From positions 620,001 through 684,000 of the forward strand of contig NZ_PHHE01000001.1 in assembly GCF_002813455.1 (NCBI RefSeq): a DNA stretch of 64,000 nt, read 5' to 3'. The position numbers and the translations under genes are program-made. Every line of letters starts with the position of its first letter. Within the stretch, counting starts at the first letter, position 1. Under the pieces are notes generated by a model. That model was not told the origin of the DNA. It made no database searches and saw only the letters and a program-made list of their open reading frames with translations. The stretch is from Pseudomonas baetica. GTDB lineage: Bacteria > Pseudomonadota > Gammaproteobacteria > Pseudomonadales > Pseudomonadaceae. Of this stretch, positions 1 to 64,000 are shown one piece after another.

Positions 1-1010
1 ACAAACATATTGATACATGGAAACAGCAACGTCTGGCTGATACTCATGATCAGTACGGCGCTGTACCACAGCGGTTTGACGTCATAGAAATGCGCGGCCA
101 AGGCAAAAACCGCCTCGCTGATGACCAGCAGTGCCGAGCCCAGGTAGATCTTGGTATTCAACGATACCGATGACAGGGCGCTGGCAAGCGGCAGTTGCAG
201 CAGGACGATCGTCGAGGCATGCAAGACGATCAGTGAAGCGACAAAGGGCAGGTAGCCGTCGAAAGCCAGAGCAGCCATCAGTTGCGGCAGGCTGGAGTCA
301 AAACTGCCGAAGATGAACATCATGATGATGTTATTGATCACCAGCGCCAGGAATAAACGGTCTTTCGCAAGTACGCCCATGGTACTTTTGAAGCTGGTGG
401 TATTGACCGCTTTAAGGCTCACGCCTTTTCCGAAGACCAGCACGCTGACCAGCAGCAGAACGTAGGAGGCTGTCACCAGCACGAACGACAGAGAGTCTGA
501 GGAGATCCCCAGTTTCAGGCCGAAATAGGGGCCGGTCGCCGCTCCGGCATTCAAAAAAAAGTAGCGCAGATGCATGGCGCGCTCGATCAGAGCCCGTGAC
601 TCGATGATATCGCCAATGACGGTTTTGATCGGGTTGTTGACCAGCGCCCACGACAGGTTCGCCAGCAAAGTGCCTGCGATGTAGCCATACGCATTGCTGC
701 TGACACCCAGCAGCAGATAAGAAGTTGCAGCGACGACACAGCCCAGTACGATGATTTTCAAGCGGCCGATCTTGTCTGACAGGTAGCCGCTGTAAAAACT
801 CACGATCGATGACAGTGCGATGGACAGTGTCAGGATCAGACCGATAAATGTCGCACTGAAACCAAATCGGGTATACAGCACGATCGAGATAAACGGCCAG
901 ACCATCATTGATGTTGCGCGGGTGACAAAGGTGCCGATAAACAATATCCAGATGAACAGTGGCATCTCGGACAGATATCGACGGATACCGGTTCTTATTG
1001 AAATATGCAT
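1..1010 (-). CDS. MFS transporter, N-terminal part (gene runs off the window start)
   Basis: About 336 codons are visible from the ATG at 1010 to the window edge, with no stop. Long hydrophobic segments alternate with short loops. A GYLSDKIGR motif at residues 75-83 matches the MFS loop 2-3 signature (GxLaDrxGrr) and follows the second predicted helix, so this is the N-terminal portion of a 12-helix secondary transporter in the inner membrane. No clear Shine-Dalgarno sequence precedes the ATG and the upstream frame stays open for some distance, so the start is uncertain. The substrate cannot be told. The gene is transcribed towards the window start, and its codon use is less G+C-biased than that of the following genes. 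Confidence 0.8.
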   Translation of the reverse strand, partial: MHISIRTGIRRYLSEMPLFIWILFIGTFVTRATSMMVWPFISIVLYTRFGFSATFIGLILTLSIALSSIVSFYSGYLSDKIGRLKIIVLGCVVAATSYLLLGVSSNAYGYIAGTLLANLSWALVNNPIKTVIGDIIESRALIERAMHLRYFFLNAGAATGPYFGLKLGISSDSLSFVLVTASYVLLLVSVLVFGKGVSLKAVNTTSFKSTMGVLAKDRLFLALVINNIIMMFIFGSFDSSLPQLMAALAFDGYLPFVASLIVLHASTIVLLQLPLASALSSVSLNTKIYLGSALLVISEAVFALAAHFYDVKPLWYSAVLIMSISQTLLFPCINMF

Positions 1011-1606
1011 ATTTAAAGGTGGCCGCAGTTCAACCTCTGATTTGGTGCAGGTTGAAGTTGTTTGATCAATGCACTGCCAAAGTCACGCGCTGTAGTATTT
1101 CATCCGCATCTATTTGAAGATGCACGGCGCGTTATGCCAGTCGAGTGGCATGTTTAACGTGTCGATGGATGTTTTACTCATCATGCGAGCAACTCGCTAT
1201 GCGCAAGTTTCGCTGAAAATTGAATAATAACGTCCGCGGCTACCGACAACCTGTAAGTGGCGGGTAGAAACGCGTCGAGAGGGAGGATAGGGCGAGACCG
1301 ATATCATTCCTTGATTGTCGTTGAACACATCATTGCTTCCTTGGCAGTGTTGATCCGAGTCTACATAAAGCGTCACAAAATGTTAATAAAAAATTCACAT
1401 TTAAATTTTTGTGTTCGATTTCGAATGCGCGTATCGCTGTCACTCCCGAGTTCGTTAAGCGCAGGGAGCCCAATTTAATAGACGAATCGGCAATGGCGGT
1501 CTTTACCCTGGCGGACGCCGGGTGCTGGCATGAAAGAGGCAGCGGGGGGGAGGCGGGGGCGCTGGCAAGCCCCCACAAATCGGTGCTTGCCAGCGCTTTG
1601 CAGCAG
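1011..1606. other. Gene-free stretch between the MFS gene and mlaA
   Basis: I find no ORF with protein-like composition on either strand. The part around 1370-1420 is A+T-rich. The segment nearest mlaA is G-rich and contains the hairpin described separately at 1559-1596. A promoter for the leftward MFS gene should lie here, but I see no convincing -35/-10 pair. Confidence 0.5.
1559..1596 (-). terminator. 12-bp perfect hairpin just downstream of mlaA
   Basis: GCGCTGGCAAGC at 1559-1570 pairs perfectly with GCTTGCCAGCGC at 1585-1596 around a 14-nt loop. It begins 11 nt after the mlaA stop in the direction of mlaA transcription. A C-rich stretch rather than a U-tract follows, so it may be an RNA-stabilising 3' end structure rather than a true intrinsic terminator. 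Confidence 0.45.
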
Positions 1607-2395
1607 TTACTCGGCGATCTGCAGCTTGCGTGACTCGGTGTATACGTAGCGCACTTTTTCGTATTCGAATGGTGAGTTCAGCTGACCATAGCGGAAGCTG
1701 GTCTGGTAGCGCTTGTCGACCGCGCGCAGGGCCCAGATTTCCGGGTGGTTGGAGCTGACTTCCGAGACGTTGAGGAAGTTGATCGCTGATTCGGTGGTGT
1801 AGTCGACAGCCAGGCCTGCAGTATCGCGCAGGTTGGATGGGCCGAAGATCGGCAGGACGAAGTAGGCGCCGCCCGGTACGCCGTAGAAGCCCAGGGTCTG
1901 ACCGAAGTCTTCGTTCTGACGCGGCAGGCCCATGGCGGTCGCCGGGTCCCACAGGCCGGCGATGCCGATGGTGGTGTTGAGCAGCAGGCGCGCAGTGGTT
2001 TCCATCGAACGCTGGCCCTTGAACTGCAGCAGGCTGTTGACCAGGTTCGGCACGTCGCCAAGGTTATTGAAGAAGTTGCTCACGCCGGTGCGCACGAAGC
2101 CCGGTGTGACGTAGCGGTAACCATCGACCACTGGCAGAAACACCCATTGGTCGAAGCGGTAGTTGAAGTGGTAAACCCGGCGGTTCCACGATTCCAGTGG
2201 ATCGTAGACGTTCAGCGCGTTGAGCGTCGAGCGCTCGAATTCGCGCTGATCCAGCCCCGGGTTGAACTTGAGTTTGGACAGCGGCTCCTTGAAGCCATCG
2301 CTGTCGACCACCACCGGTGCATTGGCTTTGCTGTTGTCGGCCTGGGCCACGCCTGCACAGAGTAACGCTGCAATCAGCAGGAGATATTTAGCCAC
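1607..2395 (-). CDS. mlaA: MlaA/VacJ family outer-membrane lipid-asymmetry protein
   Basis: MlaA works with the Mla ABC system to remove phospholipids from the outer leaflet of the outer membrane. The 262-residue product has the family core: NVYDPLESWNRRVYHFNY, then DNW/F-type helices and the segments LLNTTIGIAGLWDPA and GVPGGAYFVLPIFGPSNLRD. I choose the GTG at 2395, which begins a hydrophobic leader VAKYLLLIAALLCAGVAQA. Its first 8 nt overlap the stop of the upstream hydrolase gene, so the two are translationally coupled. The leader ends in a signal peptidase I-like AQA site. The only nearby cysteine lacks a canonical lipobox, unusual for a protein normally described as a lipoprotein. The mla ABC genes are not in the window. 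Confidence 0.9.
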   Translation of the reverse strand: MAKYLLLIAALLCAGVAQADNSKANAPVVVDSDGFKEPLSKLKFNPGLDQREFERSTLNALNVYDPLESWNRRVYHFNYRFDQWVFLPVVDGYRYVTPGFVRTGVSNFFNNLGDVPNLVNSLLQFKGQRSMETTARLLLNTTIGIAGLWDPATAMGLPRQNEDFGQTLGFYGVPGGAYFVLPIFGPSNLRDTAGLAVDYTTESAINFLNVSEVSSNHPEIWALRAVDKRYQTSFRYGQLNSPFEYEKVRYVYTESRKLQIAE

Positions 2396-3686
2396 GGAAG
2401 AACTCCAGCATGGCGTCGCTGTTGACGCGGTAGTTAAGGTTGCCGCAATGGCCACCCAGTGGGTAAACGGTCAGGCGATCGCCGAATGTCTTGCGCAGGA
2501 AACCGAGGTCACCCGGGCCGAGGATCACGTCGTCGGCGTTGTGCATGACGGCGATTTTCGGGCTGTCGTGCAGGTAATCCTTCAGGGCGTACAAACTGAC
2601 CTGGTCGATCAGTTGCAGCAGGCTGCCGCCGTCGGTGCGTGCGCGCCACATCGGAATCACTTGTTCAGTCAGGTAGCAATCGAAGTCGCATTGCAGCGCG
2701 CGCTTGAGGAACGGCGTCAGGCTGGTGCCTTCGGTGATCGGGAATTTCGGCGGGGTGATCAGGCCTCGACGGTTGATCAGGTCCGAAGTGAAGGCGATGT
2801 CGGCAGCCGAGAAGCGGAACGAGGTACCGATCAGCATCGCCATCTGCTCGTTGCTCAGATGCTGCTTGGACTGCTGGAAGTCATAGAGCAGGGCGTCATT
2901 GAGGTCGATATAGCCTTTCTGCTGGAAGTACCGGGTCAACTTGGAGAGCACCAGTTCATAGAACGTGGTGCTGTTGTTGATGCCTTTGACCTCGGTCTGC
3001 ACCAGCTTGTCGAGGTTGGTGATCGAGGTGTAGAGGTTCACCGGCGGATTGAGCAGCAGGACTTTCTTGAAGTTGAAGCTACGACGGGTTTCGTCCAGAT
3101 GCGCGACGAATGCAGCATCGAGAGCGCCGAGGCTATAGCCCGTGAGGTAGTACTCAGTGACCGGCAGTTTCGGGTTTTGCGCCCGCACGGCCTGCATCAC
3201 CCGGTACATGTCTTCGGCGTCTTCCTTGGTCACGCCCGGCGTGGCGAATCGCGAGGCGGCGCTGATGAAGTCGAAGCTGGTTGGCGACGACAGCTGCACG
3301 ACGTGATAGCCGGCCTTGTAGTAGAGCTTTTTCAGGTATTCGTTGAGCGTGCTGTCGTAGCGCGCGCCGGTGCCGGCGATCAGGAAAATCAGCGGCGCTG
3401 GCTTGTCCTGTTCGGCGATGCGGTAGGTAAGCTTTTTCACCGGCCAGAAATTGTCCGGCAGGATGAACTCGCGTTCCGGGCGCAAGGTGACGCTGCGGTC
3501 CGACTGATTGATGTCGTCGTCCAGCGGCAACTCCGGGCGCAAGTCCGGCGGTGTCGTGGCGATGGTCGCCTCGAACGGGTTGGTCAGGGGATAGCCATAA
3601 CTGGCGGCGTCGATATCCACCGCCAGTGCGGACGCACTCAAAATAAGGCCGCTGAACAGCGCGGCGAAGCGCAAGGAACGGAGCAT
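2388..3686 (-). CDS. Exported alpha/beta hydrolase-fold protein upstream of mlaA
   Basis: This 432-residue protein starts with a typical signal peptide (cleavage near residue 22). It shows an alpha/beta hydrolase nucleophile elbow GYSLG at 183-187 (Ser185), a candidate acid in HNADD (385/386) and a candidate catalytic His in GGHCG (about 413). This supports a periplasmic or outer-membrane serine hydrolase. Such genes next to mlaA are often mislabelled as protein kinases in Pseudomonas annotations, but no kinase motif is visible. The coupling to mlaA (8-nt overlap) suggests a job in envelope lipid handling, for example a lipase or esterase acting on displaced phospholipids. That role is inference from context. 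Confidence 0.75.
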   Translation of the reverse strand: MLRSLRFAALFSGLILSASALAVDIDAASYGYPLTNPFEATIATTPPDLRPELPLDDDINQSDRSVTLRPEREFILPDNFWPVKKLTYRIAEQDKPAPLIFLIAGTGARYDSTLNEYLKKLYYKAGYHVVQLSSPTSFDFISAASRFATPGVTKEDAEDMYRVMQAVRAQNPKLPVTEYYLTGYSLGALDAAFVAHLDETRRSFNFKKVLLLNPPVNLYTSITNLDKLVQTEVKGINNSTTFYELVLSKLTRYFQQKGYIDLNDALLYDFQQSKQHLSNEQMAMLIGTSFRFSAADIAFTSDLINRRGLITPPKFPITEGTSLTPFLKRALQCDFDCYLTEQVIPMWRARTDGGSLLQLIDQVSLYALKDYLHDSPKIAVMHNADDVILGPGDLGFLRKTFGDRLTVYPLGGHCGNLNYRVNSDAMLEFFRG

Positions 3687-3910
3687 GACTAGATCCCTTA
3701 GAGGAAGGTGCCGAATGAAGTTCGCAGGCTATGACCACCGGGGTTGCGCCAAAGTGCCATGCTGCGGCACCAAACAGGCAGAATTCGGAGTAATAGTAGC
3801 TGGACGATACACTTTGCAAGGTTTGGCTGACCAGTTAAGTGTTGTTAGCGCTTGCGTATAGCGGACGGCAGATTAAGCTGGCCGCCGATTTCCGTTGATT
3901 GGAGTGCTCC

Positions 3911-4279
3911 ATGTCTCGCCGCTTGCCCGTGATTCTGCTGCTCGTTTTGCTGCCGTTATGGCTGGCCGCCAGTTATGGCGCGCGTTATGGCTTCATGGAG
4001 GATGGGCAGTGGGTCGGCATCTGCGTTGATGAGGCCAGTCGCTGGGAGTGTCAGCTACGGTCGAACCTGGGGCTTATGATTCATTTCAAGGTATTGGGCT
4101 GGGCGGCGCTGGGTGCGGCGGTGATTGGCTATGTCGTGCCGGGGCGGACAGGGTGGTGGCTGGCGGTGCTGGCGTTGGTGTTCGGGCTGCCGGCGCTGGC
4201 GTTGTACAACACGACGTTGGCGGTGTTTGCGGTGGTGATTGCCGGGTTGCGCCTGGTCAGAGCCTCCCGTAGCGCCTGA
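3911..4279 (+). CDS. Small integral membrane protein, unknown function
   Basis: A 122-residue protein. The ATG at 3911 is chosen because GGAG lies at 3901-3904, seven bases upstream. The sequence has an N-terminal hydrophobic segment (about residues 6-22), a short polar loop containing two Cys (CVDEASRWEC), and two or three further hydrophobic segments ending in a basic tail (LRLVRASRSA). The Cys pair on the predicted periplasmic side could form a disulfide. I do not recognise a named family. It is transcribed divergently from the hydrolase-mlaA pair and is followed by a REP pair rather than another gene. Confidence 0.65.
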   Translation: MSRRLPVILLLVLLPLWLAASYGARYGFMEDGQWVGICVDEASRWECQLRSNLGLMIHFKVLGWAALGAAVIGYVVPGRTGWWLAVLALVFGLPALALYNTTLAVFAVVIAGLRLVRASRSA

Positions 4280-4288
4280 CAATCAGCC

Positions 4289-4353
4289 TTCGCGAGCAAG
4301 CCCGCTCCCACAGGAGAATGCATTCCAAATGTGGGAGCGAGCCTGCTCGCGAA
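4289..4353. repeat. REP doublet (REPIN)
   Basis: Two inverted REP units (4289-4312 and 4330-4353) with the core TCGCGAGCAAGCCCGCTCCC and its inverse lie between the convergent small membrane gene and the GH17 gene. This is the same family as the pairs at 7131, 30594, 35024, 44118, 48573, 52672 and 55681. Confidence 0.9.
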
Positions 4354-4376
4354 GAGGCCAGTACAGACGCTGAAGA

Positions 4377-5930
4377 TCAGCGGGTGCGGACGCGAAGGCA
4401 GCGCCACAGTGCCGCGACCATCAACAAGCTCACCAGCGCCCAACCCCAGGCCTGCTGATTCAGCAATCCTTCTTCATACAACTGCGGCGCAATGCCGGCG
4501 CCGATGATAAAGGTCAGCAGCGCAATCTCCCGACGCGGTACGTTGACCGGTCGGCACAGGTAAACCAGCGCCGGCACGACAAACGCCATGCTCGCAAAAC
4601 TGCGATAACGCGCATCGAATACCATCTCTAGCATCATCACCGCCGCCGCGAACCCTGCCGCTGCCACGAGCCACCCAGCGCGACGTTCCAGCAGATTGAA
4701 CGCCCGTTCACGCCAGCCGGTACGTGCGCTCAGCGTCAGCGCGGCATGCGCCAGCACCAACAGATTCAACGCTGTCAGCAAGCCAACCCACAACCACTCG
4801 CTGGCAAACCGCGTGGTCACTCGCGCCAGATCACCCCAGGCACCGATGGCACAAGCGGCGAGGGCGCCCAACACTGGCAGCACTAGCGCCGCACGCGTCG
4901 TGCGTACGCGGCCGCCAAGAATCAGCGTCCCAAGAAAAATCAAACCACCCACCGCCAGCCATTGTTTCCAGTACGGCACATTCGTTACCGGGCCAGCGAG
5001 TACGCCCTTGTCCTGGCGATCGGCATCGAACAGGCCCCAATAACCGCCGACCGCACCTTCACTCGCGCGTTTCCATGGCTGGTCAAACGCTTCGATCAGG
5101 TTGTAATGCCAGCCTTCTTTCTCGGCCATCGCGACAAAACCACGAATGAACTTGGCCTCGTTGACCCGGCTCGGCAGGGCGGTCTCGCGCTGACGGCCTT
5201 CGCTCGGCCAGCCGGTTTCGCCAATCATCACGTCCTTGGGCGCGAACTTGTTGCCGAATACCTGACGTACATCCGCCACGTGTTGCAGCGCCGCATCGAT
5301 ATTCGACGGATCGTCTTCCCAGTACGGCAGCAAGTGAATGGTCAGGAAATCCACCGCCGGCGCGACTTCCGGGTGTTTGAGCCAGAACTCCCAGACATCG
5401 GCATAGGTGACCGGTTGTTTGATCTGGCTCTTCACTTTGGTGATCAGTCTGACCAGTTGTGCGGCGGTGACTTCTTTACGCAGTAATGCTTCGTTACCGA
5501 CGATCACCGCGTTGACCACGTCCGGGTTGGCATTGGCCGATTGGATCAGCAGATCGACTTCCTTCTCGGTGTCCACCGGGTTGCTGTTGACCCAGGCGCC
5601 GATCATCAATTTCAGGCCATGTTTGCGCGCCAGATCCGGCAGCGCTTCGAGGCCTGTCATCGAATAGGTCCGGATGCATTCGAAGCGCGTCGCCAGCAGG
5701 GCGAGGTCGGCGTCCATGCGCTCCGGACGCAACTTGAACGGCACGTCGAACGGCGACTGGTCTTTGTCGAACGGCGTGTAAGACGCGCACTGCAGCTTGT
5801 GCGTCGGGGTGGCGGCGTCCGGCAGGATCACCGGTTTGCCCAGCCCGTACCAGAAGCCACCAAGGCCGAAGAGGCCGAGCAGGCAGGCGAATATGTAAGG
5901 AAGCAAAGCAAAGCGGGACGTCGCGGACAT
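4377..5930 (-). CDS. Membrane glycoside hydrolase family 17 protein (beta-glucan synthase-like)
   Basis: The 517-residue product has an N-terminal membrane anchor (about 8-30) and a periplasmic GH17-like domain with the proton donor in VGNEALLR (Glu147) and the nucleophile in IGETGWPS (Glu238). At least four hydrophobic segments follow from about residue 325. GH17 enzymes cleave or transfer beta-1,3-glucan chains, and pseudomonad homologues of this architecture are commonly labelled beta-1,6-glucan synthase. A role in periplasmic glucan remodelling is likely. The start at 5930 (MSATSRF) was chosen over an upstream one because it begins the hydrophobic anchor directly. The gene stands alone on its strand. 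Confidence 0.8.
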   Translation of the reverse strand: MSATSRFALLPYIFACLLGLFGLGGFWYGLGKPVILPDAATPTHKLQCASYTPFDKDQSPFDVPFKLRPERMDADLALLATRFECIRTYSMTGLEALPDLARKHGLKLMIGAWVNSNPVDTEKEVDLLIQSANANPDVVNAVIVGNEALLRKEVTAAQLVRLITKVKSQIKQPVTYADVWEFWLKHPEVAPAVDFLTIHLLPYWEDDPSNIDAALQHVADVRQVFGNKFAPKDVMIGETGWPSEGRQRETALPSRVNEAKFIRGFVAMAEKEGWHYNLIEAFDQPWKRASEGAVGGYWGLFDADRQDKGVLAGPVTNVPYWKQWLAVGGLIFLGTLILGGRVRTTRAALVLPVLGALAACAIGAWGDLARVTTRFASEWLWVGLLTALNLLVLAHAALTLSARTGWRERAFNLLERRAGWLVAAAGFAAAVMMLEMVFDARYRSFASMAFVVPALVYLCRPVNVPRREIALLTFIIGAGIAPQLYEEGLLNQQAWGWALVSLLMVAALWRCLRVRTR

Positions 5931-6259
5931 GGTCAGGCCGAGTGGCTGCAAAGCGACGCATGTTACCTGCATTTAGCAGGGGGTTGGTGGCTTGCATGGT
6001 TTTGACATGCAAAGTTCGGGCGGATTTTCTGGCGTCATTTATATAGGTGCGATTAATGGCTTTCTGATGTCGTTTCTCGTTGCCTTGAGGTCGCTGACAG
6101 AGCAGGTCGCCTCGGGCGTCAGGTTGATGATCGAAAGCGTCAGTACTCCACTGATGTCCGGCCGAGTTTGCGATGAGGCGTGATGGGGGCGCTGTGCACC
6201 ATAACAATACGTTGACGCCGCCCGTCATCCGTCGGGCGCAGCATTTCGGGGAAGTAACG
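5931..6259. other. Divergent intergenic region between GH17 and betaine-binding protein genes
   Basis: This 329-bp region separates two outward-facing genes and must hold both promoters. A TTGACA occurs near 6003 on the plus strand and an A+T-rich stretch with TATATA near 6040, but their spacing is not standard. No ORF is convincing. Confidence 0.4.
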
Positions 6260-7111
6260 ATGAAGATGCGACGACTTTTAGGCGCAGGTGCCGCTCTGGC
6301 GCTTGCGATGAGCTCCACTTTCGCCAGCGCTGAAAAACAGACCCTGAACATCGGTTACGTTGACGGCTGGTCCGACAGCGTCGCGACCACCCACGTGGCG
6401 GCCGAAGTGATCAAGCAGAAACTTGGCTACGACGTGAAACTGCAAGCCGTCGCCACCGGGATCATGTGGCAAGGCGTGGCCACCGGCAAACTCGACGCCA
6501 TGCTCTCCGCCTGGCTGCCGGTCACCCACGGCGAATACTGGACGAAGAACAAGGATCAGGTCGTCGATTACGGCCCGAACTTCAAGGATGCGAAAATCGG
6601 CCTGATCGTTCCGGAGTACGTTAAAGCCAAGTCCATCGAAGACCTGAAAACCGACGACACCTTCAAGAATCGCATTGTCGGCATTGATGCCGGTTCAGGC
6701 GTGATGCTCAAGACTGATCAGGCGATCAAGGATTACGGCCTCGACAAATACACCCTCAAAGCCAGTTCTGGCGCCGGCATGATCGCCGAGCTGACCCGTG
6801 CCGAGAAGAAAAATGAATCCATCGCCGTCACCGGTTGGGTGCCGCACTGGATGTTCGCCAAGTGGAAACTGCGCTTCCTCGACGATCCGAAAGGCGTGTA
6901 TGGCGCGGCTGAAACCGTGAACAGCATCGGCAGCAAAGGGCTGGATGCCAAGGCGCCGGAAGTGGCCAAGTTCCTGAAGAACTTCCAGTGGGCTTCCAAA
7001 GACGAAATCGGCGAAGTGATGCTGGCGATTCAGGATGGTGCCAAGCCCGACGCTGCTGCGAAAGATTGGGTAGCCAAACACCCGGATCGCGTGGCTGACT
7101 GGACTAAATAA
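6260..7111 (+). CDS. Glycine betaine/proline-type ABC transporter substrate-binding protein
   Basis: A 283-residue periplasmic binding protein with a clear signal peptide (MKMRRLLGAGAALALAMSSTFASA). The mature part is of the OpuAC type: LNIGYVDGWSDSVATTHVAAE near the N-terminus, a quaternary-amine pocket rich in Trp (MWQGVATGKLDAMLSAWLP, TGWVPHWMFAKWKLRFL), and WVAKHPDRVADW at the C-terminus. The ATG at 6260 is preceded by GGGGAAG. There is no permease or ATPase gene beside it, so it is an orphan binding protein that probably serves a transporter encoded elsewhere, as occurs for the choline/betaine/carnitine receptors of pseudomonads. Ligand specificity within quaternary amines cannot be read with confidence. 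Confidence 0.85.
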   Translation: MKMRRLLGAGAALALAMSSTFASAEKQTLNIGYVDGWSDSVATTHVAAEVIKQKLGYDVKLQAVATGIMWQGVATGKLDAMLSAWLPVTHGEYWTKNKDQVVDYGPNFKDAKIGLIVPEYVKAKSIEDLKTDDTFKNRIVGIDAGSGVMLKTDQAIKDYGLDKYTLKASSGAGMIAELTRAEKKNESIAVTGWVPHWMFAKWKLRFLDDPKGVYGAAETVNSIGSKGLDAKAPEVAKFLKNFQWASKDEIGEVMLAIQDGAKPDAAAKDWVAKHPDRVADWTK

Positions 7112-7130
7112 AAGCCTCACCGCCTAACCC

Positions 7131-7221
7131 TGTGGGAGCGAGCCTGCTCGCGAATGCGATCTGTCAGTTGATGCAAATATCGACTGATCTGACGCCTTCG
7201 CGAGCAGGCTCGCTCCCACAG
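7131..7221. repeat. REP doublet (REPIN)
   Basis: Inverted REP units at 7131-7154 and about 7195-7221 flank a 40-nt spacer directly downstream of the betaine-binding protein gene. Confidence 0.9.
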
Positions 7222-7352
7222 TTGTTTTGTGGCGTACCGGAAATTGGCAAAAGTGTCATGGCGTTCTACTACTAAGGTCGTCTGGAACCTCTCCCGCAGC
7301 CGCATACATTAGCTACGTTCCAACAATAATCTGTGCTGCGAGGATAAAAACA

Positions 7353-7664
7353 ATGAACGACAGCATTTACCTCTCGATTCAAAACAGTCCCCGATTCAAG
7401 GAGCTGGTGAGAAAAAGGGAAAAGTTCGCCTGGATACTCTCGGCGATCATGCTCGGGCTCTACTCTGGCTTCATCCTTCTGATCGCTTACGGGCCGCACA
7501 TATTGGGCGCCAAACTCAGTCCTGAATCCTCGATTACCTGGGGCATTCCGATCGGTGTCGGACTGATTCTGTCAGCATTCATCCTCACCGGGATCTACGT
7601 GCGCCGCGCCAATGGCGAGTTTGACGACCTGAACAATGCGATTCTCAAGGAGGCTCAGCAATGA
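7353..7664 (+). CDS. yjcH: DUF485 membrane protein, partner of ActP (YjcH-like)
   Basis: A 103-residue protein with two membrane spans (about residues 26-48 and 62-84) and a conserved N-terminal [16 protein letters not shown], the hallmark of DUF485. The start at 7353 has GAGGAT about 8 nt upstream. The stop overlaps the actP start by 4 nt (ATGA), so the two are co-translated. In enterobacteria and pseudomonads this gene always accompanies the acetate permease actP. Its exact function is unknown, but assistance to the permease is assumed. The acs gene usually found upstream is not present here. Confidence 0.88.
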
Positions 7665-9319
7665 TCCGGCGTCTACTTTCTCTATTGACCGTTGCAGCTT
7701 TCGCGCCGTGTGCTTTTGCGGCTGACGCCTTGACGGGCGCAGTGGCCAAGCAGCCACTGAACATTCCAGCCATCCTGATGTTCGTGGCGTTCGTTGGCGC
7801 GACCTTGTACATCACCTACTGGGCCTCGAAGAAAAACAACTCGGCGGCCGACTACTATGCGGCGGGCGGCAAGATCACCGGTTTCCAGAATGGTCTGGCG
7901 ATCGCCGGTGACTACATGTCGGCGGCGTCCTTCCTGGGGATTTCCGCGCTGGTGTTCACCTCCGGCTACGATGGCCTGATCTACTCGATCGGCTTCCTGG
8001 TGGGCTGGCCGATCATTCTGTTCCTGATCGCCGAGCGTCTGCGTAACCTGGGTAAATACACCTTTGCCGACGTGGCGTCCTACCGCCTCGGGCAAACCCA
8101 GATTCGCACCTTGTCTGCCTGCGGTTCGCTGGTGGTGGTGGCGTTCTACCTGATCGCGCAAATGGTTGGTGCCGGCAAGTTGATCCAACTGTTGTTCGGT
8201 CTGGACTACCACGTGGCGGTGATTCTGGTCGGTGTGCTGATGTGCATGTACGTGCTGTTCGGCGGCATGCTGGCGACCACTTGGGTGCAGATCATCAAGG
8301 CTGTGCTGTTGCTGTCCGGTGCCTCGTTCATGGCGCTGATGGTGATGAAGCACGTCAACTTCGACTTCAACATGCTGTTCTCCGAGGCGATCAAGGTTCA
8401 CCCTAAAGGTGAAGCGATCATGAGCCCTGGCGGCTTGGTGAAAGATCCGGTTTCGGCGTTCTCCCTCGGTCTGGCGCTGATGTTCGGTACTGCTGGCCTG
8501 CCACACATTCTGATGCGCTTCTTCACCGTGAGCGACGCTAAAGAAGCCCGTAAGAGCGTGCTGTACGCAACCGGTTTCATTGGCTACTTCTACATTCTGA
8601 CCTTCATCATCGGCTTCGGCGCGATCCTGCTGGTCAGCACCAACCCTGCCTTCAAGGATGCTGCTGGCGCGCTACTCGGCGGCAACAACATGGCGGCGGT
8701 GCACTTGGCCAACGCCGTCGGCGGTAGCATCTTCCTCGGCTTCATTTCGGCTGTAGCGTTCGCGACCATTCTGGCGGTTGTGGCGGGTCTGACCCTGGCC
8801 GGTGCATCGGCGGTGTCTCACGACCTGTATGCCAGTGTGATCAAGAAGGGCAAGGCAAACGAGAAGGATGAGATCCGCGTATCGAAGATCACTACCATTG
8901 CCTTGGCAGTGCTGGCGATTGGTCTGGGTATCCTGTTCGAAAGCCAGAACATCGCGTTCATGGTTGGCCTGGCGTTCTCGATCGCGGCGAGCTGCAACTT
9001 CCCGGTGCTGCTGCTTTCGATGTACTGGAAGAAGCTGACTACTCGCGGTGCGATGATCGGTGGCTGGCTGGGACTGGTGAGTGCGGTCGGCCTGATGGTG
9101 CTTGGCCCGACCATCTGGGTGCAGATTCTGCATCATGAGAAGGCGATCTTCCCTTACGAGTATCCTGCGTTGTTCTCGATGATCATCGCGTTTGTTGGGA
9201 TCTGGTTCTTCTCGATCACTGACAAGTCGGCGGCTGCGGATAACGAGCGGGCGCTGTTCTTCCCGCAGTTTGTGCGTTCGCAGACGGGGTTGGGGGTGAG
9301 CGGGGCGGTATCGCATTGA
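7661..9319 (+). CDS. actP: Cation/acetate symporter ActP
   Basis: A 552-residue sodium:solute symporter (SSS family) with an N-terminal signal-like sequence ([20 protein letters not shown]), then about 13 membrane spans. Family-typical stretches include [32 protein letters not shown] near residues 64-95 and the core region [22 protein letters not shown]. It takes up acetate and similar short carboxylates with Na+ or H+. Length agrees with the family (about 550). Translation is coupled to the DUF485 gene through the ATGA overlap, and a strong terminator follows at 9346-9377. Confidence 0.95.
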
Positions 9320-9345
9320 TGGTTTGATGGTTTGACGTTGTAGTG

Positions 9346-9377
9346 AATGCCCCGGTTGAGAGATCGGGGCATTTTTT
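9346..9377 (+). terminator. Rho-independent terminator after actP
   Basis: AATGCCCCG (9346-9354) pairs with CGGGGCATT (9365-9373) and is followed by a T-run, 27 nt after the actP stop. Confidence 0.9.
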
Positions 9378-9418
9378 GTGGGCGGTTATCGGGCTCTGGT
9401 GTGTATTTTTTGATTGGG

Positions 9419-9705
9419 TGTATATCCGTTGCTGCGGTAACGGCGGCTTAGGGTTCCGCCCTGACGGCGGGTCACTTTTGACAAACGCCTCAAAAGTAAC
9501 CAAAAGGGCTTTACCCTGACGTACGGCCCTCGCTTAGGCTCGGGTCCCTTCGCTGCGGGATTGATCCGGGCGCATCGCCTCCGGTTTGCTGCGCTGCACC
9601 TCCTCTCGATGTGTTTGGCTTCGCCAAACGGTCGCTGCGCTCCCACCCCCGGATCAATCCCTTCACTCAGCCTGCCGACGGGCTCCGAGATCAAGATCAA
9701 GAGCG
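9419..9705. repeat. Left arm of a long inverted repeat
   Basis: This stretch begins TATATCCGTTGCTGCGG and contains GGGTTCCGCCCTGACGGCGG, AAAAGTAACCAAAAGGGCT and CACCTCCTCTCGATG. Its reverse complement recurs, with substitutions and small indels, at 9993-10293. Any ORFs here are repeat readthrough with no start signals. I recognise the consensus as a long dispersed non-coding repeat common in fluorescent pseudomonads, but I cannot name it from sequence alone. Confidence 0.75.
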
Positions 9706-9769
9706 GTACTTGAGCTTGCGCTCATTGTGTTGAGTGGGGCGGCTTTGCCGCATGCGGGGTGTTCTTATT

Positions 9770-9963
9770 CTCTTTCTGGAGCTGGCTTGCCAGCGATGGC
9801 GGCCTGACAGCCGACCAATCTCTGGCGGGTCTACTCAACCCCATTGTGGGAGCGAGCCTGCTCGCGAAGGCGGCCTGACAGCCGACCCATATCTGACAGG
9901 TGTACTCAACTCCAATGTAGGAGCTGCCGAAGGCTCGGGCCGCGATCGGACGATCTTTTGATC
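9770..9963. repeat. Cluster of mixed REP elements joined by a duplicated linker
   Basis: Three different short palindromic elements follow each other: GAGCTGGCTTGCCAGCGATGG near 9779, the common REP core at 9845-9870, and a TGTAGGAGCTGCCGAAGGCT element at 9916. The first two are each followed by a copy of the same linker, GGCGGCCTGACAGCCGACC plus a similar tail ending in CTACTCAAC or GTACTCAAC. Confidence 0.75.
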
Positions 9964-9992
9964 TTGCTTCGCGTCGCGAAGGCTCTTGACGT

Positions 9993-10293
9993 TGCTTTTG
10001 ATCTCCAGGCCCATCGGCAGGCCGAGCGTAGGTGTTCATCCGGGGGGGGGCAGGCGCGCAGCGCCGTGCGGCGAAGCCGCATACATCGAGAGGAGGTGCA
10101 GCGAAGCAAACCGTAGGCGATGCCCCCGGATGGACACCGTAGCGAGGGAACACTGAGCCTCAGCGAAGTGCCGTACGTCAGGGAGCAGCCCTTTTGGTTA
10201 CTTTTGGCTGGGCCGGCATTCCGGGCGTTTGCCAAAAGTGACCCGCCGTCAGGGCGGAACCCTAGTCAGCAACACCCGCAGCAACGGATATAC
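9993..10293. repeat. Right arm of the long inverted repeat
   Basis: Reverse-complement relative of 9419-9705, ending GCAACGGATATACA. It carries about 15-20 extra bases near 10207-10230 and an eight-G run near 10044 where the left arm has a C-rich stretch. No gene is supported between 9320 and 10401. Confidence 0.75.
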
Positions 10294-10326
10294 ACCCAAA
10301 CCCCAAACCCCAAACCCCAAACCCCA
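10294..10326 (-). repeat. GGGGTTT tandem array (C-rich on the plus strand)
   Basis: ACCC AAA followed by four CCCC tracts spaced by AAA gives, on the minus strand, four successive GGGG runs separated by TTT, plus a fifth GGG. This fits the G-quadruplex pattern. It lies immediately past the gltA terminator on the strand from which gltA is transcribed. Confidence 0.85.
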
Positions 10327-10330
10327 GACA

Positions 10331-10365
10331 AACAAAAACGGCCGCTATTCACATAGAGGCCGTTC
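10331..10365 (-). terminator. Rho-independent terminator of gltA
   Basis: Read on the minus strand, AACGGCCTC and its partner GCGGCCGTT form a stem followed by TTTTGTTTG. The stem starts 37 nt after the gltA stop. Confidence 0.85.
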
Positions 10366-10401
10366 CCGGTACAACTTCAAGACGTTATCGCAAGACAAGT
10401 C

Positions 10402-11691
10402 CTATTTGCGGTCTTCCAGCTTGGTAATGTCACGCGACTCGTAGCCGGTGTACAGCTGGCGCGGGCGGCCAATCTTGTACGGGCTGGAGAGCATTTCTTT
10501 CCAGTGCGAAATCCAGCCAACAGTACGTGCCAGCGCGAAAATCACGGTGAACATGCTGGTCGGAATGCCGATCGCCTTGAGGATGATCCCCGAGTAGAAG
10601 TCGACGTTCGGGTACAGCGAGCGTTCGATGAAGTACGGGTCGGTCAGGGCGATCTCTTCCAGGCGCATGGCCAGTTCGAGTTGCGGATCGTTGTTGATGC
10701 CCAGTTCCTTCAGTACTTCGTCGCAGGTCTGCTTCATTACAGTCGCGCGAGGGTCGCGGTTCTTGTAAACGCGGTGACCGAAGCCCATCAGCTTGAACGG
10801 ATCGTTCTTGTCCTTGGCCTTGGCGATGAACTTGTCGATGTTGGACACATCGCCGATTTCATCGAGCATGGTCAGAACGGCTTCGTTCGCACCGCCGTGG
10901 GCAGGGCCCCACAGTGCGGCGATGCCGGCGGCGATACAGGCGAACGGGTTGGCACCCGAAGAACCTGCCAGACGCACGGTGGAAGTCGATGCGTTCTGCT
11001 CGTGGTCGGCGTGGAGGATGAAGATCCGGTCCATGGCCTTGGCGAGCACCGGGCTGATCGGTTTGATCTCGCACGGGGTGTTGAACATCATGTGCAGGAA
11101 GTTTTCCGCGTACGTCAGGTCGTTGCGCGGGTACATCATGGGTTGGCCCATGGAGTACTTGTAAACCATCGCTGCCAGGGTCGGCATCTTGGCAACCAGG
11201 CGGATCGCGGAGATTTCGCGATGCTGCGGGTTATTGATGTCCAGGGAGTCGTGGTAGAAGGCCGAGAGGGCGCCGACTACGCCGCACATGACGGCCATCG
11301 GGTGGGCGTCGCGACGGAAGCCGTTGAAGAAGGTTTTCAGCTGCTCGTGAACCATGGTGTGGTTCTTGACGGTGCTGACAAACTGGGCTTTCTGTTCTGC
11401 TGTCGGCAATTCGCCGTTGAGCAACAGATAGCAGGTTTCCAGGTAGTCCGATTTTTCAGCCAGCTGTTCGATCGGGTAGCCGCGGTGCAACAGAATGCCG
11501 TTGTCGCCGTCGATATAGGTAATCTTCGATTCGCACGAAGCGGTCGACATGAAACCCGGGTCGAAAGTGAAGCGGCCCGTGGCCGTCAGGCCCCGAACAT
11601 CAATTACATCGGGACCAACGGTGCCGGTTAAAATGGGCAGCTCGACGGGGGCTGCGCCCTCGATGATCAACTGCGCTTTTTTGTCAGCCAT
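10402..11691 (-). CDS. gltA: Citrate synthase
   Basis: A type II (hexameric, NADH-sensitive class) citrate synthase of 429 residues that condenses oxaloacetate and acetyl-CoA. Visible signatures are the N-terminal beta domain ([19 protein letters not shown]), [14 protein letters not shown] with a catalytic His, the [14 protein letters not shown] signature with the second catalytic His, and VDFYSGI with the catalytic Asp. The start at 11691 has a perfect AGGAGG 5 nt upstream. The gene is divergent from sdhC, and a near-consensus sigma70 promoter lies at 11749-11776. Length agrees with the E. coli enzyme (427). Confidence 0.98.
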
Positions 11692-11748
11692 GTGGCCTCC
11701 TATTTATGCTTGAACCATCAGACAGACCCCCCACGCAGGGCCCGCACC

Positions 11749-11776
11749 ACTATAGTGAGATAAATTCGAATGTCAA
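11749..11776 (-). promoter_or_regulatory. Sigma70-type promoter of gltA
   Basis: On the minus strand TTGACA (11776-11771), a 16-bp spacer and TATAGT (11754-11749) lie about 58 bp before the gltA start codon. Confidence 0.75.
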
Positions 11777-11890
11777 TTTGCCTAAAGTCTTGCTCCAGAA
11801 GGCTTTAAGCGCACTTTTTCCTCGAAATTGCCTGCCATTTACGCCTTTTATTCAACTTGTGCAATCAGCTATTGGGGGTAGGTGATTGCG

Positions 11891-11919
11891 TTGTCATTAG
11901 TAGCCTAACTGTCTATACT
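11891..11919 (+). promoter_or_regulatory. Sigma70-type promoter of the sdh-suc operon
   Basis: TTGTCA at 11891-11896, exactly 17 bp, then TATACT at 11914-11919. Transcription would start near 11926, giving a leader of about 130 nt before the sdhC GTG. Confidence 0.75.
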
Positions 11920-12054
11920 CGGCCACCGACCGCCAAGGGCTTTTGGGCTTGCTTTCATTGGGGGTCGCATCCCTGGGTGGTGGTTACCTGACCAGTGCAC
12001 TCCCCAACAACTTTGCCCTGATTGTTAGGGGCTCTTCAGTGTGAAAAAAAAGCC

Positions 12055-12429
12055 GTGAAAAGCCAACGACCTGTAAACCTAGACCTAAGGACCATCAAAC
12101 TCCCAGTCACTGCTTACACGTCCATTCTTCACCGTATCTCCGGTGTCATCCTCTTTGTGTGCCTTGCCATCATGCTTTACGCATTGGACAAGTCGCTGAG
12201 CTCCGAGGAAGGCTTCGGTCAGGTGAAAGCGTGTCTGACCAGTCCGCTAGCCAAGCTAGTGATTTGGGGCATCCTGTCCGCTCTGCTGTATCACCTGGTA
12301 GCCGGTGTGCGCCATTTGATCATGGACATGGGCATCGGTGAGACGCTGGAAGGCGGCAAGCTGGGCTCGAAAATCGTTATCGCCGTTTCCGTGGTGGTAA
12401 TCGTTCTGGCAGGAGTTTGGATATGGTAA
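12055..12429 (+). CDS. sdhC: Succinate dehydrogenase cytochrome b556 subunit
   Basis: A 124-residue membrane anchor of complex II that binds heme b and ubiquinone. It starts VKSQRPVNLDLRTIKLPVTAYTS, followed by SILHRISGVILF (the SdhC signature with a quinone-site Ser and Arg) and three membrane spans. The heme-ligand His is in LLYHLVAGVRHL. I choose the GTG at 12055, because the conserved N-terminus KSQRPVNLDLRTIKLP begins there. An upstream in-frame start at 12022 would add an untypical 11-residue extension. The gene overlaps sdhD by 7 nt. Confidence 0.93.
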   Translation: MKSQRPVNLDLRTIKLPVTAYTSILHRISGVILFVCLAIMLYALDKSLSSEEGFGQVKACLTSPLAKLVIWGILSALLYHLVAGVRHLIMDMGIGETLEGGKLGSKIVIAVSVVVIVLAGVWIW

Positions 12430-12791
12430 CTAACGTCACGAACCTGTCGCGTTCGGGCCTCTATGACTGGATGGCGCAACGTGTGTCTGCGGTCGTTCTC
12501 GCGGCTTACTTCATCTTTCTGATCGGATATGTCGTGGCCCACCCAGGCCTCGAGTATGCCCAGTGGCATGAACTGTTCGCCCACAACGGAATGCGTATTT
12601 TCAGCCTCTTGGCCCTTGTTGCTCTCGGCGCTCACGCCTGGGTCGGCATGTGGACCATCGCGACTGACTACCTGACGCCAATGGCGTTCGGCAAGTCCGC
12701 AACGGCTATACGTTTCCTTTTCCAGGCAGTATGCGGCGTTGCGATGTTCGCTTACTTCGTCTGGGGTGTGCAGATTCTCTGGGGTATCTGA
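12423..12791 (+). CDS. sdhD: Succinate dehydrogenase membrane anchor subunit
   Basis: A 122-residue second anchor subunit of complex II with three membrane spans. The N-terminal SGLYDWMAQRVSAVVLAAYF carries the conserved Asp-Trp and Arg near the quinone site. The later GAHAWVGMWTIATDYL carries the heme-ligand His and the conserved D-Y. It overlaps the end of sdhC, and sdhA begins 3 nt after its stop, so translation is tightly coupled. Confidence 0.95.
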   Translation: MVTNVTNLSRSGLYDWMAQRVSAVVLAAYFIFLIGYVVAHPGLEYAQWHELFAHNGMRIFSLLALVALGAHAWVGMWTIATDYLTPMAFGKSATAIRFLFQAVCGVAMFAYFVWGVQILWGI

Positions 12792-12794
12792 GTC

Positions 12795-14567
12795 ATGGCT
12801 AACATTCCAACGATTTCTTTCGACGCCATCATTATTGGTGGTGGCGGTGCCGGCATGCGCGCTGCGCTGCAACTGGCGCAGGGCGGTCACAAGACTGCCG
12901 TGATCACCAAGGTTTTCCCGACCCGTTCGCACACTGTATCCGCCCAAGGCGGCATCACTTGCGCAATCGCGTCCGCTGACCCGAACGATGACTGGCGCTG
13001 GCACATGTACGATACCGTCAAGGGTTCCGACTACATCGGTGACCAGGACGCTATCGAATACATGTGTCAGGAAGGCCCGGCCGCTGTTTTCGAGCTGGAC
13101 CACATGGGTCTGCCGTTCTCGCGTACCGAGCAAGGCCGTATCTACCAGCGTCCGTTCGGCGGTCAGTCCAAGGACTATGGCAAGGGCGGTCAGGCTGCAC
13201 GTACTTGCGCCGCTTCCGACCGTACCGGTCACGCACTGCTGCACACCCTTTATCAGGGCAACCTGAAAGCCGGTACCACGTTCCTGAACGAGTACTACGC
13301 TGTCGACCTGGTAAAAAACCAGGAAGGCGAGTTCGTCGGTGTGATCGCGATCTGCATCGAAACTGGCGAAACTTCCTATATCCGCGCGAAAGCCACCGTA
13401 TTGGCTACCGGCGGTGCAGGCCGTATCTACGCGTCCACCACCAACGCCCTGATCAACACCGGTGACGGCGTCGGCATGGCTCTGCGTGCTGGCGTACCGG
13501 TACAGGACATCGAAATGTGGCAGTTCCACCCGACCGGCATCGCCGGCGCCGGTGTACTGGTTACAGAAGGTTGCCGTGGTGAAGGTGGTTACCTGATCAA
13601 CAAGCACGGCGAGCGTTTCATGGAGCGTTATGCTCCGAACGCCAAAGACCTTGCCGGTCGTGACGTGGTTGCTCGCTCGATGGTTAAGGAAATCATCGCT
13701 GGCAATGGTTGCGGTCCGAATGGCGACCACGTAATGCTCAAACTCGACCACTTGGGCGAGGAAGTGCTGCACAGCCGTCTGCCAGGCATCTGCGAACTGT
13801 CGAAGACTTTCGCTCACGTTGACCCGGTGGTTGCTCCGGTTCCGGTTGTTCCGACTTGCCACTATATGATGGGCGGCGTTGCCACCAACATTCATGGTCA
13901 GGCGATCACCCAGAACGCTGATGGCGTGGATCAGATCATCCCTGGTCTGTTCGCTGTAGGTGAAGTGGCTTGCGTATCGGTTCACGGTGCCAACCGTCTG
14001 GGCGGCAACTCGCTGCTTGACCTGGTGGTATTCGGTCGCGCTGCCGGCCTGCACCTGGAAAAGGCACTGACCGACGGCATCGAATACGACGACGCTACCG
14101 AAGCCGATATCGAAGCTGCCCTGTCGCGCCTGAACGCGCTGAACAACCGTACCGATGGCGAAGACGTGGCAACCCTGCGTCGCGAGCTGCAAAGCTGCAT
14201 GCAGAACTACTTCGGTGTGTTCCGTACCGGCGAATACATGCAGAAAGGTATCGCTCAACTGGCCGATCTGCGTCAGCGTATCGCTAACGTGAAGATCAAC
14301 GATAAGTCGCAGGCGTTCAACACTGCTCGTATCGAAGCGCTGGAACTGCAAAACCTGCTGGAAGTGGCTGAAGCGACTGCCATCGCTGCCGAAGTACGTA
14401 AAGAGTCCCGCGGTGCGCACGCCCGTGAAGACTTCGAAGACCGTGACGACGAAAACTGGCTGTGCCACACCCTGTACTTCCCGGGTGACAAGCGCGTCAC
14501 CAAGCGTGCCGTTAACTTCTCGCCGAAGACTGTTCCGACTTTCGAGCCGAAAGTCCGGACTTATTAA
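12795..14567 (+). CDS. sdhA: Succinate dehydrogenase flavoprotein subunit
   Basis: The 590-residue catalytic subunit oxidises succinate to fumarate. It has the FAD-binding Rossmann motif [13 protein letters not shown] near residues 14-26, [11 protein letters not shown] containing the His that carries covalent FAD, the substrate-site segments [11 protein letters not shown] and HYMMGGV, and [18 protein letters not shown] near the C-terminal third with the catalytic Arg region. Length and motif order match the family. It lies between sdhD and sdhB with gaps of 3 and 11 nt. Confidence 0.98.
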
Positions 14568-14578
14568 GGGTGACCGCC

Positions 14579-15283
14579 ATGTTGCAAGTCAGTGTTTATC
14601 GCTACAACCCTGATCAGGACGCTGCGCCGTTCATGCAGGAATTTTCGGTCGATACCGGTGGTAAAGACCTGATGGTGCTGGACGTGCTGGCCCTGATCAA
14701 AGAGCAGGATGAAGGTTTCTCCTATCGTCGCTCTTGCCGTGAAGGCGTCTGCGGCTCCGACGGCATGAACATCAACGGCAAGAACGGCCTGGCCTGCATC
14801 ACGCCACTGTCCGCCGTTGTAAAAGGTAACAAGTTGATCGTTCGTCCTCTGCCAGGTTTGCCGGTTATCCGTGACCTGGTCGTCGATATGAGCATCTTTT
14901 ACAAGCAATACGAGAAGGTGAAGCCTTACCTGCAGAACGACACGCCGGCTCCGGCCATCGAGCGTCTGCAGTCGCCAGAAGAGCGTGAAAAGCTCGACGG
15001 TCTGTACGAGTGCATCCTGTGCGCTTGCTGCTCGACCTCTTGCCCGTCCTTCTGGTGGAACCCGGACAAGTTCCTGGGTCCAGCCGCTCTGCTGCAAGCC
15101 TATCGCTTCCTGGCAGACAGCCGTGACACCAAGACGTCCGAGCGTCTGGCTTCGCTCGATGACCCGTTCAGCGTATTCCGCTGCCGGGGCATCATGAACT
15201 GCGTCAACGTATGTCCGAAAGGCCTGAACCCGACTAAGGCCATCGGTCACATCCGTAACATGCTGCTTTCGAGCGGCGTGTGA
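14579..15283 (+). CDS. sdhB: Succinate dehydrogenase iron-sulfur subunit
   Basis: A 234-residue electron-transfer subunit. Three cluster sites are visible: CREGVCGSDG...C (Cys53, 58, 73) for the [2Fe-2S] centre, CILCACCSTSCP near residue 145 for [4Fe-4S], and CRGIMNCVNVCPKGLNP near residue 200 for [3Fe-4S] and the neighbouring cluster. The ATG at 14579 is used because AAGGGTG lies just upstream and MLQVSVYRYNP is the conserved N-terminus. A GTG 9 nt earlier is less likely. A structured 251-nt spacer follows before sucA. Confidence 0.97.
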   Translation: MLQVSVYRYNPDQDAAPFMQEFSVDTGGKDLMVLDVLALIKEQDEGFSYRRSCREGVCGSDGMNINGKNGLACITPLSAVVKGNKLIVRPLPGLPVIRDLVVDMSIFYKQYEKVKPYLQNDTPAPAIERLQSPEEREKLDGLYECILCACCSTSCPSFWWNPDKFLGPAALLQAYRFLADSRDTKTSERLASLDDPFSVFRCRGIMNCVNVCPKGLNPTKAIGHIRNMLLSSGV

Positions 15284-15534
15284 TTCAGCTGCTGTAAACG
15301 CTGTACCGTAGAGGCTGTGGCGCGGGCTTCAACCCGCGTCATGGCTATAACCAGAGCAGCAGCCATAAGCTGCGGCTCTTATTTTGAAGAAATGAGACAA
15401 GCAGGGGCATCCGGGCTGGTACCCGGACTATCAGTGTGATCCTAAGTGGCTTGTTTTAGTCGCTGCATTCGGACTTCTGCAAGTTTGCTCGGTGTCGACA
15501 CCGATGGTGTTCCCCTAACCGAGGGTGACCAAGC
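15284..15534 (+). other. Structured spacer between sdhB and sucA
   Basis: A non-coding spacer with at least two hairpins: CGCGGG/CCCGCG at 15321-15338, and AGAGC..CAGC/GCTG..GCTCT at 15353-15379, followed by ATTTTG. It may modulate the level of sdh relative to suc mRNA or be an RNA-processing point. No promoter is obvious. Confidence 0.5.
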
Positions 15535-18366
15535 ATGCAAGAAAGCGTGATGCAGCGCATGTGGAACAGCGCCTACCTTTCAGGTGGAAACGCTGCCTAT
15601 GTGGAAGAGCTTTATGAGCTCTACCTGCACGACCCTAACGCTGTGCCAGAAGAGTGGCGCACCTACTTTCAGAAGTTGCCTGCCGACGGCAACTCTGCCA
15701 CTGATGTTTCGCACTCGACAATTCGCGATCATTTCGTGCTGCTGGCAAAGAACCAGCGCCGCGCTCAACCGGTTTCCGCCGGGAGCGTGAGCAGTGAGCA
15801 CGAGAAGAAGCAAGTTGAAGTGCTGCGATTGATCCAGGCCTACCGTATGCGTGGCCACCAGGCAGCCCAGCTTGACCCGCTGGGGCTGTGGCAGCGTCCT
15901 GCACCTGCAGACCTGTCGATCAATCATTACGGCTTGACCAATGCCGATCTTGATACGACCTTCCGTGCCGGCGACCTGTTCATCGGCAAAGAGGAAGCGA
16001 GCCTACGCGAAATTCACGAAGCGTTGCAGCAGACATATTGCCGCACCATCGGCGCTGAATTTACGCACATCACCGATTCCGAGCAGCGCCAGTGGTTCCA
16101 GCAGCGTCTGGAAAGCGTGCGTGGTCGTCCGACGTACTCCGCCGACATCAAGAGCCACCTGCTTGAGCGCGTGACTGCCGGTGAAGGCCTGGAAAAATAC
16201 CTGGGCACCAAATACCCGGGCACCAAGCGTTTCGGTCTGGAAGGCGGCGAAAGCCTGATTCCGATGCTCGACGAACTGATCCAGCGTTCCGGTTCCTACG
16301 GCACCAAGGAAGTCGTCATCGGCATGGCCCACCGTGGCCGTCTGAACGTGCTGGTCAACACCTTCGGCAAGAACCCGCGCGAGCTGTTCGACGAGTTCGA
16401 AGGCAAGAAGAAGGTCGAGCTGGGTTCCGGTGACGTTAAATACCACCAGGGCTTCTCGTCCAACGTAATGACCACCGGCGGTGAAGTTCACCTGGCCATG
16501 GCATTCAACCCGTCCCACCTGGAAATCGTTTCTCCGGTGGTCGAGGGTTCGGTTCGCGCCCGTCAGGATCGTCGTAACGATCAGACCGGTGAGAAGGTTC
16601 TGCCGATCTCCATCCACGGTGACGCGGCATTTGCCGGTCAAGGCGTGGTCATGGAAACCTTCCAGATGTCGCAGACCCGCGGTTTCAAAACCGGCGGTAC
16701 TGTACACATCGTGATCAACAACCAGGTGGGTTTCACCATCAGCAACCCGCTGGACTCGCGTTCCACCGAGTACGCCACCGACGTTGCGAAGATGATCCAG
16801 GCGCCGATCCTCCATGTGAATGGTGATGATCCGGAAGCCGTGTTGTTCGTGACCCAGCTGGCCATCGACTACCGCATGCAGTTCAAGCGTGACGTGGTGA
16901 TCGATCTGGTCTGCTACCGTCGTCGCGGCCACAACGAGGCCGACGAGCCAAGCGGCACCCAGCCATTGATGTATCAGCAGATCACCAAGCAGCGCACCAC
17001 CCGTGAGCTGTACGCTGATCGTCTGACTCAGGCAGGGGTTCTGGACGCTGAACGTGTTCAGGCGAAAGTCGACGAGTATCGCAACGCGCTGGACAACGGT
17101 CTGCACGTAGTGAAGTCGCTGGTCAAAGAACCGAACAAAGAGCTGTTCGTGGACTGGCGTCCGTATCTGGGCCACGCCTGGACTGCGCGTCACGACACTC
17201 GTTTTGATCTGAAGACCCTGCAAGAACTGTCCGCCAAGCTGCTGGAAATTCCGGAAGGCTTCGTGGTTCAGCGTCAGGTCGCGAAGATCTACGAAGACCG
17301 TCAGAAGATGCAAGCCGGCGGCCTGCCGATCAACTGGGGTTATGCCGAAACCATGGCGTACGCGACCCTGGCGTTCGAAGGTCACCCGATCCGCATGACC
17401 GGTCAGGACATCGGCCGCGGTACGTTCTCGCACCGTCACGCTGTTCTGCACAACCAGAAAGACGCTGGCACTTACATTCCGCTGCAGAACCTGTACGAGG
17501 GTCAGCCACGCTTTGACCTGTACGACTCGTTCCTGTCGGAAGAAGCGGTACTGGCTTTCGAATACGGTTACTCGACCACCACGCCAAACGCGCTGGTGAT
17601 CTGGGAAGCCCAGTTCGGCGACTTCGCCAACGGTGCACAGGTTGTTATCGACCAGTTCATCACCAGCGGCGAGCACAAGTGGGGCCGTCTCTGCGGTCTG
17701 ACCATGTTGCTGCCACACGGTTACGAAGGTCAGGGCCCTGAGCACAGCTCGGCACGTCTTGAGCGCTATCTGCAGCTGTGCGCCGAGCACAACATTCAGG
17801 TGTGCATGCCGACCACGCCGGCTCAGATCTACCACTTGCTGCGCCGTCAGGTGATCCGCCCGCTGCGCAAACCTCTGGTAGTCCTGACTCCCAAGTCGCT
17901 GCTGCGCCACAAGCTGGCCATCTCGACCCTGGAAGATCTGGCCGAAGGTTCGTTCCAGACCGTGATCCCGGAAATCGATGCCCTGGACCCGAAAAAGGTC
18001 GAGCGCGTTGTTCTGTGCAGCGGCAAGGTCTACTACGACCTGCTGGAAAAACGCCGTGCCGAAGGCCGCGAAGATATTGCCATCGTGCGTATCGAGCAGC
18101 TGTACCCATTCCCTGAGGACGACTTGAAAGAAGTCCTGGCTCCGTACACCAACGTCAAGCATGCCGTTTGGTGTCAGGAAGAGCCGATGAACCAGGGCGC
18201 CTGGTACTGCAGCCAGCACCACTTGCGTCGCAGCATCAGCAACCTCGACAAGTCTCTCGTACTTGAGTACGCGGGCCGTGAGGCTTCTGCTGCACCTGCA
18301 TGTGGTTACGCATCGATGCACGCCGAGCAGCAGGAAAAACTGCTGCAAGATGCTTTCACTGTTTAA
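15535..18366 (+). CDS. sucA: 2-oxoglutarate dehydrogenase E1 component
   Basis: The 943-residue thiamine-diphosphate decarboxylase of the 2-oxoglutarate dehydrogenase complex. The N-terminal MQESVMQRMWNSAYLSGGNAAYVEELYELY is the conserved E2-contact segment. MAHRGRLNVLVN, FNPSHLEIVSPVVEGSVRARQD and ISIHGDAAFAGQGVV are the E1o active-site and TPP-site motifs. QDIGRGTFSHRHAV and GQGPEHSSARLERYLQL belong to the C-terminal transketolase-like half. GAGGGTGACC lies upstream of the ATG. Length matches the family (about 940). The next gene, sucB, supplies E2. Confidence 0.98.
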   Translation: MQESVMQRMWNSAYLSGGNAAYVEELYELYLHDPNAVPEEWRTYFQKLPADGNSATDVSHSTIRDHFVLLAKNQRRAQPVSAGSVSSEHEKKQVEVLRLIQAYRMRGHQAAQLDPLGLWQRPAPADLSINHYGLTNADLDTTFRAGDLFIGKEEASLREIHEALQQTYCRTIGAEFTHITDSEQRQWFQQRLESVRGRPTYSADIKSHLLERVTAGEGLEKYLGTKYPGTKRFGLEGGESLIPMLDELIQRSGSYGTKEVVIGMAHRGRLNVLVNTFGKNPRELFDEFEGKKKVELGSGDVKYHQGFSSNVMTTGGEVHLAMAFNPSHLEIVSPVVEGSVRARQDRRNDQTGEKVLPISIHGDAAFAGQGVVMETFQMSQTRGFKTGGTVHIVINNQVGFTISNPLDSRSTEYATDVAKMIQAPILHVNGDDPEAVLFVTQLAIDYRMQFKRDVVIDLVCYRRRGHNEADEPSGTQPLMYQQITKQRTTRELYADRLTQAGVLDAERVQAKVDEYRNALDNGLHVVKSLVKEPNKELFVDWRPYLGHAWTARHDTRFDLKTLQELSAKLLEIPEGFVVQRQVAKIYEDRQKMQAGGLPINWGYAETMAYATLAFEGHPIRMTGQDIGRGTFSHRHAVLHNQKDAGTYIPLQNLYEGQPRFDLYDSFLSEEAVLAFEYGYSTTTPNALVIWEAQFGDFANGAQVVIDQFITSGEHKWGRLCGLTMLLPHGYEGQGPEHSSARLERYLQLCAEHNIQVCMPTTPAQIYHLLRRQVIRPLRKPLVVLTPKSLLRHKLAISTLEDLAEGSFQTVIPEIDALDPKKVERVVLCSGKVYYDLLEKRRAEGREDIAIVRIEQLYPFPEDDLKEVLAPYTNVKHAVWCQEEPMNQGAWYCSQHHLRRSISNLDKSLVLEYAGREASAAPACGYASMHAEQQEKLLQDAFTV

Positions 18367-18410
18367 CGCCTTCGCGCTGACTGAAACCGAATTTTAAGGA
18401 CCCACAGATA

Positions 18411-19631
18411 ATGGCTATCGAAATCAAAGCCCCGTCATTCCCGGAATCGGTTGCCGATGGCACCGTTGCCACCTGGCACAAGAAACCAGGTGAGGCCGTC
18501 AAGCGTGACGACCTGATCGTCGACATCGAAACCGACAAAGTCGTGCTCGAAGTATTGGCCGAAGCTGACGGCGTGCTGGGCGCTATCGTTGCCAACGAAG
18601 GCGATACCGTTCTTTCCAACCAGGTGCTGGGCTCGATCGAAGAGGGCAGCGCTGCTGCCGCTGCTCCAGCCGCCGCTGCTGCTCCGGCTGCTGCTGCCGC
18701 TGCACCTGCTGCTGAAGGCGAAGACGATCCTGTTGCTGCCCCGGCTGCGCGCAAGCTGGCTGAAGAAAACGGCATCAACATCGCTTCCGTTGCCGGCACT
18801 GGTAAAGGCGGTCGTGTAACCAAGGAAGACGTCGTGGCTGCTGTTGCTGCCAAGAAAGCCGCTCCGACTGCCGCGCCTGCCAAGGCTGCTGCTCCTTCGG
18901 CTGCCGCTCCTGTGTTCGCCGCTGGCGACCGCATCGAGAAGCGCGTGCCGATGACCCGCGTTCGCGCCACCGTGGCCAAGCGTCTGGTTGAAGCTCAGTC
19001 GAACATGGCGATGCTGACCACTTTCAACGAAGTCGACATGACCGAAGTCATGGCCCTGCGTTCGAAGTACAAGGATCTGTTCGAGAAGTCTCACAACGGT
19101 GTACGTCTGGGCTTCATGTCGTTCTTCGTGAAAGCGGCCACCGAAGCGCTGAAACGCTTCCCGGCTGTCAACGCGTCGATCGACGGTGGCGACATCGTTT
19201 ACCACGGCTACGCGGACATCGGTGTTGCCGTTTCTAGCGATCGTGGTCTGGTTGTACCGGTTCTGCGTAACGCCGAGCTGATGAGCCTGGCTGAAATCGA
19301 AGGCGGTATCGCAACATTCGGCAAAAAAGCCCGTGACGGCAAACTGTCGATGGACGAGATGACCGGTGGTACCTTCACCATCACCAACGGTGGTACCTTC
19401 GGTTCGATGATGTCGACCCCGATCGTCAACCCGCCGCAGGCAGCGATTCTGGGCATGCACAACATCATCCAGCGTCCTATGGCCATCAACGGTCAGGTCG
19501 TTATCCGTCCGATGATGTACCTGGCACTGTCCTACGATCACCGTCTGATCGATGGCAAAGAAGCTGTAACCTTCCTGGTGACCATCAAGAACCTGCTGGA
19601 AGATCCGGCTCGTCTGTTGCTGGATATCTGA
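18411..19631 (+). CDS. sucB: Dihydrolipoyllysine-residue succinyltransferase (E2 of 2-oxoglutarate dehydrogenase)
   Basis: The 406-residue E2 core enzyme transfers succinyl groups from lipoate to CoA. Domains in order: one lipoyl domain with [11 protein letters not shown] (lipoyl Lys43), an Ala/Pro-rich linker (about 78-104), a peripheral subunit-binding domain ([32 protein letters not shown]), a second Ala-rich linker, and the catalytic domain ending in [13 protein letters not shown] with His377 and Asp381. The linkers have strong GCT/GCC codon repetition. The gene begins 44 nt after sucA. Confidence 0.98.
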
Positions 19632-19728
19632 TAGAAGCAGTCGCGGGCTTCAAGTTTCAAGCTGCAGCAAAGGGCAGCTTGGCTTGGAGCGCGCGGCTTG
19701 AAGCTTTTCGCTAAAGAGGATTTTTTGA
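19632..19728 (+). other. Nested hairpin in the sucB-lpdG spacer
   Basis: GCTTCAAG (19647-19654) pairs with CTTGAAGC (19697-19704), and inside it AAGCTGC (19659-19665) pairs with GCAGCTT (19674-19680). This CTTCAAG/GCTGCAAG vocabulary resembles a short dispersed pseudomonad repeat. A T-run follows loosely (GCTTTTCG), so partial termination or RNA processing is possible. Confidence 0.55.
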
Positions 19729-21165
<1,437 letters not shown>

Positions 21166-21364
21166 CAGACAATAAGAAACCACGGCGGTAACGGCCCGTC
21201 GTGAGCCTTGCGAGCAAGTCTCACCGCGGAATGTCCGCTGGACGCAGTCTTGCGTAGCTGCACCGGATACCCGGAAGGCTACGCAAGCAGCAGTCACAGG
21301 TGGCGCGGCACTCATAAAGAGCGCAGCGCCGAATGCGCAGTACCTAACGAAGACGGTAAAAAGC
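21166..21364 (+). other. Spacer between lpdG and sucC with a 10-bp perfect hairpin
   Basis: CTTGCGTAGC (21249-21258) pairs perfectly with GCTACGCAAG (21278-21287) around a 19-nt loop that itself contains CCGGATACCCGG. The surrounding 200 nt hold no ORF. No T-run follows, so this looks like a stabilising or processing structure rather than a terminator. Confidence 0.55.
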
Positions 21365-22531
21365 ATGAATCTTCACGAGTATCAGGGTAAGCAGCTGTTC
21401 GCTGAATACGGCCTGCCAGTTTCCACTGGTTACGCAGTAGACACCCCAGAAGCAGCAGCAGAAGCTTGCGACAAAATCGGCGGCAGCGAGTGGGTTGTCA
21501 AAGCCCAGGTCCACGCCGGTGGTCGCGGTAAAGCGGGCGGCGTCAAGCTGGTTCGCAGCAAAGAAGACGCCAAAGCCTTCGCACAGCAGTGGCTGGGCAA
21601 GCGTCTGGTGACTTACCAGACTGACGCCAATGGCCAGCCAGTCACCAAGATCCTGGTTGAATCGTGCACTGATATCGCTAAAGAGCTGTACCTGGGCGCT
21701 GTCGTTGACCGTTCGAGCCGTCGCATCGTGTTCATGGCTTCCACCGAAGGTGGCGTGGACATCGAGAAAATCGCTCACGACACTCCAGAAAAAATTCTGA
21801 AAGCCACTATCGATCCACTGGTTGGCGCTCAGCCATTCCAGGGTCGCGAGCTGGCATTCCAGCTGGGTCTGGAAGGCAAGCAGGTTGCTCAGTTCGCCAA
21901 GATCTTCGTCGGTCTGGCCAAGCTGTTCAAGGATCACGACCTGGCGCTGCTGGAAGTGAATCCGCTGGTGATCAAGGCTGACGGCGATCTGCACTGCCTG
22001 GACGCCAAGATCAACATCGACGCCAACGCCATGTACCGTCAGCCTAAGCTGAAGACTTTCCACGATCCGTCGCAAGACGATCCGCGCGAAGCGCACGCTG
22101 CCAAGTTCGAACTGAACTACGTAGCGCTGGAAGGCAACATCGGTTGCATGGTCAACGGTGCTGGCCTGGCCATGGGTACCATGGACATCGTCAACCTGCA
22201 TGGCGGCAAGCCAGCCAACTTCCTCGACGTAGGCGGTGGTGCAACCAAAGAACGCGTTACCGAAGCGTTCAAGATCATCCTGTCCGACACTAACGTCGCT
22301 GCAGTACTGGTCAACATCTTCGGCGGCATCGTTCGCTGCGACATGATTGCCGAAGGCATCATCGGCGCTGTGAAAGAAGTCGGCGTGAAAATCCCGGTTG
22401 TTGTTCGCCTTGAAGGCAACAACGCTGAGCTGGGCGCTAAAGTACTGGCAGAAAGCGGTTTGAACATCATCGCTGCTACCAGCCTGACCGACGCTGCTCA
22501 ACAAGTTGTCAAAGCTGCGGAGGGCAAATAA
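21365..22531 (+). CDS. sucC: Succinate-CoA ligase, beta subunit (ADP-forming)
   Basis: The 388-residue ATP-grasp subunit of succinyl-CoA synthetase. It starts [20 protein letters not shown], with [18 protein letters not shown] (nucleotide site) and the C-terminal succinate-site segments [17 protein letters not shown] and [16 protein letters not shown]. Length is identical to the usual 388. Its stop overlaps the sucD start by one base (TAATG), so the two subunits are translationally coupled. Confidence 0.98.
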
Positions 22532-23412
22532 TGAGCGTCCTGATCAATAAAGACACCAAAGTTATCTGCCAGGGTATTACCGGTTCGCAAGGTAGTTTCC
22601 ACACCCAGCAAGCCATCGAATACGGCACCCAGATGGTTGGCGGCGTAACGCCAGGCAAAGGCGGCACCGAGCACCTGGGTCTGCCAGTGTTCAACACCGT
22701 TAAAGACGCAGTAGCTGCCACTGGCGCTACCGCCAGCGTGATCTACGTTCCGGCTCCTTTCTGCAAAGACTCGATCCTGGAAGCGGCTTTCGGCGGCATC
22801 AAGCTGATCGTGTGCATCACCGAAGGCATTCCTACCCTGGACATGCTGGACGCCAAAGTTAAGTGCGACGAGCTGGGCGTTGTCCTGATCGGCCCTAACT
22901 GCCCAGGCGTGATCACCCCAGGCGAATGCAAGATCGGCATCATGCCAGGTCACATTCACTTGCCAGGCAAAGTCGGTATCGTTTCCCGTTCCGGCACCCT
23001 GACCTACGAAGCTGTGAAGCAGACTACTGACGCCGGTTTCGGTCAGTCGACTTGCGTCGGCATCGGTGGTGACCCGATCCCGGGTTCGAACTTCATCGAC
23101 ATCCTGAAGTTGTTCCAGGAAGACCCGAAGACCGAAGCGATCGTAATGATCGGCGAGATCGGCGGTTCGGCTGAAGAAGAAGCGGCTGCCTACATCAAGG
23201 CACACGTGACCAAGCCGGTTGTTTCCTACATCGCTGGTGTGACTGCTCCTCCGGGCAAGCGCATGGGCCATGCTGGCGCAATCATCTCTGGCGGCAAAGG
23301 CACTGCAGACGAGAAGTTCGCTGCTCTGCAAGACGCAGGCGTTAAAACCGTGCGTTCGCTGGCAGACATCGGCAAGGCCCTCGCCGAGCTGACCGGTTGG
23401 GCTGTCAAGTAA
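22531..23412 (+). CDS. sucD: Succinate-CoA ligase, alpha subunit
   Basis: The 293-residue CoA-binding subunit. [25 protein letters not shown] is the CoA-binding N-terminus, [14 protein letters not shown] and [17 protein letters not shown] are signature segments, and [17 protein letters not shown] carries the phosphorylated active-site His. It is the last gene of the sdh-suc cluster, and a terminator follows at 23443. Confidence 0.98.
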
Positions 23413-23442
23413 GCCTCACGCTTAACTGACGCTTCACCAAAC

Positions 23443-23470
23443 AAAGGCCACCTTCGGGTGGCCTTTGTCG
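23443..23470 (+). terminator. Terminator of the sdh-suc operon
   Basis: AAAGGCCACC, loop TTCG, GGTGGCCTTT, then GTCGTTT. The very stable tetraloop hairpin begins about 30 nt after the sucD stop. Confidence 0.9.
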
Positions 23471-23741
23471 TTTCCGGGATTTGACTCGTGCTGGCTATTT
23501 ATAGGCATCCGCCCAATTACATGCAAAAACGCGACACGGAAACGTCGCGTATCGGATAGTTCGCCCTCTAACAGTGCGTTTGTAAGCCAAATTCGTTAGG
23601 CTAACAGCCATTTTTGCGTCTGCCGCCCACAAGGCATGCAACGCGCTATACGGGTCAGTCCCATACGGATCGACAGCATTTCCCTAATCCCACAGGGCAA
23701 TCCCCCTCTAAATTCCGATTCAGTAGTGTGGTATTACCTTA
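23471..23741. other. Intergenic region upstream of brnQ
   Basis: No gene is supported. It holds an imperfect inverted repeat, GCGACACGGAAACGTCGC near 23530-23547, and must carry the brnQ promoter and any amino-acid-responsive site. I cannot assign -35/-10 boxes with confidence. Confidence 0.4.
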
Positions 23742-25055
23742 ATGAAAGTTTTGAAAGGTCAGGACATCCTGGCACTTGGTTTCATGACATTTGCCCTGTT
23801 CGTCGGGGCTGGCAACATCATCTTCCCGCCGATCGTTGGTTTGCAGGCTGGCCCTCACGTCTGGATGGCGGCGCTGGGCTTTCTGATCACAGCGGTCGGT
23901 TTGCCGGTGATCACCGTTGTTGCACTGGCGAAAGTCGGCGGGGCAATGGATGCACTGAGCAGCCCGATCGGCAAGATCGCTGGCGGCATTCTGGCTGCGG
24001 CGTGCTACCTGGCGGTGGGCCCGTTGTTCGCCACCCCGCGTACCGCAACCGTATCGTTCGAAGTCGGTCTGGCGCCGCTGACCGGTGAAAGCCCGCTGGC
24101 ACTGTTCCTCTATAGCTCGGTGTACTTCCTGCTGGTGTTCTTCATCTCGCTCTATCCGGGCCGTTTGCTGGACACCGTGGGCCGTTTCCTCGCGCCGCTG
24201 AAGATCATTGCGCTGGCAGTACTCGGCATCGCCGCATTCGCCTTGCCGGCCGGTGATATCGGTAGCGGTACTCCGGAATACGTGGCTGCACCGTTCTCTC
24301 AAGGTTTCATCAATGGCTATCTGACCATGGATACCCTGGGCGCACTGGTGTTCGGTATCGTCATCGTTAACGCGATCCGCTCCCGTGGCGTCGAGTCACC
24401 TGCGCTGATCACCCGATACGCGATCATCGCCGGGCTGATCGCCGGTGTCGGTCTGGCGCTGGTGTATATCAGCCTGTTCCGCCTCGGTTCCGGCAGCCAC
24501 GAAGTCGCCGTCGGTGCTACCAACGGCGCGGCGGTGTTGCACGCTTACGTGCAACACACCTTCGGCTCGCTGGGCAGCGGTTTCCTTGCAGTGCTGATCT
24601 CGCTGGCGTGTCTGGTGACGGCGGTCGGTCTGACTTGCGCCTGTGCCGAATACTTCAGCCGAGTGTTGCCACTGTCCTACAAGACTCTGGTGATCATTCT
24701 GGCGGCGTTCTCGTTGTTGGTGTCCAATCTGGGGCTGACCAAGCTGATTGCCTTCTCGATCCCGGTGCTCACCGCGATCTACCCGCCGTGCATCGTCCTG
24801 GTGGCGCTGAGCTTTTGCAAAGACTTCTGGCATGAACACGGTCGCATCCTCGGCCCGGTGATGCTGGTCTCGTTCCTGTTTGGCACCATCGACGCCCTGA
24901 AAGGCGCTGGTCTGGCCGACTGGATGCCGTCGCAGCTTTCCCACCTGCCGCTGAGCGAGCAGGGCCTGGCGTGGCTGGTGCCATGTGTGATGACCCTGGT
25001 GGTTGCGGTGGTCTGTGATCGCCTGCTGGGCAAGCGCAGCGAAGCCATTGCCTGA
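23742..25055 (+). CDS. brnQ: Branched-chain amino acid transport system II carrier protein
   Basis: A 437-residue LIVCS-family symporter with about 12 membrane spans that imports leucine, isoleucine and valine with Na+ or H+. The N-terminal [28 protein letters not shown] is the family signature. [18 protein letters not shown] and the late ETL-type segment [18 protein letters not shown] also fit. Length matches. The gene is monocistronic: the sdh-suc terminator precedes it and its own terminator follows at 25101. Confidence 0.95.
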
Positions 25056-25100
25056 GGTTTCCTGACCCGCCACAAGCGGGTCTTGAGCGCTTGAACAGAA

Positions 25101-25133
25101 ATGCCCCGTATCAATCGATACGGGGCATTTTTT
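25101..25133 (+). terminator. Terminator of brnQ
   Basis: ATGCCCCGTATC and GATACGGGGCAT form a 12-bp perfect stem followed by TTTTT. Confidence 0.92.
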
Positions 25134-25193
25134 ATGCGCGTCAGGCAGTGTCTTTTTCCCTAGGCTAACGTCGAAGGGTTGCCGAAGTCCTAA

Positions 25194-25221
25194 TGTGGGA
25201 GCGAGCAGGCTCGCTCCCACA
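25194..25221. repeat. Collapsed REP palindrome
   Basis: TGTGGGAGCGAG is followed after only four bases by CTCGCTCCCACA, so two REP arms are fused into one nearly perfect hairpin with no spacer. It lies about 30 bp upstream of the DUF599 gene. Confidence 0.85.
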
Positions 25222-25250
25222 GGTAGCATCCATACTCCACAGGGAACCGC

Positions 25251-25988
25251 ATGTCGTTCATCCAAGCCAACCTGATCCATCTGCTCGCCGCCCTCTGGTT
25301 CGTCATCTGCTGGGGCGGTTACACCCGTTACGCCAGTTGGAAGGCTCGCGACACCGCATGCCTGGCCAGTGTGTTGCACCTGTATCGCGAGGACTGGATG
25401 CGTCGCATGTTGCTGCGTGACAACCGCATCGCCGACGCCAGTGTGATTGGCAATCTGGAGCGTAATGCCTCGTTCTTCGCCTCCAGCACCCTGATTATTC
25501 TCGCCGGTATTCTCACGGTGCTTGGCGCCTCCGAGCGCGCGGTGTCTTTGCTGGCAGACATACCGATGGTGCAGCAGGCCTCGCAAGGCATGTCGGAGAT
25601 CAAGTTGCTGTGTCTGGCGCTGGTGTTTGTCTATGCGTTCTTCACGTTCAGCTGGTGCATGCGTCAGTATAATTTTGCGGCGATCCTGATCGGCTCGGCG
25701 CCCATGATCGGTGAGCGACAAGTCTCGGAGCAGGAGCGCAAGGCCTTTGCTTCGCGGGCGGCGCGGGTGATTTCCATGGCGGCTAACCAGTTCAACTTCG
25801 GCCTGCGCTCCTATTATTTCGGCATGAGCATGCTGGCGTGGTTCGTCAGCCCGTGGCTGTTCATGATCATGAGCGCCGGCGTGGTCGTGGTCTTGTACCG
25901 CCGCGAATTTCATTCCGACGTTCTCGATGTGATGGTCTATACCCCTACAGAGGCGCCCATCCCCGAGGCGAACAAAGAGGTCGTTTGA
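25251..25988 (+). CDS. DUF599 family membrane protein
   Basis: A 245-residue inner-membrane protein with about four membrane spans (near residues 8-24, 75-95, 115-135 and 185-215). It carries the DUF599 features RNASFFASSTLIILAGILTVLGA and AANQFNFGLRSYYFGMSMLAWF. AGGGAACCGC precedes the ATG. Function of the family is unknown. The stop overlaps the next start (TGATG), which couples it to the MAPEG gene. Confidence 0.85.
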   Translation: MSFIQANLIHLLAALWFVICWGGYTRYASWKARDTACLASVLHLYREDWMRRMLLRDNRIADASVIGNLERNASFFASSTLIILAGILTVLGASERAVSLLADIPMVQQASQGMSEIKLLCLALVFVYAFFTFSWCMRQYNFAAILIGSAPMIGERQVSEQERKAFASRAARVISMAANQFNFGLRSYYFGMSMLAWFVSPWLFMIMSAGVVVVLYRREFHSDVLDVMVYTPTEAPIPEANKEVV

Positions 25989-26389
25989 TGAGTATTCCGT
26001 TCTGGTGTGTGTTTATCAGTGCATTGTTGATTTACATCGCGCGTATGCCCGTGGGCAAGGCCATGAAGGAGCAGGGCGGTTACGACAACCACCTGCCACG
26101 CCAGCAGCAGGCGCAACTGACCGGGTACGGCGCGAGGGCATTGGCGGCGCACCAGAACAGTATCGAAGCGTTCATTCTGTTCGCGGTGGGCGTGCTGATG
26201 GCGCACACCACGCAAACACAAGGCTGGTTGATCGATACATTGGCGATCATTTTTGTGATCGCTCGCATTATCTACTTGTGGTTTTACCTGGCGGATCTGC
26301 CGAAGCTGCGCAGTCTGGTATGGCTGGTCGGCTTAGTGTGTTCGTTGTTGCTGATGATTAGTCCGACTTTTAGAACCCTGTTGCTCTAA
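25988..26389 (+). CDS. MAPEG family membrane protein
   Basis: A 133-residue protein with four membrane spans. It has the MAPEG pattern: N-terminal helix, then polar HLPRQQQAQLTGYGARALAAHQNSIEAF with the conserved A-x-x-A-x-x-N-x-x-E, and paired C-terminal helices with IARIIYLWFYL. MAPEG proteins include glutathione-dependent membrane enzymes, but bacterial small members such as this have no established substrate. The ATG at 25988 overlaps the DUF599 stop. An earlier in-frame start inside DUF599 would add a non-conserved extension. Confidence 0.85.
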   Translation: MSIPFWCVFISALLIYIARMPVGKAMKEQGGYDNHLPRQQQAQLTGYGARALAAHQNSIEAFILFAVGVLMAHTTQTQGWLIDTLAIIFVIARIIYLWFYLADLPKLRSLVWLVGLVCSLLLMISPTFRTLLL

Positions 26390-26420
26390 GTCGGCAGTAG
26401 CGATAAATCGCAGGCAAAAG

Positions 26421-26451
26421 AAAACCCGCACTTGGCGGGTTTTCTTTTTTT
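26421..26451. terminator. Bidirectional terminator between MAPEG and lipoprotein genes
   Basis: AAAACCCGC, loop ACTTG, GCGGGTTTT, then CTTTTTTT. It sits between two convergent genes and has A-runs and T-runs on both sides. Confidence 0.9.
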
Positions 26452-26466
26452 ACACCGAAAAGCTGA

Positions 26467-26703
26467 TTATTGCTTCTTGGCGGCTTCTTCTTGTGCAGCG
26501 GCGTTCGATTCAGCCTGAGCTTTGGCAGCTTCGGCGTTTTCTTTCGCGGCGTCGTTCACTTTATCCTGAGCTTTGTTCATGTCTTGCTGAGCTTGTTCAG
26601 CATGTTGGTTGGCATCTTGAGCTTTGTCCTCGGATTTTTTATCGCAGGCAGCGAGACCGAGGGAAGCGGTCAACATCAAGGCAATAGCTAAAGTCTTACG
26701 CAT
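26467..26703 (-). CDS. Small Ala-rich coiled-coil lipoprotein
   Basis: A 78-residue precursor. MRKTLAIALMLTASLGLAAC ends in a proper lipobox (GLAAC-type), so Cys20 should be lipidated. The mature part is highly charged and Ala/Gln/Lys-rich (DKKSEDKAQDANQHAEQAQQ and onwards) with heptad-like spacing, resembling Lpp- or OprI-like helical lipoproteins without being clearly either. TAAGGAGAAACACCCC precedes the ATG at 26703. It is monocistronic. Periplasmic or outer-membrane location is inferred from the signal. Confidence 0.8.
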   Translation of the reverse strand: MRKTLAIALMLTASLGLAACDKKSEDKAQDANQHAEQAQQDMNKAQDKVNDAAKENAEAAKAQAESNAAAQEEAAKKQ

Positions 26704-26861
26704 GGGGTGTTTCTCCTTATGGAAAATAACTACTGGCCTTAAGAACTCGACGCTGAGGGTTAAGTTCCTCATTTCTTTCAGATATATAAGTTTGTTTTTT
26801 AGTGGAACTTTTGCGCTATTTGCTACTACTGGCCAAAGGCTCTAACGAGAGTAATTATCAA

Positions 26862-27338
26862 ATGGCTGAAAACCCCGTTTTTGAGCGTGCGACACGATTT
26901 CTTTCGGCATTGCGGCACTGTCAGGTACTCGGTTTGCGAGTGCACAGCGCCTCCAGTGAAGGGCTGACGGTGATCCTGCCGTACAGCGAAAAAATAGTCG
27001 GCAATCCGCAGACCGGAGTGATTCACGGCGGGGCGATCACGTCGTTGATGGACACCGCGTGCGGGATGTCGACTCTGTGTGTGTTACCGGAATTCGAAGT
27101 CTGCCCGACCCTCGATCTGCGCATCGACTACATGCACGCCGCTGAACCGAACAAAGATGTCTACGGCTTTGCCCAGTGCTACCGGGTAACAATCGATGTG
27201 ATCTTCGCCCGTGGTTTTGCTTATCAAGACGATCCCGAACAGCCGATCGCCCATGTCGTCGGCACCTTCATGCGCATGGGTAAAAACATCAAAGGCACAA
27301 AAGGCTTCGGCGGCGTAATCAAGGGGGAGGGGCAATGA
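26862..27338 (+). CDS. PaaI-type hotdog thioesterase (first of a tandem pair)
   Basis: A 158-residue hotdog-fold protein. The signature GVIHGGAITSLMDTACGMS near residues 65-84 contains the HGG motif and the catalytic Asp/Thr helix of PaaI-like acyl-CoA thioesterases, and PTLDLRIDYMHAA is the following beta strand. The start at 26862 gives the compact family length; an earlier start would add a hydrophobic, non-conserved extension. The stop overlaps the next gene by 4 nt. The acyl substrate is unknown. Confidence 0.85.
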   Translation: MAENPVFERATRFLSALRHCQVLGLRVHSASSEGLTVILPYSEKIVGNPQTGVIHGGAITSLMDTACGMSTLCVLPEFEVCPTLDLRIDYMHAAEPNKDVYGFAQCYRVTIDVIFARGFAYQDDPEQPIAHVVGTFMRMGKNIKGTKGFGGVIKGEGQ

Positions 27339-27787
27339 GCGACGACTTCAAGTACCAGTTGCAACAGGCCCACGCGCAGGGCGATTACGCACCTCTGTTG
27401 AAGTTGATCCCGTATGCCGGACTGATTGGCATCGAGTGCTCGCGGGTCGGCGATGAGTTGCTGTTCAAACTCCCGGCGAACAAGGACAACATTGGTAATC
27501 CTTTATTGCCGGCGATTCATGGCGGCGTGATCGCCGGGTTCATGGAGCTGGCTGCAGCCCTGCATTTGCTGGTGTTTACCGGCGCACCGGGAGTGCCAAA
27601 GATCATCGATTTTTCTCTCGATTACCTGCGCACCGGGCAGTTTCGCGACACTTGGGCCAAGTGTCAGGTCTGCCGTCAGGGCCGGCGGGTGGCGAACGTC
27701 GCGGTCACCGCGTGGCAAAGCACTGAAAGCGAGCCGATTGCCACCGCGCGTGCGCACTTCAAAATCGATGAGCCCTTGAAATCCTGA
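27335..27787 (+). CDS. PaaI-type hotdog thioesterase (second of a tandem pair)
   Basis: A 150-residue hotdog protein. AIHGGVIAGFMELAAALHLL is the motif region, where the Asp of the first paralogue is replaced by Glu (FMELA), and IIDFSLDYLRTG is the strand after it. It starts inside the preceding stop (ATGA) directly behind a GGGGGAGGGG sequence, so the two are co-translated. Sequence identity to its neighbour looks low outside the motif, which suggests an old duplication and possibly a heteromeric enzyme. Confidence 0.83.
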   Translation: MSDDFKYQLQQAHAQGDYAPLLKLIPYAGLIGIECSRVGDELLFKLPANKDNIGNPLLPAIHGGVIAGFMELAAALHLLVFTGAPGVPKIIDFSLDYLRTGQFRDTWAKCQVCRQGRRVANVAVTAWQSTESEPIATARAHFKIDEPLKS

Positions 27788-27868
27788 ACAGTGCCCCAAA
27801 CTCAGATGACAACCCGCCGCCGACCATTCGGGTCGCGGCTTATGCCATCTGATTGGAGTTTGATGACC

Positions 27869-29773
27869 ATGAGTGTGGAAACTCAAAAGGAAACCCTGGG
27901 CTTCCAGACCGAGGTAAAGCAGCTGCTGCACCTCATGATCCATTCGCTGTATTCCAACAAGGAAATCTTCCTTCGCGAATTGATCTCGAACGCCTCTGAC
28001 GCTGTCGACAAGCTGCGCTTCGAAGCCCTGGCCAAGCCTGAGTTGCTCGAAGGTGGCGCCGACCTGAAAATCCGCGTGAGCTTCGACAAGGACGCCAAGA
28101 CCGTCACCCTCGAAGACAACGGTATCGGCATGAACCGTGACGATGTGATCACCCATCTGGGTACCATCGCCAAATCGGGCACCGCCGATTTCATGAAAAA
28201 CCTCTCGGGCGATCAGAAGAAAGATTCGCACCTGATCGGCCAGTTCGGTGTGGGCTTCTACTCCGCCTTTATCGTCGCTGACCAGGTTGACGTGTACAGC
28301 CGTCGTGCCGGTACCCCGGCCAGCGAAGGCGTGCACTGGTCATCGAAAGGCGAGGGCGAATTCGAAGTCGCTACCATCGAAAAACCTGAGCGCGGCACTC
28401 GCATCGTCCTGCACCTGAAAGCGGCGGAAGACGAGTTTGCTGATGGCTGGCGTCTGCGCAACATCATCAAAAAGTATTCCGACCATATCGCGCTGCCGAT
28501 CGAGCTGCCGAAAGAAGTCACCGCAGCTGAAGGTGAAGAGCAGCCTGCGCAGGAATGGGAAACCGTCAACCGCGCCAGCGCTCTGTGGACCCGTCCGCGC
28601 ACTGAAGTGAAGGACGAGGAATACCAGGAGTTCTACAAGCACATCGCTCACGACTTTGAAAATCCGCTGGCCTGGAGTCACAACAAAGTCGAAGGCAAGC
28701 TTGAATACAGCTCGCTGCTGTACGTGCCGGCCCGCGCACCGTTCGACCTGTACCAGCGTGAAGCGCCGAAGGGCCTGAAGCTGTACGTGCAGCGCGTGTT
28801 CGTGATGGATCAGGCCGAGTCGTTCCTGCCGCTGTACCTGCGCTTCATCAAAGGCGTGGTCGACTCCAATGACCTGTCGCTGAACGTGTCGCGGGAAATC
28901 CTGCAGAAAGACCCGATCATCGACTCGATGAAGTCGGCGCTGACCAAGCGCGTACTCGATATGCTGGAAAAACTGGCGAAGAACGAGCCTGAGCAATACA
29001 AAGGCTTCTGGAAGAACTTCGGTCAGGTCATGAAAGAAGGCCCGGCTGAAGACTTCGCCAACAAAGAGAAAATTGCCGGTCTGCTGCGTTTCGCATCGAC
29101 CAATGGCGACGACGGCGAGCAGATCGTCGGTCTGGCTGACTACCTGGCGCGTGCCAAGGAAGGTCAGGACAAGATCTACTACCTCACCGGCGAAACCTAC
29201 GCGCAGGTCAAGAACAGCCCGCACCTGGAAGTCTTCCGCAAGAAAGGCATCGAGGTGCTGCTGCTGACCGACCGCATCGACGAGTGGCTGATGAGCTACC
29301 TCAGCGACTTCGACGGTAAGTCCTTCGTTGACGTGGCACGCGGTGACCTCGATCTGGGCAACCTGGACTCGGAAGAGGACAAGAAAGCCGCAGAAGAAGT
29401 CGCCAAGTCCAAAGAAGGTCTGGTCGAGCGTCTGAAAACCGCGCTGGGTGATTCCGTGGCTGAAGTCCGCGTCTCTCATCGTCTGACCGATTCGCCGGCC
29501 ATTCTGGCCATCGGCGAGCAGGATCTGGGTCTGCAAATGCGTCAGATCCTCGAAGCCAGCGGGCAGAAGGTGCCGGATTCGAAGCCTATCTTCGAGTTCA
29601 ACCCAAGCCACCCGCTGATCGAGAAGCTCGACGGCGAGCAGAGCGAAGAGCGTTTTGGCGACCTGTCGCACATCCTCTTCGATCAGGCAGCGCTGGCGGC
29701 TGGCGACAGCTTGAAGGATCCGGCCGCGTACGTGCGTCGACTGAACAAGCTGCTGGTTGAACTGTCGGTTTAA
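27869..29773 (+). CDS. htpG: Molecular chaperone HtpG (Hsp90)
   Basis: A 634-residue Hsp90 with the N-terminal GHKL ATPase domain ([28 protein letters not shown] and [15 protein letters not shown]), middle domain ([16 protein letters not shown] with the catalytic-loop Arg region) and C-terminal dimerisation domain. The ATG at 27869 gives [13 protein letters not shown], the conserved start. The ATG two codons earlier is possible. ATTGGAG stands about 8-14 nt upstream. It is followed by a terminator, so it is a single-gene unit. I see no sigma32 promoter with confidence. Confidence 0.97.
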
Positions 29774-29785
29774 CCAAGTCGTATA

Positions 29786-29809
29786 AAAACCCGCTTCGGC
29801 GGGTTTTTT
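29786..29809 (+). terminator. Terminator of htpG
   Basis: AAAACCCGC, TTCG loop, GCGGGTTTT and further T residues, 12 nt after the htpG stop. Confidence 0.92.
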
Positions 29810-29841
29810 CATTCTGGTGTTTAACCAATCTGGAGTCAGAA

Positions 29842-30570
29842 ATGAGCCAAGTCACTGTACGTTCCGTGGTCTATCAGATTGACGGCCAGCCTTATGAAGG
29901 TCGTCTGGCGTTCGATGCAGAGCATAAGGGCGCGCGTCCGGGTTTGTTGATGGCGCCGAACTGGATGGGTGTCAGCGCCGGTGCCGAAGAGATCGCCAAG
30001 TCGGTCGCGGCCAAGGGCTACGTGGTGTTGATTGCGGATGTCTACGGTCAGGCGGTGCGTCCGCAAAACGCTGATCAGGCCGGTGCGGCGATGATGCCGC
30101 TCAAGGATGACCGCGCACTATTGCGCAAGCGTATGCAGGCAGCGTTCGAGCAGCTGCAGAAGCAGGGCGAAGCGGCGGTCGATCTCTCGAAGCTGGCAGT
30201 GTTCGGTTTCTGCTTCGGCGGTTGCTGTGCCCTGGACCTGGCGCGTACCGGTGCGCCGGTGAAGGCGGCGGTGTCGTTCCACGGCACGCTGGATTCGCCG
30301 AACCCGGCGGATGCCAACAACATCAAAGGCTCGGTGCTGATGCTGCACGGCGCGTCCGACCCGTTGGTGCCGAAGGAGCAACTGCCGGCCTTCGAAGCTG
30401 AGATGAACGCGGCGAACGTGGATTGGCAATTGCTCAGCTATGGCGGTGCGGTGCACTCGTTTACCGATCCGCACGCCAATGTGCCGGGCAAGATGATGTA
30501 CGACGCGAAGACTGCTGCGCGGGCGTTCAAGTCGATGCATGACTTGCTGGATGAAGTGTTCAAAGCCTGA
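29842..30570 (+). CDS. Dienelactone hydrolase family protein
   Basis: A 242-residue alpha/beta hydrolase of the DLH type. FGFCFGGCCALDL near residue 119 holds the nucleophilic Cys in GxCxGG, HGASDPLVPKEQL gives the Asp, and YGGAVHSFTDP gives the His. These enzymes open lactone rings of chlorinated aromatic intermediates, but most genome copies outside catabolic operons have no known substrate. GGAG lies 8 nt upstream of the ATG. No aromatic-degradation genes are nearby, so a housekeeping role is more likely. Confidence 0.88.
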   Translation: MSQVTVRSVVYQIDGQPYEGRLAFDAEHKGARPGLLMAPNWMGVSAGAEEIAKSVAAKGYVVLIADVYGQAVRPQNADQAGAAMMPLKDDRALLRKRMQAAFEQLQKQGEAAVDLSKLAVFGFCFGGCCALDLARTGAPVKAAVSFHGTLDSPNPADANNIKGSVLMLHGASDPLVPKEQLPAFEAEMNAANVDWQLLSYGGAVHSFTDPHANVPGKMMYDAKTAARAFKSMHDLLDEVFKA

Positions 30571-30593
30571 TTATTGGGCGTCTGCACTGGCCT

Positions 30594-30690
30594 CTTCGCG
30601 AGCAAGCCCGCTCCCACATGAAATTTGTGGTGGATTTAAAAACTGACAAACACCACCGATCCAATGTGGGAGCGGGCTTGCTCGCGAAGG
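30594..30690. repeat. REP doublet (REPIN)
   Basis: Inverted units at 30594-30618 and 30664-30690, variant with GAGCAAGCCCGCTCCC, between the convergent DLH and pirin genes. Confidence 0.9.
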
Positions 30691-30713
30691 CGGCCCATCA
30701 GGCGATACAAATC

Positions 30714-31577
30714 TCAGGGTAATTCAATCCGCTCAACTTCCCCCGGCACCGTCGGCCAATCCCCGGCCGCCCATTTACGCCGTGCCTCATCAATCGCCGC
30801 CGGATCGCTCGCAACAAAATTCCAGTTGATCCGCCGTGGCCCATCCAATGGCGCGCCGCCAAATACCACGGCGTGCACATCGCTTTCGGCAAACAGACTC
30901 ATCTCTTCCCCGGCAGGCAATACCACCAACGCATGCGGCTCAATCGCCTCGCCATTCAACTGCGCATCCCCACTCAACACATAAACCGCCCGCTCTTCAT
31001 GTTCGGTCGGAATTAGCAGGGTGGTCGCCGTTTGCATCTTCACTTCGGCGTACAGCGTAGGAGAAAGCACTGGCACCGGCGATTCCAGGCAAAAGCCTGA
31101 CCCGGCAATCATCCTAATCTGCACACCAAGGTTATCGCTGACCGGCAAGGTTGCTGCCGGGTGATGGCTGTAATGCCCCGGGCCTTGTTCATGATCCTTG
31201 GGAGATGCCAGCCAGATCTGCAAACCGTGCATCGTGAAACTCTGATCCCACAGCGGCGCCGGCGTGCGTTCAACGTGAGCAATCGCGCTGCCGGCGGTCA
31301 TCCAGCTGACATCGCCGGCGCTGACCACCTGATCAGAGCCGAGGCTGTCCTTGTGCTGAATCTGGCCTTCAAACAAATAGGTGAGGGTCGACAGGCCAAT
31401 GTGCGGATGCTGTCGGATGTTCATGCCTTTGCCCGTCGGATAAACCGTCTCGAGCATGTGATCAAAAAACACGAAAGGCCCGACACTGCGGCATTTGGCT
31501 GATGGCAGTGGGCGCAGGATCGGCTGGCCTTCGACGTCTTCGGCGCGCGGGCGGATGATCAGTGGTTGCGTATCCAT
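30714..31577 (-). CDS. Pirin family protein
   Basis: A 287-residue bicupin. The N-terminal cupin has the pirin metal site HPHIGLSTLTYLFEGQIQHKDSLGS plus GDVSWMTAGSAIAHVERTP, with the expected His and Glu ligands for iron. Bacterial pirins are linked to quercetin dioxygenase activity or to control of central metabolism by protein contact, and which applies here is unknown. In the common family pattern the first loop reads HPHRGFETV, so this member (HPHIGLSTL) is a divergent subfamily. Confidence 0.88.
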   Translation of the reverse strand: MDTQPLIIRPRAEDVEGQPILRPLPSAKCRSVGPFVFFDHMLETVYPTGKGMNIRQHPHIGLSTLTYLFEGQIQHKDSLGSDQVVSAGDVSWMTAGSAIAHVERTPAPLWDQSFTMHGLQIWLASPKDHEQGPGHYSHHPAATLPVSDNLGVQIRMIAGSGFCLESPVPVLSPTLYAEVKMQTATTLLIPTEHEERAVYVLSGDAQLNGEAIEPHALVVLPAGEEMSLFAESDVHAVVFGGAPLDGPRRINWNFVASDPAAIDEARRKWAAGDWPTVPGEVERIELP

Positions 31578-31638
31578 GGTGCATTCCAGGCTGAGCGGGT
31601 GATGCCAGAAGCATAACCCGCCGCTGGCATCAGGATGG

Positions 31639-32055
31639 TTATTGGCTGTCGAAGCCTTGTGGGGCGTGGGTTTCGATGCTCACTTCGCTGGTGGTCATCA
31701 GCTTGTGGATCGGGCAGCGGTCGGCCACTCGCAGCAGTTCTTCGCGCTGGGCGTCGGTGAGCACGCCTTTGAGGGTCAGGGTGACGTGCAGAGCGTATTT
31801 GCCTTTTTGCTCCTGGCTGTTGTCGCGCTTGACTTCGACACCCACGCCGGTCAGCGGGATGTCTTTTTTCTTCGCGTACATCTTCAGGGTCAGGGCCTTG
31901 CACGCACCGAGCGCCGCGTCGAAGTAATCGTGCGGCTCTGGCGCGGTGCCTTCGCCGCCGGCAGAAGTCGGCACGTCGGCAAACAATTCGTGGTCATCGA
32001 TTTGTACGGTGTGACGAAAACCTTCAGCGGAGACGGTATTGACGGTAACGGTCAT
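31639..32055 (-). CDS. OsmC family peroxiredoxin-like protein
   Basis: A 138-residue OsmC/Ohr superfamily protein with the two reactive cysteines in ALGACKALTLKMYAKKK (about residue 56) and ADRCPIHKLM (about residue 119). EPHDYFDAALGAC is typical of the YhfA/OsmC-like branch. It should reduce organic or fatty-acid hydroperoxides through a thiol cycle. The start at 32055 (MTVTVNTVSAEGF) follows a GAGGTTCCC sequence. The gene is 61 nt upstream of pirin in the same direction, perhaps in one transcript. Confidence 0.87.
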   Translation of the reverse strand: MTVTVNTVSAEGFRHTVQIDDHELFADVPTSAGGEGTAPEPHDYFDAALGACKALTLKMYAKKKDIPLTGVGVEVKRDNSQEQKGKYALHVTLTLKGVLTDAQREELLRVADRCPIHKLMTTSEVSIETHAPQGFDSQ

Positions 32056-32207
32056 GGGAACCTCACTGGCAGTAGGAAAAGTCGTTCGATCAAAAAAGAC
32101 CTTGCAGTTATAGAGCATTCCCACCGGCACGCGTTCCACTTTCCTGCGGGATGAACCCTTGTTGTCAGGGCGGGGTCTAGGCTATGCCTACTTGTCGGAG
32201 ATTACTT

Positions 32208-33239
32208 GTGTCCCTGTATCGTTTAAGTCTCGCCTGCCTTCTGCTGTGTGCCGGCACCGCCAGTGCCCGCGAATACACCTACAGCGACGCGCACCTGCAC
32301 TACGTGGATTTTTTCCAGGAAACCGCTGGCATGGCGAAACTGCTGACGGCCATGAAAGACAATGCCATCGAGCACGTGATGATTTCCGGCATTCCCGTGG
32401 CAAAGAAGTGGCACGAAGACGAGCCCAAGCGCCCGCGTTATTACGCCGGCGATGACGCCGACGCCTATTGGTACAGCGCCACCGATGTGATCGTTGCCGA
32501 TGCGGTGCAAAAACTGGCACCCGAGCAGCGGCCGTACTTTCATCCGTTTCTGTCGGGTTTCAATCCCAACGACAAAAACTCTGCCGCACACATTCAACGC
32601 ATGCTCGATCTGTATCCGGGGCTGTGGCAGGGCATTGGCGAAGTGTTTACCCGACATGATGACTTGACCGCACTGACTTCCGGTGACACGCCGCGCGCCA
32701 ATAACGAGGCGATGACCAAGATCTATCACTTGGCTGCGGAAAATGATCTGCCGGTGATGCTGCATTCCAACATCACCTCAAAGCGTGAGAAAAATCCGCT
32801 GTACCTGAAGGAAATCGAAGAACCGCTGCGTAATCACCCGCACACACGGTTCATCTGGGCTCACGCGGGTACCAGTGCGGAAATCCATCGGCATCAGACG
32901 CAGCTGGACTTCCTCCTGCCGACCCTCACGCGGATGCTCGAGGCGTATCCGAATCTGTTTATCGACTTGTCGTGGAGCATGCTCACGCCTTATCTGCTGG
33001 ACGAGCAGGGCCAGCCGCGCCCGCAATGGCTGGCGCTGGTAGAGAAATACCCGGAGCGCTTCATGATTGGCTCGGACGTCGTCGGGCGATTCAACAAGCT
33101 CGGTCAGGAAATGCACAGCTTCAAACCGTTTTTGGACGCTTTGCCGGAAGACGTCGCGCGGAAAGTAGCGAAAGACAACTTTCTGGCGATCTTGCCGCGA
33201 ACTACGCTCAAGTCCGGCAAAACCACGCTGAATCGTTAA
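32208..33239 (+). CDS. Exported amidohydrolase family protein
   Basis: A 343-residue protein if started at GTG 32208, which has GGAG 8 nt upstream. The ATG at 32184 is the alternative. A signal peptide ends near GTASA. The mature part shows an amidohydrolase-2 barrel: SDAHLHYVDFF (HxH metal ligands), MLHSNI, FIWAHAGTSAE (His) and MIGSDVVGRF (Asp). Related proteins are decarboxylases or hydrolases of small carboxylates or lactones. The periplasmic location is unusual for the family and the substrate is unknown. It is divergent from the OsmC gene. Confidence 0.8.
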   Translation: MSLYRLSLACLLLCAGTASAREYTYSDAHLHYVDFFQETAGMAKLLTAMKDNAIEHVMISGIPVAKKWHEDEPKRPRYYAGDDADAYWYSATDVIVADAVQKLAPEQRPYFHPFLSGFNPNDKNSAAHIQRMLDLYPGLWQGIGEVFTRHDDLTALTSGDTPRANNEAMTKIYHLAAENDLPVMLHSNITSKREKNPLYLKEIEEPLRNHPHTRFIWAHAGTSAEIHRHQTQLDFLLPTLTRMLEAYPNLFIDLSWSMLTPYLLDEQGQPRPQWLALVEKYPERFMIGSDVVGRFNKLGQEMHSFKPFLDALPEDVARKVAKDNFLAILPRTTLKSGKTTLNR

Positions 33240-33369
33240 TTCCGCGTGTTCGGAGTATTAAGGCCTTTTGATATCACCTTTTGGTCTTACGCAAATTTTC
33301 AACGGGCCGATACCTTCTAAAGCAACCAGCTGCAAGGTTGATGCAGCGCTTTTGGAAGGAACCAGAGCA

Positions 33370-34995
33370 ATGAGTATCCGTAGTCTCAATATTGCCCCGC
33401 GCGCGGGCCTCGGTTTTGGCCTGTTGGCCCTGATGGTGTTTGCACTTGGGGCGTTCGCCCTGCTGCAAATGTTGAACATGCGTGCCCAGTCCGACGAGGT
33501 CGACAATAATTGGCTGCCGAGCGTGATGGCGGTCGGTGAGATGAGTCAGGACATGCTGCGCCTGCGGGCGTTGACCATGCGCCTGTTGCTCAATCGCGAT
33601 CCGCAGGCGCTGCAACAGAACGTGGCCAAGCTCGACGAGCTGCGCGGGGTGTTGAGCGAAGCGCAGCAGCGCTATGACGTGCTGATCGTCCTGCCTGAGG
33701 AGCGCAAGTTATTTGATCGCTTCAAAGTCATCGAGCATCAATATCTGGAGTACCAGGCGCAAGTCATGCAATTGTCTGCTCAGGATCGGGTAGAGGAGGC
33801 GGCGACGATTCTCAATGGTCAGATGAGTCCGCTGGCCGATGAAATTGCGGTGATTCTGCGTGATCTGGTCGAGTTGAATAAACACAACGCCAACCTTTCC
33901 ACCGAGGCGGCGCGGCTGGTGTTCATCAATTCGCGAGTGTGGGTGGGGATCATGATCGGTGTCACTGCACTGATCACCATTGGCCTGGCGCTGCTGCTGA
34001 CCCGCAGCATCGTGCTGCCGCTGGCGCAGTCGCTTGGCGTGGCGCAAGTGGTGGCCGGTGGCGATCTGACTGGCGATATAAACATTTCCGGCAAGGACGA
34101 ACCGGCGCGGCTGCTGCAGGCGCTGAAAAGCATGCAGCACAATCTGCGCGACACGATTCGACAGATCTCCGAGTCTTCCAGCCAATTGGCTTCAGCTTCG
34201 GAAGAGCTGAGCTGCGTCACGGAAGACGCCACTCGCGGGCTGCATCAGCAGAGCCTGGAGATCGAGCAGGCGGCGACGGCGGTGAATCAGATGACCGCTG
34301 CAGTGGAGGAGGTGGCCAGCAATGCGGTGGCGACCTCCGAAGCCTCGCGCGAATCCGATCGCATCGCCCAGCATGGTCGTCAGCAGGTGCAGCAGACCGT
34401 GACGTCAATCGAGTCTCTGGCCGAGGACGTTACGGCCAATGCAGTGCAAGTCGAAGACCTGGCGCAGAAGGTTCACGGCATCAGCAAAGTGTTGGACGTG
34501 ATTCGCTCGATTGCCGAGCAAACCAATCTTCTTGCGTTGAACGCTGCCATTGAGGCCGCGCGGGCCGGTGATGCCGGGCGCGGGTTTGCCGTCGTGGCTG
34601 ATGAGGTGCGGGCACTGGCGCATCGTACTCAACAGTCGACTCAGGAAATCGAGCAAATGATCGGCGGCATTCAGCAGGGCACGGATTCGGCGGTCAGTTC
34701 GATGCAGCAGAGCAATGTCCGGGCGCGCTCGACACTGGAGTTGGCCAAGGCGGCGGGGACGGCGCTGGAGGAAATCGCCTCGGCGTTCACCTTGATCAAC
34801 GAGCGCAATCTGGTGATCGCCAGCGCTTCGGAAGAGCAGGCGGCGGTGGCGCGTGAGGTGGATCGAAATTTGATGAACATTCGCGATCTGGCGATGCAGA
34901 CGTCGGCGGGGGCCAATCAGACCAGTGCGGCGAGCCAGGAGTTGTCGCGGTTGGCGGTGGATTTGAACAGCATGGTGGCCAGGTTCTCGGTCTGA
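33370..34995 (+). CDS. Methyl-accepting chemotaxis protein, 4HB-type sensor
   Basis: A 541-residue chemoreceptor. It has a first membrane span (about 12-33), a periplasmic four-helix-bundle-like sensor of about 155 residues rich in Leu/Gln/Arg, a second span (about 190-212), a HAMP domain and a cytoplasmic helical hairpin. The hairpin tip [23 protein letters not shown] near residue 378 continues into [21 protein letters not shown] lies upstream of the ATG at 33370. There is no C-terminal CheR-tether pentapeptide; the protein ends [10 protein letters not shown]. The ligand cannot be inferred. Confidence 0.92.
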
Positions 34996-35023
34996 GTTCG
35001 CTTTCCGAGCTGTAATTGCTCTT

Positions 35024-35114
35024 TGTGGGAGCGAGCCTGCTCGCGAAGGCGTCCGTTCGGTTAAATTTTTCAGTGGCTGGCACGCCGCTTTCGCGAGCAG
35101 GCTCGCTCCCACAG
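35024..35114. repeat. REP doublet (REPIN)
   Basis: Inverted REP units at 35024-35047 and 35090-35114, between the chemoreceptor gene and the IS4-split terminator. Confidence 0.9.
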
Positions 35115-35176
35115 GGGATTGGTGTCGTTGCAGAAATCGCAGGCAATAAAAAGCCCCGCATCTGCGGTAATGCTGT

Positions 35177-36508
35177 TCACTTAAGCGGAGCAGCCTTGCG
35201 ATCCACCGGAAACCGGGTTTTTGAAATCTTCACCGTCCTTGGCCTCGAAGGCCTTGGGCGGTGATCCAGAAACAGCCCGCCAACGCCTTTTCTAAGTTCC
35301 GCCAACCGTCTACCCGTCGCTGAAACAGGATTGGCCGCTGCCATTACGATCAATTGCACGGCGATGTACTGGCAAGCCGGCTTGAAACGGATGTCCGACG
35401 GCGCTCGACCAAACGCGACTGCTGCCTGACTTGCCTCCCGACGAATCACGTTGTAAGCCAGCAGCAACCCCCACACTTCCTGGTAGATCAGATCGACCTT
35501 TTTGCTGCGCAAGGTCATTGCGTTTTGCTGCATTGAGCTTTTGATATCCCTGAAGCCCAATTCGATTTCCCAGCGCTCCTGATAAAGCTTGGCAACAGAC
35601 TTGGTGCTGTAGATCTTGGCCGGCAACGACGTCATGACTGTTTTTACTTTGCCTTGAATTTCATAACTGACTTCACGCGCCTCCCAGTGTGTAGGAAGAG
35701 TCGGATTTCGCTTTCTGGCTTGCGGCGACACTTTCATACGCACCAAACGATCATGCTGGTTGTAACGGGCTACCTCCTCGCAAACCAATCCCTTTTTTGC
35801 CGGAATCAGCCAATGACGGTGACTGCCGTCGCCGCTCAGGCTGAGCATGAGATCGGCGCTCCAGAACCCTTTATCGAACAACGTCACGGAGTGGTCGGGG
35901 ATCTGCTGCAAAAACTCATCGGCCAGACGCATTTCGCTGCGTCGGTAAGGGCTAAGCTGTGCATCCAGGATCAGGTGTGAACGCACATTCATCAGCGCCA
36001 CCAGGCGCAGCATGGGAAAGGGAGTCTGGCGGTCGGTCGAGGTGTTTCCAGAACCGAAATGGTCTCGCAACTCCGGTGTATCCGGCGTGCGCAGAAGCGC
36101 ACCATCGACTGCAAATACTTGCAGATCCTGCCAGGCATCATCGGGATAGCGCTGCGCGCCCCATTGAGTACCCGTTTTGCGAAACAACCACTCAACCGGG
36201 TCGGCCCCCAGCCGCTTGCGGGCCTCGGTCACACCGCTACGGGCCAACAGATGGTCAGAAGCCAGACCTTGGGCGCAGATGTTCAAACGTCGGGCGACCT
36301 CATGAACGGGCTCGTCGCGAAACAATGCCATGCCGAGCACCAGCCAGAGCACTTGGTCGGCGGGCAATCGCCGTCGGCGAATGGTGGCCTGGCTGGACAG
36401 ATCCAGCGCAGACGCGACCCACTCGATGGGAATATTTTGAGTGAATGTGCTCAAGTCACAGAAGTTGAAAAGATCGCCGAGGTCGAGCAAGTCCTGTTGA
36501 ACAGACAT
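35177..36508 (-). CDS. IS4 family transposase
   Basis: A 443-residue DDE transposase if started at the ATG 36508 (MSVQQDLLDLGDLF). A TTG at 36568 would add 20 residues. Acidic residues sit in FAVDGALLRTPD, in LFDKGFWSADL and in YQERWEIELGFRDIK, the last being the Y-R-E-K signature of the IS4 family. The C-terminal segment and the stop codon lie within the terminal inverted repeat. No Shine-Dalgarno is visible before the ATG, because the preceding bases form the hairpin listed at 36508-36546. Confidence 0.93.
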   Translation of the reverse strand: MSVQQDLLDLGDLFNFCDLSTFTQNIPIEWVASALDLSSQATIRRRRLPADQVLWLVLGMALFRDEPVHEVARRLNICAQGLASDHLLARSGVTEARKRLGADPVEWLFRKTGTQWGAQRYPDDAWQDLQVFAVDGALLRTPDTPELRDHFGSGNTSTDRQTPFPMLRLVALMNVRSHLILDAQLSPYRRSEMRLADEFLQQIPDHSVTLFDKGFWSADLMLSLSGDGSHRHWLIPAKKGLVCEEVARYNQHDRLVRMKVSPQARKRNPTLPTHWEAREVSYEIQGKVKTVMTSLPAKIYSTKSVAKLYQERWEIELGFRDIKSSMQQNAMTLRSKKVDLIYQEVWGLLLAYNVIRREASQAAVAFGRAPSDIRFKPACQYIAVQLIVMAAANPVSATGRRLAELRKGVGGLFLDHRPRPSRPRTVKISKTRFPVDRKAAPLK

Positions 36509-36546
36509 AAAAAATCCGATGCCAGAGATCTGACATCGGATTTTCG
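36508..36546 (-). promoter_or_regulatory. Hairpin directly before the transposase start
   Basis: On the minus strand AAAATCCGATG and CATCGGATTTTTT form a stem of about 11 bp whose T-run runs straight into the ATG. It would terminate or block translation of transcripts entering from the neighbouring DUF3108 side, a known way for insertion sequences to limit transposase made from outside promoters. Confidence 0.7.
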
Positions 36547-36620
36547 AAGAAGCCCGGCGAGGATTCAAATGCTTAAGTGAGCAGCATTACGCATCTGCGG
36601 GGCTTTTCACATCTATCGGA

Positions 36621-37334
36621 TCAGCTGCCTTTGACAGTCTTGCCGTTGACCGTGCCGTCCTGGAGCATGATGTTGTACTCCTTGCCGTCGGTTTCAACCT
36701 GTTGCAGGCGAACCAGCAGGTAATCCCAGTCCTTGGCGAACCAAAGGACGGTGATGCGCTTGCTTTGTGTCGGGTCGCGCACGCGCTCGACCTTGATCGC
36801 ATCGATCTTGCCGGCTTTGGTTTCGACTTTCTCCGAACCCAGTACGCGGAAGTCATAGGTATCGACTTCGCCGTCATCGACCACTTGGTAGCTCATGGTC
36901 TTCTTGCCAGCGGCGACGTCATGCTGCAGCGCCAACTGATAAGTCGACTTGTCGACCATGCCACGGTTCAGCGGGATTTTCACCGCGTCGCCACGGTCAG
37001 TGCCGGTGACCATTTTGCTGTTCCAGTCGAAATCCAGATCAGCCTTCTTGGCCTTGCCCAGACCGCCACGTTCAAAGTGGTAGGACTGCGGCAGCAAGGT
37101 GTCCTTGTCCAGGGTCAGGGTGCTTTGTTCGCTCAGGCTGGCGATCATCATCGAGGCCTTGAAGCTGAGCGTCCAGACGCCGTTGGCACCTTTTGTCAGG
37201 CTGCGTTCGGCGGTGCCGCTCATGGGCAACTGCTTCCAGTCGGCGGTGTAGCTGGCGGAGAACGGTTGAAGGTCTGCCGCCTGCGCGAATGGCAGGGTGA
37301 GCAGTGCGCAAGCAAAGAGCAGGGCGCGACGCAT
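36621..37334 (-). CDS. DUF3108 periplasmic protein
   Basis: A 237-residue protein with a signal peptide ending PFAQA. The mature part is beta-rich with FSASYTADWKQLPMSGTAERSL and YDFRVLGSEKVETKAGKIDAIKVERVRDP, typical of DUF3108 proteins, which are predicted LolA/LolB-like barrels of unknown role. It follows purN by 8 nt in the same direction, and this purM-purN-DUF3108 order is common in pseudomonads. Its terminator has been split by the IS4 insertion just downstream. Confidence 0.88.
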   Translation of the reverse strand: MRRALLFACALLTLPFAQAADLQPFSASYTADWKQLPMSGTAERSLTKGANGVWTLSFKASMMIASLSEQSTLTLDKDTLLPQSYHFERGGLGKAKKADLDFDWNSKMVTGTDRGDAVKIPLNRGMVDKSTYQLALQHDVAAGKKTMSYQVVDDGEVDTYDFRVLGSEKVETKAGKIDAIKVERVRDPTQSKRITVLWFAKDWDYLLVRLQQVETDGKEYNIMLQDGTVNGKTVKGS

Positions 37335-37342
37335 AATATCTC

Positions 37343-37993
37343 CTAGTGTCGAATCAAGTGGCCGCTGGCCGCGAGTAACTGGCCGTCCAGTAAAGCACCT
37401 TGCTCCCCGAGTGCCAGTCTGCCTTCGGCAAACCAGCGTACAGCCATCGGGTAGATCAGGTGTTCCTGAACATGCACTCGCTGCGCGAGAGTCTGCGGCG
37501 TGTCGTGCAACTCTACCGGTAATACTGCCTGTACGACCAGTGGTCCGCCATCGAGTTCCTCCGTGACGAAGTGCACGGAGCAGCCGTGTTCCGTGTCGCC
37601 GGCCTCCAGCGCGCGCTGATGAGTGTGTAACCCTTTGTATTTGGGTAGCAGCGACGGGTGGATGTTGAGCAGGCGCCCTTGATAGTGGCGAACGAAGTCA
37701 GCGCTGAGAATGCGCATGAAACCGGCCAGTACCACGAGTTTTGGATTGAATTCGTCGATCAGTTCGATCAGGGCGGCATCGAAGGCCTCGCGACCTTCGA
37801 AGGCCTTATGATCCAGCGAGCGGGTGGCGATACCCGCGTCACTGGCGCGTTGCAGGCCGTAGGCGTCGGCGCGGTTGGAAATCACCGCAGCGATGCGGAC
37901 CGGGCTGTCGCCGGTCCGCGTGCTGTCGATCAGGGCCTGCAAGTTACTGCCGGTGCCGGACAACAGCACCACGACATCACAGGTTGCGGACAT
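37343..37993 (-). CDS. purN: Phosphoribosylglycinamide formyltransferase
   Basis: A 216-residue folate-dependent GAR transformylase (third step of purine synthesis). VVLLSGTGSNLQALID is the phosphate loop, VLAGFMRILSADF the folate site, and NIHPSLLPKYKGLHTHQRAL with GCSVHFVTEELDGGPLV carries the catalytic Asn, His and Asp. Its ATG overlaps the purM stop by one base (TAATG), so the two purine genes are coupled. Confidence 0.97.
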   Translation of the reverse strand: MSATCDVVVLLSGTGSNLQALIDSTRTGDSPVRIAAVISNRADAYGLQRASDAGIATRSLDHKAFEGREAFDAALIELIDEFNPKLVVLAGFMRILSADFVRHYQGRLLNIHPSLLPKYKGLHTHQRALEAGDTEHGCSVHFVTEELDGGPLVVQAVLPVELHDTPQTLAQRVHVQEHLIYPMAVRWFAEGRLALGEQGALLDGQLLAASGHLIRH

Positions 37994-39051
37994 TAATGAG
38001 CCTTAAGGTTCTTCAGTTCAACCTGAGCAGCGCCTTCGGCAGCTACAGCGATCTGACCGATGACCCAAGGCTGTTCGCCGGCTTCACGCAGGGTGTTCAG
38101 AGTGATATCAACGTGCTCCTGAGCCACGCAGATGACCATGCCGACGCCGCAGTTCAGCACGCGGTGCATCTCGGTCTCGTCAACGTTGCCTTTCTCTTGC
38201 AGCCAGTCGAAGACAGCAGGGCGAGTCCAGCTGGCCACGTCAACCACGGCCTGAGCGCCTTTTGGCAGAACGCGCGGGATGTTGTCGAGCAGGCCGCCAC
38301 CGGTGATGTGGGCCATGGCTTTGACGGCGCCGGTGTCTTTGATCAGCTTGAGCAGTGGCTTCACATAGATGCGGGTCGGGGCCATCAGCAGGTCGGTCAG
38401 CGGTTTGCCGTCGAGCTGGGTGTTTTCGATGTCGGCGCCGGAGACTTCGATGATCTTGCGGATCAGCGAGTAGCCGTTGGAGTGCGGGCCGGACGATGGC
38501 AGGGCGATCAGGGCGTCACCGGTGGCGACTTTCGAGCCGTCGATGATTTCCGATTTTTCCACGACGCCGACGCAGAAGCCTGCCAGGTCGTAGTCTTCGC
38601 CTTCGTACATGCCAGGCATTTCAGCGGTTTCGCCGCCGACCAGCGAGCAGCCGGACAGTTCGCAGCCAGCGCCGATGCCGGTTACGACCTGAGTCGCGGT
38701 TTCAACGTTGAGTTTGCCGGTGGCGTAGTAGTCAAGGAAGAACAGTGGCTCGGCGCCGCACACCACCAGATCGTTGACGCACATGGCGACCAGGTCGATG
38801 CCGATGCTGTCGTGCTTGTTCAGGTTCAGCGCCAGACGCAGTTTGGTGCCGACGCCGTCAGTGCCGGAAACCAGCACTGGCTGTTTGTAACCGGCCGGGA
38901 TTTCGCAGAGGGCGCCGAAACCGCCCAGGCCGCCCATGACTTCCGGGCGCGCAGTGCGCTTGGCGACGCTCTTGATGCGTTCGACCAATGCTTCACCGGC
39001 GTCGATGTCTACACCGGCGTCCTTGTAGCTCAGGGAGGGTTGCTTGCTCAT
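37993..39051 (-). CDS. purM: Phosphoribosylformylglycinamidine cyclo-ligase
   Basis: A 352-residue AIR synthetase (fifth step of purine synthesis). The N-terminal [16 protein letters not shown], then [15 protein letters not shown] (ATP/substrate loop), [19 protein letters not shown] and [16 protein letters not shown] are family signatures. The ATG at 39051 ([13 protein letters not shown]) is chosen as the conserved start; an earlier in-frame start is not needed. It is divergent from the DUF2066 gene across a 373-bp gap. Confidence 0.97.
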
Positions 39052-39424
39052 GATCCAGGCCTTTAGGGGAGGGGATTCAGGGGTAACGACCGAGTTCAGC
39101 GGGAACATCGAAATCGAGGGGGCGAATGCCTCACGCGAGTTTCGAGGTGCCCGGCTGTTGCCGGTCTGCGAAGGCGCGCGATTTTATCAGGCTTGAGGGG
39201 CAGCGGCCATCCTCACGCCGACGGGCAGGGGCATATCAGCGGAAATTTTTTGCAATTGAGGCGCGTGGGTGTCTGTATAAGGTCTGCTCATTAACCGTCT
39301 ATCGTTATCACTGTGCAAAAACTTACCGCTGTCGTGTGAATGTTTAGTGCTGGCAGATTGTCACAGTCTGGCTAAATCGGTTCACGCGGCCTGTTCCAGC
39401 CGCTCCTGTCGACGGGAATTTTCC
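39052..39424. other. Divergent region between purM and the DUF2066 gene
   Basis: No gene is supported. It should contain the purMN promoter. A PurR-type palindrome was looked for but I cannot place one with confidence. The right part (39265-39340) is A+T-richer and may hold the promoter of the DUF2066 gene. Confidence 0.4.
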
Positions 39425-40483
39425 ATGCGTTTTTGTAAATTGTTGGTTGTGGGTTGTTTGTCTGTGGTCAGCCTGGCGAGTCATGCCGAAAACCTCAAAG
39501 GCCTTTATCAAGTGCGTCAGCCGGTCAGCAGTCAGGCGCCGCAAGAGCGTGATCGCGCGACCCAGGCTGCGCTGGACACGCTGGTGTTGCGCCTGACCGG
39601 TGATCCCAAGGCCCCGCAAAATCCGGGTTTGGCGGCGATTCGCAAGGATCCGCAGCAAATCATCAGTCAGTTCGGTTTTGACGCCGGGCCGCCGGAAGTG
39701 CTGAAAGTCGACTTTGATCCGAGCAGCACCGAACAGGCATTGCGCCGCGCCGGTTTGTCACTGTGGGGCGCCAGTCGGCCGTCGATTCTGAGCTGGTGGC
39801 TGAACGACTCTACAGAGGGTTCTAGCCTGGTCGGGGATGGCCAGTCCGCCGCCGCTCCGCTGCGTGCAGCCGCTCAGCACCGTGGCTTGCCCCTGCGTTT
39901 GCCACTGGCAGATCTGAGTGAACAACTGGTGGCCACGGCGCCTGCGCTGGAAGGCTCCGATCCGGCGCCACTGCGCGGCGCTTCGGAACGCTATAACGCT
40001 GACGCCTTGCTGGCGGTGCATGCGCGCGAAGAAGGCGGGCAATGGCAGGCCAAATGGCACTTGTGGCTGGGTGACCAAAAAGAGGCGGGCAGTGTGCAGG
40101 GCGCCGATCAGGCCGCCGTGGCTGACGCAGTGATGCTCGCGGTTGCCGAGCGTCTCGCGCCGCGATTCGTCGCCAAGCCTGGCGCTTCGGGGCAGCAGAC
40201 CCTGGAAGTACAGGGCATGAATCTGGAGCACTACGCGGCGTTGTTGCGGTTGCTCGAACCGTTTGGTGTGCGTCTGCAAAGTGTTGATGGCGATCGCATC
40301 GTTTATCGGGTCAATGGTAGTGCCGATCAGATGCGCGCGCAGTTGTCGCTGGCGAAATTGCAGGAGTTGCCGGCAGAAGCGCCGGCCCCGGTGGCTACGC
40401 CTCAGCCTGCGGTGGCGGGAACGGCGCCCGTTGCGCCTCCGGTCCCGACACCTGCTGCACCGTCGTTGCGGTTTCGCTGGTAA
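39425..40483 (+). CDS. DUF2066 exported protein
   Basis: A 352-residue protein with a signal peptide (MRFCKLLVVGCLSVVSLASHA). The N-terminal NLKGLYQVRQPVSSQAPQERDRATQAALDTLVLRLTGD is the DUF2066 signature, and the C-terminus is Pro/Ala-rich and ends LRFRW. The start at 39425 is the one that begins the signal peptide. Function is unknown. The gene order with purM, an AI-2E permease and hda is conserved in pseudomonads, so it makes a useful positional marker. Confidence 0.88.
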   Translation: MRFCKLLVVGCLSVVSLASHAENLKGLYQVRQPVSSQAPQERDRATQAALDTLVLRLTGDPKAPQNPGLAAIRKDPQQIISQFGFDAGPPEVLKVDFDPSSTEQALRRAGLSLWGASRPSILSWWLNDSTEGSSLVGDGQSAAAPLRAAAQHRGLPLRLPLADLSEQLVATAPALEGSDPAPLRGASERYNADALLAVHAREEGGQWQAKWHLWLGDQKEAGSVQGADQAAVADAVMLAVAERLAPRFVAKPGASGQQTLEVQGMNLEHYAALLRLLEPFGVRLQSVDGDRIVYRVNGSADQMRAQLSLAKLQELPAEAPAPVATPQPAVAGTAPVAPPVPTPAAPSLRFRW

Positions 40484-40517
40484 GTCTTTCCTTATATAGA
40501 AGCAGTAGGAGTGGTAC

Positions 40518-41591
40518 ATGGCCGATACGCGGCGTTGGTTCTGGCTCGGTGGGATTGTCCTGCTTTGCGCGTTTGTGTGGTTGCTGCATCCGATCCTCAC
40601 GCCGTTTCTGGTGGCGCTGCTGTTGGCGTATCTGTTTGATCCGCTGGTGGATCGGTTGGAGAAGCTCGGTTTGTCGCGCACCTGGGGCGTGATCGCGGTG
40701 TTTGCCTTGTTCACCCTGATCGTCACGGCGCTGATGCTGGTGCTGGTGCCGATGCTCGCCAAGCAGTTGCTGCGTTTGTACGAGCTGGCACCGCAGATGC
40801 TCGACTGGTTGCAGCACACGGCGGTGCCGTGGGCGCAGTCGAAGCTGGGCTTGTCTGACGGTTTCTGGAAGTTCGACAAGGTCAAGGCGGCGATTAGCGA
40901 GCACATGGGCCAGACCACCGACATCGTCGGCGTGGTACTGAGTCAGGCGACGGCGTCGAGTCTGGCGCTGATCGGCTGGCTGGCCAATCTGGTGCTGATC
41001 CCGGTGGTGAGTTTCTACTTGCTGCGCGATTGGGACTTAATGATGGCCAAGATCCGCAGCCTGTTGCCGCGTGATCGCGAGGAACGTGTGGTGGCGCTGG
41101 CCGGTGAGTGCCACGAAGTGTTGGGGGCGTTCGTTCGCGGCCAGTTGTTGGTGATGCTGGCGCTGGGCGTGATTTACGCGGCGGGGCTGATGATCGTCGG
41201 GCTGGAGCTGGGGCTGTTGATTGGTCTGATCGCGGGGCTGGCGGCGATCGTGCCGTACATGGGCTTTGTGATCGGCATTGGCGCGGCGCTGATCGCAGGC
41301 TTGTTCCAGTTCGGTGGCGATCTGTATCCGATGGTCGGGATCGTTGCAGTGTTCATGGTCGGTCAGGCTTTGGAAGGCATGGTGCTGACGCCGCTGTTGG
41401 TGGGTGACCGAATTGGTCTGCACCCGGTGGCTGTGATCTTTGCCATTCTGGCCGGCGGCGAGCTGTTTGGTTTCACCGGCGTGCTGCTGGCGCTGCCTGT
41501 GGCGGCGGTGATCATGGTGCTGGTGCGCCACGTACATGATTTGTACAAGGACTCCGACATTTATAGTGGGGTCGATGAGCCCGAGTTGTGA
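40518..41591 (+). CDS. AI-2E family (PerM-like) membrane protein
   Basis: A 357-residue inner-membrane protein with 7-8 spans. The family pattern is clear: LLHPILTPFLVALLLAYLFDPLVDRLEKLGLSRTW at the N-terminus, SFYLLRDWDLM mid-protein, then GAFVRGQLLVMLALGVIYAAGL and GEGMVLTPLLVGDRIGLHPVAVIFA-like helices. Members include the putative autoinducer-2 exporter TqsA and Na+/H+ antiporters, and this member's cargo is unknown. AGTAGGAGTGG lies just before the ATG. It is 34 nt after DUF2066 and probably co-transcribed. Confidence 0.9.
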   Translation: MADTRRWFWLGGIVLLCAFVWLLHPILTPFLVALLLAYLFDPLVDRLEKLGLSRTWGVIAVFALFTLIVTALMLVLVPMLAKQLLRLYELAPQMLDWLQHTAVPWAQSKLGLSDGFWKFDKVKAAISEHMGQTTDIVGVVLSQATASSLALIGWLANLVLIPVVSFYLLRDWDLMMAKIRSLLPRDREERVVALAGECHEVLGAFVRGQLLVMLALGVIYAAGLMIVGLELGLLIGLIAGLAAIVPYMGFVIGIGAALIAGLFQFGGDLYPMVGIVAVFMVGQALEGMVLTPLLVGDRIGLHPVAVIFAILAGGELFGFTGVLLALPVAAVIMVLVRHVHDLYKDSDIYSGVDEPEL

Positions 41592-41808
41592 TGGCGGCGG
41601 TCAGCCCGGCGGATAGCCGGGTTGGCCCGTGTTTTGCGGGCGATGCTGGCAGGGCCGCGTCAGAGAAACTGTCATAAAACCAGTGTGTTAACGCAAACCT
41701 TTGATTTTGCTTGGACTCTGTCGCATTGTGCGCTCAGCTTCACGGGTATAAACTTCGCAAACTTTACACAGAGGCCACTAACGGTTCCTTGAGAACTGTT
41801 CAGTCAGC

Positions 41809-42513
41809 ATGAAACCGATTCAGCTGCCCCTAGGTGTGCGTCTGCGTGACGACGCCACCTTCATCAACTACTACCCAGGCGCCAATGCCGCTGCACTCGG
41901 CTATGTCGAGCGCCTATGCGAAGCCGACGCCGGCTGGACAGAAAGCCTGATCTACCTGTGGGGCAAACACGGTGTAGGGCGTACGCATCTGTTGCAGGCA
42001 GCTTGCCTGCGATTCGAGCAGATGGGCGAACCGGCGGTGTACCTGCCACTGGCCGAGTTGATGGATCGCGGTATTGAAATTCTCGATAACCTTGAACAGT
42101 ACGAACTGGTTTGCCTGGATGACTTGCAGGTGATTGCCGGCAAGGCTGACTGGGAAGAGGCGATGTTTCATCTGTTCAACCGTCTGCGTGACAGCGGTCG
42201 GCGCCTGCTGATTGCTGCTTCTACTTCACCGCGTGAACTGCCGGTCAAACTGGCGGACTTGAAATCGCGCCTGACGCTGGCGCTGATCTTCCAGATGCGC
42301 CCACTCTCCGACGAAGACAAACTACGCGCCCTGCAATTGCGCGCATCGCGTCGTGGCCTGCATCTGACTGATGAGGTCGGGCATTTCATTTTGACCCGCG
42401 GGACCCGCAGCATGAGTGCCCTGTTTGATCTGCTGGAACAGCTCGATCAGGCTTCTCTGCAGGCTCAACGCAAGCTGACAATTCCCTTCCTCAAAGAAAC
42501 GCTGGGCTGGTAA
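41809..42513 (+). CDS. hda: DnaA regulatory inactivator Hda
   Basis: A 234-residue AAA+ protein homologous to the DnaA core. The N-terminal MKPIQLPLGV contains the beta-clamp-binding motif QLPLGV (5-10). WGKHGVGRTHLLQA (51-64) is the P-loop, LVCLDDLQVIAGK the Walker B region, and LKSRLTLALIFQM and LFDLLEQLDQASL are the sensor regions. With the loaded clamp it stimulates ATP hydrolysis on DnaA and so limits re-initiation. Length agrees with the family. Confidence 0.94.
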   Translation: MKPIQLPLGVRLRDDATFINYYPGANAAALGYVERLCEADAGWTESLIYLWGKHGVGRTHLLQAACLRFEQMGEPAVYLPLAELMDRGIEILDNLEQYELVCLDDLQVIAGKADWEEAMFHLFNRLRDSGRRLLIAASTSPRELPVKLADLKSRLTLALIFQMRPLSDEDKLRALQLRASRRGLHLTDEVGHFILTRGTRSMSALFDLLEQLDQASLQAQRKLTIPFLKETLGW

Positions 42514-42727
42514 GTCCGGGGCTTTCAGCGGGTCTCGGCATATTTCAGGCGCCAGAAAATCCGCTTTCCTGCACTGGTTGCAGGCCGCGTTTCGATCCAA
42601 ATGGGCTTAAGCGCTTAGATGTAAACGAGAAACCGGGAAGTCACAAAAAGATCGATTGAATTTGCAAATGAGGTCGATAGCGGGCATAGTCTCGGCTTCT
42701 TTACAACTATCAGCCACGGTCGTGCCC

Positions 42728-43342
42728 ATGCTAAAGCGCTTCGCACCCCTCGTGCCTCTCGCACTCGTCACCCTGTTGTACGGTTGTGCTGCTCATTCTC
42801 CAGTCCAAGAGCAGCCTCAACAGGTCAAAAATTCTGCCACTGCCCAGTCTTCCGTTATTTACCAGGAAGAGCTGGACACCGAAAAAGAACTGTCGGACTT
42901 CAACAAGAAGCCGTACGAGCTTCCGGTGCTGGCCGACAGCATCCTCGAACGCGGCATGTCCCTGATCGGTACCCGTTACCGTTTCGGCGGTACCTCTGAA
43001 GCCGGTTTCGATTGCAGCGGTTTCATCGGCTATCTGTTCCGCGAAGAAGCCGGCATGAATCTGCCTCGCTCCACCCGCGAAATGATCAACGTGGATGCGC
43101 CACTGGTTGCACGCAGCAACCTCGAGCCTGGCGATCTGCTGTTCTTCGCCACCAATGGTCGTCGCGGTCGTGTCAGTCACGCCGGGATCTACCTGGGCGA
43201 CAACCAGTTCATCCACTCCAGCAGTCGTCGCAGCGGCGGTGTTCGCATCGACAGCCTGGGTGACAGCTACTGGAGCAAGACCTTCATCGAAGCCAAGCGT
43301 GCACTCGCCATGGCGCCGACCGTGGTCACCGCTCGCAAGTAA
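42728..43342 (+). CDS. NlpC/P60 family lipoprotein (first paralogue)
   Basis: A 204-residue precursor. The lipobox LLYGC sets lipidation at Cys20. After a low-complexity linker, the NlpC/P60 domain has Cys96 in FDCSGFIGYLF, His151 in RVSHAGIYLG, and LPRSTREM between them, so the catalytic pair is intact. It should be a murein endopeptidase of the Spr/MepS type in the periplasm. The start at 42728 places the signal peptide directly at the N-terminus. Confidence 0.93.
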   Translation: MLKRFAPLVPLALVTLLYGCAAHSPVQEQPQQVKNSATAQSSVIYQEELDTEKELSDFNKKPYELPVLADSILERGMSLIGTRYRFGGTSEAGFDCSGFIGYLFREEAGMNLPRSTREMINVDAPLVARSNLEPGDLLFFATNGRRGRVSHAGIYLGDNQFIHSSSRRSGGVRIDSLGDSYWSKTFIEAKRALAMAPTVVTARK

Positions 43343-43478
43343 TTCCCCGTTGTCACTGCGTTCGTAGCGACACAACGGTTCTCGGTAACGGAGTAGACGT
43401 AGACTTTACAAGGTGAAGTTAAAGTCTTACTTGAAGTTTGCCGCGTAGCCGCTAGAATCCTGAATCTATATTGATGGC

Positions 43479-43515
43479 AAACCGCCTGCGTGCTAACGCA
43501 GGCGGTTTTGTTTTC
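43479..43515 (+). terminator. Terminator between the two NlpC/P60 genes
   Basis: AACCGCCTGCGT, loop GCTA, ACGCAGGCGGTT, then TTGTTTT. A perfect 12-bp stem separates the two paralogues transcriptionally. Confidence 0.9.
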
Positions 43516-43559
43516 TGTCCATCCGGCAGAAGCCGCAGCCAGATCAGGAAGTTCTGCTT

Positions 43560-44096
43560 ATGACCATGTCGGCCCGCCTCGCATTGATCTTCTTCGCAGC
43601 GCTGCTCAGCGCCTGTGCCAGTCGTACTCCGCCGCCTGCGCCAGTGGTTCGCGCGCCGGTGGTGTTCGGTCCATCCCAAGCCTTTTCTCCTGCTGCTGAA
43701 GACGTGCTGTTTCGTGCGCTCGGTCTGGTCGGCACGCCTTATCGCTGGGGCGGCAATACGCCGGATTCGGGATTTGATTGCAGTGGGCTGATCGGCTTTG
43801 TTTACCGTGATGCGGCGGGTATTTCTCTGCCGCGCTCCACGCGCGAGCTGATCGTCATGCAGGCGCCGAATGTCGGTAAGGAAGGCTTGCAGACCGGTGA
43901 CCTGATCTTCTTCGCCACCAATGGTGGTTCGCAGGTCAGTCATGCGGGGATTTACGTCGGGGAGGGGCGCTTCGTGCATGCGCCGGCAACGGGCGGCACG
44001 GTGAAGCTGGACAGTCTGTCGAAGGCGTATTGGCAGAAGGCGTATCTGAGTGCGAAGCGGGTGTTGCAGCCTGAGCATCTGGCGCATAACCCATAG
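43560..44096 (+). CDS. NlpC/P60 family lipoprotein (second paralogue)
   Basis: A 178-residue precursor with lipobox LLSAC (Cys19) and NlpC/P60 domain: Cys74 in FDCSGLIGFVY, His128 in QVSHAGIYVG and LPRSTRELIVM. AGGAAG is 8 nt from the ATG at 43560. It is shorter in the linker than its neighbour but clearly a tandem paralogue. Both are predicted cell-wall hydrolases. Separate terminators imply separate regulation. Confidence 0.93.
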   Translation: MTMSARLALIFFAALLSACASRTPPPAPVVRAPVVFGPSQAFSPAAEDVLFRALGLVGTPYRWGGNTPDSGFDCSGLIGFVYRDAAGISLPRSTRELIVMQAPNVGKEGLQTGDLIFFATNGGSQVSHAGIYVGEGRFVHAPATGGTVKLDSLSKAYWQKAYLSAKRVLQPEHLAHNP

Positions 44097-44117
44097 TAAA
44101 AATCGCAGCAATCCTAA

Positions 44118-44207
44118 TGTGGGAGCGAGCCTGCTCGCGAAAGCGGTGTATCAGTCAACTCAATGGAGGCTGACACTGCGCATTCGCGAGCAGGCTCGCT
44201 CCCACAG
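44118..44207. repeat. REP doublet (REPIN)
   Basis: Inverted REP units at 44118-44141 and 44183-44207, between the convergent NlpC/P60 and sugar dehydrogenase genes. Confidence 0.9.
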
Positions 44208-44229
44208 TTGTTTCAGGTCACATTCAACA

Positions 44230-45543
44230 TCACTTCGTGGCCGAGACTCGCCACACCTTATTGCCGACATCATCCGCCACCAGCAAGCCACCTTGCTGGT
44301 CGATCACCACACCGACCGGGCGACCCAGTGCGTTCTCGTCCTTGTCTAGGAAACCGGTCAGCACGTCCACCGGTTGGCCCGTCGGCTTACCAGCCGCGAA
44401 CGGTACGAAAATTACTTTGTAGCCACTGTGCGGCTTGCGGTTCCACGAGCCATGCTGGCCAATGAATGCGCCTTCCTTGAATTGCGCCGGCAAACTGTTG
44501 CCCTCGGCGAAGGTCAGGCCCAATGAGGCGGTGTGCGGGCCGACGGCGTAGTCCGGCGCGATGGCTTTGGCGACCAGGTCCGGGTTCTGCGGCTCGACCC
44601 GCACATCGACGTGCTGACCGTAATAGCTGAATGGCCAACCATAGAAGCCGCCATCCTTGACCGAAGTAATGTAGTCCGGCACCAGATCGCTGCCGATCTC
44701 GTCACGCTCGTTCACCGCTGTCCACAGCGCGCCACTGGTAGGCTCCCAGGCAAGGCCGTTAGGGTTGCGGATGCCCGAGGCAAAAATCCGATGATTGCCG
44801 GTGGCCCGGTCCACTTCCCAGATCGCCGCGCGACCTTGTTCCTGGTCCATGCCGTTTTCGCCGACGTTGCTGTTCGAGCCGACGGTGACGTACAGCTTGC
44901 TGCCGTCCTTGCTGGCGATCACGTTTTTCGTCCAGTGATGGTTCAGTGTGCCGCCCGGCAGATCGGTGACCTTGATCGGCTGCGACTTGATTTCGGTTGC
45001 GCCGGGCTCGTAATTGAAGCGCAGCAAGCGATCGGTATCGGCGACATACAGATCATTACCGACCAGGGTCATGCCAAACGGCGAATTGAGATTTTGTAGA
45101 AACACCGTGCGGGTCTCCGCCACGCCATCGTGGTCGGCGTCGCGCAGCAAGGTGATGCGATTCGGGCTCGGTACGCCGGCGCCGGCCTTGCCCATGACTT
45201 TCTTCATCACCCAGCCACGAATACCTTTGCTGTCGTCGGGTTTGGGCGGGGCATTGGTTTCTGCCACCAGCACATCGCCATTGGGCAGCACGTAAAGCCA
45301 GCGCGGATGATCGAGGCCTTCGGCAAACGCTGCCACTTGGGTGCCTGCTGCCGCAGTCGGTTTGCCGCCCTCGGGCCAGCCGATCGCCGGGGCGATGTTC
45401 ACCGTCGGGATCAGGGTTTTGTTCGGTTCGGGCAGTTTCGGTGACGGGCCGGTGCCGTCGGTGACTTGCAGGCTGGAGGATTCACCGCAGGCGGCGAGCC
45501 CTCCGGCGAGCGCGATAACGAGAGCGAGCTGGGTCTTGCGCAT
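44230..45543 (-). CDS. PQQ-dependent sugar dehydrogenase-like lipoprotein (sorbosone dehydrogenase family)
   Basis: A 437-residue six-bladed propeller protein. [20 protein letters not shown] provides a lipobox (GLAAC, Cys19). Propeller motifs include [78 protein letters not shown] and [28 protein letters not shown]. These are typical of soluble PQQ-glucose/sorbosone dehydrogenases. Substrate is unknown, and PQQ synthesis genes are not in the window. The gene is monocistronic. Confidence 0.87.
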
Positions 45544-45609
45544 TGCTGATCTTCCCTATGAATGCATTCTTAATCATAGAGGAGCGCGCAAGCCCGATGG
45601 TTCAACTGC

Positions 45610-46194
45610 TCAACCGCGGGCCTCTTTGAACAGTACGGCGATGCCCGGATGATAGTTGCCGGCTTCGCTGCGCAACTTGCGGTAGGCGTAGGGGAAATAC
45701 CAGGCGACGGCGCAGGTATGTTCCTTTTGCAGGTCGTCGACCATGTCTTGGAGTTCTTCGGGGCTGGCGCTGTGTTGGGCTTTTTGCGGGGCGACAAACA
45801 GGCAGCCAAGCTTGAGGTCGCTGGCGAAGCTGATGCGTTTGGCGTCGCTGGTGATCTCCAGCAGGGCTTGGGTCAGGTTGAGGTTGTTGACTCGCGGCCA
45901 GCGTTGCGTGGCCTGAATGTAAGCGCGGTCTTCGGTACCCGCCAGGAACAGATCGGCGCGGGCATTGCGCTCGCCTTCTTCGTTCTGCTTGCGGGTAGCG
46001 GTCTGTTCCAGTGTCACCATTTCGGCCATCCAGGCCGCCGCTGAAAGCAAGCCGAGGTTGGCTTTCTCGTCATGCCAGTAGGGCGTGTCGCTGTCGCCGC
46101 GCACGGCGTTGTAACGGTCGATACAGTCAAACCAGCGTTCCAGCACCGGGCGTAGAAATTCCAGGCGCGGGTTGCTGATGATCATGCCTTGCAT
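45610..46194 (-). CDS. Conserved hypothetical protein
   Basis: A 194-residue soluble protein with no signal peptide. AAGGTGAG precedes the ATG at 46194 (MQGMIISNPRLEF); an earlier in-frame start is less likely. Notable stretches are FLRPVLERWFDCIDRYNAVRGD and DAKRISFASDLKLGCLFVAP. Composition is normal for the genome. I do not recognise a family. It is encoded alone, between the sugar dehydrogenase and the B12 riboswitch. Confidence 0.7.
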   Translation of the reverse strand: MQGMIISNPRLEFLRPVLERWFDCIDRYNAVRGDSDTPYWHDEKANLGLLSAAAWMAEMVTLEQTATRKQNEEGERNARADLFLAGTEDRAYIQATQRWPRVNNLNLTQALLEITSDAKRISFASDLKLGCLFVAPQKAQHSASPEELQDMVDDLQKEHTCAVAWYFPYAYRKLRSEAGNYHPGIAVLFKEARG

Positions 46195-46658
46195 GTGGCT
46201 CACCTTGTTCTTGTGTGATGTGAGATTGTGGCTCTTTGATATCACTCTTGAGAGTGTGGCACAAGATTGGCGTCAGATAATTGATCGACGGCAGTTATTC
46301 GCCCGATGGACCCCTCTTTAATTGACGCTCAACCCCCAACCCTCTAACCTTCGCGGCTTGTTTCAGGTGCTCTGTGACGTGCGTCGACAGAGTGAAACAG
46401 GGAAGCCGGTGAGGGTTGTCTGCAGAGCAGGCACAACCACGATCCCGGCGCTGCCCCCGCAACGGTAAATGAGTGAAAACTGCGCCTTGAGCCACTGCTT
46501 CGAAAGAAGCGGGAAGGCGCGCAGTCAGGCGAACGCCGCTCATGAGCCCGGAGACCGGCCTGATCCATCCAGCGGCATCACGGTGGGCGATGCCAGGCTT
46601 TTTGCCGTCTATTCTTGTGCCTGCCCGCCGTTATCCAGCCTCAACGGAGAGCTCCCCC
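46195..46658 (+). other. Leader region of the cobalamin operon
   Basis: This gene-free stretch holds the promoter region (not clearly resolved), the cobalamin riboswitch at 46361-46568 and, after it, a candidate expression platform: GGCATC at 46574-46579 pairing with GATGCC at 46589-46594, followed by AGGCTTTTTG. Confidence 0.7.
46361..46568 (+). promoter_or_regulatory. Cobalamin (adenosylcobalamin) riboswitch
   Basis: The aptamer starts TTTCAGGTGCTCTGTGACG, continues through GGGAAGCCGGTGAGG, the GCTGCCCCCGCAACGG core and GAAGCGGGAAGGCGC, and ends in the B12 box region CATGAGCCCGGAGACCGGCC. All conserved landmarks are present in order. It lies 90 nt upstream of cobO and should shut the operon down when coenzyme B12 is abundant. 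The weak 6-bp hairpin with a T-run behind it suggests termination, but sequestration of the cobO ribosome site (GGAGAG at about 46646) is equally possible. Confidence 0.95.
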
Positions 46659-47270
46659 ATGACTGATTCCCCCGAGCGTGACGAACGCCATCTGGCGCGT
46701 ATGCAGCGCAAAAAAGCCGTAATCGACGAACGCATCGCCAACTCGCCTGACGAGTGCGGGCTGGTGCTGGTGCTCACCGGTAACGGCAAAGGCAAAAGCA
46801 GCTCGGCGTTCGGCATGCTCGCCCGCGCCATGGGCCACGGCATGCAGTGCGGCGTGGTGCAGTTCATCAAGGGCCGCAACAGTACTGGCGAAGAGCTGTT
46901 CTTCCGCCGCTTCCCCGAGCAGGTGCGCTTCCATGTGATGGGCGAAGGCTTCACGTGGGAAACCCAGGACCGTCAACGCGACATCGTCGCCGCCGAAGCC
47001 GCGTGGGCCGTGTCCCGCGAACTGCTGCGCGACCCGTCGATCGGTCTGGTGGTGCTGGATGAATTGAACATCGCCCTCAAGCACGGTTACCTCGACCTCG
47101 ATCAGGTGCTCAGCGACTTGCAGGCGCGTCCGCCGATGCAGCATGTGATCGTCACCGGTCGCGGCGCCAAGCCGGAAATGATCGAGATGGGCGACACCGT
47201 CACCGAAATGGGCATGCTCAAACACGCCTTCCAGGCCGGCATCAAAGCGCAGAAAGGCGTCGAACTTTGA
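46659..47270 (+). CDS. cobO: Cob(I)yrinic acid a,c-diamide adenosyltransferase
   Basis: A 203-residue CobO/BtuR-type enzyme that attaches the 5'-deoxyadenosyl group to the corrin cobalt. The P-loop GNGKGKSS is at residues 41-48, followed by CGVVQFIKGRNSTGEE, VVLDELNIALKHGYLD and VIVTGRGAKPEMIEMGDTVTEM. GGAGAG stands about 8 nt before the ATG at 46659. It is the first gene behind the B12 riboswitch, and its stop overlaps the start of cobB. Confidence 0.96.
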   Translation: MTDSPERDERHLARMQRKKAVIDERIANSPDECGLVLVLTGNGKGKSSSAFGMLARAMGHGMQCGVVQFIKGRNSTGEELFFRRFPEQVRFHVMGEGFTWETQDRQRDIVAAEAAWAVSRELLRDPSIGLVVLDELNIALKHGYLDLDQVLSDLQARPPMQHVIVTGRGAKPEMIEMGDTVTEMGMLKHAFQAGIKAQKGVEL

Positions 47271-48667
47271 ATCAACCACGTCACTGCCCGGCGGTACTCA
47301 TCGCCGCGCCGGCCTCCGGTCAGGGCAAGACCACCGTCACCGCCGCGCTGGCCCGTTTGCATCGCAATCAGGGGCGCAAGGTGCGCGTGTTCAAGTGCGG
47401 GCCGGACTTTCTCGATCCGATGATTCTCGAGCGCGCCAGCGGTGCGCCGGTTTATCAACTGGACATGTGGATGGTCGGCGAACAGGAAAGCCGTCGCCTC
47501 CTGTGGGAAGCCGCCGCTGAAGCCGATCTGATTCTGATCGAAGGCGTGATGGGCCTGTTTGACGGCGCGCCGTCGAGCGCCGATCTGGCGCGGCATTTCG
47601 GCGTGCCGGTACTCGGTGTGATCGACGGCACGGCCATGGCGCAGACCTTTGGCGCATTGGCGCTGGGCTTGGCGAAGTATCAGCCGGATCTGCCGTTCGC
47701 TGGCGTGTTGGCCAATCGGGTCGGCACTTTGCGTCACGCACAATTGCTCGAAGGCAGCCTCACCGAAGGTTTGCGCTGGTACGGCGCGTTGTCCCGTGAG
47801 ACCGGCATCGAACTGCCGAGCCGTCATCTTGGTCTGGTTCAGGCCAGTGAACTGAATGACCTCGATATGCGCCTCGACGCGGCTGCCGCAGCGCTTGCCA
47901 GCAGTTGCGAGGTAGCGCTGCCACCGGCCGTGGAGTTTGCCGCGCCTGCAGTCATCACCGCAGAGCCCTTATTAAAAGATGTGCGCATCGCCGTCGCCCG
48001 CGATGAAGCCTTTGCCTTCACCTATGGCGCGAGCCTCGACTTGCTGCGAGCGATGGGCGCTGAGTTGAGTTTCTTCTCGCCGATTCGCGACACGCAATTT
48101 CCTGAGGCGGACAGCCTGTATCTGCCCGGCGGTTACCCGGAATTGCACCATGTGGCGTTATCGCAAAACACCGCGATGCTCGACGCCATCCGTGCGCATC
48201 ATGCCGCTGGCAAACCGTTGCTCGCTGAATGCGGCGGCATGCTCTATCTGCTCGATTCGTTGACCGATGTTGAAGGCACGCGCGCTGAGCTGGTCGGTTT
48301 GCTGGCAGGTGATGCGGTGATGCAAAAACGTCTGGCGGCGCTGGCGCTGCAAGCGGTCGATCTGCCGGAAGGTTCGCTGCGTGGCCACACTTATCACCAC
48401 TCCCTGACCTCCACTGAATTGACGCCGATTGCCCGGGGCCTGAGCCCCAATGGTGGGCGTGGGGCCGAGGCGGTTTATCGGGAAGGACGGATGACGGCGT
48501 CTTATGTGCACTTTTATTTTCCGTCGAATCCGGTGGCTATCGCTGCACTGTTTGCGCCTGACTCCGAAGCCGCCTTCGCGAGCAGGCTCGTTCCCACAGT
48601 TGAAACGGTGGTGACTGAAGAAATGCGATCCCTTGTGGGAGCGAGCCTGCTCGCGAAAGGGCCATGA
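47267..48667 (+). CDS. cobB: Cobyrinate a,c-diamide synthase, with a REP-encoded C-terminus
   Basis: A 466-residue ATP- and glutamine-dependent amidase. ATP-binding domain AAPASGQGKTTVTAAL (13-28), KCGPDFLDPMI, and a class I glutaminase-like domain with LAECGGMLYLLDS (nucleophile Cys about 321), then GHTYHHS. The start is a TTG overlapping the cobO stop; MNQPRHCPAVLIAAP fits the family. Residues from about 436 on (SEAAFASRLVPTV and the tail [11 protein letters not shown]) are encoded by a REP doublet, so the C-terminus has been lengthened or replaced. The stop overlaps bluB. Confidence 0.95.
   Translation: MNQPRHCPAVLIAAPASGQGKTTVTAALARLHRNQGRKVRVFKCGPDFLDPMILERASGAPVYQLDMWMVGEQESRRLLWEAAAEADLILIEGVMGLFDGAPSSADLARHFGVPVLGVIDGTAMAQTFGALALGLAKYQPDLPFAGVLANRVGTLRHAQLLEGSLTEGLRWYGALSRETGIELPSRHLGLVQASELNDLDMRLDAAAAALASSCEVALPPAVEFAAPAVITAEPLLKDVRIAVARDEAFAFTYGASLDLLRAMGAELSFFSPIRDTQFPEADSLYLPGGYPELHHVALSQNTAMLDAIRAHHAAGKPLLAECGGMLYLLDSLTDVEGTRAELVGLLAGDAVMQKRLAALALQAVDLPEGSLRGHTYHHSLTSTELTPIARGLSPNGGRGAEAVYREGRMTASYVHFYFPSNPVAIAALFAPDSEAAFASRLVPTVETVVTEEMRSLVGASLLAKGP
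48573..48660. repeat. REP doublet inside the end of cobB
   Basis: Inverted units at 48573-48597 and 48634-48660 with the usual core occupy the last ~30 codons of cobB and stop 3 nt short of the bluB start. One arm has TTCCCAC where others have CTCCCAC. Confidence 0.9.
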
Positions 48668-49314
48668 CCGACAACGCATTTACCGAAGCCGAGCGCGCAG
48701 CGGTCTACAAAGCCATCGCCGAACGCCGCGACATGCGCCACTTCACCGGCGGCACCGTCGCGCCTGAACTGCTGCGCCGGCTGCTCGAAGCCGCGCATCA
48801 GGCGCCAAGCGTCGGTCTGATGCAGCCGTGGCGTTTCATCCGCATCAGTGATCGCGCCTTGCGCGGGCAGATTCAGAACCTCGTTGAAGAAGAACGCATC
48901 CGCACCGCCGAAGCCCTCGGCGAGCGCAGCGATGAGTTCATGAAACTCAAGGTCGAAGGCATCAACGACTGCGCTGAAGTATTGGTCGCCGCGTTGATGG
49001 ATGATCGCGAAAAACACATCTTCGGGCGTCGCACGCTACCGGAAATGGACATGGCTTCGCTGTCCTGTGCGATCCAGAACCTGTGGCTGGCGTCGCGTGC
49101 TGAAGGTCTGGGCATGGGGTGGGTCTCGCTGTTCGAGCCGCAGGCACTCGCCGACCTGTTGCAACTGCCGGCCGGGGCCAAGCCGCTGGCGGTTTTGTGC
49201 CTGGGGCCGGTCAAGGAATTCTATCCGGCGCCGATGCTGGTACTCGAAGGGTGGGCGCAGGCGCGGCCGCTCAATGAGTTGCTGTATGAAAATTATTGGG
49301 GAGTGAGTCAATGA
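48664..49314 (+). CDS. bluB: 5,6-dimethylbenzimidazole synthase
   Basis: A 216-residue flavin-destructase that makes the lower ligand of B12 from reduced FMN and oxygen. [42 protein letters not shown] is the N-terminal FMN-binding signature of BluB, and [28 protein letters not shown] the later conserved block. The ATG at 48664 overlaps the cobB stop (ATGA), and the region just upstream is REP sequence, so translation must rely on coupling or on the REP-borne GAAAGG. Confidence 0.95.
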
Positions 49315-50219
49315 GTGTGGCGTTGTTGAGTGTCGCCGCAGTGGCGCTGGATGCGCTGCTGGGTGAACCGAAACGCTGGCATCCGCTGGTGGCGTTCGGC
49401 AATTTTGCCGGGCGCATCGAGCAACGTTTCAACGCTGGCGGGCGCGGCTGGCGCAGTCATGGCGTCACCGCGTGGGTGATCGCGGTGCTGCCGCTGACGT
49501 TGCTTGCCACCGCGTTTTCCTGGGCGCCCTACGTGGGCTGGATCGTCGAGATTGTCGCGCTGTATTGCGCCCTCGGCATGCGCAGCCTCGGCGAACACGT
49601 CGAGCCGGTGGCCAAAGCGTTACGCGCTGATGATCTGGACGAAGCGCGCAAACGTGTCGGTTATCTGGTCAGCCGCCAGACCAGCGAACTCGACAGCACC
49701 GCCGTCGCCCGCGCGGCCACCGAATCGGTGCTGGAAAACGGCAGTGACGCGGTGTTCGCCGCGCTGTTCTGGTTTGTCGTGGCTGGCGCACCGGGCGTCG
49801 TTCTCTACCGTTTGAGCAACACCCTCGACGCGATGTGGGGTTATCGCAACGAACGCTTCGAGCGTTTCGGCTGGTGCGCGGCAAAAATCGACGACGTCCT
49901 CAACTACATTCCCGCACGCCTTGTGGCGTTGACCTACGCGCTGCTGGGAAAAACCCGGCTGGCCCTGAAGTGCTGGCGTACCCAGGCGCCGAAGTGGGAC
50001 AGCCCCAACGCCGGCCCGGTGATGGCGGCCGGTGCCGGTGCGCTGGGCGTGGAACTGGGCGGCCCGGCGATTTACCACGGCGAACTGCATGAGCGTCCGC
50101 AACTCGGCGAAGGCGTTCAGGCCGATGCCGATTCCATTGACCGTGGCTGGCAATTGGTTCAGCGCGGCGTATGGTTATGGCTGCTGATTCTCTGCGTGGG
50201 GGCTGAATTCTATGCTTGA
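49311..50219 (+). CDS. cbiB: Adenosylcobinamide-phosphate synthase CbiB
   Basis: A 302-residue membrane protein (CobD in the P. denitrificans naming) that links aminopropanol phosphate to adenosylcobyrate. Signature pieces are [19 protein letters not shown] at the start, [37 protein letters not shown], and [20 protein letters not shown]. Four to five membrane spans are predicted. The ATG at 49311 overlaps the bluB stop. Confidence 0.95.
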
Positions 50220-51204
50220 GCACGGTGGCCGGCTGCGCAAGGCTGCACTCGATTACGGCATCGCCGAGGCGGACTGGCTGGACCTCTCCAGCGGCCTGGC
50301 GCCGTGGCCATTTGCGATCCCGGAAATTCCGCTGCGCGCCTGGGCGCGACTGCCGGAAACCGATGACGGTCTGGAGCAGGCAGCGTGTGATTACTACGGT
50401 GCATCGCAAGTGCTGCCGGTGGCCGGTTCGCAAATGGCAATCCAGTTGCTGCCGCGTTTGCGTCGGGCGGGCAAGGTTGGCGTGCTGTCGCCGTGTTACG
50501 CCGAGCACGCTGAAGCCTGGCGCCGCAGCGGCTATATCGTGCGCGAAGTGCTGGAGCAGGAAGTCGAGTTCTTTCTCGACAGCCTCGACGTGCTGGTGGT
50601 GGTCAATCCGAACAACCCGACCGGCCTGAGCCTGACCCCGGCGCGCCTGCTCGACTGGCATGCACGACTGGCCCAGCGCGGCGGCTGGCTGGTGGTTGAT
50701 GAAGCGTTCATGGACAACACGCCGCAACTGAGTCTGGCGGCGCATACCCATCAGGTTGGCCTGATTGTGTTGCGCTCGTTCGGCAAATTCTTCGGTCTGG
50801 CCGGGGTTCGATTGGGCTTTGTGCTGGCTGAGCGCAAGTTGCTCAGATTGCTCGCTGAACAGGTCGGGCCTTGGGTGGTGAGCGGGCCGACGCGGGTGCT
50901 CGGTCAGGCATGTCTGCAAGACTTCGAAGGCCAGGCGCGCCAGCGAATTCGCAGCGATGAAGCGAGCGCGCGGCTGGCGCTTTTGCTTGGGCGCTATGGC
51001 TTCAAACCCCAGGGCGGTTGCGCGCTGTTTCAGTGGCTGATCACCGAACACGCGCAAACGCTGCACCAATTCATGGCCCGACGCGGCATCCTCCTGCGCA
51101 TTTTCACCCACAACAGCAGTCTGCGTTTTGGCCTGCCCGCCAATGCCGCTGAAGAGTCCCGTCTCGAACAAGCGCTGCAAGCTTTCGCCAAGGAACCCCA
51201 ATGA
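50212..51204 (+). CDS. cobC: Threonine-phosphate decarboxylase
   Basis: A 330-residue PLP enzyme of the aminotransferase class I/II fold (CobC in P. denitrificans, CobD in Salmonella) that makes aminopropanol phosphate. [13 protein letters not shown] and [11 protein letters not shown] form the PLP pocket, and [16 protein letters not shown] contains the Schiff-base Lys. The N-terminal [26 protein letters not shown] is typical. It overlaps cbiB by 8 nt, fitting its role as supplier for CbiB, and overlaps cobQ by 4 nt. Confidence 0.94.
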
Positions 51205-52652
51205 CAACCCTGATGGTGCAAGGCACCACGTCCGACGCCGGGAAAAGCACGCTCGTAACGGCACTGTGTCGTTGGGCAACCCGGCAGGGCGTTGCCGTGG
51301 TGCCGTTCAAACCGCAGAACATGGCGCTCAACAGTGCCGTGACGGCTGACGGCGGCGAGATCGGCCGCGCGCAAGCGGTGCAGGCGCAAGCGGCGTTTCT
51401 TGAACCGCACACCGACATGAACCCGGTGCTGCTCAAGCCCAATAGCGATACCGGTGCGCAAGTGATCATCCATGGTCGCGCCGTCACCAGCATGAACGCC
51501 GTCGCCTATCACGACTACAAAGCCATCGCGATGAAAGCGGTGCTGGCCTCCCACGAACGGCTCAGCGCAGCGTATCCGCTGGTGATGGTCGAGGGCGCAG
51601 GCTCGCCAGCGGAGATCAATCTGCGTGCCGGCGACATCGCCAACATGGGCTTCGCCGAAGCGGTGGATTGCCCGGTGCTGTTGATTGCCGACATCAATCG
51701 CGGCGGCGTTTTCGCCCACTTGGTCGGCACGCTGGAGTTGCTGTCGCCGAGCGAGCAGGCGCGGGTCAAAGGCTTCATCATCAACCGTTTTCGCGGCGAC
51801 ATCGCCTTGCTGCAACCGGGCCTCGACTGGCTGGAACAGCGCACCGGCAAGCCGGTGGTCGGCGTGTTGCCATACGTCATGGATTTGCACCTAGAGGCTG
51901 AGGACGGCATTGATCAGCGTCAGGCCGACAAGGCCGAGCAAGTGCTGAAAGTGGTGGTGCCGGTGCTGCCGCGCATCAGCAACCACACCGATTTCGATCC
52001 GCTGCGTCTGCATCCGCAGGTCGATCTGCAATTTGTCGGCCCGGGGCAGGTGATTCCTGCGGCTGACCTGATCATTTTGCCCGGCTCGAAGAGCGTGCGC
52101 AGTGACTTGGCCTATCTGCGCGCCAATGGCTGGGACACAGCCATCAGTCGTCATCTGCGTTACGGCGGAAAGTTGCTGGGGATTTGCGGCGGTCTGCAAA
52201 TGCTTGGTGAGCAGGTGCACGATCCACTGGGTCTGGAAGGCGCACCGGGTTCCAGCGCCGGGCTGGGGTTGCTGGCGTTTACAACGCAGCTCGAAGCCGA
52301 AAAGCAATTACGCAACGTGCGTGGACGTCTGGCGCTGGAAGATGCTGAAGTCAGCGGCTATGAAATTCATGCCGGGGTGACCACCGGGCCGGCGCTCGAG
52401 AATGCGGCAGTGCATCTGGATGACGGTCGTTGCGACGGTGCGCAGAGTGTTGACGGGCAAGTGTTCGGCACCTATCTGCACGGCCTGTTCGAATCGCCGG
52501 CGGCCAGCGCGGCGCTGCTGCGCTGGGCCGGGTTGAGTGATGTGCAGGAGGTGGATTACCACGGCTTGCGCGAGCGCGATATCGAGCGCTTGGCGGATCT
52601 GGTGGAGAAGCATCTCGATACTGATTTGTTGCGTCGGCTCTGTGGGATTTGA
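51201..52652 (+). CDS. cobQ: Cobyric acid synthase
   Basis: A 483-residue glutamine-dependent amidase that amidates the b, d, e and g side chains of adenosylcobyrinate diamide. [17 protein letters not shown] (10-26) is the ATP site, [23 protein letters not shown] the family block, and [11 protein letters not shown] in the second half holds the glutaminase Cys, with the later His in TYLHGLFES. Length and order match the family. It is the last gene of the first, fully overlapping half of the cob operon. Confidence 0.96.
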
Positions 52653-52671
52653 GTTGCCTGTGCTGGCCTCA

Positions 52672-52736
52672 TCGCGAGCAGGCTCGCTCCCACATGAGAA
52701 CGCATTCCAGGGTGGGAGCGAGCCTGCTCGCGAAGG
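52672..52736. repeat. REP doublet between cobQ and cobU
   Basis: Inverted units at 52672-52694 and 52711-52736. This 121-nt spacer is the only sizeable gap inside the cob operon and could protect the upstream mRNA or attenuate the downstream half. Confidence 0.9.
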
Positions 52737-52773
52737 GGCCGCCCGCTTCAACACATAACTTTCAGGATGTCCC

Positions 52774-53295
52774 ATGCTCCAACTGATCCTCGGCGGCGCC
52801 CGCTCCGGCAAAAGTCGTCTGGCGGAAAAGCTCGCCAGCGACAGCACTCTGGCGGTCACCTACATCGCCACCAGCCAACCGCTGGACGGCGAGATGAACG
52901 CGCGCGTCGCCCATCACCGCGCCCGTCGTCCCGCCGAATGGGCGCTGATTGAAGAGCCACTGGAACTGGCCCGCGTCCTGCGTGAAAACGCCAGTGCCGA
53001 ACGCTGCCTGCTGGTCGATTGCCTGACCCTGTGGCTGACCAATCTGCTGATGCTCGATGACGCCGAGCGTCTCGGCGCCGAACGCGAAGCACTGCTCGAC
53101 TGCCTGGCGTCACTGCCGGGGGAAATCATTTTTGTCAGCAACGAGACCGGAATGGGTGTCGTGCCGCTGGGCGAATTGACTCGCCGCTATGTCGATGAAG
53201 CCGGTTGGCTGCATCAAGCTCTGGCTGAGCGCTGTCAGCGTGTTGTCCTGACTGTCGCCGGCCTGCCCCTGACTCTGAAAGGACCTGCGTTATGA
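52774..53295 (+). CDS. cobU: Adenosylcobinamide kinase / adenosylcobinamide-phosphate guanylyltransferase
   Basis: A 173-residue bifunctional enzyme (CobP in P. denitrificans). [18 protein letters not shown] (3-20) is the P-loop; [25 protein letters not shown] contains the guanylylated His region; [14 protein letters not shown] and [32 protein letters not shown] complete the family pattern. It overlaps cobT by 4 nt. It activates the corrin for nucleotide-loop assembly. Confidence 0.96.
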
Positions 53296-54347
53296 CCCAA
53301 ACCTGGTGGCTGAACCCGTGCAAACCGGTGCACGCCGATATCGTCGAACAAGCAGCGGCGCGGCAACAGCAATTGACCAAACCGGCTGGTTCGCTCGGGC
53401 AGCTGGAGTCGGTGGCGGTGCTACTGGCCGGTCTGCAAGGGCAGGTGAAACCGACGCTCGAGCAGGTCTGGATTGCGATCTTTGCCGGTGATCATGGTGT
53501 GGTCGCCGAAGGCGTATCGGCCTATCCACAGGAAGTTACCGGGCAGATGTTGCTCAACTTCGTCAGCGGCGGTGCGGCGATCAGCGTGTTGGCGCGTCAG
53601 CTCGGTGCGCAACTGGAAGTGGTGGATCTGGGCACGGTGACGCCATCGCTGGACCTGCCGGGCGTGCGTCACCTGAACATCGGCCCGGGCACGGCGAATT
53701 TTGCTCAGGGTTCGGCGATGACCCAGGCCCAGGGTGAACTCGCATTGCAGGCCGGTCGCGACAGCGTGTTGCGAGCTAAAGCCGCAGGCGCGCAGTTGTT
53801 CATCGGCGGCGAAATGGGCATCGGCAACACCACGGCGGCCAGTGCGCTGGCCTGTGCCTTGCTCGATTGCCCGGTGGCGCACCTGACCGGCCCCGGCACT
53901 GGCTTGAATGCCGAAGGTGTCAGCCATAAAGCGCAAGTGATCGAGCGCGCATTGACCTTGCATGCTGCGCAACGGGGTGACGCGTTGCAGACGCTGTTCA
54001 ACCTCGGCGGTTTCGAGATTGCGGCGCTTGTTGGCGCATATCTGGCCGCTGCACAGGAGGGCGTCGCAGTGCTGGTTGACGGCTTTATCTGCACGGTCGC
54101 CGCGCTGGTGGCGGTGCGCTTGAATCCGGCCTGCCGTGAATGGCTGCTGTTCGGTCACCGGGGCGCAGAGCCGGGGCATCGGCATGTGCTGGAAACCCTG
54201 AGCGCTGAACCCTTGCTGGAACTCGGCCTGCGTCTGGGCGAGGGCAGTGGTGCGGCGTTGGCGGTGCCATTGCTGCGTCTGGCCTGTGATCTGCACGGGC
54301 AGATGGCGACGTTCGCCGAAGCGGCGGTGGCGGATCGTCCGGCATGA
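53292..54347 (+). CDS. cobT: Nicotinate-nucleotide-dimethylbenzimidazole phosphoribosyltransferase
   Basis: A 351-residue enzyme (CobU in P. denitrificans) that makes alpha-ribazole phosphate. [26 protein letters not shown] at the N-terminus, [54 protein letters not shown], and [16 protein letters not shown] with the catalytic Glu are all in place. It uses the dimethylbenzimidazole provided by BluB. Both ends overlap its neighbours by 4 nt. Confidence 0.96.
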
Positions 54348-54919
54348 CCTTGCGTCTGGATCTGCTACGCCACGGTGAAACTGAACTGGGCGGCGGTTTG
54401 CGCGGCAGTCTCGACGATGCGCTCACTGAGAAAGGCTGGGCGCAGATGCGCGAAGCCGTGATCGCGGGCGGGCCGTGGGATCGTTTGGTCAGTTCGCCAT
54501 TGCAGCGTTGCGCGCGGTTTGCCGCTGAGTTGGGCGAGCAATTGAATTTGCCGGTGCAACTGGACAAGGCTCTGCAAGAGTTGCACTTCGGCGCATGGGA
54601 AGGGCAGAGCGCTGCGGCGTTGATGGAAACCGACGCCGCGGCGTTGGGGTTGTTCTGGGCTGATCCCTATTCGTTCACACCGCCGCAGGGTGAACCGGTG
54701 GGCGATTTTTCCGCCCGGGTATTGGCGGCGGTCGCGCGATTGCACGCGGCGTATGCCGGTGAGCGGGTGTTGCTGATCAGCCATGGCGGTGTGATGCGCT
54801 TGTTGTTGGCGCAGGCGCGGGGTTTGCCGCGTGAGCAATTGCTCAATGTCGAAGTCGCTCACGGTTCGTTGTTTTCGCTGACAGTCGAAGCCGACGGCTC
54901 GCTCAAGGAAGATCACTGA
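54344..54919 (+). CDS. Alpha-ribazole phosphatase family histidine phosphatase
   Basis: A 191-residue phosphoglycerate-mutase-like phosphatase. [12 protein letters not shown] (8-19) has the RHG catalytic motif, [16 protein letters not shown] the second Arg, [11 protein letters not shown] the Glu region and [14 protein letters not shown] the second His. Placed between cobT and cobS, it most likely removes the phosphate from alpha-ribazole 5'-phosphate or from the final phosphate ester (the Salmonella CobC step). It overlaps cobT by 4 nt and ends 1 nt before cobS. Confidence 0.9.
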
Positions 54920-54920
54920 C

Positions 54921-55652
54921 ATGTTGCCGCTGTGGATCGCCCTGCAATTTCTCAGCAGTCTGCCGATTCGTCTGCCGGGGATGCCGGAGCCTGAACAGCT
55001 TGGGCGTTCGCTGCTGTTTTATCCGCTGGTGGGGTTGCTGTTTGGCCTGATCCTGTGGGCGCTGAATCTTGTCCTGGCCGGTGCGCCGTTGCTCCTGCAC
55101 GCAGCGTTATTGCTGACAGTATGGGTGTTGCTCAGCGGCGCGTTGCACCTTGATGGGCTGGCCGACAGTGCCGATGCCTGGCTCGGCGGGTTCGGTGATC
55201 GCGAGCGCACGCTGACCATCATGAAAGATCCGCGCAGCGGGCCGATTGCCGTGGTCACGCTGGTGCTGGTGTTGCTGCTCAAGTTTGCGGCGCTGCTGGC
55301 ATTGATCGAACAGCAGCAGACGATGGCGTTGATCATCGTGCCGCTGCTGGGGCGGGCGGCGCTGCTCGGGTTGTTTCTGACCACACCGTATGTGCGGGCG
55401 GGAGGTTTGGGGCAGGCGTTGGCTGATCATTTGCCGCGCAGGGCAGGGTGGTGGGCTCTTGCAGTTAGCGCTTTGGCTTGTGTGGTGATCGCCGGGTTCA
55501 AGGCAATCATTGCGCTGCTGGTCGCTGTCGGTGTGTTTGTCTGGTTGCGGCATTTGATGATGCGGCGGTTGGCTGGGACGACCGGGGATACCGCGGGGGC
55601 GTTGCTGGAGTTGCTGGAGATGGTGGTGTTGGTAGGATTAGCGTTGGTCTGA
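54921..55652 (+). CDS. cobS: Adenosylcobinamide-GDP ribazoletransferase
   Basis: A 243-residue membrane enzyme (CobV) that joins alpha-ribazole to adenosylcobinamide-GDP, completing B12. FLSSLPIRLPG at the N-terminus, GALHLDGLADSADAWLGGFGDRERTLTIMKDPRSGPIAVV (the Asp-rich active site) and about six membrane spans identify it. It is the last gene of the operon, and a REP doublet follows about 30 nt later. No U-tract terminator is visible. Confidence 0.95.
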   Translation: MLPLWIALQFLSSLPIRLPGMPEPEQLGRSLLFYPLVGLLFGLILWALNLVLAGAPLLLHAALLLTVWVLLSGALHLDGLADSADAWLGGFGDRERTLTIMKDPRSGPIAVVTLVLVLLLKFAALLALIEQQQTMALIIVPLLGRAALLGLFLTTPYVRAGGLGQALADHLPRRAGWWALAVSALACVVIAGFKAIIALLVAVGVFVWLRHLMMRRLAGTTGDTAGALLELLEMVVLVGLALV

Positions 55653-55680
55653 TAGATATTTGCAGAATATTCTGGCTTCT

Positions 55681-55744
55681 TCGCGAGCAGGCTCGCTCCC
55701 ACATGGGAATGCGGTCAATTGTGGGAGCGAGCCTGCTCGCGAAA
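55681..55744. repeat. REP doublet after cobS
   Basis: Inverted units at 55681-55703 and 55720-55744 close the cob operon. Confidence 0.9.
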
Positions 55745-55789
55745 GCGATGTCTGAGGCGCAAGAATGTCACTGAAAAAACCCATGTAAC

Positions 55790-55821
55790 TTGATTTAACA
55801 CAGTCGCGGGTATATACACGC
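55790..55821 (+). promoter_or_regulatory. Promoter of marR with overlapping operator
   Basis: TTGATT (55790-55795), 17 bp, TATACA (55813-55818). The -10 box lies inside GCGGGTATATACACGC (55806-55821), an imperfect copy of the palindrome found again at 56251. With a usual 6-7 nt spacing, transcription would begin at the A of the marR start codon (55825). Confidence 0.65.
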
Positions 55822-55824
55822 ATC

Positions 55825-56229
55825 ATGCTTCCTTCTCAGTGTTTGTGCACCAACCTGCGTCGCGCCGCGCGTGGCGTCAGCAGGCATTACGACGGCGCTC
55901 TCGATGGCTTCGGGATCAACGTTGCCCAGTATTCCTTGCTGTGCAATCTGCAGCGTCTGGATCAACCGAGCATCTCTGAACTCGCCGAGGCCATGGGTCT
56001 GGATCGCAGCACGCTCGGGCGTAATGTGCGCGTGCTCGAAGGCGAAGGGCTGGTGGCGCTGGCCGAGGGCGAAGACATGCGCAACCGCATCGTCAGGCTG
56101 ACCGAGATCGGTGCTCAGCGTCTTGCAGCAGCCTTGCCAGCGTGGGAAGCGGCGCAGCAGCGGTTGATCGACCGCTTGGGTGCCGAGAAGCGCGAAACCT
56201 TGCTCAAACTGCTGGACGAACTGGCTTGA
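55825..56229 (+). CDS. MarR family transcriptional regulator
   Basis: A 134-residue winged-helix protein. CLCTNLRRAARGVSRHYDGALDGFGINVAQYSLLCNLQ is the dimerisation helix and start of the DNA-binding domain, ISELAEAMGLDRSTLGRNVRVLEGEGLVAL the recognition helix, and EDMRNRIVRLTEIG the wing. No Shine-Dalgarno stands before the ATG, which fits a leaderless mRNA (see promoter). It sits between two near-identical palindromes and directly before an MFS gene, so it probably represses itself and the pump until a ligand binds. Two Cys near the N-terminus (CLC) could sense oxidation. Confidence 0.9.
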   Translation: MLPSQCLCTNLRRAARGVSRHYDGALDGFGINVAQYSLLCNLQRLDQPSISELAEAMGLDRSTLGRNVRVLEGEGLVALAEGEDMRNRIVRLTEIGAQRLAAALPAWEAAQQRLIDRLGAEKRETLLKLLDELA

Positions 56230-56250
56230 TGCCGGTTTGTTGGGGCTCAA

Positions 56251-56266
56251 GCGGGTATATACCCGC
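56251..56266 (+). promoter_or_regulatory. Perfect 16-bp palindromic operator
   Basis: GCGGGTATATACCCGC lies 16 bp before the MFS start codon and matches the site at 55806-55821 at 15 of 16 positions. The spacing and repetition mark it as the MarR binding site. Confidence 0.8.
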
Positions 56267-56281
56267 GACCGGAGAATAACA

Positions 56282-57490
56282 ATGACATCGATGTGGCGTA
56301 CGTGCGGTTGGGTGTTGCTGGGAAGTGCGCTGATCCTGGCGTTGTCATTGGGCGTGCGCCACGGCTTCGGCCTGTTTCTGTCGCCCATGAGCGCGCAGTT
56401 CGGCTGGGGGCGTGAAGTGTTCGCCTTCGCCATCGCCTTGCAGAACCTGATCTGGGGCCTGGCCCAGCCATTTACTGGCGCGCTGGCCGACCGTTTCGGC
56501 GCGGCGAAAGTGGTGCTGGTCGGGGGCGTGCTCTACGCCGTGGGCCTGGTGTGCATGGGGCTGTCCGATTCGGCGGTGACGTTGTCGCTCAGTGCTGGTT
56601 TGCTGATCGGTATCGGTTTGTCTGGCACTTCGTTCTCGGTGATTCTTGGTGTGGTCGGCCGTGCCGTACCGCCGGAAAAACGCAGCATGGGCATGGGCAT
56701 TGCCAGCGCCGCCGGTTCTTTCGGCCAGTTCGCCATGTTGCCGGGCACGCTGGGGCTGATCGGCTGGCTCGGCTGGTCCGCCGCGCTGCTGGTGTTGGGT
56801 TTGTTGGTGGCGCTGATCGTGCCGCTGGTGAGCATGCTCAAGGACAAGCCGCTGCCGGTGCTCGGCCATGAGCAGACATTGTCTGAGGCCCTGCGCGAAG
56901 CCTGTTCGCACTCAGGTTTCTGGCTGCTGGCGTTCGGTTTTTTTGTCTGCGGTTTTCAAGTCGTGTTCATCGGCGTGCATCTGCCGGCCTATCTGGTCGA
57001 TCAACATCTGCCGGCCACGGTCGGCACCACGGTGCTGGCGCTGATCGGCCTGTTCAACATCTTCGGCACCTACACCGCTGGATGGCTGGGTGGACGCATG
57101 TCCAAACCACGTCTGCTGACGGCGCTGTATCTGATGCGGGCGGTGGTGATCGTGCTGTTCCTGTGGCTGCCGGTAACGACGACAACCGCATATCTGTTCG
57201 GCATGGCCATGGGCTTTTTGTGGTTGTCGACGGTGCCGTTGACCAACGGCACGGTGGCGACCTTGTTTGGCGTGCGCAATCTGTCCATGCTCGGCGGTAT
57301 CGTGTTCCTGTTTCATCAGCTTGGCTCGTTCCTCGGCGGCTGGCTGGGCGGGGTGGTGTATGACCGTACCGGGAGTTATGACTTGGTCTGGCAAGTGGCG
57401 ATTCTTCTGAGCCTTTTGGCCGCTGCGTTGAACTGGCCGGTGCGCGAGCGTCCGGTCGCGCGTCTGCAAGCCGCTGCGAGCGCCGCATGA
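56282..57490 (+). CDS. MFS transporter controlled by the adjacent MarR regulator
   Basis: A 402-residue protein with 12 predicted spans. FGLFLSPMSAQFGWGREVFAFAIALQNLIWGLAQPFTGALADRFGAAKV carries the MFS motif A (GALADRFGAAKV) and resembles the oxalate/formate antiporter-like or MhpT-like branches. GGAG is 8 nt before the ATG at 56282. Position behind MarR suggests export of a toxic or signalling compound, but import cannot be excluded. Its stop overlaps a 40-residue ORF by 4 nt. Confidence 0.9.
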   Translation: MTSMWRTCGWVLLGSALILALSLGVRHGFGLFLSPMSAQFGWGREVFAFAIALQNLIWGLAQPFTGALADRFGAAKVVLVGGVLYAVGLVCMGLSDSAVTLSLSAGLLIGIGLSGTSFSVILGVVGRAVPPEKRSMGMGIASAAGSFGQFAMLPGTLGLIGWLGWSAALLVLGLLVALIVPLVSMLKDKPLPVLGHEQTLSEALREACSHSGFWLLAFGFFVCGFQVVFIGVHLPAYLVDQHLPATVGTTVLALIGLFNIFGTYTAGWLGGRMSKPRLLTALYLMRAVVIVLFLWLPVTTTTAYLFGMAMGFLWLSTVPLTNGTVATLFGVRNLSMLGGIVFLFHQLGSFLGGWLGGVVYDRTGSYDLVWQVAILLSLLAAALNWPVRERPVARLQAAASAA

Positions 57491-57609
57491 GTCGGCTCTG
57501 GCCGCGTATCGTCATTGCCGCACTCGGCGCCGCTTTGCTGGCGTTGGTGTGGTGGGGATGGCATCAGGGCGGTCTGGCGCTGATGCAGTTGGGCATGAGC
57601 ATTTGCTAG
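57487..57609 (+). CDS. Small single-span membrane protein (40 residues)
   Basis: A short ORF, MSRLWPRIVIAALGAALLAL and 20 more residues ending GLALMQLGMSIC. It starts in the ATGA overlap with the MFS stop. It has a basic N-terminus, one hydrophobic helix (about 8-25) with two Trp at its end, and a second short hydrophobic piece. This is the pattern of a small accessory peptide of a transporter. It is too short for routine gene calling. Coding is supported by the overlap, the compact topology and the high third-position G+C. Confidence 0.65.
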   Translation: MSRLWPRIVIAALGAALLALVWWGWHQGGLALMQLGMSIC

Positions 57610-57663
57610 AACGTGGCGTGACGAGTAACGTCGAACTCTGACGACTGCTCAAGGATGTTCGAC

Positions 57664-58224
57664 ATGCTGATGCGCTGGTGTGCTGTTCCCGCGTTGCTGA
57701 TGGCGTTGACCGGTTTGGCTCAAGCGGCTGACTGTCCCGAATTGCTGCAAGGCTCGCTGCCCAAGTTGCGGGCCAAGGAATCCATCGATCTGTGCCAGCA
57801 ATACGCTGACAAACCATTGGTGGTGGTCAATACCGCGAGTTTCTGTGGTTTTGCCCCGCAGTTCGAAGGCCTTGAGGCACTGCATAAGCGCTTTGAGTCG
57901 CAAGGGCTGCAAATGCTCGGTGTGCCGTCCAACGACTTCAAACAGGAATCCAAAGACAGCGCCGAGACCGCCAAGGTCTGTTACGCCAACTACGGCGTGA
58001 CGTTCACGATGACCGAACCGCAGAAGGTGCGTGGTGATGACGCCACGCATATGTTCCAGGTGTTGGCTGCACAGAGCAGTGCGCCGAAGTGGAATTTCTA
58101 CAAGTACGTGATTGATCGCCAGGGCAATGTCATCGCCAATTTTTCCAGCCTGACCAAGCCCGATGATCCTGAATTCATCGCCGCGATCGAAAAGGCTATC
58201 GCTTCAAAACCCCTGAAGCCCTGA
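57664..58224 (+). CDS. Periplasmic glutathione peroxidase family protein
   Basis: A 186-residue thiol peroxidase with a signal peptide ending [30 protein letters not shown] holds the peroxidatic Cys61 in the family motif; [12 protein letters not shown] replaces the usual NQFGxQEPG; and the [20 protein letters not shown] segment contains the conserved Trp-Asn-Phe. The replaced NQFGxQ loop marks an atypical subgroup. AAGGA sits 8 nt before the ATG at 57664. The next gene is an insertion sequence, so the gene ends at the edge of a mobile region. Confidence 0.88.
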
Positions 58225-58247
58225 CCCCGGATAACCCCTGTAATTGG

Positions 58248-58324
58248 ATGGACTCGCCCAAGCCGAGGCGTCAATGCGCCACGGTGGCAGTCTAAACAGC
58301 CATCGACAGCGAGGGCGAGTCCAT
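58248..58324. repeat. Inverted repeat pair ahead of the recombinase gene
   Basis: ATGGACTCGCCC (58248-58259) is mirrored by GGGCGAGTCCAT at 58313-58324, the latter containing the AT of the start codon. A third copy lies at the right end (59664-59675). The left pair could fold the leader RNA and hide the start codon. Confidence 0.8.
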
Positions 58325-59408
58325 GAAAAATCATAGTTCGAATGATCAATCCCTGTCTTCTTCCGATTTGTCGGCCTGCACAACTTTGGCGGTAGATCTG
58401 GCCAAACAGGTCTTTCAGGTCGCTGGTGAAGATGTCCTCGGCCAGGTGCGCTATGAACAGCGGATCAAGTCGCGTGAGGCGTTTTATGAGTTTCTCCAAC
58501 AGCTGCCGCCTCATGTCGTGGTTTTGATGGAGACCGGTCCGGGAGCTCAAGCCTGGGCCCGGCAGTTGCAAGACAAAGGTAATCTGGCGCGGATTCTTCC
58601 AGCCGGTTTGGTGACCACACACCGCAGTGGGCCTAAAAATGATCGCAACGATGCGCTGGCGATTCTGCGCGCTGGTCGCGATGAAAAAATCTGCGCGGTA
58701 CCGGTCAAAAGCGTTGCTGCGCTGGCAATGCAAGCGCTGCATCGCGCCCGTCAGGGCTATGTGCGTCGACGCACGGCGGTCAGCAATCAGATGCGCGGCC
58801 TGCTGCTCGAGCACGGCGTGGCCTTGGCGCAGGGCGATGTTGCGATCAGTCAGAAGATTCCGCGGGTACTGGAAGATGCGACCCAGCCACTGCCTGGCCT
58901 GCTGCGTGAATTGATCGACGAACTGTTGGCTGAGTGGCGCCATTTGGGCGAGCGCATCGGCGTGTTGACGGGCCGCCTGGAAGTGGCCGCTAACGCCGAC
59001 ATGACAGCGAGGCGACTGATGACCGTGCGCGGCATTGGCCCAGTCATTGCCACGGCACTGGTGGCCAAGGAAACCAACCCTGAGCGGTTTCCCAATGCCC
59101 GCAAGTTTGCCGCGTACTTTGGCATGGTGCCTGACCAGCACAGCAGCGGGCAGACGGTCCGGCTGGGCGACATGACCAAGCGAGGTGATGTTTATTTACG
59201 CAGCTTGATGATCCAGGGAGCCCATTCGGTCCTGCAACAACTGCGACCTGATTCCCTGCAACCCGATGACCGCCGCTTGTTGCGGTGGATGAGCCGACTG
59301 GGCCGTAAGGAGGCTGCGATCAGGTTAGCCAACCGCAACCTACGAATCGTCTGGGTGCTTCTACAGAATGACCAGTCTTATCGTCGTCATGCTGGTAATG
59401 GTCAGTAA
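58323..59408 (+). CDS. IS110 family RNA-guided recombinase (transposase)
   Basis: A 361-residue protein. The N-terminal RuvC-like DEDD domain has Asp25 (LAVDLAKQVFQV), Glu70 (LMETGPGA) and Asp107/Asp110 (GPKNDRNDALAI). The C-terminal domain has MTVRGIGPVIATALVA (helix-hairpin-helix-like), FPNARKFAAYFGMVPDQHSSG and RGDVYLRSLMIQGAHSVL with the candidate nucleophilic Ser near residue 302. Both catalytic parts look intact. The start ATG lies inside a copy of the terminal repeat, and no usual Shine-Dalgarno precedes it apart from GCGAGGG. Confidence 0.93.
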   Translation: MKNHSSNDQSLSSSDLSACTTLAVDLAKQVFQVAGEDVLGQVRYEQRIKSREAFYEFLQQLPPHVVVLMETGPGAQAWARQLQDKGNLARILPAGLVTTHRSGPKNDRNDALAILRAGRDEKICAVPVKSVAALAMQALHRARQGYVRRRTAVSNQMRGLLLEHGVALAQGDVAISQKIPRVLEDATQPLPGLLRELIDELLAEWRHLGERIGVLTGRLEVAANADMTARRLMTVRGIGPVIATALVAKETNPERFPNARKFAAYFGMVPDQHSSGQTVRLGDMTKRGDVYLRSLMIQGAHSVLQQLRPDSLQPDDRRLLRWMSRLGRKEAAIRLANRNLRIVWVLLQNDQSYRRHAGNGQ

Positions 59409-59663
59409 GCGACGATAAGCCACTGAGCGACCGAGTTCTGCCACCGAGGTACTGACTGTCCGACCCTTTGCTGAAAAAAATTGACCCCAGGTAAGACCGG
59501 CGTGGATTGATGCCTAAGCTCCTACTGGCCTTCGAGGCCTGACTGTAATCGGCATGCCACGAGCTCTTCCAATTTTGGCCAGAGGCCGAAGACGGCTTCC
59601 ACGAATAGGCCTAATACATAGATGCAACGGGGCGACAGTTTTCAAAAAACGGGTAGACAGTGG
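59409..59663 (+). ncRNA. Candidate bridge RNA/seekRNA of the IS110/IS1111 element
   Basis: The 255-nt non-coding tail carries four short matches. AGCTCCTAC (59517-59525) is the reverse complement of the right target half GTAGGAGCT. CTGTA (59543-59547) equals the left target half. CCAATT (59569-59574) is the reverse complement of AATTGG at the element's left end. ATACATA (59614-59620) equals its right end. A GGCCT/AGGCC hairpin sits between the first two. Both loops thus have the same order: right guide (complement), stem, left guide (identity). RNA ends and promoter are not determined. Confidence 0.6.
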
Positions 59664-59678
59664 GGGCGAGTCCATACA

Positions 59679-59764
59679 TAGGAGCTGCGGCACGCTGCGA
59701 TCTTTTGATCTTGTTTTTTAAAGTCAAAAGATCGCAGCCTCGTTTCACTCGACAGCTCCTACAG
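59679..59764. repeat. REP-like palindrome (GTAGGAGCTG family) beside the element
   Basis: GGAGCTGC...GCTGCGATCTTTTGATC, a spacer and GTCAAAAGATCGCAGCC...GACAGCTCCTACAGG form a long inverted repeat. Its left edge has been cut by the IS110-type element. A related unit occurs at 9916. Confidence 0.85.
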
Positions 59765-59790
59765 GTCGCACCGGTTTCAGGCATTAAAAA

Positions 59791-61098
59791 GGTTCTTCAC
59801 GGAATCCCGGGAAACACAGAAACAAGAACGCCGATTTGATTGATGATGTTCGTGCGAGCAAACACATCTAACAAACCGGCGTTCTTATGCACGATATTAA
59901 TACTTTCCTTCCTTTTTGGGAGGGCTTTTCTGTCGTCACGATCAAGCCTGATGGTGATGCCCTCCAGATCGATCTGACACCCCACGCCACCCGATTCCCT
60001 TCCTGTGGTGGGTGCCAAAAACCCTGTTCAACCACGCATGAGTATTGCCAGCGAGTCATTCGTGATTTACCCATTCTCGGTCGCGCAGTACGCCTGAGCG
60101 TTTTGCTCCGACGCGTTGGTTGCCGCGACTGTGGCAAACGCATGGAGGCCGTCAGTTGGCTGGATCGCTATGCCCGTATGACACGGCGTCTGGCAGAGGC
60201 GGTCATTCAAGCCTGTGAACGCCTTCCCACGTTGCACGTAGCGCAGATGTTTGGGCTGCATTGGGAGACCGTTCGGGTGCTGGAGCGTCGAGCCTTGCAA
60301 GCAGCATTGAGCGTTTTGCCAAAGGCGCAACCGCGACGCTTGGTGATGGACGAGTTCGCATTATTCAAAGGTCATCGTTATGCCAGCGTTGTTCTGGACG
60401 CGGATACGCGACGGGTGCTGTGGATCGGCGAAGGCCGCAGCCGGGCGGCGGTCAGGCCATTTTTCGAAGAGCTGGGGCCAGAGGGGTGCGCCCGAATCGA
60501 AGCGGTGGCAATGGACATGAACACCGCTTTTGATCTGGAGGTTCGTCAGCACTGCCCAAAAGCGCGAGTGGTCTACGATCTTTTCCATGTGGTGGCCAAA
60601 TATGGCCGAGAGGTGATTGATCGGGTTCGCGTCGACGAAGCCAATCGACTGCGTCACGACAAGCCGGCCCGAAAGGTCATCAAGCAAGCGCGTTGGCTGC
60701 TCCTGCGCAACCCGCAGAACCTGAAAACACCGGAGCAACAGGTCCGCTTGGAGGATTTGCTGGCGGCCAACCAAGCGTTGATGACGGTCTACTTGATGAA
60801 AGCTGAACTCAAAACGCTCTGGACGCCAAGTACCGCCTGGGGCTGGAGATCAGCCTGGAAGCAATGGCTGCGCCACGCTGATGAAAGCGCGATACCGGCT
60901 CTGATCCTGTTCGCCAAACGGCTAAAGGGTTACTGGCGGGGAATCGTCAGCCGGGTTCGCTGGCCGATGCACACGGGGCAGTTGGAAGGCATAAACAATC
61001 GAATAAAGGTTATCAAACGGATGGCGTACGGTTACCGGGATAGCGAATTCTTTTTCATGAAAATCAAGAGCGTCTTTCCCGGTAATCCGTGAAGAACC
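59791..61098 (+). mobile_element. Intact ISL3-family insertion sequence, 1308 bp
   Basis: Terminal inverted repeats GGTTCTTCACGGAATCCCGG at 59791 and its mate ending at 61098 match at 22 of about 24 positions. The 8-bp direct repeats ATTAAAAA flank it at 59783-59790 and 61099-61106, the typical size for ISL3. The right copy is the A-run side of the fadL terminator. Confidence 0.95.
59887..61092 (+). CDS. ISL3 family transposase
   Basis: A 401-residue DDE transposase with an N-terminal zinc-binding region (SCGGCQKPC and later GCRDCGKRMEAVSWLDRYAR). The catalytic acidic residues are in LVMDEFALFKGHRYASVVLD, in VAMDMNTAFDLEV with ARVVYDLFHVVAKYG, and in GQLEGINNRIKVIKRMAYGYRD at the C-terminus. 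The protein looks full length. It ends 6 nt from the right end of the element. Confidence 0.95.
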   Translation: MHDINTFLPFWEGFSVVTIKPDGDALQIDLTPHATRFPSCGGCQKPCSTTHEYCQRVIRDLPILGRAVRLSVLLRRVGCRDCGKRMEAVSWLDRYARMTRRLAEAVIQACERLPTLHVAQMFGLHWETVRVLERRALQAALSVLPKAQPRRLVMDEFALFKGHRYASVVLDADTRRVLWIGEGRSRAAVRPFFEELGPEGCARIEAVAMDMNTAFDLEVRQHCPKARVVYDLFHVVAKYGREVIDRVRVDEANRLRHDKPARKVIKQARWLLLRNPQNLKTPEQQVRLEDLLAANQALMTVYLMKAELKTLWTPSTAWGWRSAWKQWLRHADESAIPALILFAKRLKGYWRGIVSRVRWPMHTGQLEGINNRIKVIKRMAYGYRDSEFFFMKIKSVFPGNP

Positions 61099-61101
61099 AT
61101 T

Positions 61102-61140
61102 AAAAAGCCCCGCCTCTGTACACAGAGAGCGGGGCTTTTT
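61102..61140. terminator. Bidirectional terminator between the ISL3 insertion and the fadL-type gene
   Basis: AAAAAGCCCCGCCTCTGT and ACAGAGAGCGGGGCTTTTT form a long stem with A- and T-runs. It serves the fadL-type gene on the minus strand and marks the ISL3 insertion site. Confidence 0.9.
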
Positions 61141-61172
61141 AGTGGGCGAGGGGTCAGCCTCGCCATACAGCA

Positions 61173-62444
61173 TCAGAAGCGGTAGGTCGCGCCGACACCG
61201 AAACCGTTTGCCGAGTTTTCATACTTGGAATCGTAGGTCTGGCCACGTGCGTTTTCGTTGCGAATGTTGACCGACTCTTCCTTCAGGTACGAGTAAGCAA
61301 CGTCGATGGTCAGGTCTTCGGTCGGGCTCCAGCCAGCACCGATGCTGAAGATGGTCCGGTCGCCGGTAGGAATGCGTGGCGAGCGGTCGACGTTGTTGGT
61401 CGGCGACTGGTCGAAGGTCAGACCGGTACGCAGTACCCATTCCTTGTTCAACTGGTACGAAGTACCCACGGCGTAAGCCCAGGAGTCGTGCCAGTTCTGG
61501 TCTTCAGTGATCTCGCCGAACTGGCCGGCCAGCGCCGGTTGAACGCCGGAGTTCTTGACGGTGATCTTCTCCAACTTGCTCCAGCGGGTGAAGGTGGTAC
61601 CGGCATACACGTTCCAGCGGTCGTTGATCGCCTGGGTGACCGAGAGGTCGACGGACTCAGGCGTGGTGATCTTCAACGAAGCATCGTACTTCTGGCTCGG
61701 GTTCAGACCGGCCAAGGCCAGTACACCGTAGTTGACCTTGGTGTTGCCTTCGAGCTTGTAGTCGACTTTCGAGTGGTAAGTCAGACCCACGCGAGTGGAA
61801 TCGGTTGCCTGTACCAGCAGGCCTACGTTGTAGCCCAGTGCGGTGTCGTCACCCTTGATCTTGACCTTGCCGTCCGGCGCTGCCTGAGTAATCGACAGGT
61901 TGGATTCCAGCGAACCGTCGATACGGTTGATGGTCGGGCCGAAACCGATCGACACCTTGTCGTTGAAGGCGTAGCTGACGGTTGGCTGGAAGGTGATGAC
62001 TTGTACTTCGGACTTGCTGCCGAAGTAGCGGCCGGCAAAGCCGTTTTCGTAGTCGGTAATCAGGCCGAACGGGACGTATACGCCGAGGCCGAATGCCCAG
62101 TGATCGTCGATCGGTTTGACGTAGAAGCCCATAGGTACGGAGGTGAAGGGCACCATGTCGCCTTTGTTGCTGCCGCCGTTAGGGCTGGAGCTACCGTCGC
62201 TGATATCGGTCTTGGCGTCGAGGAAGGCAACACCGCCAGTCACTTGTTCGCGCTTGAGGCGCGACATGCCGGCAGGGTTGCCATAAACAGTGCTTGCGTC
62301 GTCGGCAGAAGAAGATCGCCCGGCGTACCCAGTCCCCATCCCGCTAATGCTGTGTTCGTTGATGGCAAAGCCAGCGGCGAAAATCTGCGTGGATGCCAAG
62401 GTAACGGCAAGGCTAAGGGTGGTTTTGAGCATTACTTTTTTCAT
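61173..62444 (-). CDS. OmpP1/FadL family outer-membrane transporter
   Basis: A 423-residue beta-barrel protein with a signal peptide ending TQIFA. The mature N-terminus AGFAINEHSISGMGTGYAGRSSSADDASTVYGNPAGMSRL is the FadL hatch signature, including the NPAGM motif. The chain alternates polar and aromatic residues through the barrel and ends GFGVGATYRF with the C-terminal Phe needed for outer-membrane assembly. It should move long-chain fatty acids or other hydrophobic compounds. GGAG lies upstream of the ATG at 62444. A second start 4 codons later is possible. Confidence 0.92.
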   Translation of the reverse strand: MKKVMLKTTLSLAVTLASTQIFAAGFAINEHSISGMGTGYAGRSSSADDASTVYGNPAGMSRLKREQVTGGVAFLDAKTDISDGSSSPNGGSNKGDMVPFTSVPMGFYVKPIDDHWAFGLGVYVPFGLITDYENGFAGRYFGSKSEVQVITFQPTVSYAFNDKVSIGFGPTINRIDGSLESNLSITQAAPDGKVKIKGDDTALGYNVGLLVQATDSTRVGLTYHSKVDYKLEGNTKVNYGVLALAGLNPSQKYDASLKITTPESVDLSVTQAINDRWNVYAGTTFTRWSKLEKITVKNSGVQPALAGQFGEITEDQNWHDSWAYAVGTSYQLNKEWVLRTGLTFDQSPTNNVDRSPRIPTGDRTIFSIGAGWSPTEDLTIDVAYSYLKEESVNIRNENARGQTYDSKYENSANGFGVGATYRF

Positions 62445-62590
62445 TATTAGAACTCCTGGTGATCACCGGGGCGAAAATTACCAAGATTTTCGTCCCAGCG
62501 CTATAGTCCGTATGCCTTGAGTTAGAGCGGTTTTGTAGGACAATCCGACCAAAATGGCGGCCTGTTGGGCGATGTTGTAAAACCACCGGG

Positions 62591-63073
62591 TCAGCAAGCG
62601 ACCTGATTCAGCGGTGAAACACAGGTTTGCCAGGCGCAGGTAAAATCGCGAAGACGACCTTGGGGCTGGAAGGTCTGACGCCAGATGCGCGCCATGCCGA
62701 GCAGATCGCCTGGTTCGGGAAGGGCAGGGTTTTGTTCTTCCACCAGCAGCCAGGCGATGGCGGTGGCGTAACGCAGATTGACAGTCAGTTCCAGGTGCGG
62801 GCCGCTGAGAAAAGCATGCTGGCTGGCGAGGCCGCGAACCAGGCTGGCACGCTCCGGATCGAGCGCCAGATAGTGATCCCAGAGCGCTTGATGGCGGTGC
62901 TCGGCGATGCGGTAGAGGCCGTGGCCTCGGCGGTCATGCAGGGCTGACCCGAGGGCGGACTGGCTGGCGGCGATGCCCAGCAACAGAGATTCGGCAGTTG
63001 CGGTGTGGCGTCCCAGATATATCAAAGTAGGACGGATCACATAGCGACACAGTTCGCTGGCAGCGATACCCAT
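62591..63073 (-). CDS. Conserved hypothetical protein
   Basis: A 160-residue soluble protein. MGIAASELCRYVIRPTLIYLGRHTATAESLLLGIAASQSALGSAL begins it, with repeated Ser/Ala-Leu helices, DRRGHGLYRIAEHRHQALWDHYLALDPERASLVRGLASQ, and a Cys-containing C-terminus ending LNQVAC. It has no signal peptide or domain I can name. It lies divergent from nothing and 147 nt upstream of the fadL-type gene in the same direction, so it may be co-expressed. Similar proteins seem widespread in Pseudomonas, often labelled as hypothetical. Confidence 0.72.
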   Translation of the reverse strand: MGIAASELCRYVIRPTLIYLGRHTATAESLLLGIAASQSALGSALHDRRGHGLYRIAEHRHQALWDHYLALDPERASLVRGLASQHAFLSGPHLELTVNLRYATAIAWLLVEEQNPALPEPGDLLGMARIWRQTFQPQGRLRDFTCAWQTCVSPLNQVAC

Positions 63074-63297
63074 AAATCCCTCGGATTTTGTTATTGGGCG
63101 GCGATGCCTGAAAGGGGGCCTTGGCAGCGGTGGATCGAATCAGGCTCGCCGGAAGCGGATCACGCCGCTTGAGTTGAAGTGTAGTGTCATATTCGCGACG
63201 TAAAGGCCTGTTTTTAAAATATTTCCGGTTGCGAGTTATAACCGTTATATCCGATGGTGCTTACGCACGGAGACTGAAAAGTGAAACATCAGGCAAT

Positions 63298-63332
63298 AAA
63301 AAGCCCCGCTTTTTAAGCGAGGCTTTTGCTTT
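63298..63332. terminator. Terminator downstream of the 74-residue ORF
   Basis: AAAGCCCCGCTT and AAGCGAGGCTTT form a stem with one mismatch, flanked by A-runs and T-runs. The preceding CAGGCAATAAAAAGCCCCGC is shared with the split terminator at 35141-35158. Confidence 0.8.
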
Positions 63333-63350
63333 TGCAGCCTTTTCGGCTTT

Positions 63351-63575
63351 TCAGGCAACCAGTGCCTGACGTGTACGGTCGATCACGGCCTGCAGCGGTT
63401 CGGCGCTGGAGTATTGATCGGGGTACAGACGCTCGCTGTGGCGGGCGATTCCGTGTTCATTGACCACCGTGAAGCTGAAGCAGCCTTTGCGAGCGGCCAT
63501 GATCAGGCAGTTCATTGGTGCAAATGCGTTGGTTAGGGTGCGAATGGCATCCTGAGTATGGATTTGAGTAGACAT
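63351..63575 (-). CDS. Small conserved hypothetical protein
   Basis: A 74-residue protein, MSTQIHTQDAIRTLTNAFAP followed by MNCLIMAARKGCFSFTVVNEHGIARHSERLYPDQY and ending ALVA. TAGGAACACC upstream of the ATG provides a ribosome site, and a terminator follows at 63298. Composition (two Cys, a short beta hairpin FSFTVVNEHG) suggests a compact regulatory or RNA-binding-size protein, but no family is recognised. Confidence 0.65.
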   Translation of the reverse strand: MSTQIHTQDAIRTLTNAFAPMNCLIMAARKGCFSFTVVNEHGIARHSERLYPDQYSSAEPLQAVIDRTRQALVA

Positions 63576-64000
63576 AGTTATTAGGTGTTCCTACAAATGA
63601 CACGGATAAGAACCGTGCAACGTTAAAACGTTCCAGTAATGTCGACCACCATTGGTCGAACAAAGAACCCGACTGGAACAAAGCAGCCAGTTTGAAGCGC
63701 TGATAAGTTGGCGCGCTTGGGCTGGCAGGTAGGTACTTAGGAGGGCAGGCAACACATCAAGGGCAAAGGTTCTGGGCCCGGGGTGAAGATCCTGATCAAT
63801 TTGCAGGTTGGTTCGGTCAGAGTAAGTGGTCTTCGCAACACCCTTTGCATTCATTCAAAGGCAGTGTCGTCACAAGATTTACCTGGAAACCATCGAGGGG
63901 TCGTTCCCGCTTTCTCGGTGTAAGACTTCTGTGAAGAAGGTTGACCGTGGGGATGTGTTCGACCGGAATTGACTTTCAGCTTGGTACTAACGCCGCGGAT
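63576..64000. other. Gene-free stretch at the window end
   Basis: No ORF with protein-like composition is seen on either strand. It holds the promoter side of the 74-residue ORF and small inverted repeats such as GTCGACCACCATTGGTCGA near 63639. A gene may begin beyond the window edge. Confidence 0.5.

Follow-up and report, generated by a model that had tools for sequence, protein, structure and literature searches.

An IS1111-type insertion sequence of Pseudomonas baetica carries a predicted tail RNA whose guide bases vary with the insertion site

In the window, by which we mean the whole 64,000-nt stretch of P. baetica DNA analyzed here, a 1.44-kb insertion sequence occupies positions 58241–59678 (+ strand, like all features of the element given below), with a glutathione-peroxidase-like gene on one side and an ISL3-family transposase gene on the other. 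The latter gene (59887–61092) lies directly 3' of a pair of REP sequences at 59679–59763 (+), of which the first (TAGGAGCTGCGGCACGCTGCGATC...) is interrupted by the element and the inverted partner ends near 59763. The tnp gene of the element (58323–59408) encodes a 361-amino-acid DEDD recombinase with PF01548 and PF02371 domains, and the protein scored 277 bits against the NCBIfam model NF033542, "IS110 family RNA-guided transposase". In an alignment of 23 recombinases, Asp25, Glu70, Asp107, Asp110, and the Ser275-Gly276 motif were invariant, and a profile of this alignment had C-terminal-domain matches to the solved chains of ISCro4 and IS621. The protein thus has the DEDD RuvC-like domain and the PF02371 domain with the SG motif that are found in the IS110 family, including its IS1111 group. 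Exact 12-bp subterminal inverted repeats, ATGGACTCGCCC at 58248–58259 and GGGCGAGTCCAT at 59664–59675, are within the range of about 11–13 bp of the IS1111 group, and a non-coding stretch of about 270 nt, bearing the guides described below, follows the tnp stop at 59408. Such repeats and such a stretch after the gene are marks of the IS1111 group according to excerpts of PMC11187229. One fixed site and orientation per element, also expected of this group, were found in 9/9 copies of the P. baetica genome. The element was assigned on these grounds to the IS1111 group of the IS110 family. Rfam at the gathering threshold detected neither a bridge-RNA nor a seekRNA family in the whole window; elsewhere in it, Rfam matched sucA-II (15315–15531), sucC (21293–21363), and a cobalamin riboswitch (46348–46577).

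The P. baetica chromosome carries nine full, near-identical copies of the element, all of them inserted where a REP begins, at nTGTA|GGAGCTGC. Since TGTA was the only left flank common to the nine copies, the C of CTGTA, originally predicted to be the left target half, lay outside the shared site, while its TGTA part stood. TA occurs at both junctions, so that the cut is ambiguous by 2 bp. For IS1111 elements, terminal extensions of 7 bp on the left and 3 bp on the right have been described (PMC11187229, in the sections available), and when this rule was applied together with the motif positions and the P. baetica copies, the cut fell before TA (CTG|TAATTGG...ATACA|TAGGAGC), which fits insertion without target duplication, with the repeated TA leaving the ambiguity, and gave the bounds 58241–59678. 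The bounds predicted earlier (58243–59680) are equivalent owing to the repeated TA; the family convention moves the junction 2 bp further left. The insertion site in this genome is TGTA|GGAGCT, which is present in a subset of Pseudomonas REPs. A search across the P. baetica genome for orphan tails, comparable to the orphan ssr9 copies of ISPpu9, found none.

The original prediction had read the 255-nt tail as a bridge RNA or seekRNA with four guide motifs, and these were located exactly where it placed them: AGCTCCTAC at 59517–59525, CTGTA at 59543–59547, CCAATT at 59569–59574, and ATACATA at 59614–59620. ATACATA is identical to the right end of the element (59674–59680), and the hairpin GGCCT-TCG-AGGCC stands between AGCTCCTAC and CTGTA as claimed. 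In CCAATT, the first five bases are the complement of the left end ATTGG (58243–58247), whereas the last T is not conserved, being G in 12 of 16 aligned elements. The top-strand complement (59517–59524) precedes the bottom-strand match (59543–59547), which is the layout of seekRNAs. The prediction also cautioned that such short matches can occur by chance, and this was justified. When the 255-nt tail was shuffled 5,000 times with its dinucleotides preserved, 68 shuffled tails contained a 9-mer, from either strand, across the rebuilt target junction and 24 contained ATACATA, whereas none contained the ordered four-part layout. Because the layout was reached by 0/5,000 shuffles and the 9-mer by 68/5,000, it is the layout, not the 9-mer alone, that carries weight in a single sequence, and the comparative data decide whether the matches are chance.

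The RNA stability of the window tail alone was ordinary (z-score −0.39); the fold of the single sequence was therefore uninformative and an alignment was needed. RNAalifold on 13 tails gave 37 base pairs, among them those of two loops. In the first, the predicted target-binding loop (59501–59561), two outer helices (59501–59505/59557–59561 and 59510–59514/59551–59555) enclose the right-target guide, a GGCC hairpin (59527–59530/59536–59539), and the left-target guide. The second holds, in this order, the left-end guide (CCAAT, 59569–59573), a GGCC stem with a hairpin (59577–59611, with helices 59577–59580/59608–59611 and 59582–59587/59594–59599), and the right-end guide (59614–59620). For the structure counts, 24 of the 37 pairs were used, leaving out an end-to-end helix and two small helices. 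On 16 tails, 98.6% of 360 cells of these pairs were paired, and sliding of the partners abolished the pairing. Double changes occurred in four pairs (11 cells), three of them in the outermost helix, and helix 4 was invariant across the tails. When these structure measures were compared with 500 shuffles, three were reached by none, the number of double-changed pairs by 8, and the number of pair types, which was ordinary, by 165. A covariance model of the tail, whose extent defines the predicted seekRNA- or bridge-RNA-like RNA (59496–59631), matched 33 of 90 loci with E ≤ 0.05 and gave no such match in the other 57. The matched loci, the named element ISPa25 among them, were mostly behind recombinases 33–42% identical. 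Thus the tail has a conserved structure, as expected of a guide RNA by the original prediction, in the form of a two-loop fold with compensatory changes and a model that reaches distant relatives. Bases comparable to the handshake bases of IS621 were sought in the tail, and no clear pattern was seen.

We then compared guides with insertion sites in 16 close elements. Besides the P. baetica element, these came from other sampled Pseudomonas genomes (13), from Pseudomonas sp. ERMR1:02 (one), and from an IMG/VR contig (one); genomes and loci are cited below by G and L numbers. The recombinases of the 16 elements are about 68–100% identical, and their tails could be aligned from end to end. At most six copies were fetched from each genome, and nine from P. 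baetica, giving 68 distinct right ends after one repeat (overlap of L183 and L184) was removed from 69. The right-target guide (59517–59524) consists of six bases facing the six target bases right of the core (59517–59522) and two facing the TA core (59523–59524). Its six-base part occurred in six variants and was perfectly complementary to the right flank at 63 of the 68 distinct right ends. AGCTCC was found with GGAGCT sites in P. baetica, ERMR1:02, G275, G230, and G098; AGCTGC with GCAGCT in G129; GGCTCC with GGAGCC in G255, G012, and G182; CGCTCC with GGAGCG in G139, G104, G204, and the IMG/VR contig; CGCTCT with AGAGCG in G264; and CCCTCC with GGAGGG in G022. The five misfits were distributed one each over G275 (GGAGCC), G264 (AAAGCG), G139 (GGAACG, one mismatch), G046, and G255. 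In G046, the guide AGCTGC (for GCAGCT) stands with a GGAGCT site in a single copy with a broken tnp match, and in G255, a tail remnant (GGCCTG) comes after the right end. This last locus (L184, G255:C1, right of 1793023) has the remnant of another tail between the right end and the REP flank, which suggests recombination at a site inside a tail. The mean guide/flank fit was 5.87 compared with 4.91 in shuffled data and was reached by 0 of 20,000 permutations, one duplicate end being included and relatedness ignored. Homologues with the same tail at unrelated sites, which would have spoken against the assignment of the guides, were therefore not what we found; the guide changes with the site across homologous elements, and the assignment was borne out.

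To this comparison we added a covariation scan of variable tail columns with variable flank or end positions, in which complementarity as well as identity was counted (388 tests in which at least half agreed). Rank 1 went to target base 6 with guide base 59517, a score reached by 0 of 1,000 shuffles. The expected register also held for target bases 1, 5, and 2 and for left-end base 3; all four rest on one or two elements each and were equalled by 61, 69, 127, and 12 of 1,000 shuffles, respectively, and scores equally high were given by some pairs off the register, for example left-end base 3 with alignment column 53. The left-target guide (CTGTA, 59543–59547) showed no covariation in the close elements. 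The RNA of G129 has CGTA and its sites TGTA, and left flanks of CGTA or AGTA occurred in 8 of 64 cases (G255, G012, G182, and G139); in the close elements this guide is only (T)GTA. In the donor pair, left-end base 3 and its guide base changed together in G104 and G204 (12 of 1,000 shuffles as good; the G204 left end was taken from another contig of that genome). The donor-loop bases match both element ends, except that left-end positions 4–5 are partly or wholly unmatched to the RNA in 5 of the 16 elements (G255, G012, G230, G139, and G204), and the left-end guide is firm for three bases. ATACATA was invariant in the RNA of 16/16 close elements, including the IMG/VR contig, the sole one with a changed right end (ATACGTA).

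To examine site choice against the supply of REPs, five site types were counted in 14 genomes and insertions were compared for 13 of them, G022 being left out since its type, GGAGGG, was not counted. The p values are binomial, take insertions as independent, and treat the left TGTA, absent from 8 of 64 left flanks, as required. In G129, all six fetched insertions were at GCAGCT, which makes up 154 of 1,949 counted sites (p = 2.4e-7), the supply of other types including 867 GGAGCT and 904 GGAGCG. Similarly, 6/6 insertions in G182 were at GGAGCC (153 of 794 sites; p = 5e-5), 5/6 in G264 at AGAGCG (12 of 927; p = 2e-9), and 5/6 in G275 at GGAGCT (360 of 1,311; p = 0.007). In the remaining nine genomes, P. 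baetica included, p ranged from 0.018 to 1 and the test said little; G046 was contrary. The G264 element (loci L025, L195–L198, and L251), about 80% identical and with the guide CGCTCT, was found at CGCTGTA|AGAGCGAAACCATA in five of six cases, and this site belongs to a different dispersed repeat which, judged by eye, is not a typical REP. These results supported the view that the guide rather than the REP itself sets the insertion site.

For distant relatives, we used the model-matched loci together with viral contigs, with recombinases down to 31% identity. The right-target guide was read at its aligned place and its target was sought within 150 nt downstream; 19 of 53 aligned matches were dropped for gaps in the guide columns or short downstream DNA, and four of the remaining 34 were close elements. 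The predicted target was found with 7 or 8 of 8 bases in 21 of the 30 distant loci, nine of which had all 8, whereas swapped predictions reached 7 in 57 of 1,116 cases and 8 in none. By eye, 20 of the 21 good predictions lay directly behind a right-end-like sequence, that of L089 being the exception and that of L128 lying behind the second such end. L128 has two right-end-like sequences in tandem behind the tail, 3' of tnp.

In a fixed-register test, the ends were taken from the inverted repeats and no best place was searched for. Three loci without a clear repeat were dropped, as were nine of 53 for short DNA or repetition; of the 41 left, seven were removed (one duplicate, L079 and L034 for lack of a usable end, and L197, L089, L081, and L048 because the wrong repeats had been taken), and 34 loci, 31 of them distant, were kept, including L047, the left end of which looks wrong. 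The right-end guide matched 5/5 bases in 31/31 distant loci, the first two right-end letters being partly fixed by the way the end was located, and it followed ends as different as ATGTA, ATCTA, ATATA, ACACA, ATAGA, and ACAGA. The left-target guide matched 3/3 in 15 of 23 distant loci and the left-end guide 5/5 in 16 of 29, the latter with a modest edge over swapped pairs (mean 4.41 versus 3.97 of 5). The right-target guide matched 6/6 in 6 of 23 (mean 3.5 of 6 versus 1.5), several of these guides being shifted by one base in the alignment. All four guides fitted their own DNA in the distant loci better than in any of 20,000 permutations, in which relatedness was ignored. Both members of the donor pair of the original prediction were thus upheld, the left-end guide by covariation of base 3 in two close elements and the right-end guide in the distant set. 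In the 30 loci with usable left ends, the junction dinucleotides were xA on the left and xG on the right in 17, the same in 11, and otherwise in two, with some left ends possibly misplaced by one base, and both RNA loops mostly carried the right-hand, target-derived dinucleotide (19/23 and 26/31). This hints at a strand-exchange step in which a mismatch in the core is tolerated, unlike in IS621, where the CT core is shared. There is perhaps an even chance that the four-part code is legible in the raw sequence of much of the IS1111 group, with natural guides adjusted one base at a time to REP subtypes or, as in G264, shifted to a different dispersed repeat.

No relative with at least 60% identity was found on plasmids at E ≤ 1e-40, and a search of 392 genomes of 90 genera at E ≤ 1e-80 gave none outside the genus of the window. 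A scan of genome contigs gave two carriers outside the genus, in Alloalcanivorax (L052, 72%) and in a Paucimonas MAG (L053, 65%), and a second draw of genomes of the genus gave no further carriers beyond those already found. A usable tail was sought at L052, L053, L051, L054, L030, L032, L033, and L255, and none was found; L054 ends inside the gene.

Several other explanations of the tail were weighed against these data. The recombinase protein itself might recognize REP hairpins, with the tail matches arising as a by-product of a REP-rich host. The P. baetica copies are unable to separate this from guiding by the RNA because all nine lie at REPs and GGAGCT is the commonest subtype in this genome (212 of 269 counted sites). 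However, G129, G182, and G275 used the subtype that fits their guide despite more abundant others, G264, with a changed guide, was in a different dispersed repeat, and the predictions made from the RNA held in distant relatives with unrelated targets, which renders recognition by the protein highly improbable. That the four matches are merely chance in a 255-nt tail, as the 9-mer spanning the junction in 68 of the 5,000 shuffles would allow, is practically negligible, being contradicted by the covariation and also at odds with the ordered layout, the site choice, and the distant relatives.

Alternatively, the tail might mainly be a regulatory small RNA acting on tnp expression rather than a guide, as with Ssr9, an RNA of ~180 nt 3' of tnp in ISPpu9, itself an IS110-family element that targets REPs (PMC8450116, excerpts). 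In a regulator, however, there would be nothing to make single bases vary along with the site of insertion, and we consider this very unlikely as the main role, although the roles of regulator and guide are compatible with each other. For the donor loop, it could be argued that the target loop is real while CCAAT and ATACATA are kept for structure or recombinase binding and do not read the ends. The invariance of ATACATA in the close elements, its persistence opposite the ATACGTA end of the IMG/VR contig, and the left-end positions 4–5 that the RNA did not follow all agree with this. On the other hand, left-end base 3 changed together with its guide in G104 and G204, and the right-end guide followed six differing ends in all distant loci, which makes a purely structural donor loop unlikely. 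We conclude that the observation of four guides in the tail is correct and that their interpretation as guides is supported.

Taken together, the element very probably moves by means of an RNA-guided DEDD recombinase, guided by the tail RNA and inserting at TGTA|GGAGCT. The anatomy of the element, its copies, the conserved fold, the covariation of guides with sites and ends, and the site choice against REP supply support this, and transcription, binding, pairing, and strand exchange are proposed by analogy with ISEc11, ISPa11, and IS621. In the proposed cycle, the element would be excised as a circle, and joining of the two ends would create a promoter across the junction (TAGACA-17 bp-CATAAT), from which both the tail RNA and tnp, the latter restrained by a hairpin in its leader, would be transcribed. 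The RNA would then be bound by the recombinase. In its target loop, AGCUCC and UA would pair with the top strand across the core and to its right, and (U)GUA with the bottom strand on the left; in its donor loop, CCAAU would pair with the left end and AUACAUA with the opposite strand at the right end. Finally, the circle would be inserted by the recombinase at TGTA|GGAGCT, in the subset of Pseudomonas REPs that have this sequence.

The −35-like TAGACA is at 59654–59659, and in the joined circle it would be 17 nt before CATAAT, formed by 59677–59678 joined to 58241–58244, the two hexamers making up a candidate promoter close to consensus. Hexamers resembling −35 and −10 sequences were found across the joined ends of 16/16 elements with 9–11 of 12 positions matching, as the best-scoring choice and with no chance control; the spacer was 17 nt in 15 elements and 18 nt in G129. 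At the integrated right end, the hexamer score was lower by one (G264) or two, on one flank per element and likewise with no chance control. Junction promoters have been reported for these element families in PMC11187229, as far as its excerpts go. A third copy of the 12-mer repeat (58313–58324) overlaps the tnp start codon; it is an exact copy of the right-end repeat, with at most one change among the element copies compared, and is predicted to pair with the left repeat in the mRNA leader. The predicted leader hairpin (58250–58322), with a 10-bp stem and a fold z-score of −5.96, covers the region before the ATG, and a comparable leader structure has been proposed for ISPpu9 in the available part of PMC8450116. 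The third 12-mer could also serve as a decoy end.

By these comparisons, a guess from a single sequence became a tested guide map. The six guide variants in 16 elements form a natural retuning series that shows which bases decide the site, and the reading of donor ends by IS1111 elements, predicted by inspection for a few elements in PMC11208160, is supported by comparison. Concrete target predictions also came out of the analysis, as did a covariance model with reach into distant members.

A 2006 paper described ISPpu9, ISPpu10, and ISPa11 as targeting REPs (PMC1525189, excerpt), and seekRNAs and bridge RNAs were published in 2024 (PMC11187229, Siddiquee et al. 2024; PMC11208160; PMC11208158; each in excerpt). 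A literature search covering titles and the beginnings of abstracts, with most subscription journals outside its scope, found nothing on this element or on retuning of guides to REP subtypes. The closest likeness is to the seekRNAs of the IS1111 elements ISEc11, ISPa11, ISKpn4, and ISPst6, which, in the available sections of PMC11187229, are likewise encoded 3' of tnp with the top-strand complement 5' of the bottom-strand match; these elements share the subterminal repeats of 11–13 bp, the 7- and 3-bp extensions, and natural redirection by changed matching bases, and ISPa11 shares the Pseudomonas REP as target. The P. baetica element is another element, the RNA of which is predicted from sequence, and in those sections target matches are treated, whereas here the donor-end guides were also tested by comparison. 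Like the bridge RNA of IS621 (PMC11208160 and PMC11208158, excerpts), the predicted tail RNA has a target loop and a donor loop, each with a left and a right guide, and is encoded together with a DEDD plus serine recombinase. In IS621, however, the RNA lies 5' of tnp, at the 5' end of the element, and the left guide comes before the right; in the present element it lies in the 3' tail, the order of the target-loop guides is reversed, as in the IS1111 group, and the subterminal repeats are long. ISPpu10 and ISPa11 are also Pseudomonas IS110-family elements at REPs, and target and donor guides were predicted by inspection for these two and four others (PMC11208160, excerpt); the likeness drawn here is by description. 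ISPpu9, with its small RNAs Asr9 and Ssr9 (PMC8450116, excerpt), similarly targets REPs, has a small RNA 3' of tnp, and has a leader thought to bury the ribosome-binding site, but it differs in having AG at the junctions and orphan ssr9 copies, whereas the P. baetica element has TA and its genome no orphan tails. In ISPa25 (NZ_CP137509.1, L256), the tail matched the covariance model at E = 5.5e-7 and both end guides fitted 5/5; its recombinase is about 40% identical, its target guides fitted in part (the right one 6/8), and it targets integron attC sites according to an excerpt of PMC11187229. Because seekRNAs and bridge RNAs have been published and guides have been predicted for REP-targeting relatives, the element is not a new system; it joins the known seekRNA/bridge RNA class, for which it offers unusually clear natural evidence.
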